Assembly (NCBI GenBank): GCA_036389795.1 | Contig: DASVWD010000020.1 | Span: forward strand, 1 to 47,987 | Origin: Longimicrobium sp. | GTDB lineage: Bacteria; Gemmatimonadota; Gemmatimonadetes; Longimicrobiales; Longimicrobiaceae | Length of the DNA stretch: 47,987 bases | Direction of reading: 5' to 3' | Shown: one piece after another, positions 1 through 47,987 of the stretch | How the letters are laid out: the number at the start of each line of letters is the position of its first letter | How positions within the stretch are numbered: the stretch's first letter is position 1 | Made by a program: the position numbers and the translations under genes | Notes under the pieces: model-generated | Seen by the model: only the letters and a program-made list of their open reading frames with translations | Database searches by the model: none | Told to the model about the DNA's origin: nothing

Positions 1-2
1 GC

Positions 3-104
3 CCGGACTACTTCGACTCCCAGGGTGGAGAGCGCGTAGCGCGACGCCTGCAGCGGCGTCTGGAGAGGCTCGGCTACAAGGTGGAACTGCGGAAGGCCGC
101 CTGA
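3..104 (+). CDS. C-terminal tail of a truncated gene, possibly a transposase
   Basis: An open frame enters from the left edge and stops at a TGA at 102-104. Only 33 residues are visible, starting PDYFDSQGGERV and ending in a basic, leucine-rich helix followed by GYKVELRKAA. Tails of this kind (YFD, then arginine-rich helix, then LGYxVxL) occur at the end of some DDE transposases, and the repeat-rich sequence just downstream would fit, but the fragment is too short to assign a family. Everything upstream lies outside the window. Confidence 0.35.
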   Translation, partial: PDYFDSQGGERVARRLQRRLERLGYKVELRKAA

Positions 105-485
105 AGAGCGCGACCCCGGCTCCGTAGTTTCTATTCAGGGAGCCGCTGCGCCGAATCTGTTTCAGCACCGATGTTTGGCGGCGACCGAAGGATCTACTCA
201 CCCCGAAGCGAGGCCGGCTTCCGCGCGCTGCATCTGGCCACCAGCACGCGGAGTAGATCCTTCGGTCGCGTCCCACCCTTGGTGCGGGAGCGAATTACGC
301 GCGGACGCTCCCTCAGGATGACCCTTTCGTCTTAAGTGGAATGCACAGTCGGTTTCGGAAGATGGTATCACACGGAGGAAACGGAGTTGACGGAGAACGG
401 CGGGGTTCCCCTGCTGACTCCGTCAACTCCGTGCGAGGCTTCTCGTCGGAGGATCGCAATCCAGCGCCATCCCTGGAAAACGGGA
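105..485. repeat. Gene-free repeat region with two inverted repeats
   Basis: No convincing gene lies here. A perfect 19-bp inverted repeat (181-199 and 251-269) has arms containing GAAGGATCTACTC. The right arm continues to 322 as a minus-strand copy of a dispersed element that ends in GTCATCCTGAG and recurs at 33185, 42731 and 45009. A second inverted repeat (15-bp arms, 381-395 and 418-432) is built from ACGGAGTTGACGGAG. It lies downstream of the minus-strand gene ending at 486 and could terminate its transcript. Confidence 0.7.
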
Positions 486-869
486 TCAGAAGCTCAGCTC
501 CGGCTCGTGGTGGCACGAATAGCACACCATCGGGTGCGGGACGCTGATGCGCGCGCCGGGCTTCAGCCGAATCGACGTGCCGCAGCGCGGGCAGCCGCCC
601 TGGAACGAGCGGACCAGGTACTGGCCCCGCCAGCTGCGGTAGACGGTGAACGCCCCCACCAGCACCGGGATCGAGGTGAGGAACGGGTCGAAGATGGTCA
701 CGAAGAACATGGTGACCGCCGCGGCGGCCCACGCGCCCGCCAGCGCGGCGGTGCGCACGGCGCGCGACCAGAACGGGACGGGGACCACTTCCGCCTTCCC
801 TTCGGCGTCGCGGTGCCCCGGAAGGACGATCCGCGCCACCACCGGCACGGCCTGATCGGCGTCTCGCAT
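486..869 (-). CDS. Small membrane protein with C-terminal zinc ribbon
   Basis: This is a 127-aa protein of unknown function. Two hydrophobic segments sit in the middle (around TAALAGAWAAAAVTMFF and LTSIPVLVGAFTVY), so the ends probably lie on the same side of the inner membrane. The C-terminus carries a CPRCG...CYSCH zinc-ribbon pattern, ending HHEPELSF. The start at 869 was chosen over an upstream ATG at 1046 because GGGAG precedes it and the upstream extension is arginine/proline-rich and looks non-coding. It may sense redox state or bind nucleic acid through the ribbon, but no partner gene supports a specific role. Confidence 0.6.
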   Translation of the reverse strand: MRDADQAVPVVARIVLPGHRDAEGKAEVVPVPFWSRAVRTAALAGAWAAAAVTMFFVTIFDPFLTSIPVLVGAFTVYRSWRGQYLVRSFQGGCPRCGTSIRLKPGARISVPHPMVCYSCHHEPELSF

Positions 870-1071
870 CGCTAGAGGCTCCCTGACGAGGACTCCCCGG
901 ATCTCCTGCTCGGCCTGAAGGACTGCGCCGCGCGGCCTCCCCGGGCCCGCGGGAATACAACGGGGCGGCGGGAGGACGCCTCGTAGGGGGCTGCGCGATT
1001 CGCGTGTGGGGGATTTCCTGATCTTCTGTCGGGGACGGCCGATCAACCGTCACCGGCTCGTCCGGACAGGC

Positions 1072-1100
1072 GAAAAGCCCCGGGCGCTCGCCGCGGGGCC
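1072..1100 (-). terminator. Rho-independent terminator of the TetR gene
   Basis: Read on the minus strand, a GCCCCG...CGGGGC hairpin is followed directly by TTTTC. It lies about 30 nt beyond the TAA of the TetR-family gene. Confidence 0.7.
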
Positions 1101-1128
1101 TGGAGTCCGCCTGGTCGTGGAGGGAGGG

Positions 1129-1788
1129 TTATGCGTCGGCGCCCGCGCGGGCGCGGCGGCCGCCGGAGGGGGCGCGCGGGGCCTCGGGGGGCTGGAGCTG
1201 GTCGAGCAGGAGCCGGCGCAGGAAGCCGGTGAGCTCGGCCAGGGGGATGGTGGCGCGCAGCTTCACGTGCTGGAACACCATGCCGTCGCGCGCGGCCAGG
1301 ATCAGCCCGGCCACGTGGTCGGGGTCCACCTCGCGGCGGAAGGCGCCCTCCTCCTGCCCCCGGCGCACCAGGGCCGCGATGGCGCTCAGGAACGCCGCGA
1401 AGCGGTGCTCGATGGAGGCGCGCACCGCGGGGACGTCGCCCGCCGAGGTCCACAGGTCGATGAACCCCCGCTGGGTGGCGGCCATCTTGGGGTCGAGCCC
1501 GGCCATCATGAAGCTCTCCATGAACGCCGTGAGCTGGTCGGCGGGGCTCATCCCCTCGCGCGGCTCCAGCAGCTCGAGCTGCTGCCCCACGTAGCGCTCG
1601 ACCACCGCGGCCAGGATCGCCTCCTTGTTCTCGAAGTACGGGTACAGCCCGCCCTTGGTGAGCCCGACCGCCTCGGCGATGGTGCGCATGCTGGTGCCCG
1701 CGAGCCCGTGCTTCGCCAGGCAGTCGACCGCGGCCTGGAGGATGGCCTCGCGGCGGTTCTCCTTCAGCTTCTGGGGGATCTTGGGCAT
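1129..1788 (-). CDS. TetR/AcrR family transcriptional regulator
   Basis: This 219-aa repressor-type regulator has a clear TetR N-terminal helix-turn-helix at about residues 10-56 (REAILQAAVDCLAKHG, then TSMRTIAEAVGLTKGGLYPYF). The variable C-terminal ligand/dimerisation domain follows. The start at MPKIPQK gives the usual length for the family, although no strong Shine-Dalgarno precedes it. The gene is preceded by a peptidase-like gene on the same strand with a gap of about 130 bp, so it may regulate that neighbour or itself. The ligand cannot be inferred. The last 20 residues are a basic Ala/Arg tail of doubtful importance. Confidence 0.9.
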   Translation of the reverse strand: MPKIPQKLKENRREAILQAAVDCLAKHGLAGTSMRTIAEAVGLTKGGLYPYFENKEAILAAVVERYVGQQLELLEPREGMSPADQLTAFMESFMMAGLDPKMAATQRGFIDLWTSAGDVPAVRASIEHRFAAFLSAIAALVRRGQEEGAFRREVDPDHVAGLILAARDGMVFQHVKLRATIPLAELTGFLRRLLLDQLQPPEAPRAPSGGRRARAGADA

Positions 1789-1875
1789 CGTCGGAGAAGG
1801 CGGGGAATGGCCTCCGGGTGGGCGGTATACGGATGTAGTGCGCGGACGGCGCGGACGCAAGGGGAGCGTGCGAGC

Positions 1876-1904
1876 CGCGAAGTGCGACGTGCGAAGTGCG
1901 CCGT
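1876..1904. repeat. Degenerate heptamer tract (GTGCGAA type)
   Basis: Short tandem units of the AGTGCGA type sit between the TetR gene and the peptidase gene. They belong to the heptamer family also seen at 7096, 17029, 38687, 42651 and 45071. Confidence 0.55.
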
Positions 1905-1916
1905 CGGGTGCAGCTC

Positions 1917-2528
1917 CTACCCCGCGGTGATCGGCACCTCGGGGCCCAGCGCGTACCCGCGGCCCAGCCGCAGCCCGCGCTCGGCGCAGAAGTCGAGGGG
2001 GACGTACTCGTTGGACGGCGGGCCCTCGGGCCACTCGGGGAGGAGGCCCATCGCCTGGTACGCCTCGGCCACCAGCTCGGAGCAGAAGACGCTGGAGAGG
2101 TCTTCGCCCGGGCTGGCCCCGCCGGGACCGTCGTACGCCGCGCGCAGCTGCTGCAGCCGGCTCCGCTCGAACTCCGTTTCCGCGAAGCGGTGCCGCACCT
2201 CCTCCAGCCGGGCCAGCATCGGCGGGGTGAGGGGCCGGTCGAGCGGGCGCAGCATGATCTCGCCCCGGTAGGTGGCCACCCGCTCCGCCACCGTCACCAG
2301 CTGCACCCCGGGGCGGGCGAGCCCCGTCTCCGCGTCGGGGACGTCCACCAGGGTGGTGGACTCCCAGAGGAAGGGCTCGTCGCGCCCGGGGAGGCGCACC
2401 ACCATCCCCACGTGCGACCACCTGCCCCCCGAGCAGAACTTGATGGTGGTGGAGATGGCGCTGGTCCCGGAGAAGAGCAGCAGGTCCCCGGTCTTCAGCC
2501 GCTCCCGGACCTCCTGGTAGGTGGGCAT
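1917..2528 (-). CDS. YiiX-like permuted NlpC/P60 papain-fold hydrolase
   Basis: This 203-aa protein resembles the circularly permuted NlpC/P60 (YiiX/YebB) family, which hydrolyses amide or thioester bonds in peptidoglycan or lipid substrates. The first motif (GDLLLFSG...GRWSHVGMVV) carries the putative catalytic His39. A Glu follows in LWEST (about residue 56). The nucleophile is Cys149 in SSVFCSELVAEAY. No signal peptide is evident from the chosen start MPTYQEV, so it may act in the cytoplasm or on lipids. The start follows the conserved core; an in-frame upstream ATG at 2648 adds 40 residues with no domain. The substrate is unknown. Confidence 0.75.
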   Translation of the reverse strand: MPTYQEVRERLKTGDLLLFSGTSAISTTIKFCSGGRWSHVGMVVRLPGRDEPFLWESTTLVDVPDAETGLARPGVQLVTVAERVATYRGEIMLRPLDRPLTPPMLARLEEVRHRFAETEFERSRLQQLRAAYDGPGGASPGEDLSSVFCSELVAEAYQAMGLLPEWPEGPPSNEYVPLDFCAERGLRLGRGYALGPEVPITAG

Positions 2529-2631
2529 CGCTTGCGTGGGGTAGATGCGGACGCCGCCCGGCGGAGACCATCTACAGCGGGCGCCGGCTTTTTCTTCCGG
2601 TAGGGGTACGACCTCGCGCCTGCCTGCACGC

Positions 2632-2916
2632 TCAGAATTCGAGCGCATCGTCCACCAGCTTCAGCCCTACAAGCTCCACCTGCTTCGGCAGAATGCGGTA
2701 GTAGATGACGAACGCGGGAACTCCGGGGGCCGCCTCCGTCGGCAACGCGAAGATCTCGGGGTGGCTCGTCGGCTGCCCGATCCCGTGCGGGTCGCGTGCG
2801 AGCGCGAAGATCACGGCCTCCATCACCTCGTCCCAGCGCTGGATGTCCGAGTGCTCTCCCATCTGAGCCCGGAAGCGCTGCGACTCCACCACCTCGTAGA
2901 GGATGTATCTTCCCAT
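2632..2916 (-). CDS. RelE/ParE-like toxin partner of a Panacea antitoxin
   Basis: This 94-aa protein has the outline of a RelE/ParE-superfamily toxin. It has an N-terminal helix pair (VVESQRFRAQ...WDEVMEAVIFALARDP), then a hydrophobic C-terminal strand pair (AFVIYYRILPKQVELVGL). It follows the Panacea gene by 44 nt on the same strand, in the usual antitoxin-then-toxin order. Its base composition is less extreme than that of its neighbours, which suits a mobile module. No catalytic residue can be assigned by eye, and toxicity is inferred from context and fold only. Confidence 0.6.
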   Translation of the reverse strand: MGRYILYEVVESQRFRAQMGEHSDIQRWDEVMEAVIFALARDPHGIGQPTSHPEIFALPTEAAPGVPAFVIYYRILPKQVELVGLKLVDDALEF

Positions 2917-2960
2917 CGGAAGCGGGGCCGAAAGCGTGCGCGCGAAGGGGGGACGCCGCT

Positions 2961-3485
2961 TTACAGCTCCGCCAGCTGCAGCGCGAAGTCGGCTTCCTCC
3001 TGGGTGATCTTCCGCTCCGAGAGGAACACCGTCGCGTACGGAATCGTCTCCCCCTCCTCGGCCAGCTTCCAGCCGAGCTCGGCGTGTGAAAGCTCGCTGG
3101 ACTCCGCGGCGGTCAGGCCTCGCAGCGCCTCGATCACGAAATCCACCATCGCGATCTCCTCCCCGCTGAAGGGCGAGAGGTCGGCCTCGCGGATCGCGAT
3201 CGCCCGGACCTGCTTGAGACCGCCCACGAAACGGGTCCTGAGCGCGAGATCGCCGGCCTTTTCGAGCGCGTCGCGCACCGGGACCAGCCGCCGCGGCGCG
3301 GGACCGTTCGGGAGCCGCTGATACTCCTGGCCCGTGATCGAGCGCCCGGTCTTCTGGTGGAAGAGGAAGTCGGCGTAGAAGAGGATCTTGTTGAGCTTGA
3401 TCGCCCCGAAGAACCGGTCAGCCTCGGAGCGCTCCGCCACGTACAGGATCAGCTCCGCCAGCTTCCTGTCTTTCTTCGCAACCAT
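2961..3485 (-). CDS. Panacea (SocA-like) domain antitoxin
   Basis: This 174-aa protein matches the Panacea/SocA-type domain (formerly DUF4065), which neutralises many unrelated toxins in two-gene systems. The signature KLNKILFYADFLFHQKTG, then SITGQEYQRLPNGP, lies at about residues 30-68. A helical C-terminal half ends in LSERKITQEEADFAL. The ATG at 3485 is preceded by GGAG and GAAGGA. The toxin-like gene follows at 2916. Autoregulation is common in such modules, but no convincing operator is visible in the 240 bp upstream. Confidence 0.8.
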   Translation of the reverse strand: MVAKKDRKLAELILYVAERSEADRFFGAIKLNKILFYADFLFHQKTGRSITGQEYQRLPNGPAPRRLVPVRDALEKAGDLALRTRFVGGLKQVRAIAIREADLSPFSGEEIAMVDFVIEALRGLTAAESSELSHAELGWKLAEEGETIPYATVFLSERKITQEEADFALQLAEL

Positions 3486-3638
3486 GGTCCTTCACTCCAT
3501 GGCTCGGGTTCGCATCCTTCAGCTCAAGATGATGGCCACACTCTCAAAAAACCTACCGTACGTCGTGTAGCCGGTCAATCAGAGCGCCCGACGCATACCC
3601 CGATGTCGACGCTCGCGGGAGGGCCACCTGTCGGGCTC

Positions 3639-3713
3639 ACGACTTCTCACGCAGAGCCGGCAGAGCCAGCGGAGGGGGTTCCTCCGCTGACTCCGCTGAC
3701 TCTGCGTGAGACC
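3639..3713. repeat. Long imperfect hairpin of CACGCAGAG repeats
   Basis: Arms of about 33 nt (CTCACGCAGAG... and ...CTCTGCGTGAG) flank a GGGTT loop. The arms consist of GCAGAG/AGCGGAG units. The hairpin lies just downstream of the minus-strand gene ending at 3725 and upstream of the Panacea module, and may act as a terminator. It is related in build to the hairpin at 381-432. Confidence 0.65.
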
Positions 3714-3724
3714 TGATGTTCTTA

Positions 3725-4174
3725 TCAGGCGGCGCGGACGGGGACGGGGCGGTCGGGGAAGCGGCGGACCGGCACCTCCGCCTCGGGGCGGCAGGCGCGC
3801 GGGACGGCCGCCTGGGGGAGCGCCTCCAGGACCGCGCGCAGCAGCTCGGCCCGGTCGGCGGGAACCAGCGTGGCGCCGTGCAGGCGTCGCAGCCGGCCCA
3901 GCAGCCGCGGGTCGGGGAACGTGCCCTCCAGGTCCACGCTCAGCAGGATCGGCACGGCCGGCCCGCACGCCTCGCGCACCCGCACCACGTCGGCCTCGAG
4001 CTCGGCGTCGGGGCCGGCGGCGTGCAGCACCACCAGCGAAGGCGCCCGCTCCGTGCGCAGGCGCCCGAGCACCTCGTCGGGGGAAAAGAGCAGCTCCAGC
4101 GTGTTGCCGCGGAGCCGGTACGCGAGCCACGACCCGATGCTGGGCGGCGGGCTCGACAGGAGGATGGTGGCCAC
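3725..4174 (-). CDS. Receiver-like (pseudo-receiver) protein
   Basis: This 149-aa protein has a CheY-like alternating beta/alpha pattern: MATILLSSPP, then PSLVVLHAAGPDAE, then VPILLSVD, then ATLVPADRAELLRAVLEAL. The strand that normally carries the phosphoacceptor (consensus DLVLLD) reads SLVVLHAAG, so the Asp is missing. The acidic pair of strand 1 is also missing. It probably does not accept phosphate in the usual way. It is the last gene of a minus-strand operon with a HisKA protein and an HD-GYP regulator, which suggests an adaptor or output role there. Confidence 0.6.
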   Translation of the reverse strand: MATILLSSPPPSIGSWLAYRLRGNTLELLFSPDEVLGRLRTERAPSLVVLHAAGPDAELEADVVRVREACGPAVPILLSVDLEGTFPDPRLLGRLRRLHGATLVPADRAELLRAVLEALPQAAVPRACRPEAEVPVRRFPDRPVPVRAA

Positions 4175-4235
4175 TGTGCCTGACCGGCGGTGGAAGGGTT
4201 CCGGGGGATGAAACGCCGCGGAGGTTCGGGAGGTC

Positions 4236-5585
4236 TTACGCCGGCTCGCCGGGCGAGGGGCCGCCGGCGCCGTTCTCGGAGGCGCGCATCCCCACGCCGC
4301 CCTCGTCGGTGATCACCAGCGCGGCGGGGTCGTGCTCCAGCGCCGCCAGCCGCGCCGCCAGGTCGCCCAGCCGCTGGGCGGCGTCGTAGATGGCCGCCAC
4401 CTGGCGCTCCAGGGTGGGCTCGGCCTGCACCAGCCACTCGCGCCGGAGCAGCTGCGCCTCGCCGGTGACCACCGCCAGCGGGTTGTTCAGCTCGTGGCGC
4501 ACCGCCCGGATGAACGCGGGCAGCGCCGCCGGCGGGGCGGGCGCGGCCTCGGGCTCCGCCTCGGGCGCGGCGGCCTCCCGGGCGCGGCGGGCCGAGGCGC
4601 GCGGCGGCGGCTCGGCGGCGGGCTCGGCCTCCTCGCGCCGCGCCTCGCGGAGCGCGCAGAGGAGCACCTCGGCGCCGCCCTCGCCGGGCGCGGCGTCGGC
4701 CGTGAGCTCGAAGGCGCGGTAGATCTGCGTGGCGTCGGAGAGGCGCACCTGCAGCCGGGCCGGGCGCGGCGTCTCGCCGCGCAGGAGCGCCGCCAGGCTC
4801 CCCCGGTCGTCGGGGTGCACGCGGGTGATCCAGTGGTCCAGCCGCGCCCCCAGCGCCTGCGGGGCCACCCCCAGCACCGCCTGGACGGCGCCGCTCCAGC
4901 GGGCGGCGCCCGTGCCGCGCTCCACCTCCAGCACCACCACCCGCCCGAGCTCCAGCGCCGCCTCCAGCCGCTCGGCCCGGCCCTGCACCTGGCGCCCGGC
5001 TCGCCAGGCGTCGAGCGCGGCGCGGCTGCGGCGGCGGGCGTCGTGCGCCTGGGCCCCCGCCACGGCCGCGGCGGCCGCCCGCGCCACCAGCTCCACCGCC
5101 GCGCGGTCGGCCTCGTCGAAGGCGGGCTCGCCGGCGGCGCGCGCCGCCACGGCCACCCCCACCGCGCGCCCCTCCACCAGGAGCGGCGCCGCCAGGTAGG
5201 GGCCCCCCAGGTCGCGCTCCACCAGGAACGCCGCCGGGTTGGCGGACACGGCGCCCGTCGTCCGCGTGGCCTGCTGCTGGAAGGCGCCCCCCGCCAGGCT
5301 CCCCTCGAGCGGGAGGAGCTCCCCCTCCTCGCCCGCCAGCGCGCCGGTGCCCGCCCGGAGCCGCAGCGTGTCGGGCTCGGCCGCGTCGGGGGTGGCCAGC
5401 GCGGCCGCGGGGGCGTCGGCCACGAGCGCCAGCGCCTCGGCCAGGGTGCGGAAGAGCCGCTCCGTCTCGCCGGGTCGCGCCGCCGCCTCCACCACCCGCG
5501 CCAGCGCGGCGAGCGCCGCCCCCGCCCGCTCGGGCGGGAGGGCGGGCGTGCCGGGCGCGGGGGGGAGCGCGAACGGGTTGGACAT
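4236..5585 (-). CDS. GAF-PAS-HisKA protein lacking the kinase ATPase domain
   Basis: This is a 449-aa cytoplasmic signalling protein. An N-terminal GAF-like domain spans about residues 25-180 (GGPYLAAPLLVEGRAVGVAV). A PAS-like domain spans about 205-315 (WITRVHPDDRGSLAALL). An Ala/Pro/Glu linker leads to a HisKA dimerisation helix with H-box RHELNNPLAVV (His near residue 364). Only about 85 residues follow, with none of the N, G1, F or G2 boxes of HATPase_c, so it cannot autophosphorylate alone. It lies 29 nt after an HD-GYP response regulator and 61 nt before a pseudo-receiver gene. It could be a phosphotransfer dimer or need a kinase in trans. Confidence 0.8.
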   Translation of the reverse strand: MSNPFALPPAPGTPALPPERAGAALAALARVVEAAARPGETERLFRTLAEALALVADAPAAALATPDAAEPDTLRLRAGTGALAGEEGELLPLEGSLAGGAFQQQATRTTGAVSANPAAFLVERDLGGPYLAAPLLVEGRAVGVAVAARAAGEPAFDEADRAAVELVARAAAAAVAGAQAHDARRRSRAALDAWRAGRQVQGRAERLEAALELGRVVVLEVERGTGAARWSGAVQAVLGVAPQALGARLDHWITRVHPDDRGSLAALLRGETPRPARLQVRLSDATQIYRAFELTADAAPGEGGAEVLLCALREARREEAEPAAEPPPRASARRAREAAAPEAEPEAAPAPPAALPAFIRAVRHELNNPLAVVTGEAQLLRREWLVQAEPTLERQVAAIYDAAQRLGDLAARLAALEHDPAALVITDEGGVGMRASENGAGGPSPGEPA

Positions 5586-5614
5586 GGGGCGGGGCGGCGG
5601 GTCCGGGGGGCGGG

Positions 5615-6763
5615 TCAGTTCAGCAGCGGGACGGCGCGCAGCCGCTCGGGGAGCGACTGGTCGGGGCGGGCGGCGTCGTGCAGGCGCAGCGCCTGGATGC
5701 AGGAGAGCTCCGCGCCGCCCTTGAAGCCCTCCCCGAAGGCGCGCAGGAAGGCGTCGACCACCCGCGGGTCGAACTGCGTCCCCGCGCAGCGGCGCAGCTC
5801 CTCCAGCGCCACCGGCTCGGGGCGCTCGGCGCGGTAGGGGCGGCTGCTCACGATGGCGTCGAAGGTGTCGACCACCGAGACGATGCGCCCGGCCGTCGAG
5901 ATCGCCTCGCCCGCCAGGCCGAAGGGGTAGCCCGCGCCGTCCCAGCGCTCGTGGTGGTGCAGGATCCCGGGGACCGCCTCGCGCAAGGACGAGCTCCGCT
6001 CCACGATGGCCGCGCCGATCAGCGGGTGCTGCTTCATCACCGCGTACTCTTCGGGGGTGAGCGTCCCCGGCTTGGTGAGCAGGTGGTCGGGGATCCCGAT
6101 CTTCCCCACGTCGTGCAGGAGCCCGGAGACGGCCAGCGCGCGCAGCTCCTCCTCGCCCAGGCCCAGCTCGGCGCCGGTGGCCACCGCGTAGATGGTCACC
6201 CGCTCCACATGACCGCGGGTGTAGCGGTCGCGCGCCTCCACCGCGTTGGCGATGGTGAGCAGCCCGTCCAGGAACATCTGCTCGATCTGGTCGGCCTGCT
6301 CGCGCACGCGCTGCTCCAGGCGGCTCTGGTAGTAGCGGTTCTCCAGCAGCAGGCGGCGGTGCTCCACCGCGCGCGAGAGCGCGTGCAGCACCTGGTCGAT
6401 GTTGAACGGCTTCAGCAGGTAGTCGTCGGCGCTCAGCCGGAGCGCCGCGATGGCGTTCTCCATCGTCCCCGCGCCGGTCAGCAGGATCACGGCGACGGTG
6501 TCGTCCATCGCCTTCACGCTCTTGAGCAGGTCGATCCCGCTGATCCCCGGCATCATCAGGTCGGTGAGCACCACGTCGGCCCCCCGCTCGGCGAACAGCT
6601 GCAGCGCGGCGGCCCCGTCGGGCGCCTCCAGCACCTCGTACGGCTCGCCGGCCAGGAGCTGGCGCAGCACCTGGCGGATCCCGGCCTCGTCGTCGACCAG
6701 GAGCACGCGCGGGCGTCCGTCTACGGCGCCGAGCAGGGGCGTCGTGGGGGTGAGGGTCACCAT
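5615..6763 (-). CDS. HD-GYP response regulator (cyclic-di-GMP phosphodiesterase)
   Basis: This 382-aa RpfG-type protein has an N-terminal receiver with acidic pair LLVDDE and phosphoacceptor Asp in VVLTDLMMPG, then K in LLKPF. A coiled-coil linker (about residues 145-170) leads to an HD-GYP domain: GLLHDVGKIGIPD, the long spacing to HHERWDGAGYP, and VDTFDAI. Members hydrolyse c-di-GMP to pGpG or GMP in the cytoplasm, controlled by receiver phosphorylation. It is the first gene of a three-gene minus-strand operon. The C-terminal extension after about residue 345 (CIQALRLHDAARPDQS) is not part of the domain. Confidence 0.92.
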   Translation of the reverse strand: MVTLTPTTPLLGAVDGRPRVLLVDDEAGIRQVLRQLLAGEPYEVLEAPDGAAALQLFAERGADVVLTDLMMPGISGIDLLKSVKAMDDTVAVILLTGAGTMENAIAALRLSADDYLLKPFNIDQVLHALSRAVEHRRLLLENRYYQSRLEQRVREQADQIEQMFLDGLLTIANAVEARDRYTRGHVERVTIYAVATGAELGLGEEELRALAVSGLLHDVGKIGIPDHLLTKPGTLTPEEYAVMKQHPLIGAAIVERSSSLREAVPGILHHHERWDGAGYPFGLAGEAISTAGRIVSVVDTFDAIVSSRPYRAERPEPVALEELRRCAGTQFDPRVVDAFLRAFGEGFKGGAELSCIQALRLHDAARPDQSLPERLRAVPLLN

Positions 6764-7742
6764 GCTTCGAGTTTTTCCGGGGGGAACGGAGGCGAGGCAG
6801 CGGGCGCAGGGCCCGCCTCAGGGAGAGGCAGGTGCCGGGCCATCTCTGCCACGGATGCGCGTATCAGCCCGTAAGTGTAAGCTGCGTTTCGGCATGTGTC
6901 CACGCCTACGATCGCGGCGTCTCCCGGCGGCGCGCATCGCCGCGTTACAACCCCCTGCCACGCCGCGATACGGGCGTGTCGTTCGGAAGCCGCGCTTCTT
7001 CATGCCCGCGCGCGCGGATCGGTGCGGATCGGTAATGTGGATCGCGATCCGGCGCCCGTTCCGGACGAGAAAGCGCCGGCCCGCCACCCCGACACCCGCA
7101 CTCCGCACCCAGGACTTCGCACTTCGCACTGCGCACTGCGGTTTGGGCGTGTCCCTCCGCTGCGCTCCGGGCCGGGCTGCGCGCGCGGTAGGGCACGATA
7201 CGACCGTGCCCAACCGCGCCGGGCCGCCGCCGCGACGATACCCCTGTCGCGGCGCCGTCCCGGCCCTCCGGGCGCGCATCCCTCACGCGAACGGCGAGGG
7301 GACAGGGGACAGGGAACAGCCCGCGAACCCCGTCTTGTCGGCACAACGCCGCATCCCGCGCCCGCTACGAGCGGAGCGAGGAAGTCCCTCTCCCGCGCAG
7401 CGGGGGAGGGACAGGCGCCTCAGGCGCCAGGGAGGGGGCCCCCGCCGCCGCGACGGGCGGGGTTTCGTCCCCGCTGATACCGGGAACGGTGCCAGTTCGG
7501 GTGGCGGGAGAAGAGGCGGCGCTGTAACGGGATGTTGCGGCGGGCGGTAACATTCCAAGGCACCGCGCCGGGGAAGACCCGGCCCGCGTTCGCTCCAAGT
7601 GGTTTTCCCGCCGTCACTTATGCGGGGCGCGGGCAAAGGCATGGCGTCTGCCCCTGAGCCCCGGACGCGCCGGCACGGCGCGAAGTGACGGCGGCCGCCG
7701 GACGGGGCCGCCGCCGGCAACGCACCCGCCCGGGAGAAACCC
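6764..7742. repeat. 979-bp gene-free region holding four repeat types
   Basis: I see no gene here despite several open frames. In order it contains a CGCACTT/CGCACTG heptamer tract (about 7096-7140), a 145-bp element (7145-7289) repeated at 17078-17224, a GGGGACA/GGGAACA heptamer run (about 7302-7320), and a CCCTCTCCC...GGCGCCTCAGGCGCC element (about 7372-7441). The segment 7560-7742 is the leader of the exported-protein gene at 7743. It shows no riboswitch that I recognise. Confidence 0.65.
7145..7289. repeat. 145-bp dispersed repeat, copy 1
   Basis: The sequence from GGGCGTGTCCCTCCG to CATCCCTCACGCGA is almost identical to 17078-17224. It includes an internal palindrome (GGGCACG...CGTGCCC). 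The copies differ mainly in a short central GC block. Both copies directly follow a CGCACTT heptamer tract. Confidence 0.85.
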
Positions 7743-8576
7743 ATGACACGTGCAGGGTCGGCCCTCTGGAGAGCCGCCGCGCTCTTCCTCACCACGGCCG
7801 GCGTGCTCGCCGCACCGGCCTCCGCGCAGGGCGTGCGCGACCAGCTGCGCATCCCGCTGCCGCCCTCGTTCGACGTCCCCGCGCGCGGCTCCTTCGCCGC
7901 GCCGGCCATCGCCATCGGCGTCCCCACCGGCTTCGGCGCCGACTTCGGCGACGTGTTCGTGGGCGTCGGCTACCAGTCGCGCACCCGCTTCTCCGAAGAC
8001 GCCGACGGCGGCGCCGTGATCGGGCTGGGGCTCGGCGACGCGCGGCGCTACGTGGGGCTCGAGGTGGCCGCCTCGCAGTTCGGCACCTTCCGCAGCTGCT
8101 GCCGCGGCGGGCTCTCATTCAAGCTGCACCGCATGCTCCCGGGCGCCACGGGCATCGCCGTGGGGTGGGAGAACGCCGTGGGCTGGGGGCACCTGCGCGG
8201 TGAAGACGACGGCCCCTTCACCGACGCCGGCAGCAGCGTCTACGGGGTGGTGAGCAAGGTGTTCTTCCTCCAGGACGACCCGGCCATCCCCTTCAGCAGC
8301 GTGGCCGCCACGGTGGGCGTGGGCAACGGCCGCTTCCGCACCGAGGACAACATCCTGGAAGACCGTGAGTCGGCGAACGTGTTCGGCAGCCTGGCCGTGC
8401 GCGTGGTGGAGCCCGCCTCGGTGATCGCCAGCTGGACCGGGCAGGACCTGAACGCCGGCGTCTCGCTGGTGCCGCTGCGCCGCTTCCCGCTGGTGATCAC
8501 CGCCGGGGCGGCCGACCTGACCACCGAGCCGCGCGCCATCATCGGCGTGGGCTTCGGGATTTCGTACCCCTACTGA
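7743..8576 (+). CDS. Exported protein of unknown function, probable outer-membrane barrel
   Basis: This 277-aa protein has a signal peptide (MTRAGSALWRAAALFLTTAG, cleavage near ASAQ at residues 27-30). It then shows glycine- and aromatic-rich alternating strands (VGVGYQSRTRFSED, GVGNGRFRTED) and a C-terminus IIGVGFGISYPY. A final aromatic residue after alternating strands is typical of outer-membrane beta-barrels. A cysteine pair (SCC) lies near residue 120. The next exported-protein gene starts 13 nt downstream, so the two form an operon. I do not recognise a named family. Confidence 0.75.
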   Translation: MTRAGSALWRAAALFLTTAGVLAAPASAQGVRDQLRIPLPPSFDVPARGSFAAPAIAIGVPTGFGADFGDVFVGVGYQSRTRFSEDADGGAVIGLGLGDARRYVGLEVAASQFGTFRSCCRGGLSFKLHRMLPGATGIAVGWENAVGWGHLRGEDDGPFTDAGSSVYGVVSKVFFLQDDPAIPFSSVAATVGVGNGRFRTEDNILEDRESANVFGSLAVRVVEPASVIASWTGQDLNAGVSLVPLRRFPLVITAGAADLTTEPRAIIGVGFGISYPY

Positions 8577-8589
8577 GGCTGAGCCTACG

Positions 8590-9672
8590 ATGAACGCACC
8601 TTTCGTCCGGCGCCTCCTCTGGGGCGCGCTCGCGCTGCTGCCGGCGGCCCTCGCGCCCGCGGCCGGCGCCCAGGTGGTCTACCCGGGCTTCTCCCGCTCC
8701 GACCAGTCCGACGTCACCTTCGTCTCCCTCACCACGGCCGACATGCTGGGGCTGGAGCCGGGGGTGGCCAAGAGCTACTCCTGCCCCGTGGCCTGGGGAG
8801 TCCGCAACGCCGCCCAGACCGTGGCGGCCGACCTCTCCGGCCAGCGGCTGCGCCCCACCCTGGTGGCCGCGCCCGCCCTCGGCAGCGCCGTGCAGGCGGA
8901 CCTGGGCTCGGTGCTCGCGGGCGAGGACAGCGACGTGGCCGAGGACCGGCTCGCCGCCGCGCTCACGCCCCCCGAGAGCCGGGGCGGGGCCGCCGCGGCC
9001 CGGCGCCTGGTGAAGCACCTGGACGGGCTGGTGGCCGTCACCTCGCAGCTGAACCCCGAGCGTCCCGGCTACATGATCCCCTCGCGGGTGAACGCCGCGG
9101 TGGCCGTGTACAACGCCTACCTGGACGCCGTCCCCGAGAGCTGGCTGGAGAGCCGGCCCGAGGCGGTGCTGGCGGTGGGCTCGGTGCTCGCCCGCATGGT
9201 GACGGGGGCCATCGAGAACCACGGGCGCACCGAGCTGGGTGCCTCCTGCGCGCCGCTGGTGTCGCCGCCGCCGCCGGCAGTCGCGGCCCCGCCGCCGCCG
9301 CGGCCGTTCGCCCTGTGCGTGCTCGCCGCGTCGGGCCCGGTGCAGGTGTACGGGCTCATCGATGCCGAGCGCGGCGACAGCACGGTGGTGGTGGCCGGCC
9401 AGCGGCGCGCCTTCCGCGAGGCGTACCCGGCGCAGCCCACGGCGGCCTCCGCCCGCTGGCTGATCGAGGACGAGGACATGGTGCTGGGCACGCGCACCTA
9501 CAAGCGGTCCGGCCTCGCGCGTGAGATCCTCCCCGGCCGGGTGGCCCGGTTCGCGGAGTACCGCGGCGTCACGGTCTACGCCGAGCCGGGCGTCACGCGC
9601 CCCGAGAAGGTCTACGTCCCCGTGGGCGAGTGCAGCTTCCAGGAATACGCCATGTTCGAGGCCCGCGGCTGA
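8590..9672 (+). CDS. Exported protein of unknown function, operon partner
   Basis: This 360-aa protein has a signal peptide (LLWGALALLPAALAPAAGAQ). An N-terminal domain of about 200 residues is followed by a proline-rich hinge (SPPPPAVAAPPPPRP, about residues 225-240) and a C-terminal beta-rich domain of about 120 residues (FALCVLAASGPVQVYGLID...VTVYAEPGV...KVYVPVGECSFQEY). It is separated by 13 nt from the upstream exported protein, so both are probably co-expressed in the periplasm or at the outer membrane. Cysteines around residues 65, 219 and 241, and near the C-terminus, could form disulfides. No family is recognised. Confidence 0.75.
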   Translation: MNAPFVRRLLWGALALLPAALAPAAGAQVVYPGFSRSDQSDVTFVSLTTADMLGLEPGVAKSYSCPVAWGVRNAAQTVAADLSGQRLRPTLVAAPALGSAVQADLGSVLAGEDSDVAEDRLAAALTPPESRGGAAAARRLVKHLDGLVAVTSQLNPERPGYMIPSRVNAAVAVYNAYLDAVPESWLESRPEAVLAVGSVLARMVTGAIENHGRTELGASCAPLVSPPPPAVAAPPPPRPFALCVLAASGPVQVYGLIDAERGDSTVVVAGQRRAFREAYPAQPTAASARWLIEDEDMVLGTRTYKRSGLAREILPGRVARFAEYRGVTVYAEPGVTRPEKVYVPVGECSFQEYAMFEARG

Positions 9673-9702
9673 GCCGGGGGTACGGAAGTACGAAGTACGG
9701 AT

Positions 9703-9738
9703 GAAGGGCCGGGCGGCGAGGGTGCCGCCCGGCCCTTC
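9703..9738 (+). terminator. Strong hairpin after the exported-protein operon
   Basis: A perfect 15-bp stem (GAAGGGCCGGGCGGC and its complement) with a GAGGGT loop lies 30 nt after the TGA at 9672. There is no T-run. Confidence 0.6.
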
Positions 9739-9801
9739 GGCCGTTCGTCCCGAGCGCGCGGAGCCGATCACCAGAGGGCCGGCTCCGCCCCGCGGGTTGC
9801 G

Positions 9802-9863
9802 GTTGAAGCCTCGCGGGGTCGGCGAGGCTTTCCGTGGCTCCAGCGGGTGTCTTCAGGCACTCG
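9802..9863. repeat. 62-bp dispersed repeat, copy 1
   Basis: GTTGAAGCCTCGCGGGG...GCGAGGCTTTCCGTGG, then TGTCTTCAGGCACTCG, recurs with few differences at 28097-28158. The first half is a hairpin. It overlaps the 3' end of the AraC gene. Confidence 0.8.
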
Positions 9864-10734
9864 TCCCCGGGCCGCGCGGATCCCGATCGCCCGGCCCCTG
9901 GGCTCCCGGACGGCCGCCGGCCCTCCCCGCGGCGAACTCCGTCGGGGTGAGCCCCGTCTCGCGCTTGAACGCGCGGCAGAAGTGGCTCTGGTCGTAGAAG
10001 CCCACCCGGAGCGCCACCTCGGCCCCCGGCACGCCCGGGTCCAGCAGGAGCCGCTCGGCCGCACGCACGCGCACCGAGCGCAGGTAGCCCGCCACCGTGC
10101 ACCCCATGGCGCGGCGGAACTCGCGCGAGAAGCGCGGCGGCTCCACCTCCACGGCGGCCGCCGCGTCGGCGATCGTCACGGGGCCCGCCGCGTGGGCCCG
10201 CAGCCAGTCGAGCGCGCGGGGGAGCCATCCGGGGCGGTCCGCCCCGCGCCCCGGCCGCGCCCGCCCCGCGGTCGCCACGATCTCCAGCCACAGCCCCTCC
10301 ACCGCCAGCGGCGACAGCGCGTCGGCCTCCAGCAGCTCCCGCCTGAGGCGCGCCACCAGCGGCTGCAGGGGCGAGGCGGCCCCGCCCAGGCGCTGCCCCA
10401 GGGCGCGCGTGTGGTCCGCGTAGCGCGCGGTCACCTCCGGGCCGATCTCCAGGCTGAAGCACCGCGCCGGACGCGCGCTGAACTCCTGCGCGTGCACCTC
10501 GCCCGGCGGCCGGTACAGCACGTCCAGGGGGACGCACTCGGCCGCGGCGCCGCCGGAGCGCTCCCGCCAGCTCCCCTCCAGCACCACGCACAGCAGCGCC
10601 CGCTCGTGCGCGTGCGCCTCCAGGCGCTGGCGCGGGCGGTAGCCCGTCTCCTCCAGCAGGAAGGAGCCGGCGTGGGCGCGGCGGACCGCGCGGCCGCAGA
10701 ACCGGCCGGCGGCGAGCAGGGGGACCGTCTGCAT
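9853..10734 (-). CDS. AraC family transcriptional regulator
   Basis: This 293-aa regulator has an N-terminal cupin-like sensor ([30 protein letters not shown]). The C-terminal double helix-turn-helix of the AraC/XylS family includes [20 protein letters not shown], then [18 protein letters not shown], then [18 protein letters not shown]. It follows the M1 peptidase gene on the same strand and may respond to products of that exported enzyme. The start MQTVPLL was chosen to fit the cupin; an in-frame ATG at 10779 adds 15 residues, and neither has a good Shine-Dalgarno. The C-terminal 30 residues are Gly/Pro/Arg-rich, and the repeat at 9802-9863 encodes the last few. Confidence 0.88.
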
Positions 10735-10830
10735 GGTGACGACCGGGGCGAGGGGTGGCCGATCCGCCGACCCGGGCAAGCTACGGCGTCCCGGCGGCCC
10801 GCACCACGCCCGCGTGCCCCGCCGCGCCCG

Positions 10831-13278
10831 TCACGGCGCCACCCCGGGCACCACCGGCCAGCCGTACCGCACCGCCAGCCGCTGCAGCACCTGCACGGCC
10901 AGCCCGTAGCCCGTCAGCCCGTGGTTCGCGAGCACCACGGCGCCGCGCCCGGGCGACGGGAAGCCGACCAGCAGCGCCGTGTGCCCCGCGCCGATCCCGG
11001 CCGCGTGGAAGGCCGGCCCCGCCGGGGTCTCGGCCACGCGCAGGCCGCCGCCCGCGCGCCGCGCCGGCCCCAGGAGGTCGCGGCCCGCGTCGGCGCCCGG
11101 CGCGAGGAGCCGGCGCGCCACGGCCGCGTCCAGCGGCGCCGGCGCATCGCCCGCCGCGGCGCGGAGCAGCGCCGCCAGGAGCGCGCCGAGCTCCGCCGCG
11201 CTCGTCTCGAACGCCGCCGCCGCCGCCGGGTCGACCGTCTCCCGCGGCAGCGCCACGGCGCCCGCCCCGTCCGCCCGCGCTCCCAGCGGGGCCAGCACCA
11301 CCTCGCGCGCGAGCGCCGCCGGCTCGCCGAGGGTCTCCAGGCGGCGCCGCAGCTCCGCCTGCTCGGCGGCGCGGCCGCGGAGCAGCGAGTCCAGCCCGGC
11401 CGTGTCGGCGAGCCGGCCGCGGCGGGCCAGCTCCAGCGCGGCGAGCGCCAGCGGCAGGCGCGCGAGCTCCGCCGCGTCGAAGCGCGTCGCCGCGGTCGCG
11501 GGCGCCCCGCCCGGCGCGACGGTGCCGAACCCCTCCGCCCACGCCACGCGCCCGTCCTCCACCACGGCCACCGCCACCGCCGTCGCCCCGAGCCCCGCCG
11601 CGAGCCAGGGGACCTCCGCGCGCAGCCACGCCCGGAACTCCGCCTCGCTCCACCGCTCCGTCACCCCCGGCACCGGCCCGAACGCGCGCTCCCACAGCGG
11701 CAGGCGGTGCTCCGGATCCAGGCGCACGCCGGTGGGCGCCCCGGCGGACGCCAGCCGGAACGTCGCGACCGAGTCCGCCAGGAGCACCCGGTGCGTGCGC
11801 GTCCCCGCGGCGCCGTCGACGGCGATGGCGAGGGGGAGCCGGTACGGCGCCGTCCGCTGGCGGAGGGTGACCCGCGCGGCGGGCCCGTCCGCGCCCCGCT
11901 CCGCGCGCCACGACACGTCCAGCACCGGCAGCCCCGGCCGCTCCAGCCAGTCCGCGAAAAAGCGAGCCAGGCCGGTGTCGGCGGGGACGGCGCGCCGGAA
12001 CGCGTCGGCCAGGTCCACCAGCGACATCGCGCCGCCCGCGCGCTCCCGCGCCAGCGCGCGCAGCGTGCCGAAGAACGCCGCGTCGCCCACGCGCTCGCGC
12101 AGCATCTGGTAGATCCACGGCCCCTTGGAGCGCGCGGGGAGCGGCGTGTAGTCGTCCAGCAGGCGGCGGTCCTGCCCCGTGCGCCACAGGTGCACGTGCG
12201 CGCGCGTGCCGAAGAGCGGGTCGGCGTCGCGCAGCAGCGCGCGGGCCGCGGCCGCCCCGCGCGTGGCCTCCACCACCAGCGCGGCGCCGTGGCTGGCCAG
12301 CGCCTCGTCCACCATGTCGTCGCCGGGCGGGCGCGAGTCCACCAGGTTGGGCCACCACATGTGCGCCAGCTCGTGCGCGAAGAGCGGGACGTTCACGCTG
12401 TCGCCCAGCAGCGCGTGCGTGTGGGCGACGAAGTAGCCCGGCTCCGAGCGCCCGCCGAACCCGGGCGGCGCCAGCGCGGCCGGCAGGTCCGCGATGGCGA
12501 AGGACTCGAACGGGTACGGCCCGTACGCGCGCTCCAGGATCTCCACCATCGGCGGGATGGCGCGGGCGTACAGCGCCGCCTTGCGCGCGTGCCCCGGCGA
12601 GAGGTAGACCGCCACCTCGGCCGCGCCCACGCGGTGCCGGCTCACCACGTACGGCCCCGCCACGAAGCTGCGGGCGAGCCGGCGCCCCGTCCGCCACGTC
12701 TCGCTCCGCCCCATGCCTCCGTCGGCGCTGTCCGCCAGGACGCCGACCGCCAGCGCGTGCCACCCCGCCGGCATCCGCACCCGCGTCTCGCCCGGGGCCG
12801 CCAGCGCGGGCGGCTCTCCCGCCGCGCCGGCCAGGCCGGGGTACCAGTTGCCCCGCCACGAGGCGAACGCCCCCTCCCGCCCCACCGAGAAGCCGCGCCC
12901 CGGGTCGAGCGCGACGAGCGTGTGGGCGCGGAAGCGGAGCACCAGCGAGTCCGCGCCCGCGCCGCCCTCCAGCGCCACCCGCGCCGAGTCGCGCCCCGCG
13001 CTGAGAGTGGCCTGCACTCCCGGCCCCGTCACCTCGTCGAGCGCCGCCGCCCCCGCGCTCACCACCAGCACCGGGCCCGCGGCGGGCCGGCCCCGTGAGC
13101 GCAGGTGCATCGTCCCGCCGATCCGCAGCCGCGCGCTGTCCGGCAGCACGTCGACCTCCAGGTCGAGCCGCACCAGCTCCCACCCTCCGTCCTGCGCCCG
13201 GACCACGGCGGGCATCGCTGCGAGGATCGCCGTCGCGGCGAAGAGGAAGCAGAGCCGTCTTCGGGATGAGGTTCGCAT
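10831..13278 (-). CDS. Exported M1 metallopeptidase fused to an inactive beta-lactamase-like domain
   Basis: This is an 815-aa exported protein (signal peptide to about residue 29, VVRAQ). Residues 30-530 form an M1 aminopeptidase: zinc site H302-E-L-A-H306 with third ligand E325 in DMVDEALASHG. The usual GAMEN exopeptidase motif reads GGRSEPG. Residues 540-815 follow the class C beta-lactamase/CubicO fold (AVAVAVVEDGRVAWAEGFG, then GAGHTALLVGFPSP). The SxxK nucleophile motif reads E604-L-A-R607, so that half cannot be a serine hydrolase. It may bind substrate or peptidoglycan. An AraC gene lies 96 bp downstream. Confidence 0.85.
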   Translation of the reverse strand: MRTSSRRRLCFLFAATAILAAMPAVVRAQDGGWELVRLDLEVDVLPDSARLRIGGTMHLRSRGRPAAGPVLVVSAGAAALDEVTGPGVQATLSAGRDSARVALEGGAGADSLVLRFRAHTLVALDPGRGFSVGREGAFASWRGNWYPGLAGAAGEPPALAAPGETRVRMPAGWHALAVGVLADSADGGMGRSETWRTGRRLARSFVAGPYVVSRHRVGAAEVAVYLSPGHARKAALYARAIPPMVEILERAYGPYPFESFAIADLPAALAPPGFGGRSEPGYFVAHTHALLGDSVNVPLFAHELAHMWWPNLVDSRPPGDDMVDEALASHGAALVVEATRGAAAARALLRDADPLFGTRAHVHLWRTGQDRRLLDDYTPLPARSKGPWIYQMLRERVGDAAFFGTLRALARERAGGAMSLVDLADAFRRAVPADTGLARFFADWLERPGLPVLDVSWRAERGADGPAARVTLRQRTAPYRLPLAIAVDGAAGTRTHRVLLADSVATFRLASAGAPTGVRLDPEHRLPLWERAFGPVPGVTERWSEAEFRAWLRAEVPWLAAGLGATAVAVAVVEDGRVAWAEGFGTVAPGGAPATAATRFDAAELARLPLALAALELARRGRLADTAGLDSLLRGRAAEQAELRRRLETLGEPAALAREVVLAPLGARADGAGAVALPRETVDPAAAAAFETSAAELGALLAALLRAAAGDAPAPLDAAVARRLLAPGADAGRDLLGPARRAGGGLRVAETPAGPAFHAAGIGAGHTALLVGFPSPGRGAVVLANHGLTGYGLAVQVLQRLAVRYGWPVVPGVAP

Positions 13279-13536
13279 GCGCGTGGCCCGGGCAAGGGTC
13301 TGCGGACGTGGTCACGGAAAAACTAGCGTTCCCCGCACGCCCGGGCTTGTACGGATTGGAGGGGTGTTTGTACGGATTGAAGGCTTATCGGCCAAGAAAG
13401 CACTCAATTTCGTGGATCCGGTGCTTGATGCGGTATTCCTTGACCTGCCGCCACATTCCCGCATCATTGATGTAGCCGCTCCAGACCCACCGCTCCGCCG
13501 TTTCTTTCTTCGCCAACGTTCGCAGGAGAAACAAAA
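13279..13536. other. Low-GC intergenic region with a short direct repeat
   Basis: This divergent spacer between the M1 peptidase and PHP genes is less GC-rich than its surroundings. TTGTACGGATTG occurs twice about 23 nt apart (near 13349 and 13370), possibly a regulator site. An antisense open frame ends at 13385 (tail HRIHEIECFLGR) but has no credible start. It may be a relic. Confidence 0.4.
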
Positions 13537-14751
13537 ATGAGCCCAATACTCGCCTCCGTGTCGATTCGTGCGACCATGCCAGTGGCCGCACTCCTGTGCT
13601 CAGCGCTTTCAGCCTCCAACGCCTCTGGCCAGCGCGTATTCTTCGGCAATCTGCACAGCCACACCTCGTACAGCGACGGCACAGGCACCCCCTCGCGCGC
13701 GTACAGACACGCCCGCGACGCCGCCCGTCTCGACTTCCTCGCAATCACAGAGCACAACCACGCGGGGGCCGAGTTCGGCGCCGGAGAGCGCGCCGACGGA
13801 CGATTGATCGGAACGGACCACAGGCTCTATTCGGGTCCGCAGAACTCCGCCCTGATCCCGAGCGCGAATCGATACAATGAAGATGGGCGTTTCGTCGCCA
13901 TCTACGGCCAGGAGTTCTCGACCATCGGCAAGGGGAACCACGTCAACGTGTTCGACGTCGACCGGGTCATTGAGGTAAGCAACGGCGAATTCGCCGAATT
14001 GATAGATTGGCTGGAGGACCATCCCGATGGCACCGGCCATCCAGCGGTGCTCCAGTTCAATCACCCGGCGTTGCACAGCACGTCGAAGGAGTACGGCGCC
14101 GACGACTTCGGCTCGGAGGAAAACTGGATAGCAATGATGGGGCGCCACGCCTCGCTGATCGAGGTCCTCAACGGGCCGGCGATGGAGAGCAGCGCAGGGC
14201 ACCGCGCCGAAGAAGTAATGGAGGAGGACTTCTTCCACTATCTCAATGTGGGATTCCACCTTGCTCCCACAGGAGACCAAGACAACCATTATGCCACCTG
14301 GGGCACGGTCACCGATGTGCGCACCGCCGTGATCGCAGATGAGTTGACCCGCGCCAAGGTCATGGGCGCACTCCGGAACCGGCACGTCTACGCGAGCGAA
14401 GACCGCAACCTGGAACTGATCTTCCGTGTGGGCGGGCACCTGACAGGGGACATCGTCCGTGATCCACCGGCCATCGGCTCAGAATTGCCAATCGAACTCA
14501 CCATCCGCGACGCGGACGAGCCGAACGCCCAGTACACGGTCTCGGTGTTCGCGGACGACAAAGCGGGCGGCGAGCCGGCGCGGTTCGTCACCTCTCGAAC
14601 CGTCCAGGGAGACACCCCCGCCGGGACACCGCTGCGAATCGGCGGGGTCCGGTACAGCGGCCCGGGGCAGTACGTATTATTGAAGGTGCGCCAACGCAGT
14701 GGAGTTCTGGCGGATCGCGCCTGGACCGCGCCCGTCTGGTTCGAGCCCTGA
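13537..14751 (+). CDS. Exported PHP-domain metallohydrolase, CehA/McbA family
   Basis: This 404-aa protein has an N-terminal signal segment (MPVAALLCSALSASNASGQ). Its PHP-fold metal-binding motifs are NLHSHTSYSDG, ITEHNHAG, FNHPALH and TGDQDNHY. The CehA/McbA branch includes phosphoester and carbamate ester hydrolases, but the substrate cannot be read from sequence. A beta-rich C-terminal domain of about 100 residues follows (IELTIRDADEPNAQYTVSVF). AGGAG lies 9 nt before the ATG. Codon use is visibly less GC-biased than in neighbours, and the gene stands alone between unrelated genes, which suggests recent acquisition. The stop is followed by a hairpin shared with the convergent queD. Confidence 0.85.
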   Translation: MSPILASVSIRATMPVAALLCSALSASNASGQRVFFGNLHSHTSYSDGTGTPSRAYRHARDAARLDFLAITEHNHAGAEFGAGERADGRLIGTDHRLYSGPQNSALIPSANRYNEDGRFVAIYGQEFSTIGKGNHVNVFDVDRVIEVSNGEFAELIDWLEDHPDGTGHPAVLQFNHPALHSTSKEYGADDFGSEENWIAMMGRHASLIEVLNGPAMESSAGHRAEEVMEEDFFHYLNVGFHLAPTGDQDNHYATWGTVTDVRTAVIADELTRAKVMGALRNRHVYASEDRNLELIFRVGGHLTGDIVRDPPAIGSELPIELTIRDADEPNAQYTVSVFADDKAGGEPARFVTSRTVQGDTPAGTPLRIGGVRYSGPGQYVLLKVRQRSGVLADRAWTAPVWFEP

Positions 14752-14790
14752 GTTGTCGGCGCCGGCAGGGCGGCCCCGGAAGGGCCATGG

Positions 14791-14825
14791 GATCCGGCGG
14801 GTCGCTTGCGGTGGCCCGCCGGATC
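14791..14825. terminator. Bidirectional hairpin between convergent genes
   Basis: A perfect 11-bp inverted repeat (GATCCGGCGGG and its complement) lies between the PHP gene and queD and covers part of the queD stop codon. Neither side has a T-run, so its strength is uncertain. Confidence 0.55.
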
Positions 14826-15201
14826 AACGTCCAGGCACTTCCGCCTCCTCGCCCCGGTACACGCACCCCGAGGTGCACGTCTCGCGGACGACGACCTTGC
14901 GGAGGCCGGGGAGCGACGGCGCCAGGCGCTCCCAGATCCAGCGCGCCAGGTTCTCGCTGGTGGGGTTCTCCAGGCCGGGGATCTCGTTCAGGTAGCGGTG
15001 GTCGAGCGCGTCGTGCAGCGGCCGGAACGCCGCCTTCACGTCGGCGAAGTCCATCACCCAGCCCAGGCGCGGGTCCACCGGCCCGGCCACGTGCACCTCC
15101 ACCCGGAACGAGTGCCCGTGCAGCCGCGCGCACTTGTGGCCGGGCGGCACGTTCGGCAGCAGGTGCGCGGCCTCGAACTGGAAGACCTTGAAGACGTCCA
15201 T
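14824..15201 (-). CDS. queD: 6-carboxytetrahydropterin synthase
   Basis: This 125-aa cytoplasmic enzyme of queuosine biosynthesis converts dihydroneopterin triphosphate to 6-carboxy-tetrahydropterin. Zinc ligands are in FEAAHLL and HGHSFRVEV. The catalytic Cys lies in [10 protein letters not shown], and [10 protein letters not shown] plus [11 protein letters not shown] match the family core. The length is normal for QueD. The closely related 6-pyruvoyl-tetrahydropterin synthases are longer. No other queuosine gene lies in the window. GGGGAT precedes the ATG. Confidence 0.92.
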
Positions 15202-15423
15202 CGGCGGATCCCCGGCCGGGTCTGGGCTGAACGGCGCGAGCGGGCGCGGGAAAGGTGCTCCCCGCCCCCCCGCCGCGCAACGTGCCGCATGCGCCGGGCC
15301 GCCCGCCGCACGGCACGCTTCCGCCAAGTGCGTCCGGCGCATACATTTGATCCGCCCGCCGCGCGCGGGCGTCCGCCGCCGCCTCCCGCCTCTCTTCCCG
15401 GTCCCGAGCGAGAATCCGCCGCG

Positions 15424-16494
15424 ATGAATTTCTCGACGATGATGCGCCGGCTGCCGCTGATGTGGCTGCTGATCGGCGCATGCCTGGTGATCCTGGCCGC
15501 CGGCATGCGCGCCGCCGCCTCGGTGCTGAACCCGGTGATGATGGCCGTCTTCCTGGCCGTGCTCCTGGGCTCCACCGTCAACGCGCTCACCCGCCGCCGC
15601 GTCCCCTCGGGGCTGGCGGTGACGGTGGTGATCCTGGTGGTGGTGCTCACGGGCCTGGTCGGGGTCGCCTTCCTGGCGGGCTCGCTGCGCCAGGTGGCCG
15701 TGCAGCTCCCGTCCTACGTCGCCCAGCTCAACGGCCTGTTCCAGCAGTTGAAGGCGGACCCCAGCATCGGCCCGCGGCTTCCCGCCGACCTGCCGTCGCT
15801 GGTGGGGGGGCGCGACGCCGCCCGGGTGGCGGTCTCGATGGTGACCGCGCTGCTGGGAGCGGTGGGGAACCTGAGCCTCACCCTCTTCATCTTCGCGTTC
15901 ATGCTGGGCGGGGTGGCGCGCATGGAGCGCGACGTGGAGACCCGCGCCGCCTCCCGCACCGACTTCGGGCTGCGCTTCCAGGCGTTCACCGAGAAGATGC
16001 GGGCGTACATGGGGGTGCGCGCCGTGCTGGGGCTGGTGGCCGCCGCGCTCGACTACGTGCTGCTGCTGGTGATGGGGGTGGAGCACGCGCTGCTGTGGGC
16101 CGTGTTCTCCTTCCTGCTCTCCTTCGTCCCCAACATCGGGTTCACCCTCTCGGTGATCCCGCCCGCGCTCATGGCGCTGCTGGGGCTGGGGTGGAAGCAG
16201 GCGGTGATCGTGGTGGTGGTCTACATGATCATCAACAACGTGGTCGACAACGTGATCGGCCCGCGCTACGTGGGCGCCGAGATGAAGATGTCGGCCCTGC
16301 TCAGCTTCCTCTCGGTGATCTTCTGGGCGTGGGTGCTGGGCCCCACCGGCGCCGTGCTGGCCATCCCGCTCACCGTCTTCCTGCGCGACGTGGCGCTGGG
16401 GATGGGCGAGAAGCCCGTGGTCGTCCAGGTCCCCGGCCCCGGCCCGCTCCCGGTGGAGGAGGTCTCGCCCCCACCCCCCGTCCCGGCCGTCTGA
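15424..16494 (+). CDS. AI-2E family transporter (TqsA/PerM-like permease)
   Basis: This 356-aa polytopic membrane protein has about eight hydrophobic segments. Two N-terminal pairs ([29 protein letters not shown]) precede a soluble loop (residues 100-140). Conserved C-terminal family blocks follow: [19 protein letters not shown], then [20 protein letters not shown], then [16 protein letters not shown]. The family includes E. coli TqsA (AI-2 exporter) and Na+/H+ antiporters, so the substrate is open. The proline-rich C-terminus is variable. A terminator-like hairpin follows at 16511-16544. Confidence 0.9.
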
Positions 16495-16510
16495 AGGCGG
16501 CACGGCGCGG

Positions 16511-16544
16511 CGAAGGGGCGAAAAGCACGGCCTTCGCCCCTTCG
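16511..16544 (+). terminator. Hairpin after the AI-2E family gene
   Basis: An 11-bp perfect stem (CGAAGGGGCGA and its complement) begins 17 nt past the stop codon. Confidence 0.55.
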
Positions 16545-16596
16545 TCGTTCGTGGCGACCTCGATCCCTCCGTCACGCGCACCCGGTCTCCCGAACC

Positions 16597-17022
16597 ATGC
16601 CCGAGCCGACCGCCGCCCCCGACCCCGCCCTGCGCGCGCGCCTGGAGTCCGCCGCCGGGGGGCTGGTCTACACCAGCGAGTCCGACCGGCCGTTCGAGTG
16701 GTTCTTCCTCCCCGGCGGCGCGGCGGGGTGGCCGTACGGCGTGGACGAGTTCGCGCGGCGCCTCGGCGCGGCGCCGGGCGAGAAGCGGGAGGAGCGCTCG
16801 CTGGAGCACTTCCTGGCGCGCCACATCGAGACCAGCGACCCCTACGACGTCGAGGCCCAGCGCATCCGCCCCCGCTACGAGGACCTGCGCCGGGTGCTGG
16901 AGGCGAGCCTGGGAGAGGTCCGCGTCTTCCGCCTGGGCACCATGGAGGTGCGCTGCTACGCCGTCGGCAGCGACGGCCGCGGCAACCTGGCCGGCCTGCG
17001 CACCATCGCCATCGAGACCTGA
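16597..17022 (+). CDS. Nuclease A inhibitor (NuiA) family protein
   Basis: This 141-aa cytoplasmic protein closely resembles NuiA, the Anabaena inhibitor of the sugar-non-specific nuclease NucA. The N-terminal block [15 protein letters not shown] matches the NuiA SESEYPFEVF region. The C-terminal block [15 protein letters not shown], then [13 protein letters not shown], matches its end. The final residue is Thr, as in NuiA, where the C-terminal Thr contacts the nuclease metal site. The central Trp of NuiA appears replaced (SDPYDVE). A secreted nuclease of the NucA fold is encoded at 19526, so it plausibly protects the cell from that enzyme. Confidence 0.88.
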
Positions 17023-17028
17023 GCCGCC

Positions 17029-17072
17029 CGCACTTCGCACTTCGCACTTCGCACCTCGCACTTCGCACTGCG
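17029..17072. repeat. CGCACTT heptamer tract
   Basis: About six tandem copies of CGCACTT with single variations (CGCACCT, CGCACTG) start 7 nt after the NuiA stop and abut the 145-bp element. Confidence 0.85.
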
Positions 17073-17077
17073 GTCCC

Positions 17078-17224
17078 GGGCGTGTCCCTCCGCTGCGCTC
17101 CGGGCCGGGCTGCGCGCGCGGTAGGGCACGATACGACTGTGCCCAACCGCGCCGGGCCACCGCCGCCACATAACCCCCGTGGCGGCGGCGTCCCGGCCCT
17201 GTCGGGCGCGCATCCCTCACGCGA
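17078..17224. repeat. 145-bp dispersed repeat, copy 2
   Basis: This is nearly identical to 7145-7289, with the same flanking heptamer tract on its left. The central block differs (ACATAACCCCCGTGG here). The palindrome GGGCACG...TGTGCCC has one changed base. Confidence 0.85.
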
Positions 17225-17610
17225 AGCCTGGTCACCGAAGTCCGCCCGACGCGCCGAACCCCATCCCCCGCCCCGAACGAGCCTGCGCGGGTGGGCTTCG
17301 TGCACGATTCGACATCTCCGCCCGGAGGGAAGCTGGCAGAACTCGCGTTCGACCGGGAGGAACCGGCCGGGATACCCGCGGTCCAGCCTGCGAGACAGGA
17401 GTCGCCCGGCGGTCACCGGCCCGAGGAGGTCCTGCTCGAATACTGATCGTTCCCTTCGGACTCCGCTCCCCTGGCGCCGGCCTTGCGCATGGAGAGCGCA
17501 CTTTGTTGGCGGACTCCTGCGTTTGAACAACCTTTTCGGCCGGTAAGCCGCGCTTTATTGTTCAGCCTGTTTGCTTTGAAGGCCTCCGCCCCCGCTACCG
17601 GAACAAAAAA

Positions 17611-18885
17611 ATGACCAGGCCCTCCGATCCGCGCCGCCGGCCGTTCGTCCCTTTCCGGGCGCCTCGGCCGCTGCTTCACCGGATCGGAACCCTTGCCTTC
17701 AGCGGGTCTGAAATCCTCGAAGAGTATGCCGGGATCGCCGGATTCGTCCTCTGGCAGTCGTTTCGGGATGTGGAGCTCTCGGCTACGGCCAGTCTGGGAG
17801 AGGAACTCTTTCACAGGCTGACGGTCGACCGGCGCAGCCTGATCGACGAGCTGGAGGAGCGGTTCACTCCGGTCAAGCCCCCGCTTCTGCTGATCTGCGA
17901 GCTCACGGCAGCGGAGGCTCCAGCCGCGGCTGAGATTGCCGCCGGTTGCGACCTGATCGCTGATTGGTCAGAACAGCAGAGCAGGCTTGCAACCGCATCC
18001 GAATACGCGCAGATGGCGAGCCTTACTGACCCGAAAAAGGCCATGTATGCCGTGCGGGCGGCGCGGACGCTCAGGATGCGGGCGGAGTGGGCGCGCGCCT
18101 GGAGCTGGTTCGACCATGCCATTTTTCTGGCCCGCAGGTCCGGCGATTGGAACGCCTACTCCCTCGCCTGTGTCAGCCTCGGCTACCTCTATCTGGAGCG
18201 CGGCAACTTTCCGAAAGCCCGTCAGGTTCTAAAACGCGCCTTGCGCGCTGCCCTTCGGCATCACCTGGTCGAGCAAGCCGGAGCCGCGTACCACAACCTT
18301 TTTGTCCTCGAAGCCTCCTCGGGCCATTGGGATGCGGCCGAGTCCTGCGTGGTGAAAGCCCTCAAAGCCTATCCGAGCGGTTCGCGCTTCCGCCCGCGCC
18401 TGGCGCGCGATCTGGAGTATCGCTTCATCCAGCGCGGCTACTTTGGGCGGGCGCTGCCGCTTGCCCAGGAGGTGCTTGAGCACTTCACTGCGCCGGCCGA
18501 ACGGGCGCTGGTCTGGTCTGATATCGCGAGAGCCGCAGCCGGAGCCGGTAACCTCGAGGTCTTCGAGCGGGCCTGGACTCAGGCCTTCTTTCCGGTCGAG
18601 GAAGGGTTAACCGAGCCGTTCACGATCGCCATTCTTCTAAACCTCGCCCACGGGGCCGCATTCCGCGGTGAAGCGGCAAGAGCTTCGGTGCCTGCGAGAC
18701 AGGCAATGGAACTGGCTCGTGCCCGGCAGGAAGGCCAGTCCGTACTGGAGGCCGAAGCCCTTCTTGATTCCCTTCGGTCCGTCAGATCCGAACCCGCGCC
18801 AGCGCCAGATCATCCCTCCCGAGCGACTGATGCGGTGACCGAGGTATTTCTTCGCACGCTTCAACAGGATCGGGCGGCGGCATAA
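17611..18885 (+). CDS. Tetratricopeptide-repeat protein of unknown function
   Basis: This is a 424-aa soluble protein. Residues about 20-110 form an alpha/beta domain (LLHRIGTLAFSGSEILEEY, FVLWQSFRDVELSA). From about 130 to 390 it has TPR-like helical hairpins (AMYAVRAARTLRMRAEWARA, YSLACVSLGYLYLERGNFPK, ARQVLKRALRAALRHHLVEQ). No helix-turn-helix is evident. Codon use is less GC-biased than in neighbours. It ends 35 nt from the end of a convergent 46-aa lipopeptide gene, with a shared terminator. I associate such pairs with Longimicrobium-type genomes, but the function is not known to me. Confidence 0.8.
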   Translation: MTRPSDPRRRPFVPFRAPRPLLHRIGTLAFSGSEILEEYAGIAGFVLWQSFRDVELSATASLGEELFHRLTVDRRSLIDELEERFTPVKPPLLLICELTAAEAPAAAEIAAGCDLIADWSEQQSRLATASEYAQMASLTDPKKAMYAVRAARTLRMRAEWARAWSWFDHAIFLARRSGDWNAYSLACVSLGYLYLERGNFPKARQVLKRALRAALRHHLVEQAGAAYHNLFVLEASSGHWDAAESCVVKALKAYPSGSRFRPRLARDLEYRFIQRGYFGRALPLAQEVLEHFTAPAERALVWSDIARAAAGAGNLEVFERAWTQAFFPVEEGLTEPFTIAILLNLAHGAAFRGEAARASVPARQAMELARARQEGQSVLEAEALLDSLRSVRSEPAPAPDHPSRATDAVTEVFLRTLQQDRAAA

Positions 18886-18901
18886 ACCTGTCCGCCGCCC
18901 G
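18871..18901. terminator. Bidirectional terminator between TPR and lipopeptide genes
   Basis: A 10-bp perfect stem (CGGGCGGCGG and its complement) spans the TPR stop codon and sits 20 nt from the end of the convergent small gene. Confidence 0.65.
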
Positions 18902-18920
18902 TTCCGAATGGGTCAGAGGA

Positions 18921-19061
18921 TCACTTCCCGCTGCCCATGTACCCCGTACCTTCGAACCTCGCCTGCTCAGGGGGAGTTGTCTCGGGCGCCGTGGGGCTGC
19001 CGGTCGTACAGGCAGAAGCGAGCGCCAGGAGCCCGAGCAGGGCGATCATGCGAAACCTCAT
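18921..19061 (-). CDS. 46-residue exported lipopeptide
   Basis: This short gene encodes a basic N-terminus (MRFRM), a hydrophobic segment (IALLGLLALAS) and a lipobox-like ASAC at residues 15-18. The mature peptide would be about 29 residues, starting CTTGSPTAP and ending GTGYMGSGK. Evidence for translation is strong: GGAGG lies 7 nt before the ATG. The peptide is too short for an enzyme, so it may be a signal, a structural lipopeptide or a modification substrate. It is convergent with the TPR gene at 17611. I recall similar short proteins with a glycine-serine end in Longimicrobium-type genomes. Confidence 0.75.
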   Translation of the reverse strand: MRFRMIALLGLLALASACTTGSPTAPETTPPEQARFEGTGYMGSGK

Positions 19062-19525
19062 CTTGCCACCTCCGGAAGAAGGGTAGGGAGAGCGCGGAAA
19101 AATCCGCGGGTGGCAAGTTAGTCGGTTTCGTTCACTCTGTCGCTCTTTTGGAGTCTGGGGCGGCAGGAGCATGAAAACCCCAGGTCCTGCCCCGGGGCGG
19201 CGCCTGCACCCCGTTTCGCCGCGCGCAGCGCCGAAGTCCCCTCCCCAGGGTGTTTCGGGTGAGGGACGGGCTCCCCGGGCGCCAGGAGAAGGGCCCCCGC
19301 GCGCCGCGGACCAGCCCTCTTCGCGCCCTGGGATAAACATTTGTGGTCCAACGACTTACCCGCCGACGCCCGCAGTCGCCCGGCAACGGATTCGTTGCGC
19401 CGAAACAATTGCCAGATGGCGGTAAATGTGTTAGCTTTCGAATCTGTGCGGTGCCCGCCGCACGCGCTGCAACGCCCCCGCCGGATTTGAACCGGGGGCG
19501 TCTTCACTTTCCGCCTCCGGATCCG
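19062..19525. other. Divergent intergenic region with a GC-rich repeat
   Basis: The region holds a copy of the CCCTCYCC...GGCGCCAGG family (about 19219-19300). AT-richer DNA follows that probably carries the promoter of the nuclease gene: TTGCCA at 19409 and TTAGCT at 19431 with a 16-nt spacer are weak candidates. A hairpin ACGCCCCCG...CGGGGGCGT (19472-19501), followed by TCTTCACTTT, lies 24 nt before the nuclease ATG and could attenuate it. Confidence 0.4.
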
Positions 19526-22500
19526 ATGCGACTGAATTCCTTCCGCGCCCCCGTGCTCGGCGCGCTGGCGCTGGTGCTGTGGTCCTGCACCGACGCCGGC
19601 ATCACCGACCCGACGCTCACCGCGCCGGCCGGCCCCCGCCGCGCCCTCACCGGCAACGCCGGGATCGTCATCAACGAGATCATGCCGAACCCTGCCGCCG
19701 TCGCCGACGAGGTGGGCGAGTGGTTCGAGGTCTTCAACGCCGGCGACACCGACGTCAACCTGCAGGGGTGGAAGATCGCCTCGGCCAACGACGCCGTGCA
19801 CACCATCTCGTCCAGCGTGCCGGTTCCGGCCGGCGGCTACGTGGTGCTGGCCCGCAACGGCAACACCACCGTCAACGGCGGCGTGAGCGCGGCGTACGTG
19901 TACACGGTGGGCACCGTCACGCTCAACCTGAACAACAGCAACACCGACTGGCTGGCGCTGCGTGACCCGTCGGGCGTCTCGGTCGACTCGGTGCACTGGG
20001 GGACCAGCTCGCCCCCCACCGGCGCGTCGCGCGGCGTGGTCAACCCGCTGCTCGACAACACGCTGATGAGCGGCACCGGCGCCAACTGGGCCACGCAGAC
20101 CACCGCCTACAACTCCGTCGACAAGGGCACCCCGGGAGCCCAGAACAACGGCGCCATCCCGCCGCCGCCTCCCCCGCCGCCCGTGGGCGCGCTGGTGATC
20201 AACGAGATCCTGGCCGACCCCAGCGCCGTGCTCGACGCCGACGGCGAGTGGTTCGAGGTGCACAACCCCGGCGCCGCGCCGGTCGACGTGCAGGGGTGGA
20301 CGATCGCCTCCAACAACGACGCCCCGCACACCATCGCCAGCAGCGTGGTGATCCCCGCGGGCGGCTACGCGGTCTTCGGCCGCAACGACGACCCCGGCAG
20401 CAACGGCGGCGTGACCCTGGCGTACAGCTACGCCACGGCCACCACGCTCAACCTGTCGAACACCTCCGACTACCTGGCGCTGCGCAACGCCAGCGGCGCC
20501 ACCGTCGACTCGGTGGCCTACGCCGTGGCGCCCCCGCGCGGGGCCTCGCGGGCGCTCACCAGCCCGACGTCGGACAACACCGACGTGGCCGGGAGCGGCT
20601 GGTTCAACTCGACCACGATCTTCGGCGCGGGCGACCGCGGCACGCCGGGCGCGGCCAACAACTCGGTGCCGCCGGGCGAGCCGGGAGTGCCGGCCGCCAT
20701 CAGCATCTCCATCAACTTCCCGCAGCGGGTGCCGGTGGGCTACACCAAGCCCGCCTTCGCCACCGTGCGCGACGGCACCGGCGCCGTCATGTCTCCGCCG
20801 CCGGCGCTCGCCTGGAGCAGCAGCAACCCCGCCGTGGCCACGGTCGACTCGCTCGGCTACATCACGGGCGTGTCGGTGGGCACCACCACCATCCGCGCCA
20901 CCGCGCCCAACGGCGTGGTCGGGCAGGCCAACTTCAGCGTGATCGACGCCGACGCCACCACGCCGGCCATCTACCGCAACCACGTGGAGTTCGGCGCCCC
21001 GGCGGGCGGGCCCGCGGGCGTCCTGCTCAACAAGCGCCAGTTCGTCACCTCGTACAACCCCGGGCGCGGCGGGCCCAACTGGGTGGCGTGGAACCTGAAC
21101 GGCACGCAGTTCGGCGCGGCCCCGCGCTGCGACTGCTTCTCGGCCGACCAGACGCTGCCGGCCGACGTCTACCACGTGGTGGACTTCGACTACCGCAACG
21201 GCGGGTACGACCGCGGGCACATGGTGCAGTCGGAGAGCCGCACCACCACCGACCAGGAGAACGCCAGCACCTTCCTGCTGACGAACATCCTCCCCCAGGC
21301 GGCCAACAACAACCAGGGGCCGTGGGCGCAGCTCGAGATCGCGCTCAACGACATGGTGCGCACCGGCGGGAAGGAAGTGTACGTGATCGCGGGCGGCATC
21401 TACGCCGCGAGCCCCGCGACGCTCAAGAACGAGGGGAAGGTCGCCATCCCCGACTACACCTGGAAGGTCGCGGTGGTGGTGGACGCCGGCGAGGGCCTGG
21501 CCGACGTGCACTCGGCGGCCGACCTGCAGGTGATCGCGGTGAAGATGCCGAACCTGCTCACCACGGCCGCCGCCATCCGCAACACCCCGTGGCAGAACTT
21601 CGCGGTCACCGTCGACCAGCTCGAGGCCGAGACCGGCTACGACCTCCTGGCGAGCCTGCCGAACCAGATCGAGATCCTGGTGGAGGCCAACGACCGCGCG
21701 CCGGTGGCCGCCACCGACGGGCCGTACAACGGGCTGGAGGGCTCCGCCGTCACCCTGGACGGCTCGGCGTCGAGCGACCCCGACGGCGACGCGCTCACCT
21801 ACGCGTGGAACTTCGGCGACGGCACCACGGGAACGGGCGCGAAGCCCACCCACACCTACGCCGACAACGGCAACTACGTGGTGACGCTGACGGTGACCGA
21901 CCCGGCCGGCGCCGAGTCCACCACCACCACCTCGGTGACGGTGTTCAACGTGGCGCCCGCGGTGGCCGCCTTCCCCGGGGCCAGCATCCTGGCGCACCAG
22001 GGCTACGCCGCCACGGGGAGCTTCGGCGACCCCGGCGCCGACAGCTGGACGGCCACGGTGGACTACGGCGACGGCTCGGGCGCCCAGCCGCTCGCGCTCG
22101 ACGGCAACGGCTTCTCGCTCAGCCACACCTACCACGCCGCGGGCACCTACACCGTGACGGTGACGGTGACCGACGACGAGGGCGCCCCCGGGACCCGCAC
22201 CGCCACGGTGGTGGTGACCAACGTGGCGCCCGCGGTGGCCGCCTTCGCCGGAGCCACCATCCTGCCGGGCGAGACGTACTCCTCGGCGGGGAGCTTCGCC
22301 GACCCGGGCCCCGACACCTGGACGGCCACGGTGGACTACGGCGACGGCTCGGGCGCCCAGCCGCTCGCGCTCGACGGGAAGAGCTTCTCGCTGTCGCACG
22401 CCTACGCCGCCGCGGGCACCTACACGGTGACCGTGACGGTGACGGACGACGGCGGCCTGTCGGGGAGCCGCACCGCCACGGTGACGGTGCTCAGCGCGCA

Positions 22501-22759
22501 GCAGGGGATCCGCGAGCTGATGTCGCAGGTGAGCGCGCTGGGGCCCACGCTCGGCAGCGGCAACGTGGTGGCGCTCACCGCGATCCTGCGCAACGCGACG
22601 GCGTCGCTCAACCGCGGCGACACGGGCGCGGCGATGAACCAGCTGCAGGCGTTCATCAACCAGGTGGAGGCTTACGTGCTGGCCGGCGACCTCACGCCGG
22701 CCCAGGGCGAGGCGCTGACCGGCTACGCCCGCCGCATCGTCGCCAGCCTCGGCGGCTGA
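19526..22759 (+). CDS. Secreted DNA/RNA non-specific endonuclease with lamin-tail and PKD domains
   Basis: This is a 1077-aa lipoprotein (lipobox VLWSC, Cys21). Two lamin-tail domains (about 45-205 and 222-380, each with INEI...EWFEV and GTPGA) are joined by a polyproline linker. A Big2-like domain follows (about 390-475). The nuclease domain (about 480-705) carries D562-R-G-H565 and the Asn-rich metal-site segment QAANNNQGPW near 595. Three PKD domains (about 710-980) and a helical C-terminal segment end the protein. It should degrade extracellular nucleic acid at the surface. NuiA-type inhibitor is encoded 2.5 kb upstream. Confidence 0.92.
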   Translation: MRLNSFRAPVLGALALVLWSCTDAGITDPTLTAPAGPRRALTGNAGIVINEIMPNPAAVADEVGEWFEVFNAGDTDVNLQGWKIASANDAVHTISSSVPVPAGGYVVLARNGNTTVNGGVSAAYVYTVGTVTLNLNNSNTDWLALRDPSGVSVDSVHWGTSSPPTGASRGVVNPLLDNTLMSGTGANWATQTTAYNSVDKGTPGAQNNGAIPPPPPPPPVGALVINEILADPSAVLDADGEWFEVHNPGAAPVDVQGWTIASNNDAPHTIASSVVIPAGGYAVFGRNDDPGSNGGVTLAYSYATATTLNLSNTSDYLALRNASGATVDSVAYAVAPPRGASRALTSPTSDNTDVAGSGWFNSTTIFGAGDRGTPGAANNSVPPGEPGVPAAISISINFPQRVPVGYTKPAFATVRDGTGAVMSPPPALAWSSSNPAVATVDSLGYITGVSVGTTTIRATAPNGVVGQANFSVIDADATTPAIYRNHVEFGAPAGGPAGVLLNKRQFVTSYNPGRGGPNWVAWNLNGTQFGAAPRCDCFSADQTLPADVYHVVDFDYRNGGYDRGHMVQSESRTTTDQENASTFLLTNILPQAANNNQGPWAQLEIALNDMVRTGGKEVYVIAGGIYAASPATLKNEGKVAIPDYTWKVAVVVDAGEGLADVHSAADLQVIAVKMPNLLTTAAAIRNTPWQNFAVTVDQLEAETGYDLLASLPNQIEILVEANDRAPVAATDGPYNGLEGSAVTLDGSASSDPDGDALTYAWNFGDGTTGTGAKPTHTYADNGNYVVTLTVTDPAGAESTTTTSVTVFNVAPAVAAFPGASILAHQGYAATGSFGDPGADSWTATVDYGDGSGAQPLALDGNGFSLSHTYHAAGTYTVTVTVTDDEGAPGTRTATVVVTNVAPAVAAFAGATILPGETYSSAGSFADPGPDTWTATVDYGDGSGAQPLALDGKSFSLSHAYAAAGTYTVTVTVTDDGGLSGSRTATVTVLSAQQGIRELMSQVSALGPTLGSGNVVALTAILRNATASLNRGDTGAAMNQLQAFINQVEAYVLAGDLTPAQGEALTGYARRIVASLGG

Positions 22760-22810
22760 CGCGCGGCCCGGACGGTAGCAGTCGGTTCGACAGACGGTAG
22801 ACGGAGGAGA

Positions 22811-22850
22811 CGGGGCCGCACCCATCCGGGTGCGGCCCCGTTTCGTTTCT
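22811..22850 (+). terminator. Rho-independent terminator of the nuclease gene
   Basis: A stem CGGGGCCGCACC...GGGTGCGGCCCCG with a short CATCC loop is followed by TTTCGTTTCT. Confidence 0.85.
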
Positions 22851-22917
22851 GGCATCAACCTTCCATGCTCCCCCTCCCCGCGCGCTCCCCTTCCCCGTCC
22901 CCAGGACGCTTCCCGCC

Positions 22918-24894
22918 GTGGACACCGACGAAAGCGCAGGCCCGCGGACGACGAGCGGCGAGACGACGCCCACGCGGCGGCCGGTGATGACGCCGGCCCT
23001 GGCCGAGGCGCTCTTCGACGCGTCGCCGTTCAGCAGCGTGCTCTACGACGCCGAGGGGCGCATCCTGGCGGTGAACCCGGCGTTCGAGCGGCTCTGGGGG
23101 GTCACGCTCGAGACCGCCCCGCCGGGGTACTCGGTGCTCACCGACCCCGAGCTGGAGCGGCAGGGCGCGCTCCCCGCCGTGCGGCGCGCCTTCGCGGGCG
23201 AGACGGTGGCGACGCCGCCCGTGCGCTACGACATCTCGCACGTCTCCACCACCGGCGAGGGGCGCACCGTCTGGACGCAGGGCTACTTCTACCCGGTGCG
23301 CGACGAGGTTGGCCGGGTGGCCTGGGTGGTGCTCACCCACGTGGACCTCACCGAGCAGAAGCGGGCCGAGGAGGCGCTGGCCCAGCAGGAGGAGCGCCTG
23401 CGCCTGGCCCAGCGCGCGGCGGGGATCGGCACCTTCGACTGGGAGGTCCCCACCGGCCGCCTGACCTGGACCGAGGAGGAGGAGCGCCTCTTCGGCCTGG
23501 AGCCGGGCACCTTCGAGGGGACCATCGAGGGGTGGACGGCCCGGGTGCTCCCCGAGGACGAGGCCCGCATGCGCGAGGCGATGGCCGCGGCCATGGCGCG
23601 CGGCGAGCGGGAGATGGACTTCGCCTTCCGCATCCGCCGCCCCGACGGCGAGGTGCGCTGGATCGAGGGGAGCGCCGAGTTCCAGTACGCGGAAGACGGC
23701 CGGCCGCTGCGCATGGTGGGCGTGAACGTCGACGTCACCGAGCGCCGCCGCGCCGAGGAGGCCCTGCAGCGCAGCGAGGCGCTCCTGCGCCAGGCCGAGC
23801 GCATCGCCCACATCGGCAGCTGGGAGTGGGACCTGGAGACGGGCGCGCTGCGGTGGTCCGAGGAGCTGTACCGCATCTACGGGCTGGACCCCGCCACGGG
23901 CGAGGTCACCTACGAGCGCTTCCTGGCGTGCGTCCCCCTGGAAGACCAGGAGACGATCCGCCGCGCGGTGGAGCGGGCGCGCGCCGACGGGCGCCCCTTC
24001 GCCTTCGACCACCGCATCGTGCGCCCCGACGGCGCCGTGCGCTACCTGCACGGGCGCGGGCGCGTGGCCACCGACGAGCAGGGGCGCGCGGTGCGGCTGA
24101 TCGGCAGCGGGCAGGACATCACCGAGCGCAAGGAGGCGGAAGTAGCGCTGCGGCGCGCCAAGGAGGAGGCCGAGGAGGCCAGCCGCGCCAAGAGCGAGTT
24201 CCTGGCGGTGATGAGCCACGAGCTGCGCACGCCCCTGAACGCCATCGCCGGCTACGCGGAGCTGATGGAGCTGGGGATCTACGGGCCGCTCACCGACGGC
24301 CAGCGCGACGGCGTCCGCCGCATCCAGGAGAGCGAGCGCCACCTGCTGGGGCTGATCAACGAGGTGCTGAACTACACGCGCGTGGAGGCGGGGGCCGTCT
24401 CCTACGAGCTGGAGGCGGTGCCGGTGGGGGAGGCGCTGCAGGCCGCGCGGGCGCTGGTGCTCCCTCAGGTGGGCGCGCGGGGGCTCTCGCTCGACGTCTC
24501 GCCGCCCGCGGGCGACGTGGCGGCGTGGGCCGACCGCGACAAGCTGCAGCAGGTGCTGCTGAACCTCCTTTCCAACGCGGTGAAGTTCACCGAGCCCGGC
24601 GGGCGGATCACGATGGACGCGGAACCCTCGGACGACGTGGTGCTGGTCCACGTGCACGACACGGGGATCGGCATCGCGCCGGAGAAGGTGGAGAGCATCT
24701 TCGAGCCGTTCGTGCAGGTGGGCCGCGCGCTCAACCGCCCCACCGAGGGCACGGGCTTAGGGCTCGCCATCAGCCGCGAGCTGGCGCGCCGCATGGGCGG
24801 CGACCTCACCGCCCGGAGCGAGCCCGGCGCCGGCTCGACGTTCACGCTGCGCCTGCCGCGGCATGTAGCGGGAACCGAGCACCGGGGCGGTTGA
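22918..24894 (+). CDS. Multi-PAS cytoplasmic histidine kinase
   Basis: This 658-aa kinase has three PAS domains (about 30-150, 165-285, 295-415), the latter two of the PAS_3 type (RIRRPDGEVRWIEGS, RIVRPDGAVRYLHGR). HisKA follows with H-box [12 protein letters not shown], then HATPase_c with N-box LLNLLSNAVKF, DTGIGIAP and GTGLGLAI. There are no membrane segments. The GTG start at 22918 is used because coding continues upstream of the first ATG at 22987, but either is possible. No cognate regulator is adjacent. The last codons (EHRGG) come from an intergenic repeat arm that overlaps the stop. Confidence 0.9.
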   Translation: MDTDESAGPRTTSGETTPTRRPVMTPALAEALFDASPFSSVLYDAEGRILAVNPAFERLWGVTLETAPPGYSVLTDPELERQGALPAVRRAFAGETVATPPVRYDISHVSTTGEGRTVWTQGYFYPVRDEVGRVAWVVLTHVDLTEQKRAEEALAQQEERLRLAQRAAGIGTFDWEVPTGRLTWTEEEERLFGLEPGTFEGTIEGWTARVLPEDEARMREAMAAAMARGEREMDFAFRIRRPDGEVRWIEGSAEFQYAEDGRPLRMVGVNVDVTERRRAEEALQRSEALLRQAERIAHIGSWEWDLETGALRWSEELYRIYGLDPATGEVTYERFLACVPLEDQETIRRAVERARADGRPFAFDHRIVRPDGAVRYLHGRGRVATDEQGRAVRLIGSGQDITERKEAEVALRRAKEEAEEASRAKSEFLAVMSHELRTPLNAIAGYAELMELGIYGPLTDGQRDGVRRIQESERHLLGLINEVLNYTRVEAGAVSYELEAVPVGEALQAARALVLPQVGARGLSLDVSPPAGDVAAWADRDKLQQVLLNLLSNAVKFTEPGGRITMDAEPSDDVVLVHVHDTGIGIAPEKVESIFEPFVQVGRALNRPTEGTGLGLAISRELARRMGGDLTARSEPGAGSTFTLRLPRHVAGTEHRGG

Positions 24895-25056
24895 AACCGC
24901 TGCAACAACCACACGAAGTCCGCCTGCGCGGACTAGCGGGCTGCGCCCGCGCGCTTCGCGCCCTGAATGCAGTCTGCCCGCGCTGAAGCCAATCCCCGCA
25001 CCGAACCAGCCTGCGAAGGCAGGCTTCTCACCGTTGTTGCCGCAGCTTCAGCCGCC
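24886..25056. repeat. Fold-back element flanking the phosphotransferase gene
   Basis: Imperfect 24-bp inverted arms (24886-24909 and 25033-25056; GGCGGTTGAAACCGC then CAACAAC) enclose smaller hairpins (CCGCCTGCGCGG; CAGCCTGCGAAGGCAGGC). The left arm contains the stop codon of the upstream kinase. It belongs to the same family as 26207-26414. Confidence 0.7.
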
Positions 25057-25093
25057 CGGCTCGGGTGCGTAGGCCGGCGATTCGGCTTCGTCC

Positions 25094-26173
25094 TCACCCA
25101 CTCACCCGACCCCGCTCGATCGCCACGCCCGCCATGCGCCCGCAGGCGCGCACGACGTGGAGGAGGCCGGCGAAGCGGGGGTCCTTCGTCTTGCCGGCGC
25201 GGAAGCGGGCGTAGATCTGCTGGCAGATGACGCCCACCTTGAAGAGGCCGTACACGAAGTAGAAGACCACGCCCGACACGTCGCGCCCCGTGGCCGCCGC
25301 GTAGCGCTCGGCCACACCCTGGCGGTCCAGGTTGCCGGGGAGGTGCGTGAGGCCGAACATCTTCAGCTCGGGCGGGTCGCGGGGCTCGCTCCAGTAGCCG
25401 AGCGTGGTGCCCAGGTCCATCAGCGGGTCGCCGAGGGTGGCCATCTCCCAGTCGAGCACGGCGCGCACGCGGGTCAGGTCCGCCGGGTCCAGCACCAGGT
25501 TGTCGTACTTGTAGTCGCCGTGGATGAGCGCCGCGCCGGACTCGGGCGGCCGGTGCGCGGAGAGCCAGGCGGCGGCCGCGTCCATCTCCGGCACCGCGTC
25601 GGTCTTCGCCTTCTCCCAGCGCGCCGCCCAGCCCTCCACCTGCCGCTGGACGTAGCCCTCCGGGTGGCCGAGCCCCTCCAGCCCGGCCGCGCGCCAGTCC
25701 ACCGCGTGCAGCTCGGCCAGCGTGTCCACCAGCGCCAGGCAGACGCCGCGCATCGTATCGGCGTCCAGCGCCACGCCCGCGGGCGGCCGGTCGCGCAGGA
25801 TCACGCCGGGGACGCGCTCCATCAGGTAGAACGGGGCGCCGACCACCTCCGGGTCCGCGCAGTAGAGGAGGGGGCGCGGCGCCTTCGGCCACACGGGGTG
25901 CAGCCCCGCCAGCACGCGGTGCTCGCGCTCCATGTCGTGCCCGCCGCGCACGTTCGCGCCGAAGGGCGGGCGGCGCAGCACCATCTCCCGCTCCCCCACC
26001 CGCACCAGGTAGGTGAGGTTCGAGAACCCGCGCGGGAACTGCCGCACCTCGACCGGGCCGTCCGCGCCCGGCAGGCGCGCGCGGAGGTACGCGGCCAGCG
26101 CGCCCGCGTCCAGCTCCTCGCCGGGGCGCACGTCGCTCGCGCGGTCGAGCGCGGCAGGGGCCTCTGCTTCCAT
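25094..26173 (-). CDS. Phosphotransferase family protein (APH/ACAD10-like kinase)
   Basis: This 359-aa soluble protein has the aminoglycoside-phosphotransferase/choline-kinase fold. The N-lobe shows RQFPRGFSNLTYLVRVGE and MVLRRPP. The catalytic loop is LIHGDYKYDNLVLD, and the metal-binding motif is VLDWEMATLGDPLMDLG. The spacing and GYW segment resemble the ACAD10/11-type kinases that phosphorylate hydroxyacyl-CoA in fatty-acid catabolism, rather than resistance enzymes. No acyl-CoA gene is adjacent, so the substrate is open. The gene is flanked on both sides by fold-back repeats of one family. Confidence 0.88.
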   Translation of the reverse strand: MEAEAPAALDRASDVRPGEELDAGALAAYLRARLPGADGPVEVRQFPRGFSNLTYLVRVGEREMVLRRPPFGANVRGGHDMEREHRVLAGLHPVWPKAPRPLLYCADPEVVGAPFYLMERVPGVILRDRPPAGVALDADTMRGVCLALVDTLAELHAVDWRAAGLEGLGHPEGYVQRQVEGWAARWEKAKTDAVPEMDAAAAWLSAHRPPESGAALIHGDYKYDNLVLDPADLTRVRAVLDWEMATLGDPLMDLGTTLGYWSEPRDPPELKMFGLTHLPGNLDRQGVAERYAAATGRDVSGVVFYFVYGLFKVGVICQQIYARFRAGKTKDPRFAGLLHVVRACGRMAGVAIERGRVSG

Positions 26174-26206
26174 GGCGGGACGGGATGAGGGGGTGGGATC
26201 GCGCCG

Positions 26207-26414
26207 GGCGGCTCAAGCCGCAGCAACAACGGCAGGAAGCCTCCTGCGGAGGCTGCGAGGCTGCCTGCCGTGCACCAGCGCTACCTCTGGTGCGGCAGTA
26301 ACGCTCCTGAACCTTCGTGGCGCCGCGCCGGCTGCACCGGGGCGGCGCCGCTGCGGTTGAAGCCTCGCAGGGTTTGCGAGGCTTCCTGCCGTTGTTGCCG
26401 CGGCTTCAGCCGCC
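26207..26414. repeat. Fold-back element with 37-bp arms
   Basis: Arms at 26207-26243 and 26378-26414 match in about 35 of 37 positions (GGCGGCTCAAGCCGC, CAACAACGGCAGGAAGCC). A GTTGAAGCCTCGCAGGG hairpin lies inside the right half. The element is about 208 bp long with no coding capacity. Confidence 0.8.
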
Positions 26415-26447
26415 CGCAACCCCGCGAGGGCGGCCCCAGGCGAAAAC

Positions 26448-27899
26448 CTACTCGCGCACCACGCGCTTGACGAGGCCGGCGGGGAGCACGGACGACTCGT
26501 TCTCCACCTGGTTCAGGATCGCCAGCTCGGGGAGCGGGATCACCGAGGGATACTGGCGGTTGAACTCGGCCAGCGTCATCGACCGCGTGGTGCGCACCAC
26601 GTCCACCCGGTTGGGGCGCACGTTCAGCACCGCCGGGTCGCTCACCGCGGCGAAGCTGCCGATCACCCGGCGGAAGGCGGGCTCGTACTGCCCGAACCGC
26701 TGCGCCGGGGTGAAGGCGAGCACCTGGTACGTGCGGCCGCCGTACTCGATGAAGCCGGCCATTCCCGTGATCACCCCCTGCTGGGTCTGCGCCTGGAAGT
26801 ACGAGACCACGGCCGGGTTGCCGTTGATCGCCTGGCGCTGCGCCTGCCCGGGGCGGATCCCCTGCTGCGAGAGGAAGCGGCGCGCGGCGTCTTCGGCGTT
26901 GGCGCCCTGCGCCAGGGTGAGCTGGAGGACGGCGTCCTGCTGCGGGGCGAGCGCGTTGACCGACTGCGGGAGGTTCTGCGTGCGCCACCCCTGCGGGAAG
27001 TCGATGCGGAAGCGCAGGTCCGGGTGCAGGAACACGCCGTTCTGGAAGTAGCCCTGCCGCGGGTTCTCGCCGTAGAGCAGCCCGTCGATGCGGTTCAGGT
27101 ACTCCTCGCGCCGCAGCGCCAGCGGCCTGCGCGTGACCGTGTCGGCGCGCGCCTGGGCGGCGCGGATGCGCTCGGGCTCGGCCGGGTGGCTGGCGAGCCA
27201 CGACGGGAGCTGGCTCCGCCCCGACGCCTCGCCGATGCGCATGAGGGTGGCGAAGATGTCGTCCATCTCGCCCACGTCGTAGCTCTCGCGGAGCGCGTAG
27301 CGGAAGCCCAGCTCGTCGGCCTGCCGCTCGGCGTCGCGGCCGTAGCGCAGGAAGAGGAGCTGCATCCCGGTCTGCGCCAGCCCGCCGAAGGTCTGGGCGG
27401 CGCTGGGGAAGAAGATGGACCCCAGCCCCAGCCCGAGCTGCGCGAGCTGGGCGCGGCTGAGCTGGGTGACGGAGTGGCGCGCGGTGACGTGCCCGATCTC
27501 GTGCCCCAGCACCGCGGCCAGCTCGGCCTCGGAGTCCATCAGGTCCATCATCCCGCGGGTGACGAAGATGTACCCGCCGGGGAGCGCGAAGGCGTTGGGG
27601 GTGGGGTCTTCGACCACGCGGAAGGTCCAGGGGAGGTTGGGGCGCTCCGACCCGCGCGCCAGCTCCTCGCCCACGCGCTGCACGTACTGCTGGAGCGCCT
27701 GGTTCTCCACCAGCCCCAGCTGCTGCGCCACCTCCTGCGAGGCCTGCTGCCCCAGCTGGATCTCCTGCGCCTCGGAGATCAGCGCGAGCTGCCGCTGCCC
27801 CGTCACCGGGTTGGTGGCGCACCCCGCCGCCAGCGCGCACACCGCGGCCGCCGCCGCGCACGCCGCCGCCCGCCCGCGAAACGTCGCTCTCCCGGCCAT
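26448..27899 (-). CDS. M48 family metalloprotease lipoprotein
   Basis: This 483-aa exported lipoprotein (lipobox ALAAGC near residue 27) is a zinc peptidase of the M48 family. The active site is HEIGH in AAVLGHEIGHVTARHS. The third ligand Glu is in RDAERQADELG. It resembles BepA/YcaL-type periplasmic proteases that handle outer-membrane proteins. A C-terminal region of about 220 residues (LRFRIDFPQGWRTQNLP onward) has no recognised motif, followed by a segment ending LPAGLVKRVVRE that may bind substrate. GGGAGGGG lies just before the ATG. It is a single-gene unit surrounded by repeats. Confidence 0.9.
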   Translation of the reverse strand: MAGRATFRGRAAACAAAAAVCALAAGCATNPVTGQRQLALISEAQEIQLGQQASQEVAQQLGLVENQALQQYVQRVGEELARGSERPNLPWTFRVVEDPTPNAFALPGGYIFVTRGMMDLMDSEAELAAVLGHEIGHVTARHSVTQLSRAQLAQLGLGLGSIFFPSAAQTFGGLAQTGMQLLFLRYGRDAERQADELGFRYALRESYDVGEMDDIFATLMRIGEASGRSQLPSWLASHPAEPERIRAAQARADTVTRRPLALRREEYLNRIDGLLYGENPRQGYFQNGVFLHPDLRFRIDFPQGWRTQNLPQSVNALAPQQDAVLQLTLAQGANAEDAARRFLSQQGIRPGQAQRQAINGNPAVVSYFQAQTQQGVITGMAGFIEYGGRTYQVLAFTPAQRFGQYEPAFRRVIGSFAAVSDPAVLNVRPNRVDVVRTTRSMTLAEFNRQYPSVIPLPELAILNQVENESSVLPAGLVKRVVRE

Positions 27900-28222
27900 C
27901 TTCCCCTCCCTGCAAGCGCTCCCGTTCTCGGTCAGCTGGGACGGAGGGGCAAGAAGCACACCTTGCGGCGGCGAGCTCCCGCGCAGGGCCCTCTCCCTGG
28001 CGCCTGAGGCGCCTGTCCCTCCCCCAAAACAGCCTGGGGGAGGGACTTCGGCGCTTCGCGCGACGAAACCGGCCGCGGAGGAGAATGGGGTGCGCCGTTG
28101 AAGCCTCGCGGGGTTCGCGAGGCTTTCCGTGGTTCCAGCGAGTGTCTTCAGGCACTCGCGATCGCGGGCGGAAGAGGAGCCGGACGCGGCCTCTCCCCGC
28201 CCGGCGCGGCCCGGCGCCCGAC
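27900..28222. repeat. Repeat-filled gap, 323 bp
   Basis: It holds a CCCTCCCCC/GGCGCCTGAGGCGCC element (about 27985-28080, inverted relative to 7372-7441) and the 62-bp repeat copy 2 (28097-28158). I see no gene. Confidence 0.7.
28097..28158. repeat. 62-bp dispersed repeat, copy 2
   Basis: Same orientation and nearly the same sequence as 9802-9863. Confidence 0.8.
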
Positions 28223-29359
28223 TCACGCGGCCGCGGCGCCGCGGCCGGGCGTGGCCCACTGCCAGGCGCCGCCCTGGTGCAGCGCGGCGTAGACGTCGTC
28301 GCGCAGCGCGTTGGCCTCGTCGCGGGTGAGCGCGCGCGCCAGGTCGCGGATCACCACGCGCACCAGCACGTTCTTCTGGCCGGGGCCGATGCCGATGCGA
28401 TCGCGGGCGGCCGGCGGCAGCCGGTCGTACGGCGTCTCCGAGAGCACCTCCACCGCCTCCAGGCTCTCGGCGCGCGGGCCCAGCGCCGTCCGCACGCGGT
28501 CGCCCACCTCCTCGGGCGTGACGTCGGCGGGGAGCGCCACCGACAGGTCGCGGCGGACGGGCGGCTGGCGCGAGACGGGGCGGTACGGCTCCAGGTCCAG
28601 CATCTGCCCGGCGACGCGCGGGTCGTCGGCGCGCAGCAGGCGGATGTCGTCGATCCCCTTCCGCAGCATCAGCAGGCGGTCGAGCCCCAGCCCCATCGCC
28701 AGGCCCGTGTAGCGCCCCGGGAGCCCCGACTCGCGCAGGATGGCCGGGAGAGCCAGCCCGCACTCGCCGATCTCCACCCAGGCGCCGCCCGCGCGCGCCT
28801 CGATCTCCACCCCGTCCACCGTGTAGGGGTGCGGCGACGCCTTGCAGCGGACCTCGGCGCCGGGGAGGAGGGCGGCCGCCACGGCGCCGATCATCTCGCC
28901 GAGGTCGACCGGGCCCAGCGGCCGCGCGGCGATGCGCCAGAGGTCCAGCTGGTGCGGCTCGCCGGTGTGCAGGCGGTCGATCTGGTCGCGCCGGTACACC
29001 AGGCCGGGGCAGGCCACCAGCAGGTCGGCGGGCGCCTCGGCGGCCGCCCGGCGCAGGGCGGCCGGCACCATGGCGCTGGTGTGGGTGCGCAGCAGCGTGG
29101 CCTCGCTCACGTAGCGCGTGTAGCGGGCGTCGCGCGAGGCGCCGTCGGGCGGGAAATGCAGCCGGTCGTAGTTGTCGGCGATGGTGACCACGGGGTGGGC
29201 GCGGTGCACGCGGACGGCGCACCCCCAGGCCCGGGCGAGCGCGGCGGTGGCGCGCTCCACCAGCAGCTGCAGGGCGTGCGGGCCGTGCGAGGGGTCGGTC
29301 AGGTCGCGGAGCCGCAGGGCGCGCTCAAGCGCCTCGGCAGACAGGAGCGTGGGACGCAT
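28223..29359 (-). CDS. PheS-like class II ligase with FDX-ACB domain
   Basis: This is a 378-aa single-chain protein. The class II catalytic core resembles the PheRS alpha chain: RCKASPHPYTVDGVEIE with GAWVEIGECGLA (motif 2), and GLAMGLGLDRLLMLRKGIDDIR (motif 3). A C-terminal anticodon-binding-like FDX-ACB domain follows (RRDLSVALPADVTPEEV, QKNVLVRVVIRDLARALT). The N-terminal tRNA-binding coiled coil of bacterial PheS is missing, so the layout is closer to mitochondrial PheRS. Such stand-alone PheS relatives occur alongside normal pheST, and their substrate is unknown. GAGAGGAAAT precedes the ATG, and a terminator sits in the leader. Confidence 0.82.
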   Translation of the reverse strand: MRPTLLSAEALERALRLRDLTDPSHGPHALQLLVERATAALARAWGCAVRVHRAHPVVTIADNYDRLHFPPDGASRDARYTRYVSEATLLRTHTSAMVPAALRRAAAEAPADLLVACPGLVYRRDQIDRLHTGEPHQLDLWRIAARPLGPVDLGEMIGAVAAALLPGAEVRCKASPHPYTVDGVEIEARAGGAWVEIGECGLALPAILRESGLPGRYTGLAMGLGLDRLLMLRKGIDDIRLLRADDPRVAGQMLDLEPYRPVSRQPPVRRDLSVALPADVTPEEVGDRVRTALGPRAESLEAVEVLSETPYDRLPPAARDRIGIGPGQKNVLVRVVIRDLARALTRDEANALRDDVYAALHQGGAWQWATPGRGAAAA

Positions 29360-29390
29360 GGTATTTCCTCTCCGGGAATCGCGTGGACGG

Positions 29391-29413
29391 CCCGGCGGAA
29401 GCGTTCCGCCGGG
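29391..29413 (-). promoter_or_regulatory. Second leader hairpin before the PheS-like gene
   Basis: A 10-bp perfect stem CCCGGCGGAA/TTCCGCCGGG with a 3-nt loop lies between the terminator-like hairpin and the ribosome binding site. Confidence 0.45.
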
Positions 29414-29426
29414 CGACGGGCAAACG

Positions 29427-29460
29427 AAAACGCCCCCCGGGCCCGGAGGCCGGGGGGCGT
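29427..29460 (-). terminator. Intrinsic terminator in the leader of the PheS-like gene
   Basis: On the minus strand an 11-bp stem ACGCCCCCCGG/CCGGGGGGCGT is followed by TTTTCGTTT, about 70 nt before the ATG. It could be an attenuator of the ligase gene or the distant terminator of the upstream receiver operon. Confidence 0.65.
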
Positions 29461-29945
29461 GCCCGTGGAGCACGCCGGAGAGGAGCGGCCGCGCCGCTAC
29501 CGCGTACGCACGCGCGCCTCCCGCCACCCGGCCGGGGCCCGGGGGCGGCTAAATCGACGGAGGCTGCGGACGCGGCGGACGCTCATGGCAAGTCGGAGTC
29601 GGACGTTCGGGACATCTTCCCGAAGCTAGAGGAAACGCCCGGCCGGTGTCAACCCGCTGGCGCGCGCACCTCCGCCGGGAAGAGGCGCCGGTCGCGCGCC
29701 AGCTTCGGTTCCGGCTGGACGCGACGTGCCCGAGGGCGGCGAAGCAGCCCTGCGACAGCGGGCGGGGGGCGCAGGCGGTCGTGGCGGAGACTGCCCCGTG
29801 GATCGGCCGGGTTCGCGCGCGGGAGACACCAGGCGGCGGTCGCCTCCGGCCGGCGGAGGAAGCCGTCCAGCGAGGCCGGGCAGCCGGGCTCCCGGCGAAG
29901 GAGGGCGCGCGGCATTCTCCTCCCGGGAACGAGGGCGACGGCGGC

Positions 29946-30329
29946 TCAGCGCGCCGCGATGTACCCCGGCAGCGCGCGGAGGAGGGCCTGGGTGTCGACG
30001 GGCTTGACCAGGTAGGCGGCGCCGCCGGCGGCCAGGAGGGCGGCGCGCTCGGCGTCGTCGTCGCGGCCGGTGAGGGCGACCACGGGGACGGCGGCGGTTT
30101 CGGGAGAGGACTTGAGGCGGCGGGCCACGTCGACCCCGCTCATGTCGGGGAGGCCCAGGTCCAGCAGCACCAGGTCGGGGGGGCGCTCGGCGGCCAGGCG
30201 CACGGCCTCGGCGCCGGTGGGGGCGGCGGCCACCGCGTAGCCGCTCTCTTCCAGCAGGATGGTGAACGCCGCGCGGACGGCGTCGCTGTCCTCCACCAGC
30301 AGCACCAGCGGCCGGCCCGGCTCCGTCAC
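29946..30329 (-). CDS. Single-domain response regulator
   Basis: This 127-aa stand-alone receiver has the acidic pair VEDSD, phosphoacceptor Asp in [14 protein letters not shown], Thr in [10 protein letters not shown] and Lys in YLVKPVD. There is no output domain. The GTG start overlaps the TGA of the histidine kinase gene (GTGA), so translation is coupled. The kinase is the obvious phosphodonor. It probably acts through protein contact or as a phosphate sink. Confidence 0.88.
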
Positions 30330-31354
30330 GCCGGCTCGCCCGCCTCCGCGGCCACCTCGGCGCCGGCCGGCTCGCCCGCGCCGCCGTTCACCTCCACGGT
30401 GGGGAGCGTGAAGTAGAAGCGGCTCCCCCGGCCCAGCTCGCTCTCCACCCAGATCCGCCCGCCGTGCAGCCGCACGAACTGCCGCGCGATGGCGAGGCCC
30501 AGCCCGGTGCCGTGGTGGATGCGGGCGCGGCTGGCGTCCACCTGGGCGAACTCCTGGAAGATCAGCTCGTGGTGCGCGGGGTCGATGCCGATCCCCGTGT
30601 CCTCCACCCCCACCTCCAGCCACCCCTGGCCGCCCGGCGAGCGGCGGGCCACCACGTGCACGCTGCCGCCGTCGGGGGTGAAGTCGATGGCGTTGCCCAG
30701 CAGGTTGCCCAGCACGTGCGCCACCTTGTCGCGGTCGGCGCGCACGAGCGGCAGCCCGGGGTCGAGGTCGGCGGCGAAGCCCAGGCCCTTGCGCTCGATC
30801 AGCGAGGCGTTCATCTCGTGCACCGAGCGCACCACCTCGCCGATGGCGAACTCGGAGGGCTGCAGGTTGATGGCCTGGGCGTTGGTGCGGGCGTAGGTGA
30901 GGATCTCCTCGATCATCCCCAGCAGCTGCCGGCACGAGCCGATCATCGACTCGATGGCGTCCCTCTGGCGCGGGGTGATCTCGCCCAGCAGCCCGTCGCG
31001 CAGCACCTCGCCGTAGGTGACGATTGCCGTGAGCGGGGTGCGCAGCTCGTGGGAGACGTTGGTGAGGAACTGGCTCTTTGCGACGTCGAGGTTGCGCAGC
31101 TCCAGGATGTTGCGCTCCAGCTCCTCGATGCGCCGCCCCACCTCGCGCGAAGAGGGCGCGCCCGACACGGGTGCGCCCTCGGGCTCGACCACCAGGGAGG
31201 GTGCGCCGGCCGGCTCCGCCTTCGGCGGCTCCACCACCCGGAAGCCTTCCCGCACCAGCACCTCGCGGAGCCGGGCCTCGGCCTCCCGGCCGCCCTGTAC
31301 CCAAAGTCGAAGGTCGGACATCTCTTGGGCTGCGAGGGAACGGATGGAAGCCAC
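30326..31354 (-). CDS. Cytoplasmic histidine kinase
   Basis: This 342-aa kinase lacks membrane segments and a recognised sensor domain. Residues 1-100 are Pro/Glu-rich, ending in a coiled coil ([20 protein letters not shown]). HisKA has H-box [12 protein letters not shown]. HATPase_c has [25 protein letters not shown] and HGTGLGLAI. The GTG start at 31354 lies 3 nt after the stop of the ABC exporter gene, giving an ABC-kinase-receiver operon. An internal ATG at 31321 is an alternative start. The tight coupling suggests it monitors or controls the exporter, but that is inference. Confidence 0.9.
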
Positions 31355-31357
31355 AAT

Positions 31358-33145
31358 CTAGACCCCGCCCGGGGAGGCGGCAAGGAGATCGTCCCCTTCC
31401 ACCTCTTCGGCCAGGAGCTGCCTGCGCTGCAGCGCCGCGTACACCCCGCCCAGGCGCAGCAGCTCCTCGTGCGTGCCTCGCTCCGCCACCCGCCCGTCGT
31501 CCAGCACCAGGATCAGGTCGGCGTGCATCACCGCCGTCACCCGGTGGCTCACGATCACGCTGGTGCGGCCCCTCAGCACGTCCCTGAGGCCTTCCAGGAT
31601 CTCGTGCTCGGTGTGCGTGTCCACCGCCGAGAGCGCGTCGTCGAGCACCAGGACCTCCGCGTCGCGGGCGAGGGCGCGGGCGAGCGCCGCCCGCTGCTTC
31701 TGCCCGCCGCTCAGGTTGATCCCCCGCTCTCCCAGCAGGGTGTCGTAGCCGCCGGGGAACTCGCTCACCGTGGCGTCCAGCCGCGCCACCTTGGCGGCGT
31801 CGCGGATGCGCGCCAGCCGCTCGCCCTCGTCCGCCTCGTCGAACCCCAGCGCCAGGTTGTCGGCGATGGTGGTGGAGAAGAGGAAGGTGTCCTGCGGCAC
31901 CACCGCGATGGCGCTCCTGAGCCGCTCCAGCTCCCACTCGGGGAGCGGCACGCCGTCGAGCCGCACCTCGCCTTCGGTGGGGTCGTAGAGCCGCACCAGC
32001 AGGGCGGCCAGCGTCGACTTCCCGCTCCCGGTGGGGCCGACCACGGCCACGGTGGAGCCCGCGGGGATGGTGAGCGAGACGCCGCTGAGCACCCGGCGCT
32101 CGGTGCCGGGGTAGCGGAAGGAGACGTCGCGGAACTCGACCTCGCCCCTGACGAGCGCGGGGGTGCGCGGGTCACGCGGCGAGACGATGGCCGGCTCCGC
32201 CTGGAGCACGCGCGAGACGCGGCCCATGGAGGCGGCGCCGCGCTGGAAGAGGTTCACCACCCACCCCAGCGCGATCATCGGCCACATGAGCTGGGCCAGG
32301 TACATCAGGAAGCCCACCAGCTCGCCGTCGCTGAGCGCGCCGCGCATGATGGCGCGCCCGCCGATGCCGAGCGCCACGGCCGTCGCCACGCCGCCCAGGA
32401 GCCCCAGGAGCGGGTAGAAGAAGCCCGACGTCCGGGCCAGGTCGACGTTGCGGTCCATGTACTCGCGCGAGAGGGCGCGGAAGCGGCGGGTCTGGTCGTC
32501 TTCCTGGCGGTAGGCCTTGACGATGCGCTGCCCGGCCAGGTTCTCCTGCGCGAAGGTGGAGACCATGCCGAGCTGGTCCTGGATCTTCTCGAAGCGGCGG
32601 TGGATGAGGTTGCCGAAGGCGATGGTGACGGGGGGCAGCGCCACCAGCGGCAGGAGCGACCACAGCGTCATCCACGGGTCGATGAGCGCCATGCGCACGG
32701 CGGCCATGGTGCCGAAGACCACGGTGTGCACCAGGTACATGTACGCGGGCCCCGCCACCATGCGCACGGCCTGGATGTCGTTGGTGGCGCGGCTCATGAC
32801 CTCGCCCGTGGGGTGCTGCGCGTAGAACGAGGCGTCCAGCCGCATCAGGTGGGCGAAGAAGTCGTCGCGCAGGTCGGTCTCCACCCGGCGCGAGACGCCG
32901 TTCAGGATCTCGCGCATCCCGTAGCGCGCGGCGCCGCCCAGCACGGCGAAGAGCACCGAGAGCGCGGCGTAGCGGAAGACGAGCTCGCGGCCGACGCCCG
33001 CGCGCCCGAGCGCGTCGACGCCGTCCATCACGAACTCGACGCTGGCGACGCCCGCCGCGCCGGAGGCTACCACCATCACCAGCCCCCAGGAGATCGGCCG
33101 GCGGTAGCGGGCCAGGTAGGGGAGGAGCGCCTTCAGGTTCTTCAT
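31358..33145 (-). CDS. ABC exporter, fused membrane and ATPase domains
   Basis: This 595-aa half-transporter of the MsbA/multidrug type would act as a homodimer in the inner membrane. The transmembrane domain (about 1-320) includes the family segment FFAHLMRLDASFYAQHPTGE. The ATPase domain (about 345-580) has Walker A VVGPTGSGKST, Q-loop VVPQDTFLF, signature INLSGGQKQR, Walker B VLVLDDALSAVD and H-loop VIVSHR. All catalytic residues are present. The substrate (lipid, drug or peptide) cannot be decided. It is first in an operon with a kinase and a receiver. Confidence 0.93.
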   Translation of the reverse strand: MKNLKALLPYLARYRRPISWGLVMVVASGAAGVASVEFVMDGVDALGRAGVGRELVFRYAALSVLFAVLGGAARYGMREILNGVSRRVETDLRDDFFAHLMRLDASFYAQHPTGEVMSRATNDIQAVRMVAGPAYMYLVHTVVFGTMAAVRMALIDPWMTLWSLLPLVALPPVTIAFGNLIHRRFEKIQDQLGMVSTFAQENLAGQRIVKAYRQEDDQTRRFRALSREYMDRNVDLARTSGFFYPLLGLLGGVATAVALGIGGRAIMRGALSDGELVGFLMYLAQLMWPMIALGWVVNLFQRGAASMGRVSRVLQAEPAIVSPRDPRTPALVRGEVEFRDVSFRYPGTERRVLSGVSLTIPAGSTVAVVGPTGSGKSTLAALLVRLYDPTEGEVRLDGVPLPEWELERLRSAIAVVPQDTFLFSTTIADNLALGFDEADEGERLARIRDAAKVARLDATVSEFPGGYDTLLGERGINLSGGQKQRAALARALARDAEVLVLDDALSAVDTHTEHEILEGLRDVLRGRTSVIVSHRVTAVMHADLILVLDDGRVAERGTHEELLRLGGVYAALQRRQLLAEEVEGDDLLAASPGGV

Positions 33146-33184
33146 TCCGAATCCGGTCGAACAGTGAACGAATTCAACTCGACG

Positions 33185-33228
33185 GATGTCATCCCGAGAG
33201 GGGCGGTAGCGACCCGAGGGATCTACTC
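33185..33228 (+). repeat. GATGTCATCC...GGATCTACTC element
   Basis: A short dispersed element runs from GATGTCATCCCGAG to GAGGGATCTACTC in the divergent spacer between the ABC exporter and a lipoprotein gene. Related copies lie at 251-322, 42731-42802 and 45009-45052. Confidence 0.75.
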
Positions 33229-33429
33229 GATCTTTCTGGTGGACGGCGAGTGGAGCAAAATGCCTGACGCCACCCTCGCATCGCCCGCCGTTCGTCCGGC
33301 TGTGTACCACCACCGCGCAGGCACGGGCGTTGCCCCCTCCCAGCCGGGCCGGACCGGGGGAGGGGGAGCCGGACGATAACCCCCCGGACGTCCGTTCTTC
33401 AAGCCACCACGCCAAATCGGAGCAGTCCC

Positions 33430-34317
33430 ATGACCAGGCGCACGCTCGCGGCGGCCCTGCTGCTGTCGCTTCCCCTGTCCTCCCTGCTGGTCGCCTGCGG
33501 GGGCGACGCGGGGGACACTTCCGCCCGCCGGGCGATCGAGAACGAGGCGCTGGAGCGCGACCTGAACCTGGCGCTCCAGGCCGACTCGCAGCCGGCGCCC
33601 GCGCTCCAGGACGTGCCCGTGGCCGACGAGCCCGCGCCCAAGCTGCCGGCGTTCGTGCCGCCCCCGGCGCCGGAGCCCAGGCGCCAGGCGCCCACCGTGC
33701 GCCGCCGCGAGGAGCCGCGCCGCGTCGAGCGCCCGGCGCCGGCCCCCGCGCCCGAGCCGGAGCCGGCGCGCCCGGCGGAGCCCGAGGCGCCGCGGTACGC
33801 GACGCGCACGGCCGCCGCGGGGCAGACCTTCGCGGTGCGGATCGACGAGGAGATCAGCGCGCTGGAGGACGGCGCCGGCTCCACCTTCACCGCCACGCTC
33901 AGCGACGGGCTGACGGACGAGCTGGGGCGCGTGGTGATCCCCGCGGGCGCCACGGTGCGCGGGCGCGTGGTGAGCACGGAGGGCGGCCAACTGGCGCTGG
34001 ACTTCACCTCGATCTCGCACGAGGGCGAGAGCCACCCGATCCGCGCTACGGTGGTGGGTGCGCCGACGGTGCGCCGCGTGAACCGCACCAGCGGCGGCGA
34101 GACGGCGGCGAAGGTGGCCGGCGGCGGGGCGGTGGGCGCGGTGCTGGGCCGCGTGCTCGGCGGCGACCGCGGCTCGACGCTGGCGGGCGCGGCGATCGGC
34201 GCGGCGGCGGGCACGGGCGTCGCCATCGCCACCGCCAAGGTGGACCGCGTGATCGACGCCGGCTCCACGGCCACCATCCGCCTGGACGGCCCGGTGTCGG
34301 TGCGGCGCGAGCAGTAG
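33430..34317 (+). CDS. Lipoprotein with glycine-zipper C-terminus
   Basis: This 295-aa exported lipoprotein has lipobox LLVAC near residue 23. Residues 50-125 are a Pro/Ala/Arg-rich spacer (PAPAPAPEPEP). A conserved-looking domain follows at about 130-215 (FAVRIDEEISALEDGAGSTF, VVIPAGATVRGRVV), resembling the TrbI/VirB10-like pattern in which a pore or coat protein is described by 'ATLxxxL..pdG..viPaGs.v'. A glycine zipper (GGGAVGAVLGRVLGGD, AGAAIGAAAGTGVAIA) then suggests membrane insertion. The function is unknown. A strong terminator follows. Confidence 0.75.
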   Translation: MTRRTLAAALLLSLPLSSLLVACGGDAGDTSARRAIENEALERDLNLALQADSQPAPALQDVPVADEPAPKLPAFVPPPAPEPRRQAPTVRRREEPRRVERPAPAPAPEPEPARPAEPEAPRYATRTAAAGQTFAVRIDEEISALEDGAGSTFTATLSDGLTDELGRVVIPAGATVRGRVVSTEGGQLALDFTSISHEGESHPIRATVVGAPTVRRVNRTSGGETAAKVAGGGAVGAVLGRVLGGDRGSTLAGAAIGAAAGTGVAIATAKVDRVIDAGSTATIRLDGPVSVRREQ

Positions 34318-34336
34318 CCGCGGGCAGAAGAGAGAC

Positions 34337-34373
34337 GGAGCGCCCCCGCCGGGTTCGCCGGCGGGGGCGCTCC
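34337..34373 (+). terminator. Strong hairpin after the glycine-zipper lipoprotein
   Basis: A 16-bp perfect stem (GGAGCGCCCCCGCCGG and complement) with a GTTCG loop lies 20 nt after the stop. It also faces the end of the minus-strand PIN gene at 34390. Confidence 0.7.
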
Positions 34374-34389
34374 GCTATCGTAATCCCGA

Positions 34390-34989
34390 TCAGCGGCTCT
34401 CGATGAAGCCCAGGCCATCGCTGAACCTCGTCAGCAGCCTGCAGCCGTGGCCGGCGAGCTGGCCGCGGATCCGGGGCTTGTAGAAGTCGCGCGTGTTCTT
34501 GGTGAGAAAGCACTTGTCGCCCGTTTCCGCCGCCGCCAGGTGCCGGAGAACCGATGCGTAGACGATGGCATCCTGCGGAGAAAGGCCGGTTTCGTGCTGC
34601 ACCGAGACCGCCGAGCGCGCCACTTCCGCATCGATGGGGATCAATTCCGCGACGTCGAGCGTCGTCTTGATCGCCTCGTCCAGGCGAGCCTTCTCCTCGT
34701 CTCTGCTCAACGTGAGCAGGGTGGCGACCGTCTGCATCTCCTGGACGGACTTCTCGTAGGGCTTCGATCTGCTGAGCTCCTCGAGCTCGTCGGCGAGCTG
34801 GCTGCTCACTTCCAACCGGCGCCGCGAGCGCCGGACCCAGCTTTCGTACGGCTCGCCGACACTGAATGCCGGAAGAAGCAGGCGGACGCGGCCGGCACGG
34901 GCCAGGTCCAGCAGTCGGTCGCACGCCTCGTGCTCGTCCCGGACCAGCGCGCGCTCCAGAACGAAGTTCGATTCCACGTAGACGATCAT
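34390..34989 (-). CDS. PIN-domain ribonuclease-like protein
   Basis: This 199-aa protein has the PIN fold with acidic positions in order: Glu5 in VYVESNFVLE (Glu replaces the usual Asp), Glu46 in SVGEPYESW, Asp in GLSPQDAIVYASV (about 139), and Asp/Asn in FLTKNTRDFYKP. PIN proteins are mostly Mg-dependent RNases and often toxins. Its ATG overlaps the stop of the upstream gene (ATGA), so the two are translated together. Base composition is lower in GC than the region. The partner is not a classic antitoxin, so the module type is open. Confidence 0.8.
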   Translation of the reverse strand: MIVYVESNFVLERALVRDEHEACDRLLDLARAGRVRLLLPAFSVGEPYESWVRRSRRRLEVSSQLADELEELSRSKPYEKSVQEMQTVATLLTLSRDEEKARLDEAIKTTLDVAELIPIDAEVARSAVSVQHETGLSPQDAIVYASVLRHLAAAETGDKCFLTKNTRDFYKPRIRGQLAGHGCRLLTRFSDGLGFIESR

Positions 34990-35447
34990 GCCGTTTCCGC
35001 CAGCCTCACCGAGCCACCCTTGATCGTGTCGAGCAGCCCCGATTCGAGGAGCCACTCCTGCCGCTCGTCGGGCAGTTGGCCGTTCCTGCGCGCACGGGTA
35101 AGCAGTTGAAGCCAGGTGGCTACGATCATCTCGAGGCTGAGTCGAGTGACCTTATCGAGGCAAACGCGGTCCAGGTCGACCACCCTGCCCAGGAACGGAC
35201 GCGCGTCCACGACGTAATCCGGCAGTGCATCGGCGTCGTGCGGGCGGTCCGTCCGCCAGACGAAGAAATGGCTCGGCACAGCGATCAGGAAGTATGGCGC
35301 AGTCCCCACGATCGGCATGTGCTGCAGCAGCTCGCTTCGGAGCTCCGCGGCCCATTCGGGCGACGTTCCTTTCTCCGTCGTGACTTCCGCGACCAGCAGA
35401 ACTCCGCGGTCGGGCGCATACACGGTGATGTCGGGTCCCGGGTTCAT
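34986..35447 (-). CDS. Restriction-endonuclease-fold-like protein paired with PIN protein
   Basis: This 153-aa protein begins MNPGPDITVYAPDRGVLLVAEV. The PD...(x)n...EVT arrangement followed by a helix (EWAAELRSELLQHM) and strands (YFLIAVPSHFFVWR) resembles the PD-(D/E)xK/Uma2-like fold, but the usual Lys reads T, so activity is doubtful. The ATG at 35447 has GGAGACGGGGAG before it. The frame stays open for 30 credible codons upstream (RIAEQIQACYLQSGH), so the true start may be earlier. It overlaps the PIN gene by 4 nt. Confidence 0.6.
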   Translation of the reverse strand: MNPGPDITVYAPDRGVLLVAEVTTEKGTSPEWAAELRSELLQHMPIVGTAPYFLIAVPSHFFVWRTDRPHDADALPDYVVDARPFLGRVVDLDRVCLDKVTRLSLEMIVATWLQLLTRARRNGQLPDERQEWLLESGLLDTIKGGSVRLAETA

Positions 35448-35772
35448 CTCCCCGTCTCCATCAGGATGTCCAGATTGAAGGTAACATGCCTGGATCTGTT
35501 CCGCTATCCTCGCTGTTCGCGTCCCTGTCCATTTCGTCTGACGGATGCCAGGGGCGGCGAGGATGGTATCGCAACACATGACGACGCTGGCGGTGGATGT
35601 GCAGACGGTCGATCGTCGGCGCACAGGGTGTTCCTTGACTTTGACGCCACCGCGAGCGAAGGTGGGAGGCGCACCCGTGGTCGAGATGCGACCGCGCCAC
35701 CGCTCACCCCACCGCTCGGCGCCCGTGCTCCGCGCGGCCGCCGGACGGACCTTTCGCGACGGAGGACGGCTG
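35448..35772. other. Divergent control region of the PIN module and lanthipeptide genes
   Basis: No gene is seen apart from the possible N-terminal extension of the PD-(D/E)xK-like gene. TTGACT at about 35635 is a possible -35 box for the plus-strand genes, with no clear -10. The 50 bp before the first precursor resemble those before the second (CGGCCGCC..., GGAG), indicating that the unit duplicated with its leader. Confidence 0.35.
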
Positions 35773-35994
35773 ATGAGAAAGCTCGCGCTCGACCCGGAAT
35801 CGCTGCAGGTGATGAGCTTCGCCACCGTGGAGGCGGAGGGCGATCCGCGCGGCACCGTGCACGCTCACGACGACACGCTGCCCACCGAGATGCAGTGCAG
35901 CAAGTTCGGATGTCCCACCAAGACCTGCGACACCCAGGAGGACTGCAACTCGATCGATCCCTACTACTGTAACTCGGTCGAGCCTTACTGCTGA
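35773..35994 (+). CDS. Pinensin-family lanthipeptide precursor 1
   Basis: This is a 73-aa precursor. The leader (1-about 37) has MRKLALDPESLQVMSF, then EAEGDPRGTV and DDTLPTE, matching the leader type NCBI-style annotation calls pinensin family. The core (about 39-73) has six Cys and several Ser/Thr (CSKFGCPTKTCDTQEDC, then CNSIDPYYCNSVEPYC), so dehydration and lanthionine rings are possible. The last 16 residues are a tandem duplication of a CNS[IV]xPY unit. GGAGG lies 7 nt before the ATG. No LanB, LanC, protease or exporter gene is adjacent. Confidence 0.8.
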   Translation: MRKLALDPESLQVMSFATVEAEGDPRGTVHAHDDTLPTEMQCSKFGCPTKTCDTQEDCNSIDPYYCNSVEPYC

Positions 35995-36121
35995 TCCGGC
36001 GGGCTCCGAACCGGGGGCCGGTGCCCGGCCGTCCCCCGACCTGCGGCCTTCGCTCGCCACCCGCCCGGCCGCCGCGGCCGCACGACGTCCGGGCAGACCT
36101 CTCCCGAACGGAGTAACGACC

Positions 36122-36337
36122 ATGAGAAAGCTCGCGCTCGACCTCGACGCCCTGCAGGTGGAGAGCTTCGCCATCGAGGCGGAGGGCGACCTGCGCGGCA
36201 CCGTGCAGGCGAACGAGGACACGGCGCCGACCGAGTTCTGCACGCCGGGCAACGGCTGCCGGACGAACCACTGCAACACCAACCAGCAGCAGTGTAACAC
36301 GGTGGCGCCGTACTGCCGGAACGAGCCGGCGGAGTAA
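36122..36337 (+). CDS. Pinensin-family lanthipeptide precursor 2
   Basis: This is a 71-aa paralogue of the preceding gene. The leader MRKLALDLDALQVESF, EAEGDLRGTV and DTAPTE are almost the same, while the core diverged (FCTPGNGCRTNHCNTN, QQQCNTVAPYCRNEPAE; five Cys). The shared CN[ST][IV]xPYC unit appears once here and is followed by a RNEPAE tail that precursor 1 lacks. GGAG lies 9 nt before the ATG. The 127-bp spacer resembles the upstream region of precursor 1. A strong terminator follows at 36395. Confidence 0.8.
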   Translation: MRKLALDLDALQVESFAIEAEGDLRGTVQANEDTAPTEFCTPGNGCRTNHCNTNQQQCNTVAPYCRNEPAE

Positions 36338-36394
36338 GGGCACGAGCGCGCCGGGACCCGCGTGATCGGTTCAACCCGGGTTCGCCGAGAATGG

Positions 36395-36425
36395 AGCGCC
36401 CCCGCCGGATTCCGGCGGGGGCGCT
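36395..36425 (+). terminator. Terminator of the lanthipeptide precursor pair
   Basis: A near-perfect palindrome (AGCGCCCCCGCCGG and complement, minimal loop) lies 57 nt after precursor 2. Its core matches the hairpin at 34337-34373. It also faces the end of the convergent gamma-glutamyltransferase gene. Confidence 0.7.
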
Positions 36426-36458
36426 ACGCTTCCAGCCACTCGATGGAGTGGGGGGCTC

Positions 36459-38291
36459 CTACTGCACCACCCGCCGCACCTCGCCGAATCCCACCGCCGC
36501 GCCGCCGCGCCGCGGATCCGCTGCGCCGGCCAGGTAGCCGCCGGGGAGGAGGATGATGGACTGCACGTCGCCCTGGTAGCCGGTGCGCTCGGCGACGACG
36601 TGGCCCATCCGGCGCAGCGCCTCGGCCGTGGCGGGCTCCAGGCCGCCCTTTTCGTAGCGCAGGGTGTCGGGGAGGTGCTGGTGGTGCAGGCGCGGGGCGG
36701 CCGTCGCGGTGCCCACGTCCATGTCGAAGTCCACCACGTTGGAGACCGCCATCGCGATCGAGGTGATGATCGTGGCGCCGCCTGGGGTGCCCGTCACCAG
36801 GCGCACGCGGCCGCGCGGGTCCAGCACGATGGTGGGCGACATCGCCGAGAGCATGCGCTTGCCCGGGGCGATGGCGTTGGCGGCGCCCTGCACCAGGCCG
36901 AACTGGTTGGGGACGCCGGGCTTGGAGGTGAAGTCGTCCATCTCGTTGTTGAGCAGGAAGCCGGCGCCCTCCACCGTCACCAGGCTCCCGTACAGCGAGT
37001 TGATCGTGGTCGTCACGGCGACGGCGTTGCCCAGGCCGTCGACGATGGAGTAGTGCGTGGTGTTCTCACCCTCGGTGCGCGCGGCGACGGGGGCGGGGCC
37101 CAGGCCGGGCGCGACGTCGGCGGAGGGGGTGGCGCGGTCGCGGCGGATGGTGGCGCGGCGCTCCCTGGCGTACGCGTCGGAGGCCATGCGCGCCACCGGC
37201 TGCGGCACGAAGTCGGGGTCGGCCAGGTACGCGTTGCGGTCGGCGTAGGCGCGCCGCGCGGCCTCGACGAAGAGGTGCACGTGCTGCGGCGACAGGAAGC
37301 CGAGCGAGCGCAGGTCGTAGCCTTCCAGGATCTTGAGCATCTCCGCCATGGTCACCCCGCCCGACGACGGCGGGGGCATCGAAATCACCGTGTGGCCGCG
37401 GTAGGTGAAGCGCAGCGGGTCGCGCCAGACGGCGCGGTACTGCGCCAGGTCCTCCCGGGTGATCAATCCGCCGCCGCGCCGCATTTCGGCCTCGACCAGC
37501 TCGGCGGTGCGGCCCTGGTAGAAGCCGTTGGCGCCGTGCTGCTGGATGCGGCGGAAGGTCTCGGCCAGGTCGCGCTGCACCAGCCGCTCGCCGACCACGG
37601 GGGCGCGGCCCTCGGGGAGGAAGATGCGGGCGGTGGCCGGGAAGCGCCGCAGCTCCTTCTCGTTCCGGTTGAGCGAGCCCGCCAGCCGCTCGTGGACCAC
37701 GATCCCCTCGGCCAGGGCGATGGCGGGCTGCACCAGCTCGGCCCAGCGCAGCTTGCCGAAGCGCCGGTGCGCCTCCCACATCCCCGCCACCGAGCCGGGG
37801 ACGCCGGCCGCCAGGTGGCCGACGAGCGACAGGCTGTCGGAGACGTTGCCCTGCGCGTCGAGGTACATGTCGCGCGTGGCCTTGAGTGGCGCCTTCTCGC
37901 GGAAGTCGAGCGCGGCCGTGGTCCCGTCGGCCATGCGCACCACCAGGAAGCCGCCGCCGCCGATGTTGCCGGCCTCGGGGTTCACCACCGCCAGGGCGAA
38001 GTGGGTGGCCACGGCGGCGTCGACGGCGTTGCCGCCCCTGCGCAGGATCTCGGCGCCGATCTCGCTGGCCACGCGGTCGGTGGTGACCACCATCCCGCGC
38101 GAGGCGAGGACGGGGGCCACGCGGTCGCGCTGGAAGTCCCACGCGGCGGGGAAGCGGACCGCGCTGTCGGCGGCGGCGGCCGCCGCCGCTTCGGTGGCGG
38201 CCCAGGCGTCGCGCTCGGGGGCGCAGCCGGTGGCCGCGGTGGCGGCGAAGAGCGGGAGGAGCGGGAGGAGCGCGAGGCGGCGGAGCGGCAT
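36459..38291 (-). CDS. ggt: Gamma-glutamyltransferase
   Basis: This 610-aa exported enzyme (lipobox-like ATGCAP near residue 21) hydrolyses or transfers gamma-glutamyl groups, as from glutathione, in the periplasm. The family pattern is complete: GGNAVDAAVATHFAL, GIGGG-type NIGGGGFLVV, ALDFREKAP, VPGSVAGMWEAH. The autoprocessing Thr nucleophile is in ENTTHYSIVD, with the downstream NNEMDDF and GTPGGATIITS. The precursor is cleaved before that Thr into two subunits. A monocistronic unit is likely, as repeats fill the 586 bp upstream. Confidence 0.93.
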   Translation of the reverse strand: MPLRRLALLPLLPLFAATAATGCAPERDAWAATEAAAAAAADSAVRFPAAWDFQRDRVAPVLASRGMVVTTDRVASEIGAEILRRGGNAVDAAVATHFALAVVNPEAGNIGGGGFLVVRMADGTTAALDFREKAPLKATRDMYLDAQGNVSDSLSLVGHLAAGVPGSVAGMWEAHRRFGKLRWAELVQPAIALAEGIVVHERLAGSLNRNEKELRRFPATARIFLPEGRAPVVGERLVQRDLAETFRRIQQHGANGFYQGRTAELVEAEMRRGGGLITREDLAQYRAVWRDPLRFTYRGHTVISMPPPSSGGVTMAEMLKILEGYDLRSLGFLSPQHVHLFVEAARRAYADRNAYLADPDFVPQPVARMASDAYARERRATIRRDRATPSADVAPGLGPAPVAARTEGENTTHYSIVDGLGNAVAVTTTINSLYGSLVTVEGAGFLLNNEMDDFTSKPGVPNQFGLVQGAANAIAPGKRMLSAMSPTIVLDPRGRVRLVTGTPGGATIITSIAMAVSNVVDFDMDVGTATAAPRLHHQHLPDTLRYEKGGLEPATAEALRRMGHVVAERTGYQGDVQSIILLPGGYLAGAADPRRGGAAVGFGEVRRVVQ

Positions 38292-38877
38292 CGTGAACTG
38301 CAGGGGACAGGGTACAGGGAACAGGGGCCAGCGAGCGGAAACGGCTTCGAGAGTCGCGATCCGGGGCTGTCGTGCGTTCCTGAAGATGACGGGCGGGGCG
38401 GGGGCGGGGCAATGGGGGGTGCCCCCTCCCCCGCGCGGCCCTCGGCTGCTCGTTCCTCGCAGCCGGAGGGCGCGCTCCCCTCCCCCGCTGCGCGGTAGAG
38501 GGGAACACCCGGGCCCTTCGCGCGACGGGCGGGACGAGAATCTGTGCGTAAGGCGAAGCCTGCCTCGACCGGGTGTCCGCGGGTGCGCGATGAGGTCTCC
38601 CTCCACCGCGCAGCGGGGGAGGGCCGGGGAGGGGGCATCACGGCTGGCGCCGCGACAATGCCGCTCGAAGCGGAACGACGGTGCTCAGTGCGAAGTGCGA
38701 GGTGGGAAGTGCACAGAGACGACTTCGCTGGCTGTCTCCTGTTCCCTGTCCCCTGTTCCCTCGCGGTTCGGAGCGGGCCGGGCTCTTGCATCCGCGCCCG
38801 GGAGCGCGCACGTTGGGGCGTCGGCGGGAGACTCGCTCCCGTGGCGCCACGCGCGCCGGTCCCCTCGCCACCGCGTG
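38292..38877. repeat. 586-bp divergent gap filled with repeats
   Basis: It contains two runs of GGGGACA/GGGAACA heptamers (about 38300-38330 and, inverted, 38730-38761), CCCTCCCCC/GGGGGAGGG elements (about 38410-38640), and a CAGTGCGAAGTGCGA tract (about 38687-38714). No gene is seen. The promoter of murQ must lie in its last 100 bp. Confidence 0.6.
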
Positions 38878-39798
38878 ATGATCCAGAAGCCCCCGCTCGA
38901 CCCCCGGCTCACCGAGCAGCGCAACCCCGCCACCACGGACATCGACCGCCTCTCGGCGCTGGAGATCGTCCGGGTGATCAACGAAGAGGACCACCGCGTC
39001 GCCCCCGCCGTCGCCTCCCAGCTGGAGCAGGTGGCCCGGGCCGTCGACATGGCCGAGGAGACCTTCCGCGCGGGCGGCCGCATGGTCTACTTCGGCGCGG
39101 GGACGTCGGGGCGGCTGGGGGTGCTGGACGCCACCGAGATGCCGCCCACCTACGGCACGCCCCCGGAGATGGTGCAGGGGGTGATCGCCGGCGGGCCCGA
39201 CGCGCTGGTGCGGGCCGTGGAGGGCGCGGAGGACAGCCGCGAGGACGGCGCGGCCCGGGCCGACGAGCTGGGGCTGGGGCCCGACGACTTCGCCTTCGGG
39301 ATCGCGGCGTCGGGGAGCACGCCCTGGGTGCACGGGGCGCTCACCCGCGCCAAGCAGCGCGGCGCCAAGACGGGCTTCCTGCTCTGCACGCCGCCCGAGC
39401 CGTGGATGCTGGAGGTGTACGACGTGGTGATCGCGCCGCTGGTGGGGCCCGAGGTGGTGACCGGGTCCACGCGGATGAAGGCGGGGACGGCCACCAAGAT
39501 GGTGCTGAACACCGTCACCACGGCGGCGATGATCCGGCTGGGGAAGGTCTACGGCAACCTGATGGTTGACCTCAGGGCCACGAACCAGAAACTTCAGGAC
39601 CGCAGCGAGCGCATCCTGATGGAGACGCTGGACCTGGACCGCGCGGCGGCGGCCGACCTGCTCAAGCGGTCCGGGGGGAGCGTGAAGACGGCCATGGTGA
39701 TGCACTGGTGCGAGGTCGACCGGCGCAAGGCGTCGGAGATGCTGCGGCGCGCGGGCGGCCGGCTGGGCGAGATCCTGCAGGGCCGCGGGCCCGGATGA
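38878..39798 (+). CDS. murQ: N-acetylmuramic acid 6-phosphate etherase
   Basis: This 306-aa cytoplasmic enzyme cleaves the lactyl ether of MurNAc-6-phosphate to GlcNAc-6-phosphate and D-lactate in peptidoglycan recycling. The start TEQRNPATTDIDRLSALEIV, the SIS-domain phosphosugar site GAGTSGRLGVLDA, the catalytic Glu region AVEGAEDSRE, and GSTRMKAGTATKMVLN are all typical. The length is standard. Its TGA overlaps the ATG of the next gene (ATGA). It opens a recycling cluster with anmK, nagZ and an ampG-like gene. Confidence 0.95.
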   Translation: MIQKPPLDPRLTEQRNPATTDIDRLSALEIVRVINEEDHRVAPAVASQLEQVARAVDMAEETFRAGGRMVYFGAGTSGRLGVLDATEMPPTYGTPPEMVQGVIAGGPDALVRAVEGAEDSREDGAARADELGLGPDDFAFGIAASGSTPWVHGALTRAKQRGAKTGFLLCTPPEPWMLEVYDVVIAPLVGPEVVTGSTRMKAGTATKMVLNTVTTAAMIRLGKVYGNLMVDLRATNQKLQDRSERILMETLDLDRAAAADLLKRSGGSVKTAMVMHWCEVDRRKASEMLRRAGGRLGEILQGRGPG

Positions 39799-40259
39799 CC
39801 GGCCGCTTCGAGGGCTTCCCCGAGCGCCCGCCCTCGGAGGCCGAGTGGGAGGACCTGCTCGTGCGCTTCGAGCTGGGCCCGCGCGCCCTGCGCGACACGA
39901 TCGCCGACGCGCGCTGGACGGTGGGCGAGGAGGAGCTGCTGGAGCCGCTGGCCATGCTGCTGGCCCACGAGGCGCTCACCACCGAGGCGCTGGTGGCCAT
40001 GCGCGAGCGGCGCACGCTCCCGGGCGACGGGGCGGGGATCGACGGCCTGGGCGCGATGGACGCCGGGGCGCGGGTGGACGAGTTCGCGGCGATGCGCTCG
40101 CGCAACTTCGCGGCGGTGCAGCGGCGCGGGATCGAGGTGTGGGACTGGCGCACGGAGATCGCCGGGCACCCGGTGACGGCGTTCCAGCTGCTGCAGGCGG
40201 GGGTGGCGCTGGACGGGGCCGTGCTGTCGGCGATCCGCGCCGCGCACCACGAGGGGTGA
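39795..40259 (+). CDS. Conserved-looking protein of unknown function between murQ and anmK
   Basis: This 154-aa soluble, mainly helical protein (LLVRFELGPRALRDTIADAR, LLEPLAMLLAHEALTTEALV, RNFAAVQRRGIEVWDWRTEI) does not match any family that I know. It overlaps murQ by 4 nt and ends 4 nt before the anmK start codon, so it is translated as part of the recycling operon. The HxxxxxE/W pattern hints at a four-helix DinB-like fold (about 150 aa), but this is a guess. A role in handling MurNAc or its phosphates is suggested only by position. Confidence 0.75.
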   Translation: MTGRFEGFPERPPSEAEWEDLLVRFELGPRALRDTIADARWTVGEEELLEPLAMLLAHEALTTEALVAMRERRTLPGDGAGIDGLGAMDAGARVDEFAAMRSRNFAAVQRRGIEVWDWRTEIAGHPVTAFQLLQAGVALDGAVLSAIRAAHHEG

Positions 40260-40263
40260 GGGC

Positions 40264-41442
40264 GTGCTCCTGGTGGGCCTGATGTCGGGCACCTCGCTCG
40301 ACGGGGTGGACGCGGCGCTGGTGGAGGTGGAGGGGGAGCACGCGGACGACGTGCGCGCCCGCGTGCTCCACTCGCTCACCCTCCCCTACGGCGAGGAGCG
40401 CCGCGCCGCCATCCACGACGCCATCCTGCGCGGGAGCGCGGAGGCGCTCTGCGGGCTGCACGCGCAAGTCGGCGAGTGGCTGGCCGAGGCGGTGCTGAAG
40501 GTGTGCGCGGAGGCCGGCGTCGCGCCGGAGCGCGTCGACGCGGTGGGCTCGCACGGGCAGACGGTGTGGCACCGGCCCCCGACGGAAGAGAAGCGTGGGG
40601 CGACGCTGCAGCTCGGCGACCCGGCGACGATCGCGGAGCGCACGGGGTGCACGGTGGTGGCGGACTTCCGCGTGCGCGACATGGCGGCCGGGGGGCAGGG
40701 GGCGCCGCTGGTGCCCTGGGTGGACCGCGTCCTCTTCGCCGCGCCGGGGCGGGCGCGGGCGCTGCAGAACATCGGCGGGGTCGGCAACGTCACCCGCGTG
40801 CCGCCGAAGGGGAGCCAGGAGCCCGTGTTCGCCTTCGACACGGGGCCGGGGAACGCGCTGATCGACGCGGCGGTGGAGATCGCCACCGGGGGGCGGCTCA
40901 CCTTCGACCGCGACGGGAAGCTGGCCGCGCGGGGGGAGGTGGACGCGGCGCTCCTCGACGAGCTGCTCGCCCACCCGTACTTTGCCGCGCCGCCGCCCAA
41001 GTCCACCGGCCGCGAGGAGTTCGGCCGCCCCTTCGTGGAGCGCCTGGCCGAGGCCGTGCGGCCGGAGGGCGACCGCGACTGGCTGGACCTGGTGGCCACG
41101 CTCACCGAGCTCACGGCGCGCTCGATCGCCGACGCGTACCGGCGCTGGGTGGTCCCCCGCGGGGTGGACGAGGTGGTGGTGAGCGGCGGCGGGGCGAACA
41201 ACCCCACGCTGATGGCGCGCATCCGCGACCTGCTGGCGCCGCTCCCCGTGCTGGGCGGCGACGCGCTGGGGGTGGACCCCGACGCCAAGGAGGCGGTGGC
41301 GTTCGCGCTGCTGGCGTGGGCGCACCTGCGCGGGATCCCCGCCAACGTCCCCGAGGCCACGGGGGCGGCGGGGCCGCGCGTCCTCGGCTCGCTGACGCCC
41401 GGCGCCCGCGCCGGCTCCCTGATCCACGCACCCGCGACCTGA
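40264..41442 (+). CDS. anmK: Anhydro-N-acetylmuramic acid kinase
   Basis: This 392-aa cytoplasmic kinase opens 1,6-anhydro-MurNAc and phosphorylates it to MurNAc-6-phosphate, the MurQ substrate. The family landmarks are all present: LMSGTSLDGVDAALVE at the N-terminus, GSHGQTVWH, GDPATIAERTG, catalytic Asp in DFRVRDMAAGGQGAPLVP, NIGGVGNVT, FDTGPGNALID and VSGGGANNPTLM. It starts with GTG. The stop TGA shares its A with the ATG of the next gene. Confidence 0.95.
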   Translation: MLLVGLMSGTSLDGVDAALVEVEGEHADDVRARVLHSLTLPYGEERRAAIHDAILRGSAEALCGLHAQVGEWLAEAVLKVCAEAGVAPERVDAVGSHGQTVWHRPPTEEKRGATLQLGDPATIAERTGCTVVADFRVRDMAAGGQGAPLVPWVDRVLFAAPGRARALQNIGGVGNVTRVPPKGSQEPVFAFDTGPGNALIDAAVEIATGGRLTFDRDGKLAARGEVDAALLDELLAHPYFAAPPPKSTGREEFGRPFVERLAEAVRPEGDRDWLDLVATLTELTARSIADAYRRWVVPRGVDEVVVSGGGANNPTLMARIRDLLAPLPVLGGDALGVDPDAKEAVAFALLAWAHLRGIPANVPEATGAAGPRVLGSLTPGARAGSLIHAPAT

Positions 41443-42650
41443 TGCCCCTCCTGCCCACCCGATCCACGCTCCGCCGCCCGGCGCGCCTGCTGGCGACGCT
41501 CGCGGCGCTCGCGCTGCTGGGCGGGTGCGCCTCGCTGCTGCGCCGCACGCCGCCGCCGCGCTACGGCTACCAGCGCCTGTACTACGAGACCGTCAGGGTG
41601 CTGAACGAGGAGGAGCCGGACCCGGCGTTCTACCGCCAGCGGGCGCGGCTGGAGGTGATGGGGCCGGAGCTGGACGAGGTGCTGATCGACCTGGCCACCG
41701 ACCCCTCGGTGAACGAGAACGTGCGCGCCAACGCCATCACCCTGCTGGCGGACCGGCGCGGCTTCAACGCGGTGGGGGTGCTCAGGCGGCTGCTGGTGTC
41801 CAGCACGTCGGACCCGGTGCGGGCGGCCGCCGTGGTGGGGCTGCAGCGCTTCGCGGCCGACAGCCCGCAGGCCAGGAACGCCTTGCGGGCGGCGCTCAGC
41901 GACCCGTGGTCGCGCGTGCGGCTGGGGGCGCTGCAGGGGCTGGACGTGGAGGACGCGCCCCTCCTGCGCGCGCTGCTGCCGGAGGAAGACGACCCGCAGG
42001 TGCGCACGGTGGCGCGGCAGCTCCTGACGCTCTTCGAGGCGAGGGGGGCGCGGCTCGCCCGCAACGAGCGCGGCGACCTGCGCACGGCGGGCGACGACAC
42101 GGTGCCGCGCATCGTCTTCCACGCGGCCCAGGCCGACACGGTGGGGCGGGTGAGCGTGGGGGCGCTGTGGGTGGAGCTCCCCGGCGAGGGGGGGCTGGTG
42201 CCGCTGGCGCAGCAGGTGGAGGTGGTGGACGACGTGGTGCCGGCGTTCTTCGACCCCCGCCGCCGCGCGGTGGTGTTCGAGGCCGACCGGCAGATCCAGA
42301 TCCGCGAGCTGGCGAGCGGGCAGACGCGCGTGGTGTCGGGGGGGATCGCGCCGCGGCTGGTGCCGTTCAGCGAGAGCTTCGTGTTCGCACGCGAGGTGGC
42401 GGGGTCGCGCCGGCGGGGGCTCGGCAACACCACCGAGGTCGACTACCAGGTGATGCGCGCCTCGTTCGGGGGCGGGACGCCGGAGCCGCTGGGGACGCTG
42501 CACGCCGTGATCCGCCCCGACCGCTTCCACGGGGCGTCGCCCGTGCGGGTGATGGTCGTCGGCGAGGCGCGCGACGGCTTCGTGCTGCGCGGCCCGGACG
42601 TGACGTCGTTCGCGTTGCCGACGACGGCGGAGGGGGCGCCGCGGAGGTAA
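41442..42650 (+). CDS. HEAT-repeat lipoprotein in the recycling operon
   Basis: This 402-aa exported lipoprotein has lipobox LLGGC near residue 29. Residues 55-205 contain HEAT-like helical repeats (VLIDLATDPSVNENVRANAI, LVSSTSDPVRAAAVVGLQRF, LSDPWSRVRLGALQGLD). The C-terminal half is beta-rich (VEVVDDVVPAFFDP, RQIQIRELASGQTRVV). Start and anmK stop overlap (TGATG), so it is co-translated with the cytoplasmic recycling genes. It may act as a periplasmic scaffold or sensor of the cell wall. No enzyme motif is seen. Confidence 0.78.
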   Translation: MPLLPTRSTLRRPARLLATLAALALLGGCASLLRRTPPPRYGYQRLYYETVRVLNEEEPDPAFYRQRARLEVMGPELDEVLIDLATDPSVNENVRANAITLLADRRGFNAVGVLRRLLVSSTSDPVRAAAVVGLQRFAADSPQARNALRAALSDPWSRVRLGALQGLDVEDAPLLRALLPEEDDPQVRTVARQLLTLFEARGARLARNERGDLRTAGDDTVPRIVFHAAQADTVGRVSVGALWVELPGEGGLVPLAQQVEVVDDVVPAFFDPRRRAVVFEADRQIQIRELASGQTRVVSGGIAPRLVPFSESFVFAREVAGSRRRGLGNTTEVDYQVMRASFGGGTPEPLGTLHAVIRPDRFHGASPVRVMVVGEARDGFVLRGPDVTSFALPTTAEGAPRR

Positions 42651-43043
42651 GTGCGGAAGTGAGAGAGTGCGAAAGTGCGAAGTGCGAAAGTGCGAAAGTA
42701 CGTGAGTACGTGAGTACGTGAGTGCTGAGTGATGTCATCCTGAGGCCCGATCACACGGAACCAGCGTCCGCCCGGATGGTTGCAGGGCCGAAGGATCTAC
42801 TCACCCGGGCAGGTGGGTCGGGCGCGGCAGCGGCACGGATGCCCGCATGCACCATCCGCTGAATGCCGGTCGGTTTATCCGGTTCGACGGGTCTTTCGCC
42901 GCCCTCCTCTCGACACACTCGGGGGAGGGTGATCTACTTCGGCTCGCCGTCGCGGCCGCGCGGGTGGACCGGGTGATGCGTGGGGGGCGCGGGCCCGGAT
43001 TTCGGCGGATCGATCCTGATCGGACGAGGAGAGGAGTGGGGCG
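42651..43043. repeat. 393-bp repeat region between the HEAT lipoprotein and nagZ
   Basis: It begins with AGTGCGAA heptamer units, passes into three GTACGTGA octamers (about 42698-42722), then a GATGTCATCCTGAG...GCCGAAGGATCTACTC element (42731-42802). The rest, to 43020, has a short open frame (MHHPLNAGRFIRF) without a ribosome binding site, which I do not call. GAGGAGAGGAG before nagZ is its ribosome binding site. Confidence 0.65.
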
Positions 43044-44501
43044 GTGAACGTTGCGCGTCTGCTGCTGCCGGCGCTGAGGTGGAGCGCCGAGTCTGGATTC
43101 GAGGGGTTCCGGGAGACGATCGAGCGGGGGCTGGAGCTGGGCGTCGGCGGCTTCATCCTCTTCGGCGGGGAGGCGGACGCGGTGCGCGGGCTCACGGCCG
43201 AGCTGCACCGCCGCTCCCCGCACCCGCTGCTGGTGGCGAGCGACCTGGAGCGCGGGGCGGGGCAGCAGTTCCGCGGCGCCACGCCCCTGCCCCCGGCCGC
43301 GGCCATCGGCTTCCTGGGCGACCCGGAGGTGACGGAGCGCGCGGGGGAGCTGACGGCCCGCGAGGCGCGCGCGCTGGGGGTGAACTGGGTCTACGCGCCG
43401 GTGGCGGACGTGGACCTGGAGCCGGAGAACCCGATCATCGGCGTGCGCGCGTTCGGGACGCACAGCGGCGAGGTGGCGGCGCAGGTGGCGGCGTGGGTGC
43501 GCGGGTGCCGGCGCGGGGGCGCGCTCTCGTGCGCCAAGCACTTCCCCGGGCACGGGCGCACGGTGGGCGACTCGCACGCGGAGCGCCCCACCGTGGCGGT
43601 GCCGCGCGAGGCGCTGGAGGACGACCTGCGCCCCTTCCGCGCGGCCATCGACGCGGGCGCCGACACGGTGATGACGGCGCACGTCTCCTATCCGGCGCTC
43701 GATCCCACGCAGCTGCCGGCGACGCTCTCGCCCCGCATCCTGGGCGGCGTGCTGCGGGGGGAGATGGGCTTCGGCGGGCTGGTGGTGACCGACGCCATGA
43801 TCATGGAGGGGCTCACCGAGGGCGGGAGCGAGGCGGGCGCGGCCGTGCTGGCCATCGCGGCCGGCTGCGACGCGCTCCTCTACCCGCAGGACGCCGAGGC
43901 GGTGATCCGCGGCGTGGAGCGGGCGGTGGAGGACGGGCGCCTCCCGCGCGCGCGGGTGGAGGACGCGGCGGCGCGGATCGCGGCGGCCGCGGAGCGCGTC
44001 CGCGGCCCCGCGGCGGGCGAGGTGGGGCGCGAGGAGGACCGCCGCTGGGCGCTGGAGATCGCGGTGCGCTCGCTGCGCGTCTGCCGCGGGGAGCCGCGGC
44101 TGCCCCGGGGCCCGGTCCGGCTGCTCGAGATCGAGGACGACGCGGGCGGGCCGTGGCCGCCGTACCCGCGCGACGCCTTTCCCGCGGCGCTCCGGCGCGC
44201 GGGGGTAGAGCTGTCGGACGGCGGCGCGCCGCTGGTGACGCTCTACTCCGACATCCGCGCCTGGAAGGGGCGGCCCGGCATCTCGGCCGCGGCGCGCGCG
44301 CGGGTGCGGGAGATCGCGGCGGAGGCGCCCGACGCCACCCTCCTCCTCTTCAGCCACCCGCGCCTGGCGAACGAGGTCCCCGAGCCGCGCCACCTGCTGG
44401 CCGCCTGGGGCGGCGAGGCGATCATGCAGGAGGCCGTGGCCGCGTGGCTGCTGGGGGAGACGGGTGGGATGGCCGGCTTCGCGACGGGGTTCGACCGCTA
44501 G
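43044..44501 (+). CDS. nagZ: Glycoside hydrolase family 3 beta-N-acetylglucosaminidase
   Basis: This 485-aa cytoplasmic enzyme has no signal peptide. It removes GlcNAc from GlcNAc-anhydroMurNAc muropeptides. GH3 motifs are KHFPGHGRTVGDSH (the His-Asp general acid pair of NagZ) and the nucleophile Asp in VVTDAMIMEGL. The barrel ends near residue 330. A C-terminal domain of about 150 residues (LPRGPVRLLEIEDDAGGPWP, ATLLLFSHPRLANEV) is absent from short Gram-negative NagZ and resembles the two-domain Gram-positive type. It starts with GTG after GAGGAG. Neighbours complete the recycling pathway. Confidence 0.92.
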   Translation: MNVARLLLPALRWSAESGFEGFRETIERGLELGVGGFILFGGEADAVRGLTAELHRRSPHPLLVASDLERGAGQQFRGATPLPPAAAIGFLGDPEVTERAGELTAREARALGVNWVYAPVADVDLEPENPIIGVRAFGTHSGEVAAQVAAWVRGCRRGGALSCAKHFPGHGRTVGDSHAERPTVAVPREALEDDLRPFRAAIDAGADTVMTAHVSYPALDPTQLPATLSPRILGGVLRGEMGFGGLVVTDAMIMEGLTEGGSEAGAAVLAIAAGCDALLYPQDAEAVIRGVERAVEDGRLPRARVEDAAARIAAAAERVRGPAAGEVGREEDRRWALEIAVRSLRVCRGEPRLPRGPVRLLEIEDDAGGPWPPYPRDAFPAALRRAGVELSDGGAPLVTLYSDIRAWKGRPGISAAARARVREIAAEAPDATLLLFSHPRLANEVPEPRHLLAAWGGEAIMQEAVAAWLLGETGGMAGFATGFDR

Positions 44502-44573
44502 GCGACTGGTTGCAGGTCGTTGATGTTCTTCGGACCGCGCAGATCGCTTCGCAGCCTTGTCAGCGCGAGGTGT

Positions 44574-44683
44574 TCCGTAGGGGCGAGCATGCGAGTCCGA
44601 AGACAGGTGGCCTCGGCGCGAGTGGCCGCCTGCAGCACAGGGGCTGGCATCCGCCGGTCGAGGCATGCCTCGCCCCTACGGGA
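44574..44683. repeat. 110-bp fold-back (MITE-like) element
   Basis: Terminal inverted repeats of about 20 bp (TCCGTAGGGGCGAGCATGC at 44574, GCATGCCTCGCCCCTACGGGA ending 44683; one gap each) enclose a nested hairpin (CAGGTGGCC...GGCCGCCTG). The element lies between nagZ and a truncated prlF gene. It encodes nothing. Confidence 0.75.
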
Positions 44684-44725
44684 ATTTCCGATTGTACGAG
44701 CATCTGCACGGGAACCGAGGATCGT

Positions 44726-44929
44726 ATGTCCTGCTCGGAAGAGGCCGGCGCGCTCGAAAACGATCCCGTGCTCCAGGCCTACCTTGCGTTCTTGGAGCGG
44801 GAGATGGTCGCGCATCCGGAACTGATCCGGCCGCTGGATCCGGACGTCGTCGCCAGTGCGCGCGAACTGGTCGAAGGAATTCCGGTCGATCTGGATGAAG
44901 AGCTCGGGGAAGGTGCGTTTCTCCCCTGA
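44726..44929 (+). pseudogene. Truncated PrlF-type antitoxin (C-terminal part only)
   Basis: This 67-codon frame reads NDPVLQAYLAFLEREMVAHP, then LIRPLDPDVVASAREL and VEGIPVDLDEEL, which matches the C-terminal half of PrlF (SohA) antitoxins. The N-terminal SpoVT/AbrB swapped-hairpin DNA-binding domain is missing: the frame upstream is unrelated and a fold-back element ends 42 bp before the ATG. No YhaV toxin follows, only repeats. There is no clear ribosome binding site. It is most likely the relic of a prlF-yhaV pair damaged by insertion or deletion. It could still be an orphan short protein. Confidence 0.65.
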
Positions 44930-45008
44930 CACTGGATTCGTGTGGACTGCGGAGTAACCGGTTGGTGGCATCAGGGTCCCTGTCGACTCGCGACCCACCA
45001 GCAACGCC

Positions 45009-45052
45009 GAGTAGATCCCCCGGGTTGCTACCGCACCCGTCGGGACGACATC
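45009..45052 (-). repeat. GATGTCGTCC...GGATCTACTC element, minus strand
   Basis: An inverted copy of the family seen at 33185-33228, with the central GCGGTAGC(A/G)ACCCG block conserved. A CGCACTT heptamer tract starts 18 bp further on. Confidence 0.75.
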
Positions 45053-45070
45053 CGTCGGGTGTGCGCGCTT

Positions 45071-45105
45071 TCGCACTTCGCACCTCGCACCTCGCACTTC
45101 GCACT
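45071..45105. repeat. CGCACTT heptamer tract
   Basis: Five tandem heptamers (CGCACTT/CGCACCT) lie in the leader of the ampG-like gene, 45 bp before its ATG. Confidence 0.8.
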
Positions 45106-45147
45106 GATTTTGCAAACGGCGGGGCGGGTTCCTGACGAGGGGAGGGG

Positions 45148-46485
45148 ATGACCTTGGCCGACGACACCGCGGTTCGCGAGCACCGGTCCCCGTCGCTGTT
45201 CCGCATGTTCGGACAGCGCAAGATGGCGGCGATGCTGCTGCTCGGCTTCGCGTCGGGGCTCCCCTTCCTCCTCACCCGCGACACCCTCCAGGCCTGGCTC
45301 TCGGTGGAGGGGATCGACCTGGCCACGCTGGGCTTCGTCAGCCTCATCTCGTTCCCCTACACCTGGAAGTGGCTGTGGGCGCCCTTCATGGACCGCTACA
45401 CGCCGCCGTTCATGGGGCGCCGGCGCGGCTGGCTCCTCCTCCTCCAGGTGCTCCTGATGCTCGCCATCGCGGCGATGGCGCTGCACGACCCGTCGAAGGG
45501 GCTCCGGCTGCTCTCCGCCACGGCCATCGCCATCGCGTTCATCGGGGCGTCGCAGGACATCGTCTTCGACGCGTACAAGGCGGACGCGCTGGAGGAGCGC
45601 GAGCTGGGGGCGGGGGCCTCGATCGGCGTGCTGGGCTACCGCGTGGCCATGCTGCTGGCGGGGTCGCTGGGGCTGATCCTGGCCGACCGGCTCAGTTGGC
45701 CCACGGTCTACCTGATCATGGCGGCGCTGATGCTGGTGGGGATCGCGGGCACCCTGATCGCGCCGGAGCCGGTGCTGCGCGCGCCGCCGCCGCAGACGCT
45801 GCGCGACGCCGTGGTGCTGCCGTTCCAGGAGTTCTTCCAGCGCGCGCACGCGGGGCGGGCCATCGCGATCCTGGCGTTCATCGTCCTCTACAAGCTGGGC
45901 GACTCGTTCGCGGCGAACATGGCCACGCCGCTGCTGATCTCGGAGAAGGGCCTCGGCTTCACGCAGACGGACGTGGGGGTGGTGAAGAACGGGGTGGGGC
46001 TGGCGGCCACCATCGTGGGCGTGCTGGCGGGGGGGACGCTGCTGGCCAAGCTGGGGATCAACCGCTCGCTCTGGCTGTTCGGCATCCTGCAGATCGTAAG
46101 CAACCTGGGCTACTACACGCTCTCGCTGCGCGGGAAGGACTACGCGGTGATGACGGGCGCCATCACGGTGGAGAACTTCTGCGCGGGGCTGGGGACGGCG
46201 GCGTTCGTGGCGTTCCTGCTGGCGCTCTGCAACCAGCGCTTCTCGGCCACGCAGTACGCGCTGCTCTCCAGCCTGACGGCCGCGGGGCGCGACTTCCTGG
46301 CCTCGCCGGCGGGGGCGATCGCGGACAAGATGGGGTGGCCGGGGTTCTTCCTCTTCACCGTGGTGATCGGCATCCCGGGGCTCCTGCTGCTGCCGATCTT
46401 CGCGCCCTGGCACCGCGACGCGCCGCTGGGGGCGGCCGAGCACACGGGCGAGGTGGCGGAGGGGCCGGTGGTCGCGGAGAGGTGA
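45148..46485 (+). CDS. ampG: AmpG-like muropeptide MFS permease
   Basis: This is a 445-aa inner-membrane transporter with about 12 hydrophobic segments. The N-terminal block LLGFASGLPFLLTRDTLQAW, then FPYTWKWLWAPFMDRY and FIGASQDIVFDAYKADALEE, is the AmpG signature. Further family blocks are YKLGDSFAANMATPLL and TVENFCAGLGTAAFVAFL. It would import GlcNAc-anhydroMurNAc-peptides for NagZ, encoded just upstream. GAGGGGAGGGG lies right before the ATG. It is separated from nagZ by a fold-back element and prlF relic, so it is probably transcribed on its own. Confidence 0.93.
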   Translation: MTLADDTAVREHRSPSLFRMFGQRKMAAMLLLGFASGLPFLLTRDTLQAWLSVEGIDLATLGFVSLISFPYTWKWLWAPFMDRYTPPFMGRRRGWLLLLQVLLMLAIAAMALHDPSKGLRLLSATAIAIAFIGASQDIVFDAYKADALEERELGAGASIGVLGYRVAMLLAGSLGLILADRLSWPTVYLIMAALMLVGIAGTLIAPEPVLRAPPPQTLRDAVVLPFQEFFQRAHAGRAIAILAFIVLYKLGDSFAANMATPLLISEKGLGFTQTDVGVVKNGVGLAATIVGVLAGGTLLAKLGINRSLWLFGILQIVSNLGYYTLSLRGKDYAVMTGAITVENFCAGLGTAAFVAFLLALCNQRFSATQYALLSSLTAAGRDFLASPAGAIADKMGWPGFFLFTVVIGIPGLLLLPIFAPWHRDAPLGAAEHTGEVAEGPVVAER

Positions 46486-46707
46486 GATCATCGGTCCGGG
46501 CGTCTGTCCCAAGGCGGGTGAACCCGCGGCTACGACGGCGAAAAGCCCGCCTGCGCGGGCTCCTTCGTTGCATTTCCCGGCGCCGGTTCGTTCGGCCGGC
46601 TCCGCTCGGGCCCTCACCCGGCGCCGCTACCGCGTCGCCACCCTCTCCCAACTTCGGGAGAGGGTACTTTACGGGTTCGGTGAGGCGTCGCAGGGTTGCG
46701 TTCGTGG
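46486..46707. repeat. Intergenic hairpins downstream of the ampG-like gene
   Basis: AGCCCGCCTGCGCGGGCT (46544-46561), followed by CCTTCGTT, and CCCTCTCCC AACTTC GGGAGAGGG (46641-46664), followed by TACTTTACG, are terminator-like members of the dispersed repeat families. No gene is seen. Confidence 0.6.
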
Positions 46708-47987
46708 ATGGATGCGATGATTCGACGTGCATTGCCGGTGGTGATTTCTCTCGTCGCCGCGTGCGGGCCGGGGCGGCGTCCGGCGCCGGTGCCCGCGCCC
46801 GCGCCCGCCGCCGCGCCCGGACCGGTGGGTGAGGCGCCGCGCGGGGAGGGGCTGCCGCCGGTGCCGGCGCGCACGGGGCCGCTGGCGATCGACGTGGTCT
46901 ACCCGGCCGAGGGGGCGCAGCTCGCGGCGAGCGACAGCAACTTCATCTTCGGGAGCGTGGGGACGGGCGGGGCGCGGCTCACCATCAACGGCGCGGCCGT
47001 CGAGGTGGCGCCGAACGGGGCGTTCCTGGGCTTCCTCCCCGTGCCGCCGAACGGGGTCTACGACGTGGTCGCGTCGGCCAGCGGACAGCAGGCGACGCTC
47101 CGGCGCACGGTGCGCGTCCCGGCGCGGCAGGCGGCGCCCGCGGCGGGGGGCGAGCTGGCGTTCGTCTCCGGCAGCATCGGGCCGCGCGGGGTGGTGACGG
47201 TGGCGGAGGGGGAGGTCGTCGAGGTGCGCTTCCGGGCCACGCCGGGGGCGCGGGCGCGGATCGTCTTCCCCGACGGCACCTCGATCCCCCTCGCCGAGCG
47301 CGTGGCGACGGAGCGCGACGAGGGGTTCCAGCAGGACCTGGCGCTCCGGCCGCGCGAGTTCACCGAGTACGCGGGGTCGTTCCCGGCCAACCTCCCCCTG
47401 GTGGCCCGCGACCGCGAGGTGGGCGCGGCCACGCTGGTGGGGCCGAGGGCCGGCGCGGGGACGGCGATGCTCGAGCTGGTGCGCGGGACGGACACGGTGC
47501 GCGCGCCGCTGGAGCTGTCGCTGGGGGTGCTGCGCGCGGGGGAGGCGCGGGTGGGGGTGGCGGCGGGCCAGCGGGCGGACGGGACGGTGATCGCCACGGC
47601 GATCCCCGGCGGGGGGACGCCGTACCACTGGTTCTTCCCCAACGGCACGCGCTTCACCATCACCGGCGAGCGGGCGGGGGCGTACCGGGTGCGGCTGGCG
47701 GAGGGGCAGACGGTGTGGGTGGCCGCGAACGAGGTGCGCCTGCTGCCGCCGGGGACGCCGCTGCCGGCGGGGACGGTGGCGGCGGTGCGGCTGGCGCCCT
47801 CGCGCGACTGGGTGGACGTGCGGCTCACGGTGTCGGACCGGCTCCCGTTCGAGGTGCGGGCGGACAGCAGCCGGCTGGTGATCGACGTCTACGGGGCGGA
47901 GACGCGCACCAACTGGCTGCACTACGGGCCCGAGGACCCGTTCGTCCGCCGCGTGGAGTGGAGCCAGCCCGCGGACGACCGCTACCG
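46708..47987 (+). CDS. N-terminal part of an AMIN-domain protein, probable N-acetylmuramoyl-L-alanine amidase
   Basis: The frame starts MDAMIRRALPVVISLVAAC (lipobox-like VAAC; the ATG at 46717 is an alternative start) and runs off the right edge after 426 residues without a stop. A Pro/Ala spacer is followed by an Ig-like beta domain (residues about 60-140: VVYPAEGAQLAASDSNFIFG), more beta domains, an SH3b-like segment (YRVRLAEGQTVWVAANEVRL) and the beginning of an AMIN-like domain (WVDVRLTVSDRLPFEV...LVIDVYGAET). AMIN domains usually precede Amidase_3 catalytic domains, which would lie beyond the window. The location after ampG fits cell-wall turnover. Confidence 0.7.
   Translation, partial: MDAMIRRALPVVISLVAACGPGRRPAPVPAPAPAAAPGPVGEAPRGEGLPPVPARTGPLAIDVVYPAEGAQLAASDSNFIFGSVGTGGARLTINGAAVEVAPNGAFLGFLPVPPNGVYDVVASASGQQATLRRTVRVPARQAAPAAGGELAFVSGSIGPRGVVTVAEGEVVEVRFRATPGARARIVFPDGTSIPLAERVATERDEGFQQDLALRPREFTEYAGSFPANLPLVARDREVGAATLVGPRAGAGTAMLELVRGTDTVRAPLELSLGVLRAGEARVGVAAGQRADGTVIATAIPGGGTPYHWFFPNGTRFTITGERAGAYRVRLAEGQTVWVAANEVRLLPPGTPLPAGTVAAVRLAPSRDWVDVRLTVSDRLPFEVRADSSRLVIDVYGAETRTNWLHYGPEDPFVRRVEWSQPADDRY

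Follow-up and report, generated by a model that had tools for sequence, protein, structure and literature searches.

Two neighbouring genes of a Longimicrobium contig as probable members of a genome-wide family of class I lanthipeptide precursors

Two small adjacent genes lie in the window, the whole stretch of 47,987 nucleotides from Longimicrobium sp. that was analyzed here. They are best read as precursors of class I lanthipeptides, two of about 155 in the genome that carry one and the same leader, and they would be modified in trans by a split LanB (LanB-N and LanB-C) and a LanC encoded on another contig, C225 (Table 1). The probability of this reading, which is drawn from sequence comparison, is put at roughly 85%. 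Unmodified or otherwise modified peptides would give the same sequence picture.

Table 1. Precursor genes and nearest exporter of the window, with the candidate modification enzymes of contig C225
Feature	Position	Strand	Description
Precursor gene 1	35773..35994	+	73 aa; 31-aa leader MRKLALDPESLQVMSFATVEAEGDPRGTVHA and 6-Cys core
Leader of gene 1 (putative recognition tag)	35773..35868	+	match to leader profile A1, E 8e-14
Precursor gene 2	36122..36337	+	71 aa; leader MRKLALDLDALQVESFAIEAEGDLRGTVQA, same type, and 5-Cys core
Leader of gene 2 (putative recognition tag)	36122..36214	+	match to leader profile A1, E 3e-13
ABC transporter (ABC_membrane and ABC_tran)	31358..33415	-	nearest exporter to the pair
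LanB-N (N-domain protein)	C225, ~8.3-11.5 kb		PF04738
LanB-C (separate C-domain protein)	C225, 11500-12552		PF14028; TIGR03891 match
LanC	C225, 12996-15041		PF05147

Both open reading frames of the pair start with ATG, have purine-rich (GGAG) stretches upstream and share the leader pattern MRKLALD..xLQVxSFA...EAEGDxRGTV. Protein identity is 74% between the two leaders (84% at the DNA level) and 43% between the two cores, which bears out the sequence-only reading that two small genes with a common leader and differing cores stand side by side. When the window was scanned in six frames with an HMM built from leaders elsewhere in the genome, the window pair excluded, these two ORFs alone stood out (E 5e-15 and 3e-14), while the next-best window match reached E 0.45 and the reversed-sequence control 0.43. 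Because the left-out HMM finds only these two ORFs, the leader match is not a matter of chance.

The core of gene 1 contains the Ser/Thr-to-Cys segments TEMQC, SKFGC, TKTC, TQEDC, SIDPYYC and SVEPYC, and the core of gene 2 contains TEFC, TPGNGC, TNHC, TNQQQC and TVAPYC. The unit CN[ST][IV]xPY[CY] occurs twice in the former (CNSIDPYY and CNSVEPYC) and once in the latter (CNTVAPYC), the same counts that had been read from the sequence before, and it is absent from all other cores of the genome. Every cysteine of the two cores (11/11) follows a Ser or Thr at a distance of two to six residues, with no other Cys in between; this was reached in 0 of 20,000 shuffles, by a criterion that was framed after both cores had been seen.

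The pair had been described as an orphan pair. The pair itself is real, but far from being a small orphan set, it belongs to a family of about 155 precursors. The genome, a draft of 285 contigs with an estimated contamination of 3.75%, holds about 155 ATG-started leader ORFs on 67 contigs, of which 154 are complete with distinct cores and 153 have at least two core cysteines; 95 of the ORFs stand in tandem arrays and the remainder are single. This count is based on search matches and the regions retrieved around them, with leader profile A1 (68 leaders; at least 150 matches in the genome) used at a threshold that is permissive at its low end. At a loose threshold, the NCBI pinensin-leader model NF038180 matched 117 times in the genome (7.5 Mb), and 18 of these matches exceeded the curated cut-off. 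The consensus of the family leader is MxKLxLxLDxLxVESFxTxxxxxxRGTVxG. A search for other leaders of this type, which had been suggested as a check on the pair, thus returned about 155 in the genome and conservation in nine relatives. Two further relatives, like the window genome, have at least 150 leader matches and others have 1 to 14; therefore, the size of the set is not a quirk of a single assembly. No leader gene was found in 58 genomes searched from other families of the same order or class.

The cores of the family hold up to 24 cysteines. In close precursor pairs, the leader and the upstream DNA are kept and the cores have diverged, as in the pair on C197, where the upstream DNA is 94%, the leaders 97% and the cores 67% identical. 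In a search for a common upstream regulatory element, only GGAGGA words resembling a ribosome-binding site stood out. Applied to all cores, the ring-distance criterion gave 551/1168 against 487 ± 14 by chance, a modest excess. Across the family, the strongest core pattern places Ser/Thr at -1 (z 27) and at -5 (z 21) and Cys at every fourth residue (z 12); Ser/Thr at -5 fits a ring with Cys, and an adjacent Thr-Cys cannot close one. Some exporter-adjoining precursors keep their core between species, for example CSAIDACPTRLC.

Several single members of the family differ in their cores. One leader ends right after GTVHG with no core and has probably decayed (L085, C84:5790), and in another precursor (L091, C14:27178) the core repeats a 20-residue unit, SGGGATQCGGVQTCGGGCQV, three times almost perfectly. 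The exporter-adjoining core CSAID[AR]CP[TS]RLC is near-identical in four genomes (L039, C206:18893, minus strand; L160, L161, L165), unlike the scattered cores. Precursors near LanB in relatives (L149:11242 and L144:6834) have cores that are almost wholly CSxC or CTxC repeats.

The split LanB/LanC genes that had been proposed as an object of search were located on C225, a contig other than that of the window. The window genome has a single split class I dehydratase, LanB-N and LanB-C, followed by LanC. C225 ends about 340 bases past LanC, and a precursor directly behind LanC is possible. The best solved relative of LanB-N is the glutamylation enzyme TbtB (6ec7). For LanC, the best NCBIfam match is the LanM model TIGR03897 (234 bits) and the best PDB sequence match is LicM2; its predicted fold matches LanC proteins at Z 25-34, and six orthologues all keep the zinc ligands C309, C356 and H357. 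A phage origin of the enzyme was rejected after a search of the viral collection found no LanB relative. A second type of LanB-N is found in two relatives (L117 and L118; G010:C9, G069:C322), with a Pfam score of about 510 bits versus about 110-155 for the split type. Besides these, the window genome has two genes that are LanM-like and one more that is LanC-like (L047, C28:11290-19325; L044, C285:109937-111025); the presence of the LanM type does not go with that of the leader.

The LanC of C225 has a conserved C-terminal extension of 240 residues (L038:14313-15038), which was modelled alone with a pLDDT of 85. The model matches TglI of TglHI (Z 13.0), NGO1945 (11.3) and leader-bound TbiB1 (9.4), followed by lasso B1 (8.8), TbtB (8.5), PqqD (8.4) and MibB (8.4). 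Most of the fold matches are leader-binding proteins or enzymes with such a domain, and the model also scores on an unrelated methyltransferase (8hkr, Z 11.9). Sequence profiles (PqqD, HvfC) agree weakly. The domain is therefore predicted from the model to have a PqqD-like winged-helix fold of the TglI/HvfC/PqqD type, and it is plausible that it serves as a docking site for the leader. TglI and HvfC, leader-binding partner proteins of the same predicted fold, act with a separate iron enzyme, whereas here the domain is fused to a LanC cyclase; no description of a LanC fused to a leader-binding domain was found in the literature searched.

The link between the leader genes and these enzymes comes from the relatives. 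Of the 21 family genomes, ten have LanB-N, and the same ten and no others have the leader (Fisher p 2.8e-6 over 21 genomes, a statistic that ignores phylogeny). Among the 14 genomes that are at least 90% complete, the numbers are 8 and 8 (p 3.3e-4, again with phylogeny ignored). Linkage of precursors to LanB/LanC is absent in the window genome as assembled and present in G061, G067 and G072. The gene order in G061 is LanB-N, LanB-C, precursor, LanC, precursor, precursor; G067 has LanC, then two precursors, and an ABC exporter; and G072 has LanB, ten leader genes and an exporter in one stretch. The exporter of the family occurs in 9 of the 10 leader genomes and in none of the 11 others, and contig C206 of the window genome carries an exporter beside a 13-precursor array that is 78% identical to the G067-type exporter. 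With the co-occurrence, the operon linkage and the exporter orthologue taken together, a pinensin-like class I lanthipeptide system very probably takes the products of the window genes as substrates in trans. The sequence-only reading had offered either enzymes that act in trans or unmodified peptides; the former has the best support, given that the same ten genomes carry both LanB and the leader. It had also named two outcomes that would speak against a lanthipeptide role, a genome with no LanB/LanC-type enzyme and a leader that is not conserved in related genomes; neither came about, as the genome has LanB and LanC and nine relatives retain the leader.

The surroundings of the pair hold no such enzyme: the LanB, LanC and LanM markers had zero matches on the window contig, as had been stated for the immediate neighbourhood. 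The nearest ABC exporter had been placed 2.6 kb away on the other strand; the strand is right, and the distance is close to that, about 2.4 kb. This transporter is probably unrelated to the precursors, because it is only 34% identical to the leader family's own exporter, and with that exporter encoded elsewhere it was rejected as the dedicated exporter of the pair. Just upstream of the pair, at 34390-35580, are two minus-strand ORFs that, judged by eye, resemble a PIN-domain protein and an endonuclease-like protein of the Uma2 type. A defence-system reading of the pair was discarded, with no PADLOC match. The adjoining gamma-glutamyltranspeptidase gene is present in 19 of the 21 family genomes, and inspection of further loci, with flanks of 1.5 kb as far as the contigs reached, found no leader gene beside it; a conserved tie between the two was rejected on this ground. 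The cores of the pair occur only in the window genome, to which the site is also specific, with no precursor found there at the loci inspected in relatives.

A route for the window peptides can be proposed. The leader would act as an address tag that LanB-N, LanB-C and LanC bind in trans, probably via winged-helix leader-binding domains, one of which would be that fused to the C-terminus of LanC. LanB-N would glutamylate Ser and Thr, LanB-C would eliminate the products to Dha and Dhb, and LanC would close (methyl)lanthionine rings between each Cys and a preceding Ser/Thr. Up to six (gene 1) and five (gene 2) consecutive small rings could be formed in this way. Export would most likely be by the ABC exporter beside the 13-precursor array on C206. 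For the window peptides, we infer all four steps, namely dehydration, ring formation, export and leader removal.

Other explanations of the pair were weighed against this. With two LanM-like genes on C28 of the window genome, the leader-bearing peptides might be modified by these class II enzymes and not by LanB/LanC. This is highly improbable in view of the genomes themselves: no LanM turns up at E ≤ 1e-5 in G072, for all its 150 or more leader genes, G070 carries LanM and lacks a leader gene, LanM and leader co-occur far more weakly (p 0.02, versus the value above for LanB-N), and the leader genes of relatives adjoin LanB/LanC. LanM was thus ruled out as the modifying enzyme because its distribution does not track the leader family.

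The window genes could instead be relics or drift products, copies that landed next to the gamma-glutamyltranspeptidase gene and have ceased to be expressed or modified. The pair does occur at this site in the window genome only, beside a gene that most of the family has; the core of gene 1 has no convincing match among the genomes of 20 relatives, that is, elsewhere in the family; and at least one other copy, that on C84, lacks a core. However, both ORFs are intact, with their ATG starts and upstream purine-rich stretches, and a possible Ser/Thr partner has been kept for every cysteine, so decay of the pair is considered unlikely. It is likewise doubtful, to a similar degree, that the cores are free-thiol, disulfide or metal-binding Cys-rich peptides which have the leader in common by descent, with LanB/LanC serving only a few operon-linked precursors. 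The TCxxTC rhythm of many cores would also suit metal or disulfide peptides, and only operon- or exporter-linked cores, such as CSAIDACPTRLC, look conserved across species. Yet the leader stays conserved in scattered copies while the cores diverge, as is expected where an enzyme still reads the leader. Modification in trans by the C225 enzymes is therefore preferred.

Compared with described systems, the closest analogue is that of the prochlorosins. In prochlorosins and synechococsins, one class II LanM serves many scattered and tandem precursors with a conserved leader and a hypervariable core, with 29 precursors for ProcM and 79 for SyncM (PMC10783134). The likeness to these peptides of marine picocyanobacteria lies in one enzyme set, a large scattered precursor set, seen here in the 155 ORFs, 67 contigs and 154 distinct cores, and hypervariable cores. 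The prochlorosins have a class II LanM and Nif11-type leaders that end in Gly-Gly, whereas the window genome has a split class I LanB with LanC, a leader with no Gly-Gly and about 155 precursors, in the phylum Gemmatimonadota; as modifier, LanM is not what is found, its marker being absent from leader-rich G072. The system is thus not a member of the prochlorosins, because the enzyme class and the leader differ.

The pair had also been called pinensin-type, which holds for the enzymes, a split LanB and a LanM-like LanC, and less well for the leaders, as NF038180 gave gene 2 a score of 21.3 bits against a cut-off of 24 and did not match gene 1, which makes the pair possible members of the pinensin family proper. 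A split LanB has been described for pinensin, and a LanM-like LanC for Bacteroidetes with pinensin-family precursors (PMC7268733). As a product, the pinensins comprise two components, with two MeLan rings (PMC13060382). Compared by the model and by descriptions, the class I pinensins of Chitinophaga pinensis share with the window genome a related leader, a split LanB and a LanC that resembles LanM cyclases; the window genome differs in its about 155 different cores, their high Cys content and enzymes that lie far from most precursors. The split LanB of thiopeptides (TbtB type) likewise has the glutamylation and elimination domains in separate proteins, but in the window genome LanC follows the LanB genes. 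With LanB and LanC in the genome, precursor linkage in relatives and the zinc ligands of LanC, the system would appear to be a variant of class I lanthipeptides.

Taken further, it is likely, though less firmly so than the reading of the pair itself, that this family of Gemmatimonadota runs a genome-wide library of class I lanthipeptides. At least 150 scattered and fast-changing precursors, which gain and lose genomic sites, would all be served by a single LanB-N/LanB-C/LanC set whose cyclase carries a fused leader-binding domain, and the window pair would be a recent, species-specific entry. Such a library would be an independently evolved counterpart of the prochlorosins, at about twice their size. 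With some 155 precursors, it would exceed every other library of this kind within a single genome that was found in the literature searched; that literature, other papers being possible, described no large precursor set for this group.

Where a single enzyme acts on tens of scattered substrates, the prochlorosins have been the usual example. A second case, with class I enzymes and in a distant phylum, would allow a comparison of what such libraries do and how their cores diversify. Relatives with at least 150 precursors and relatives with 1 to 14 allow a comparative test, and the C197 pair is an example of core diversification. For the making of ringed peptides, the family may offer a tolerant class I enzyme set together with 154 natural core sequences. 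Furthermore, gene-cluster searches that take an enzyme as their starting point will easily overlook loci like that of the window, with no enzyme in range.
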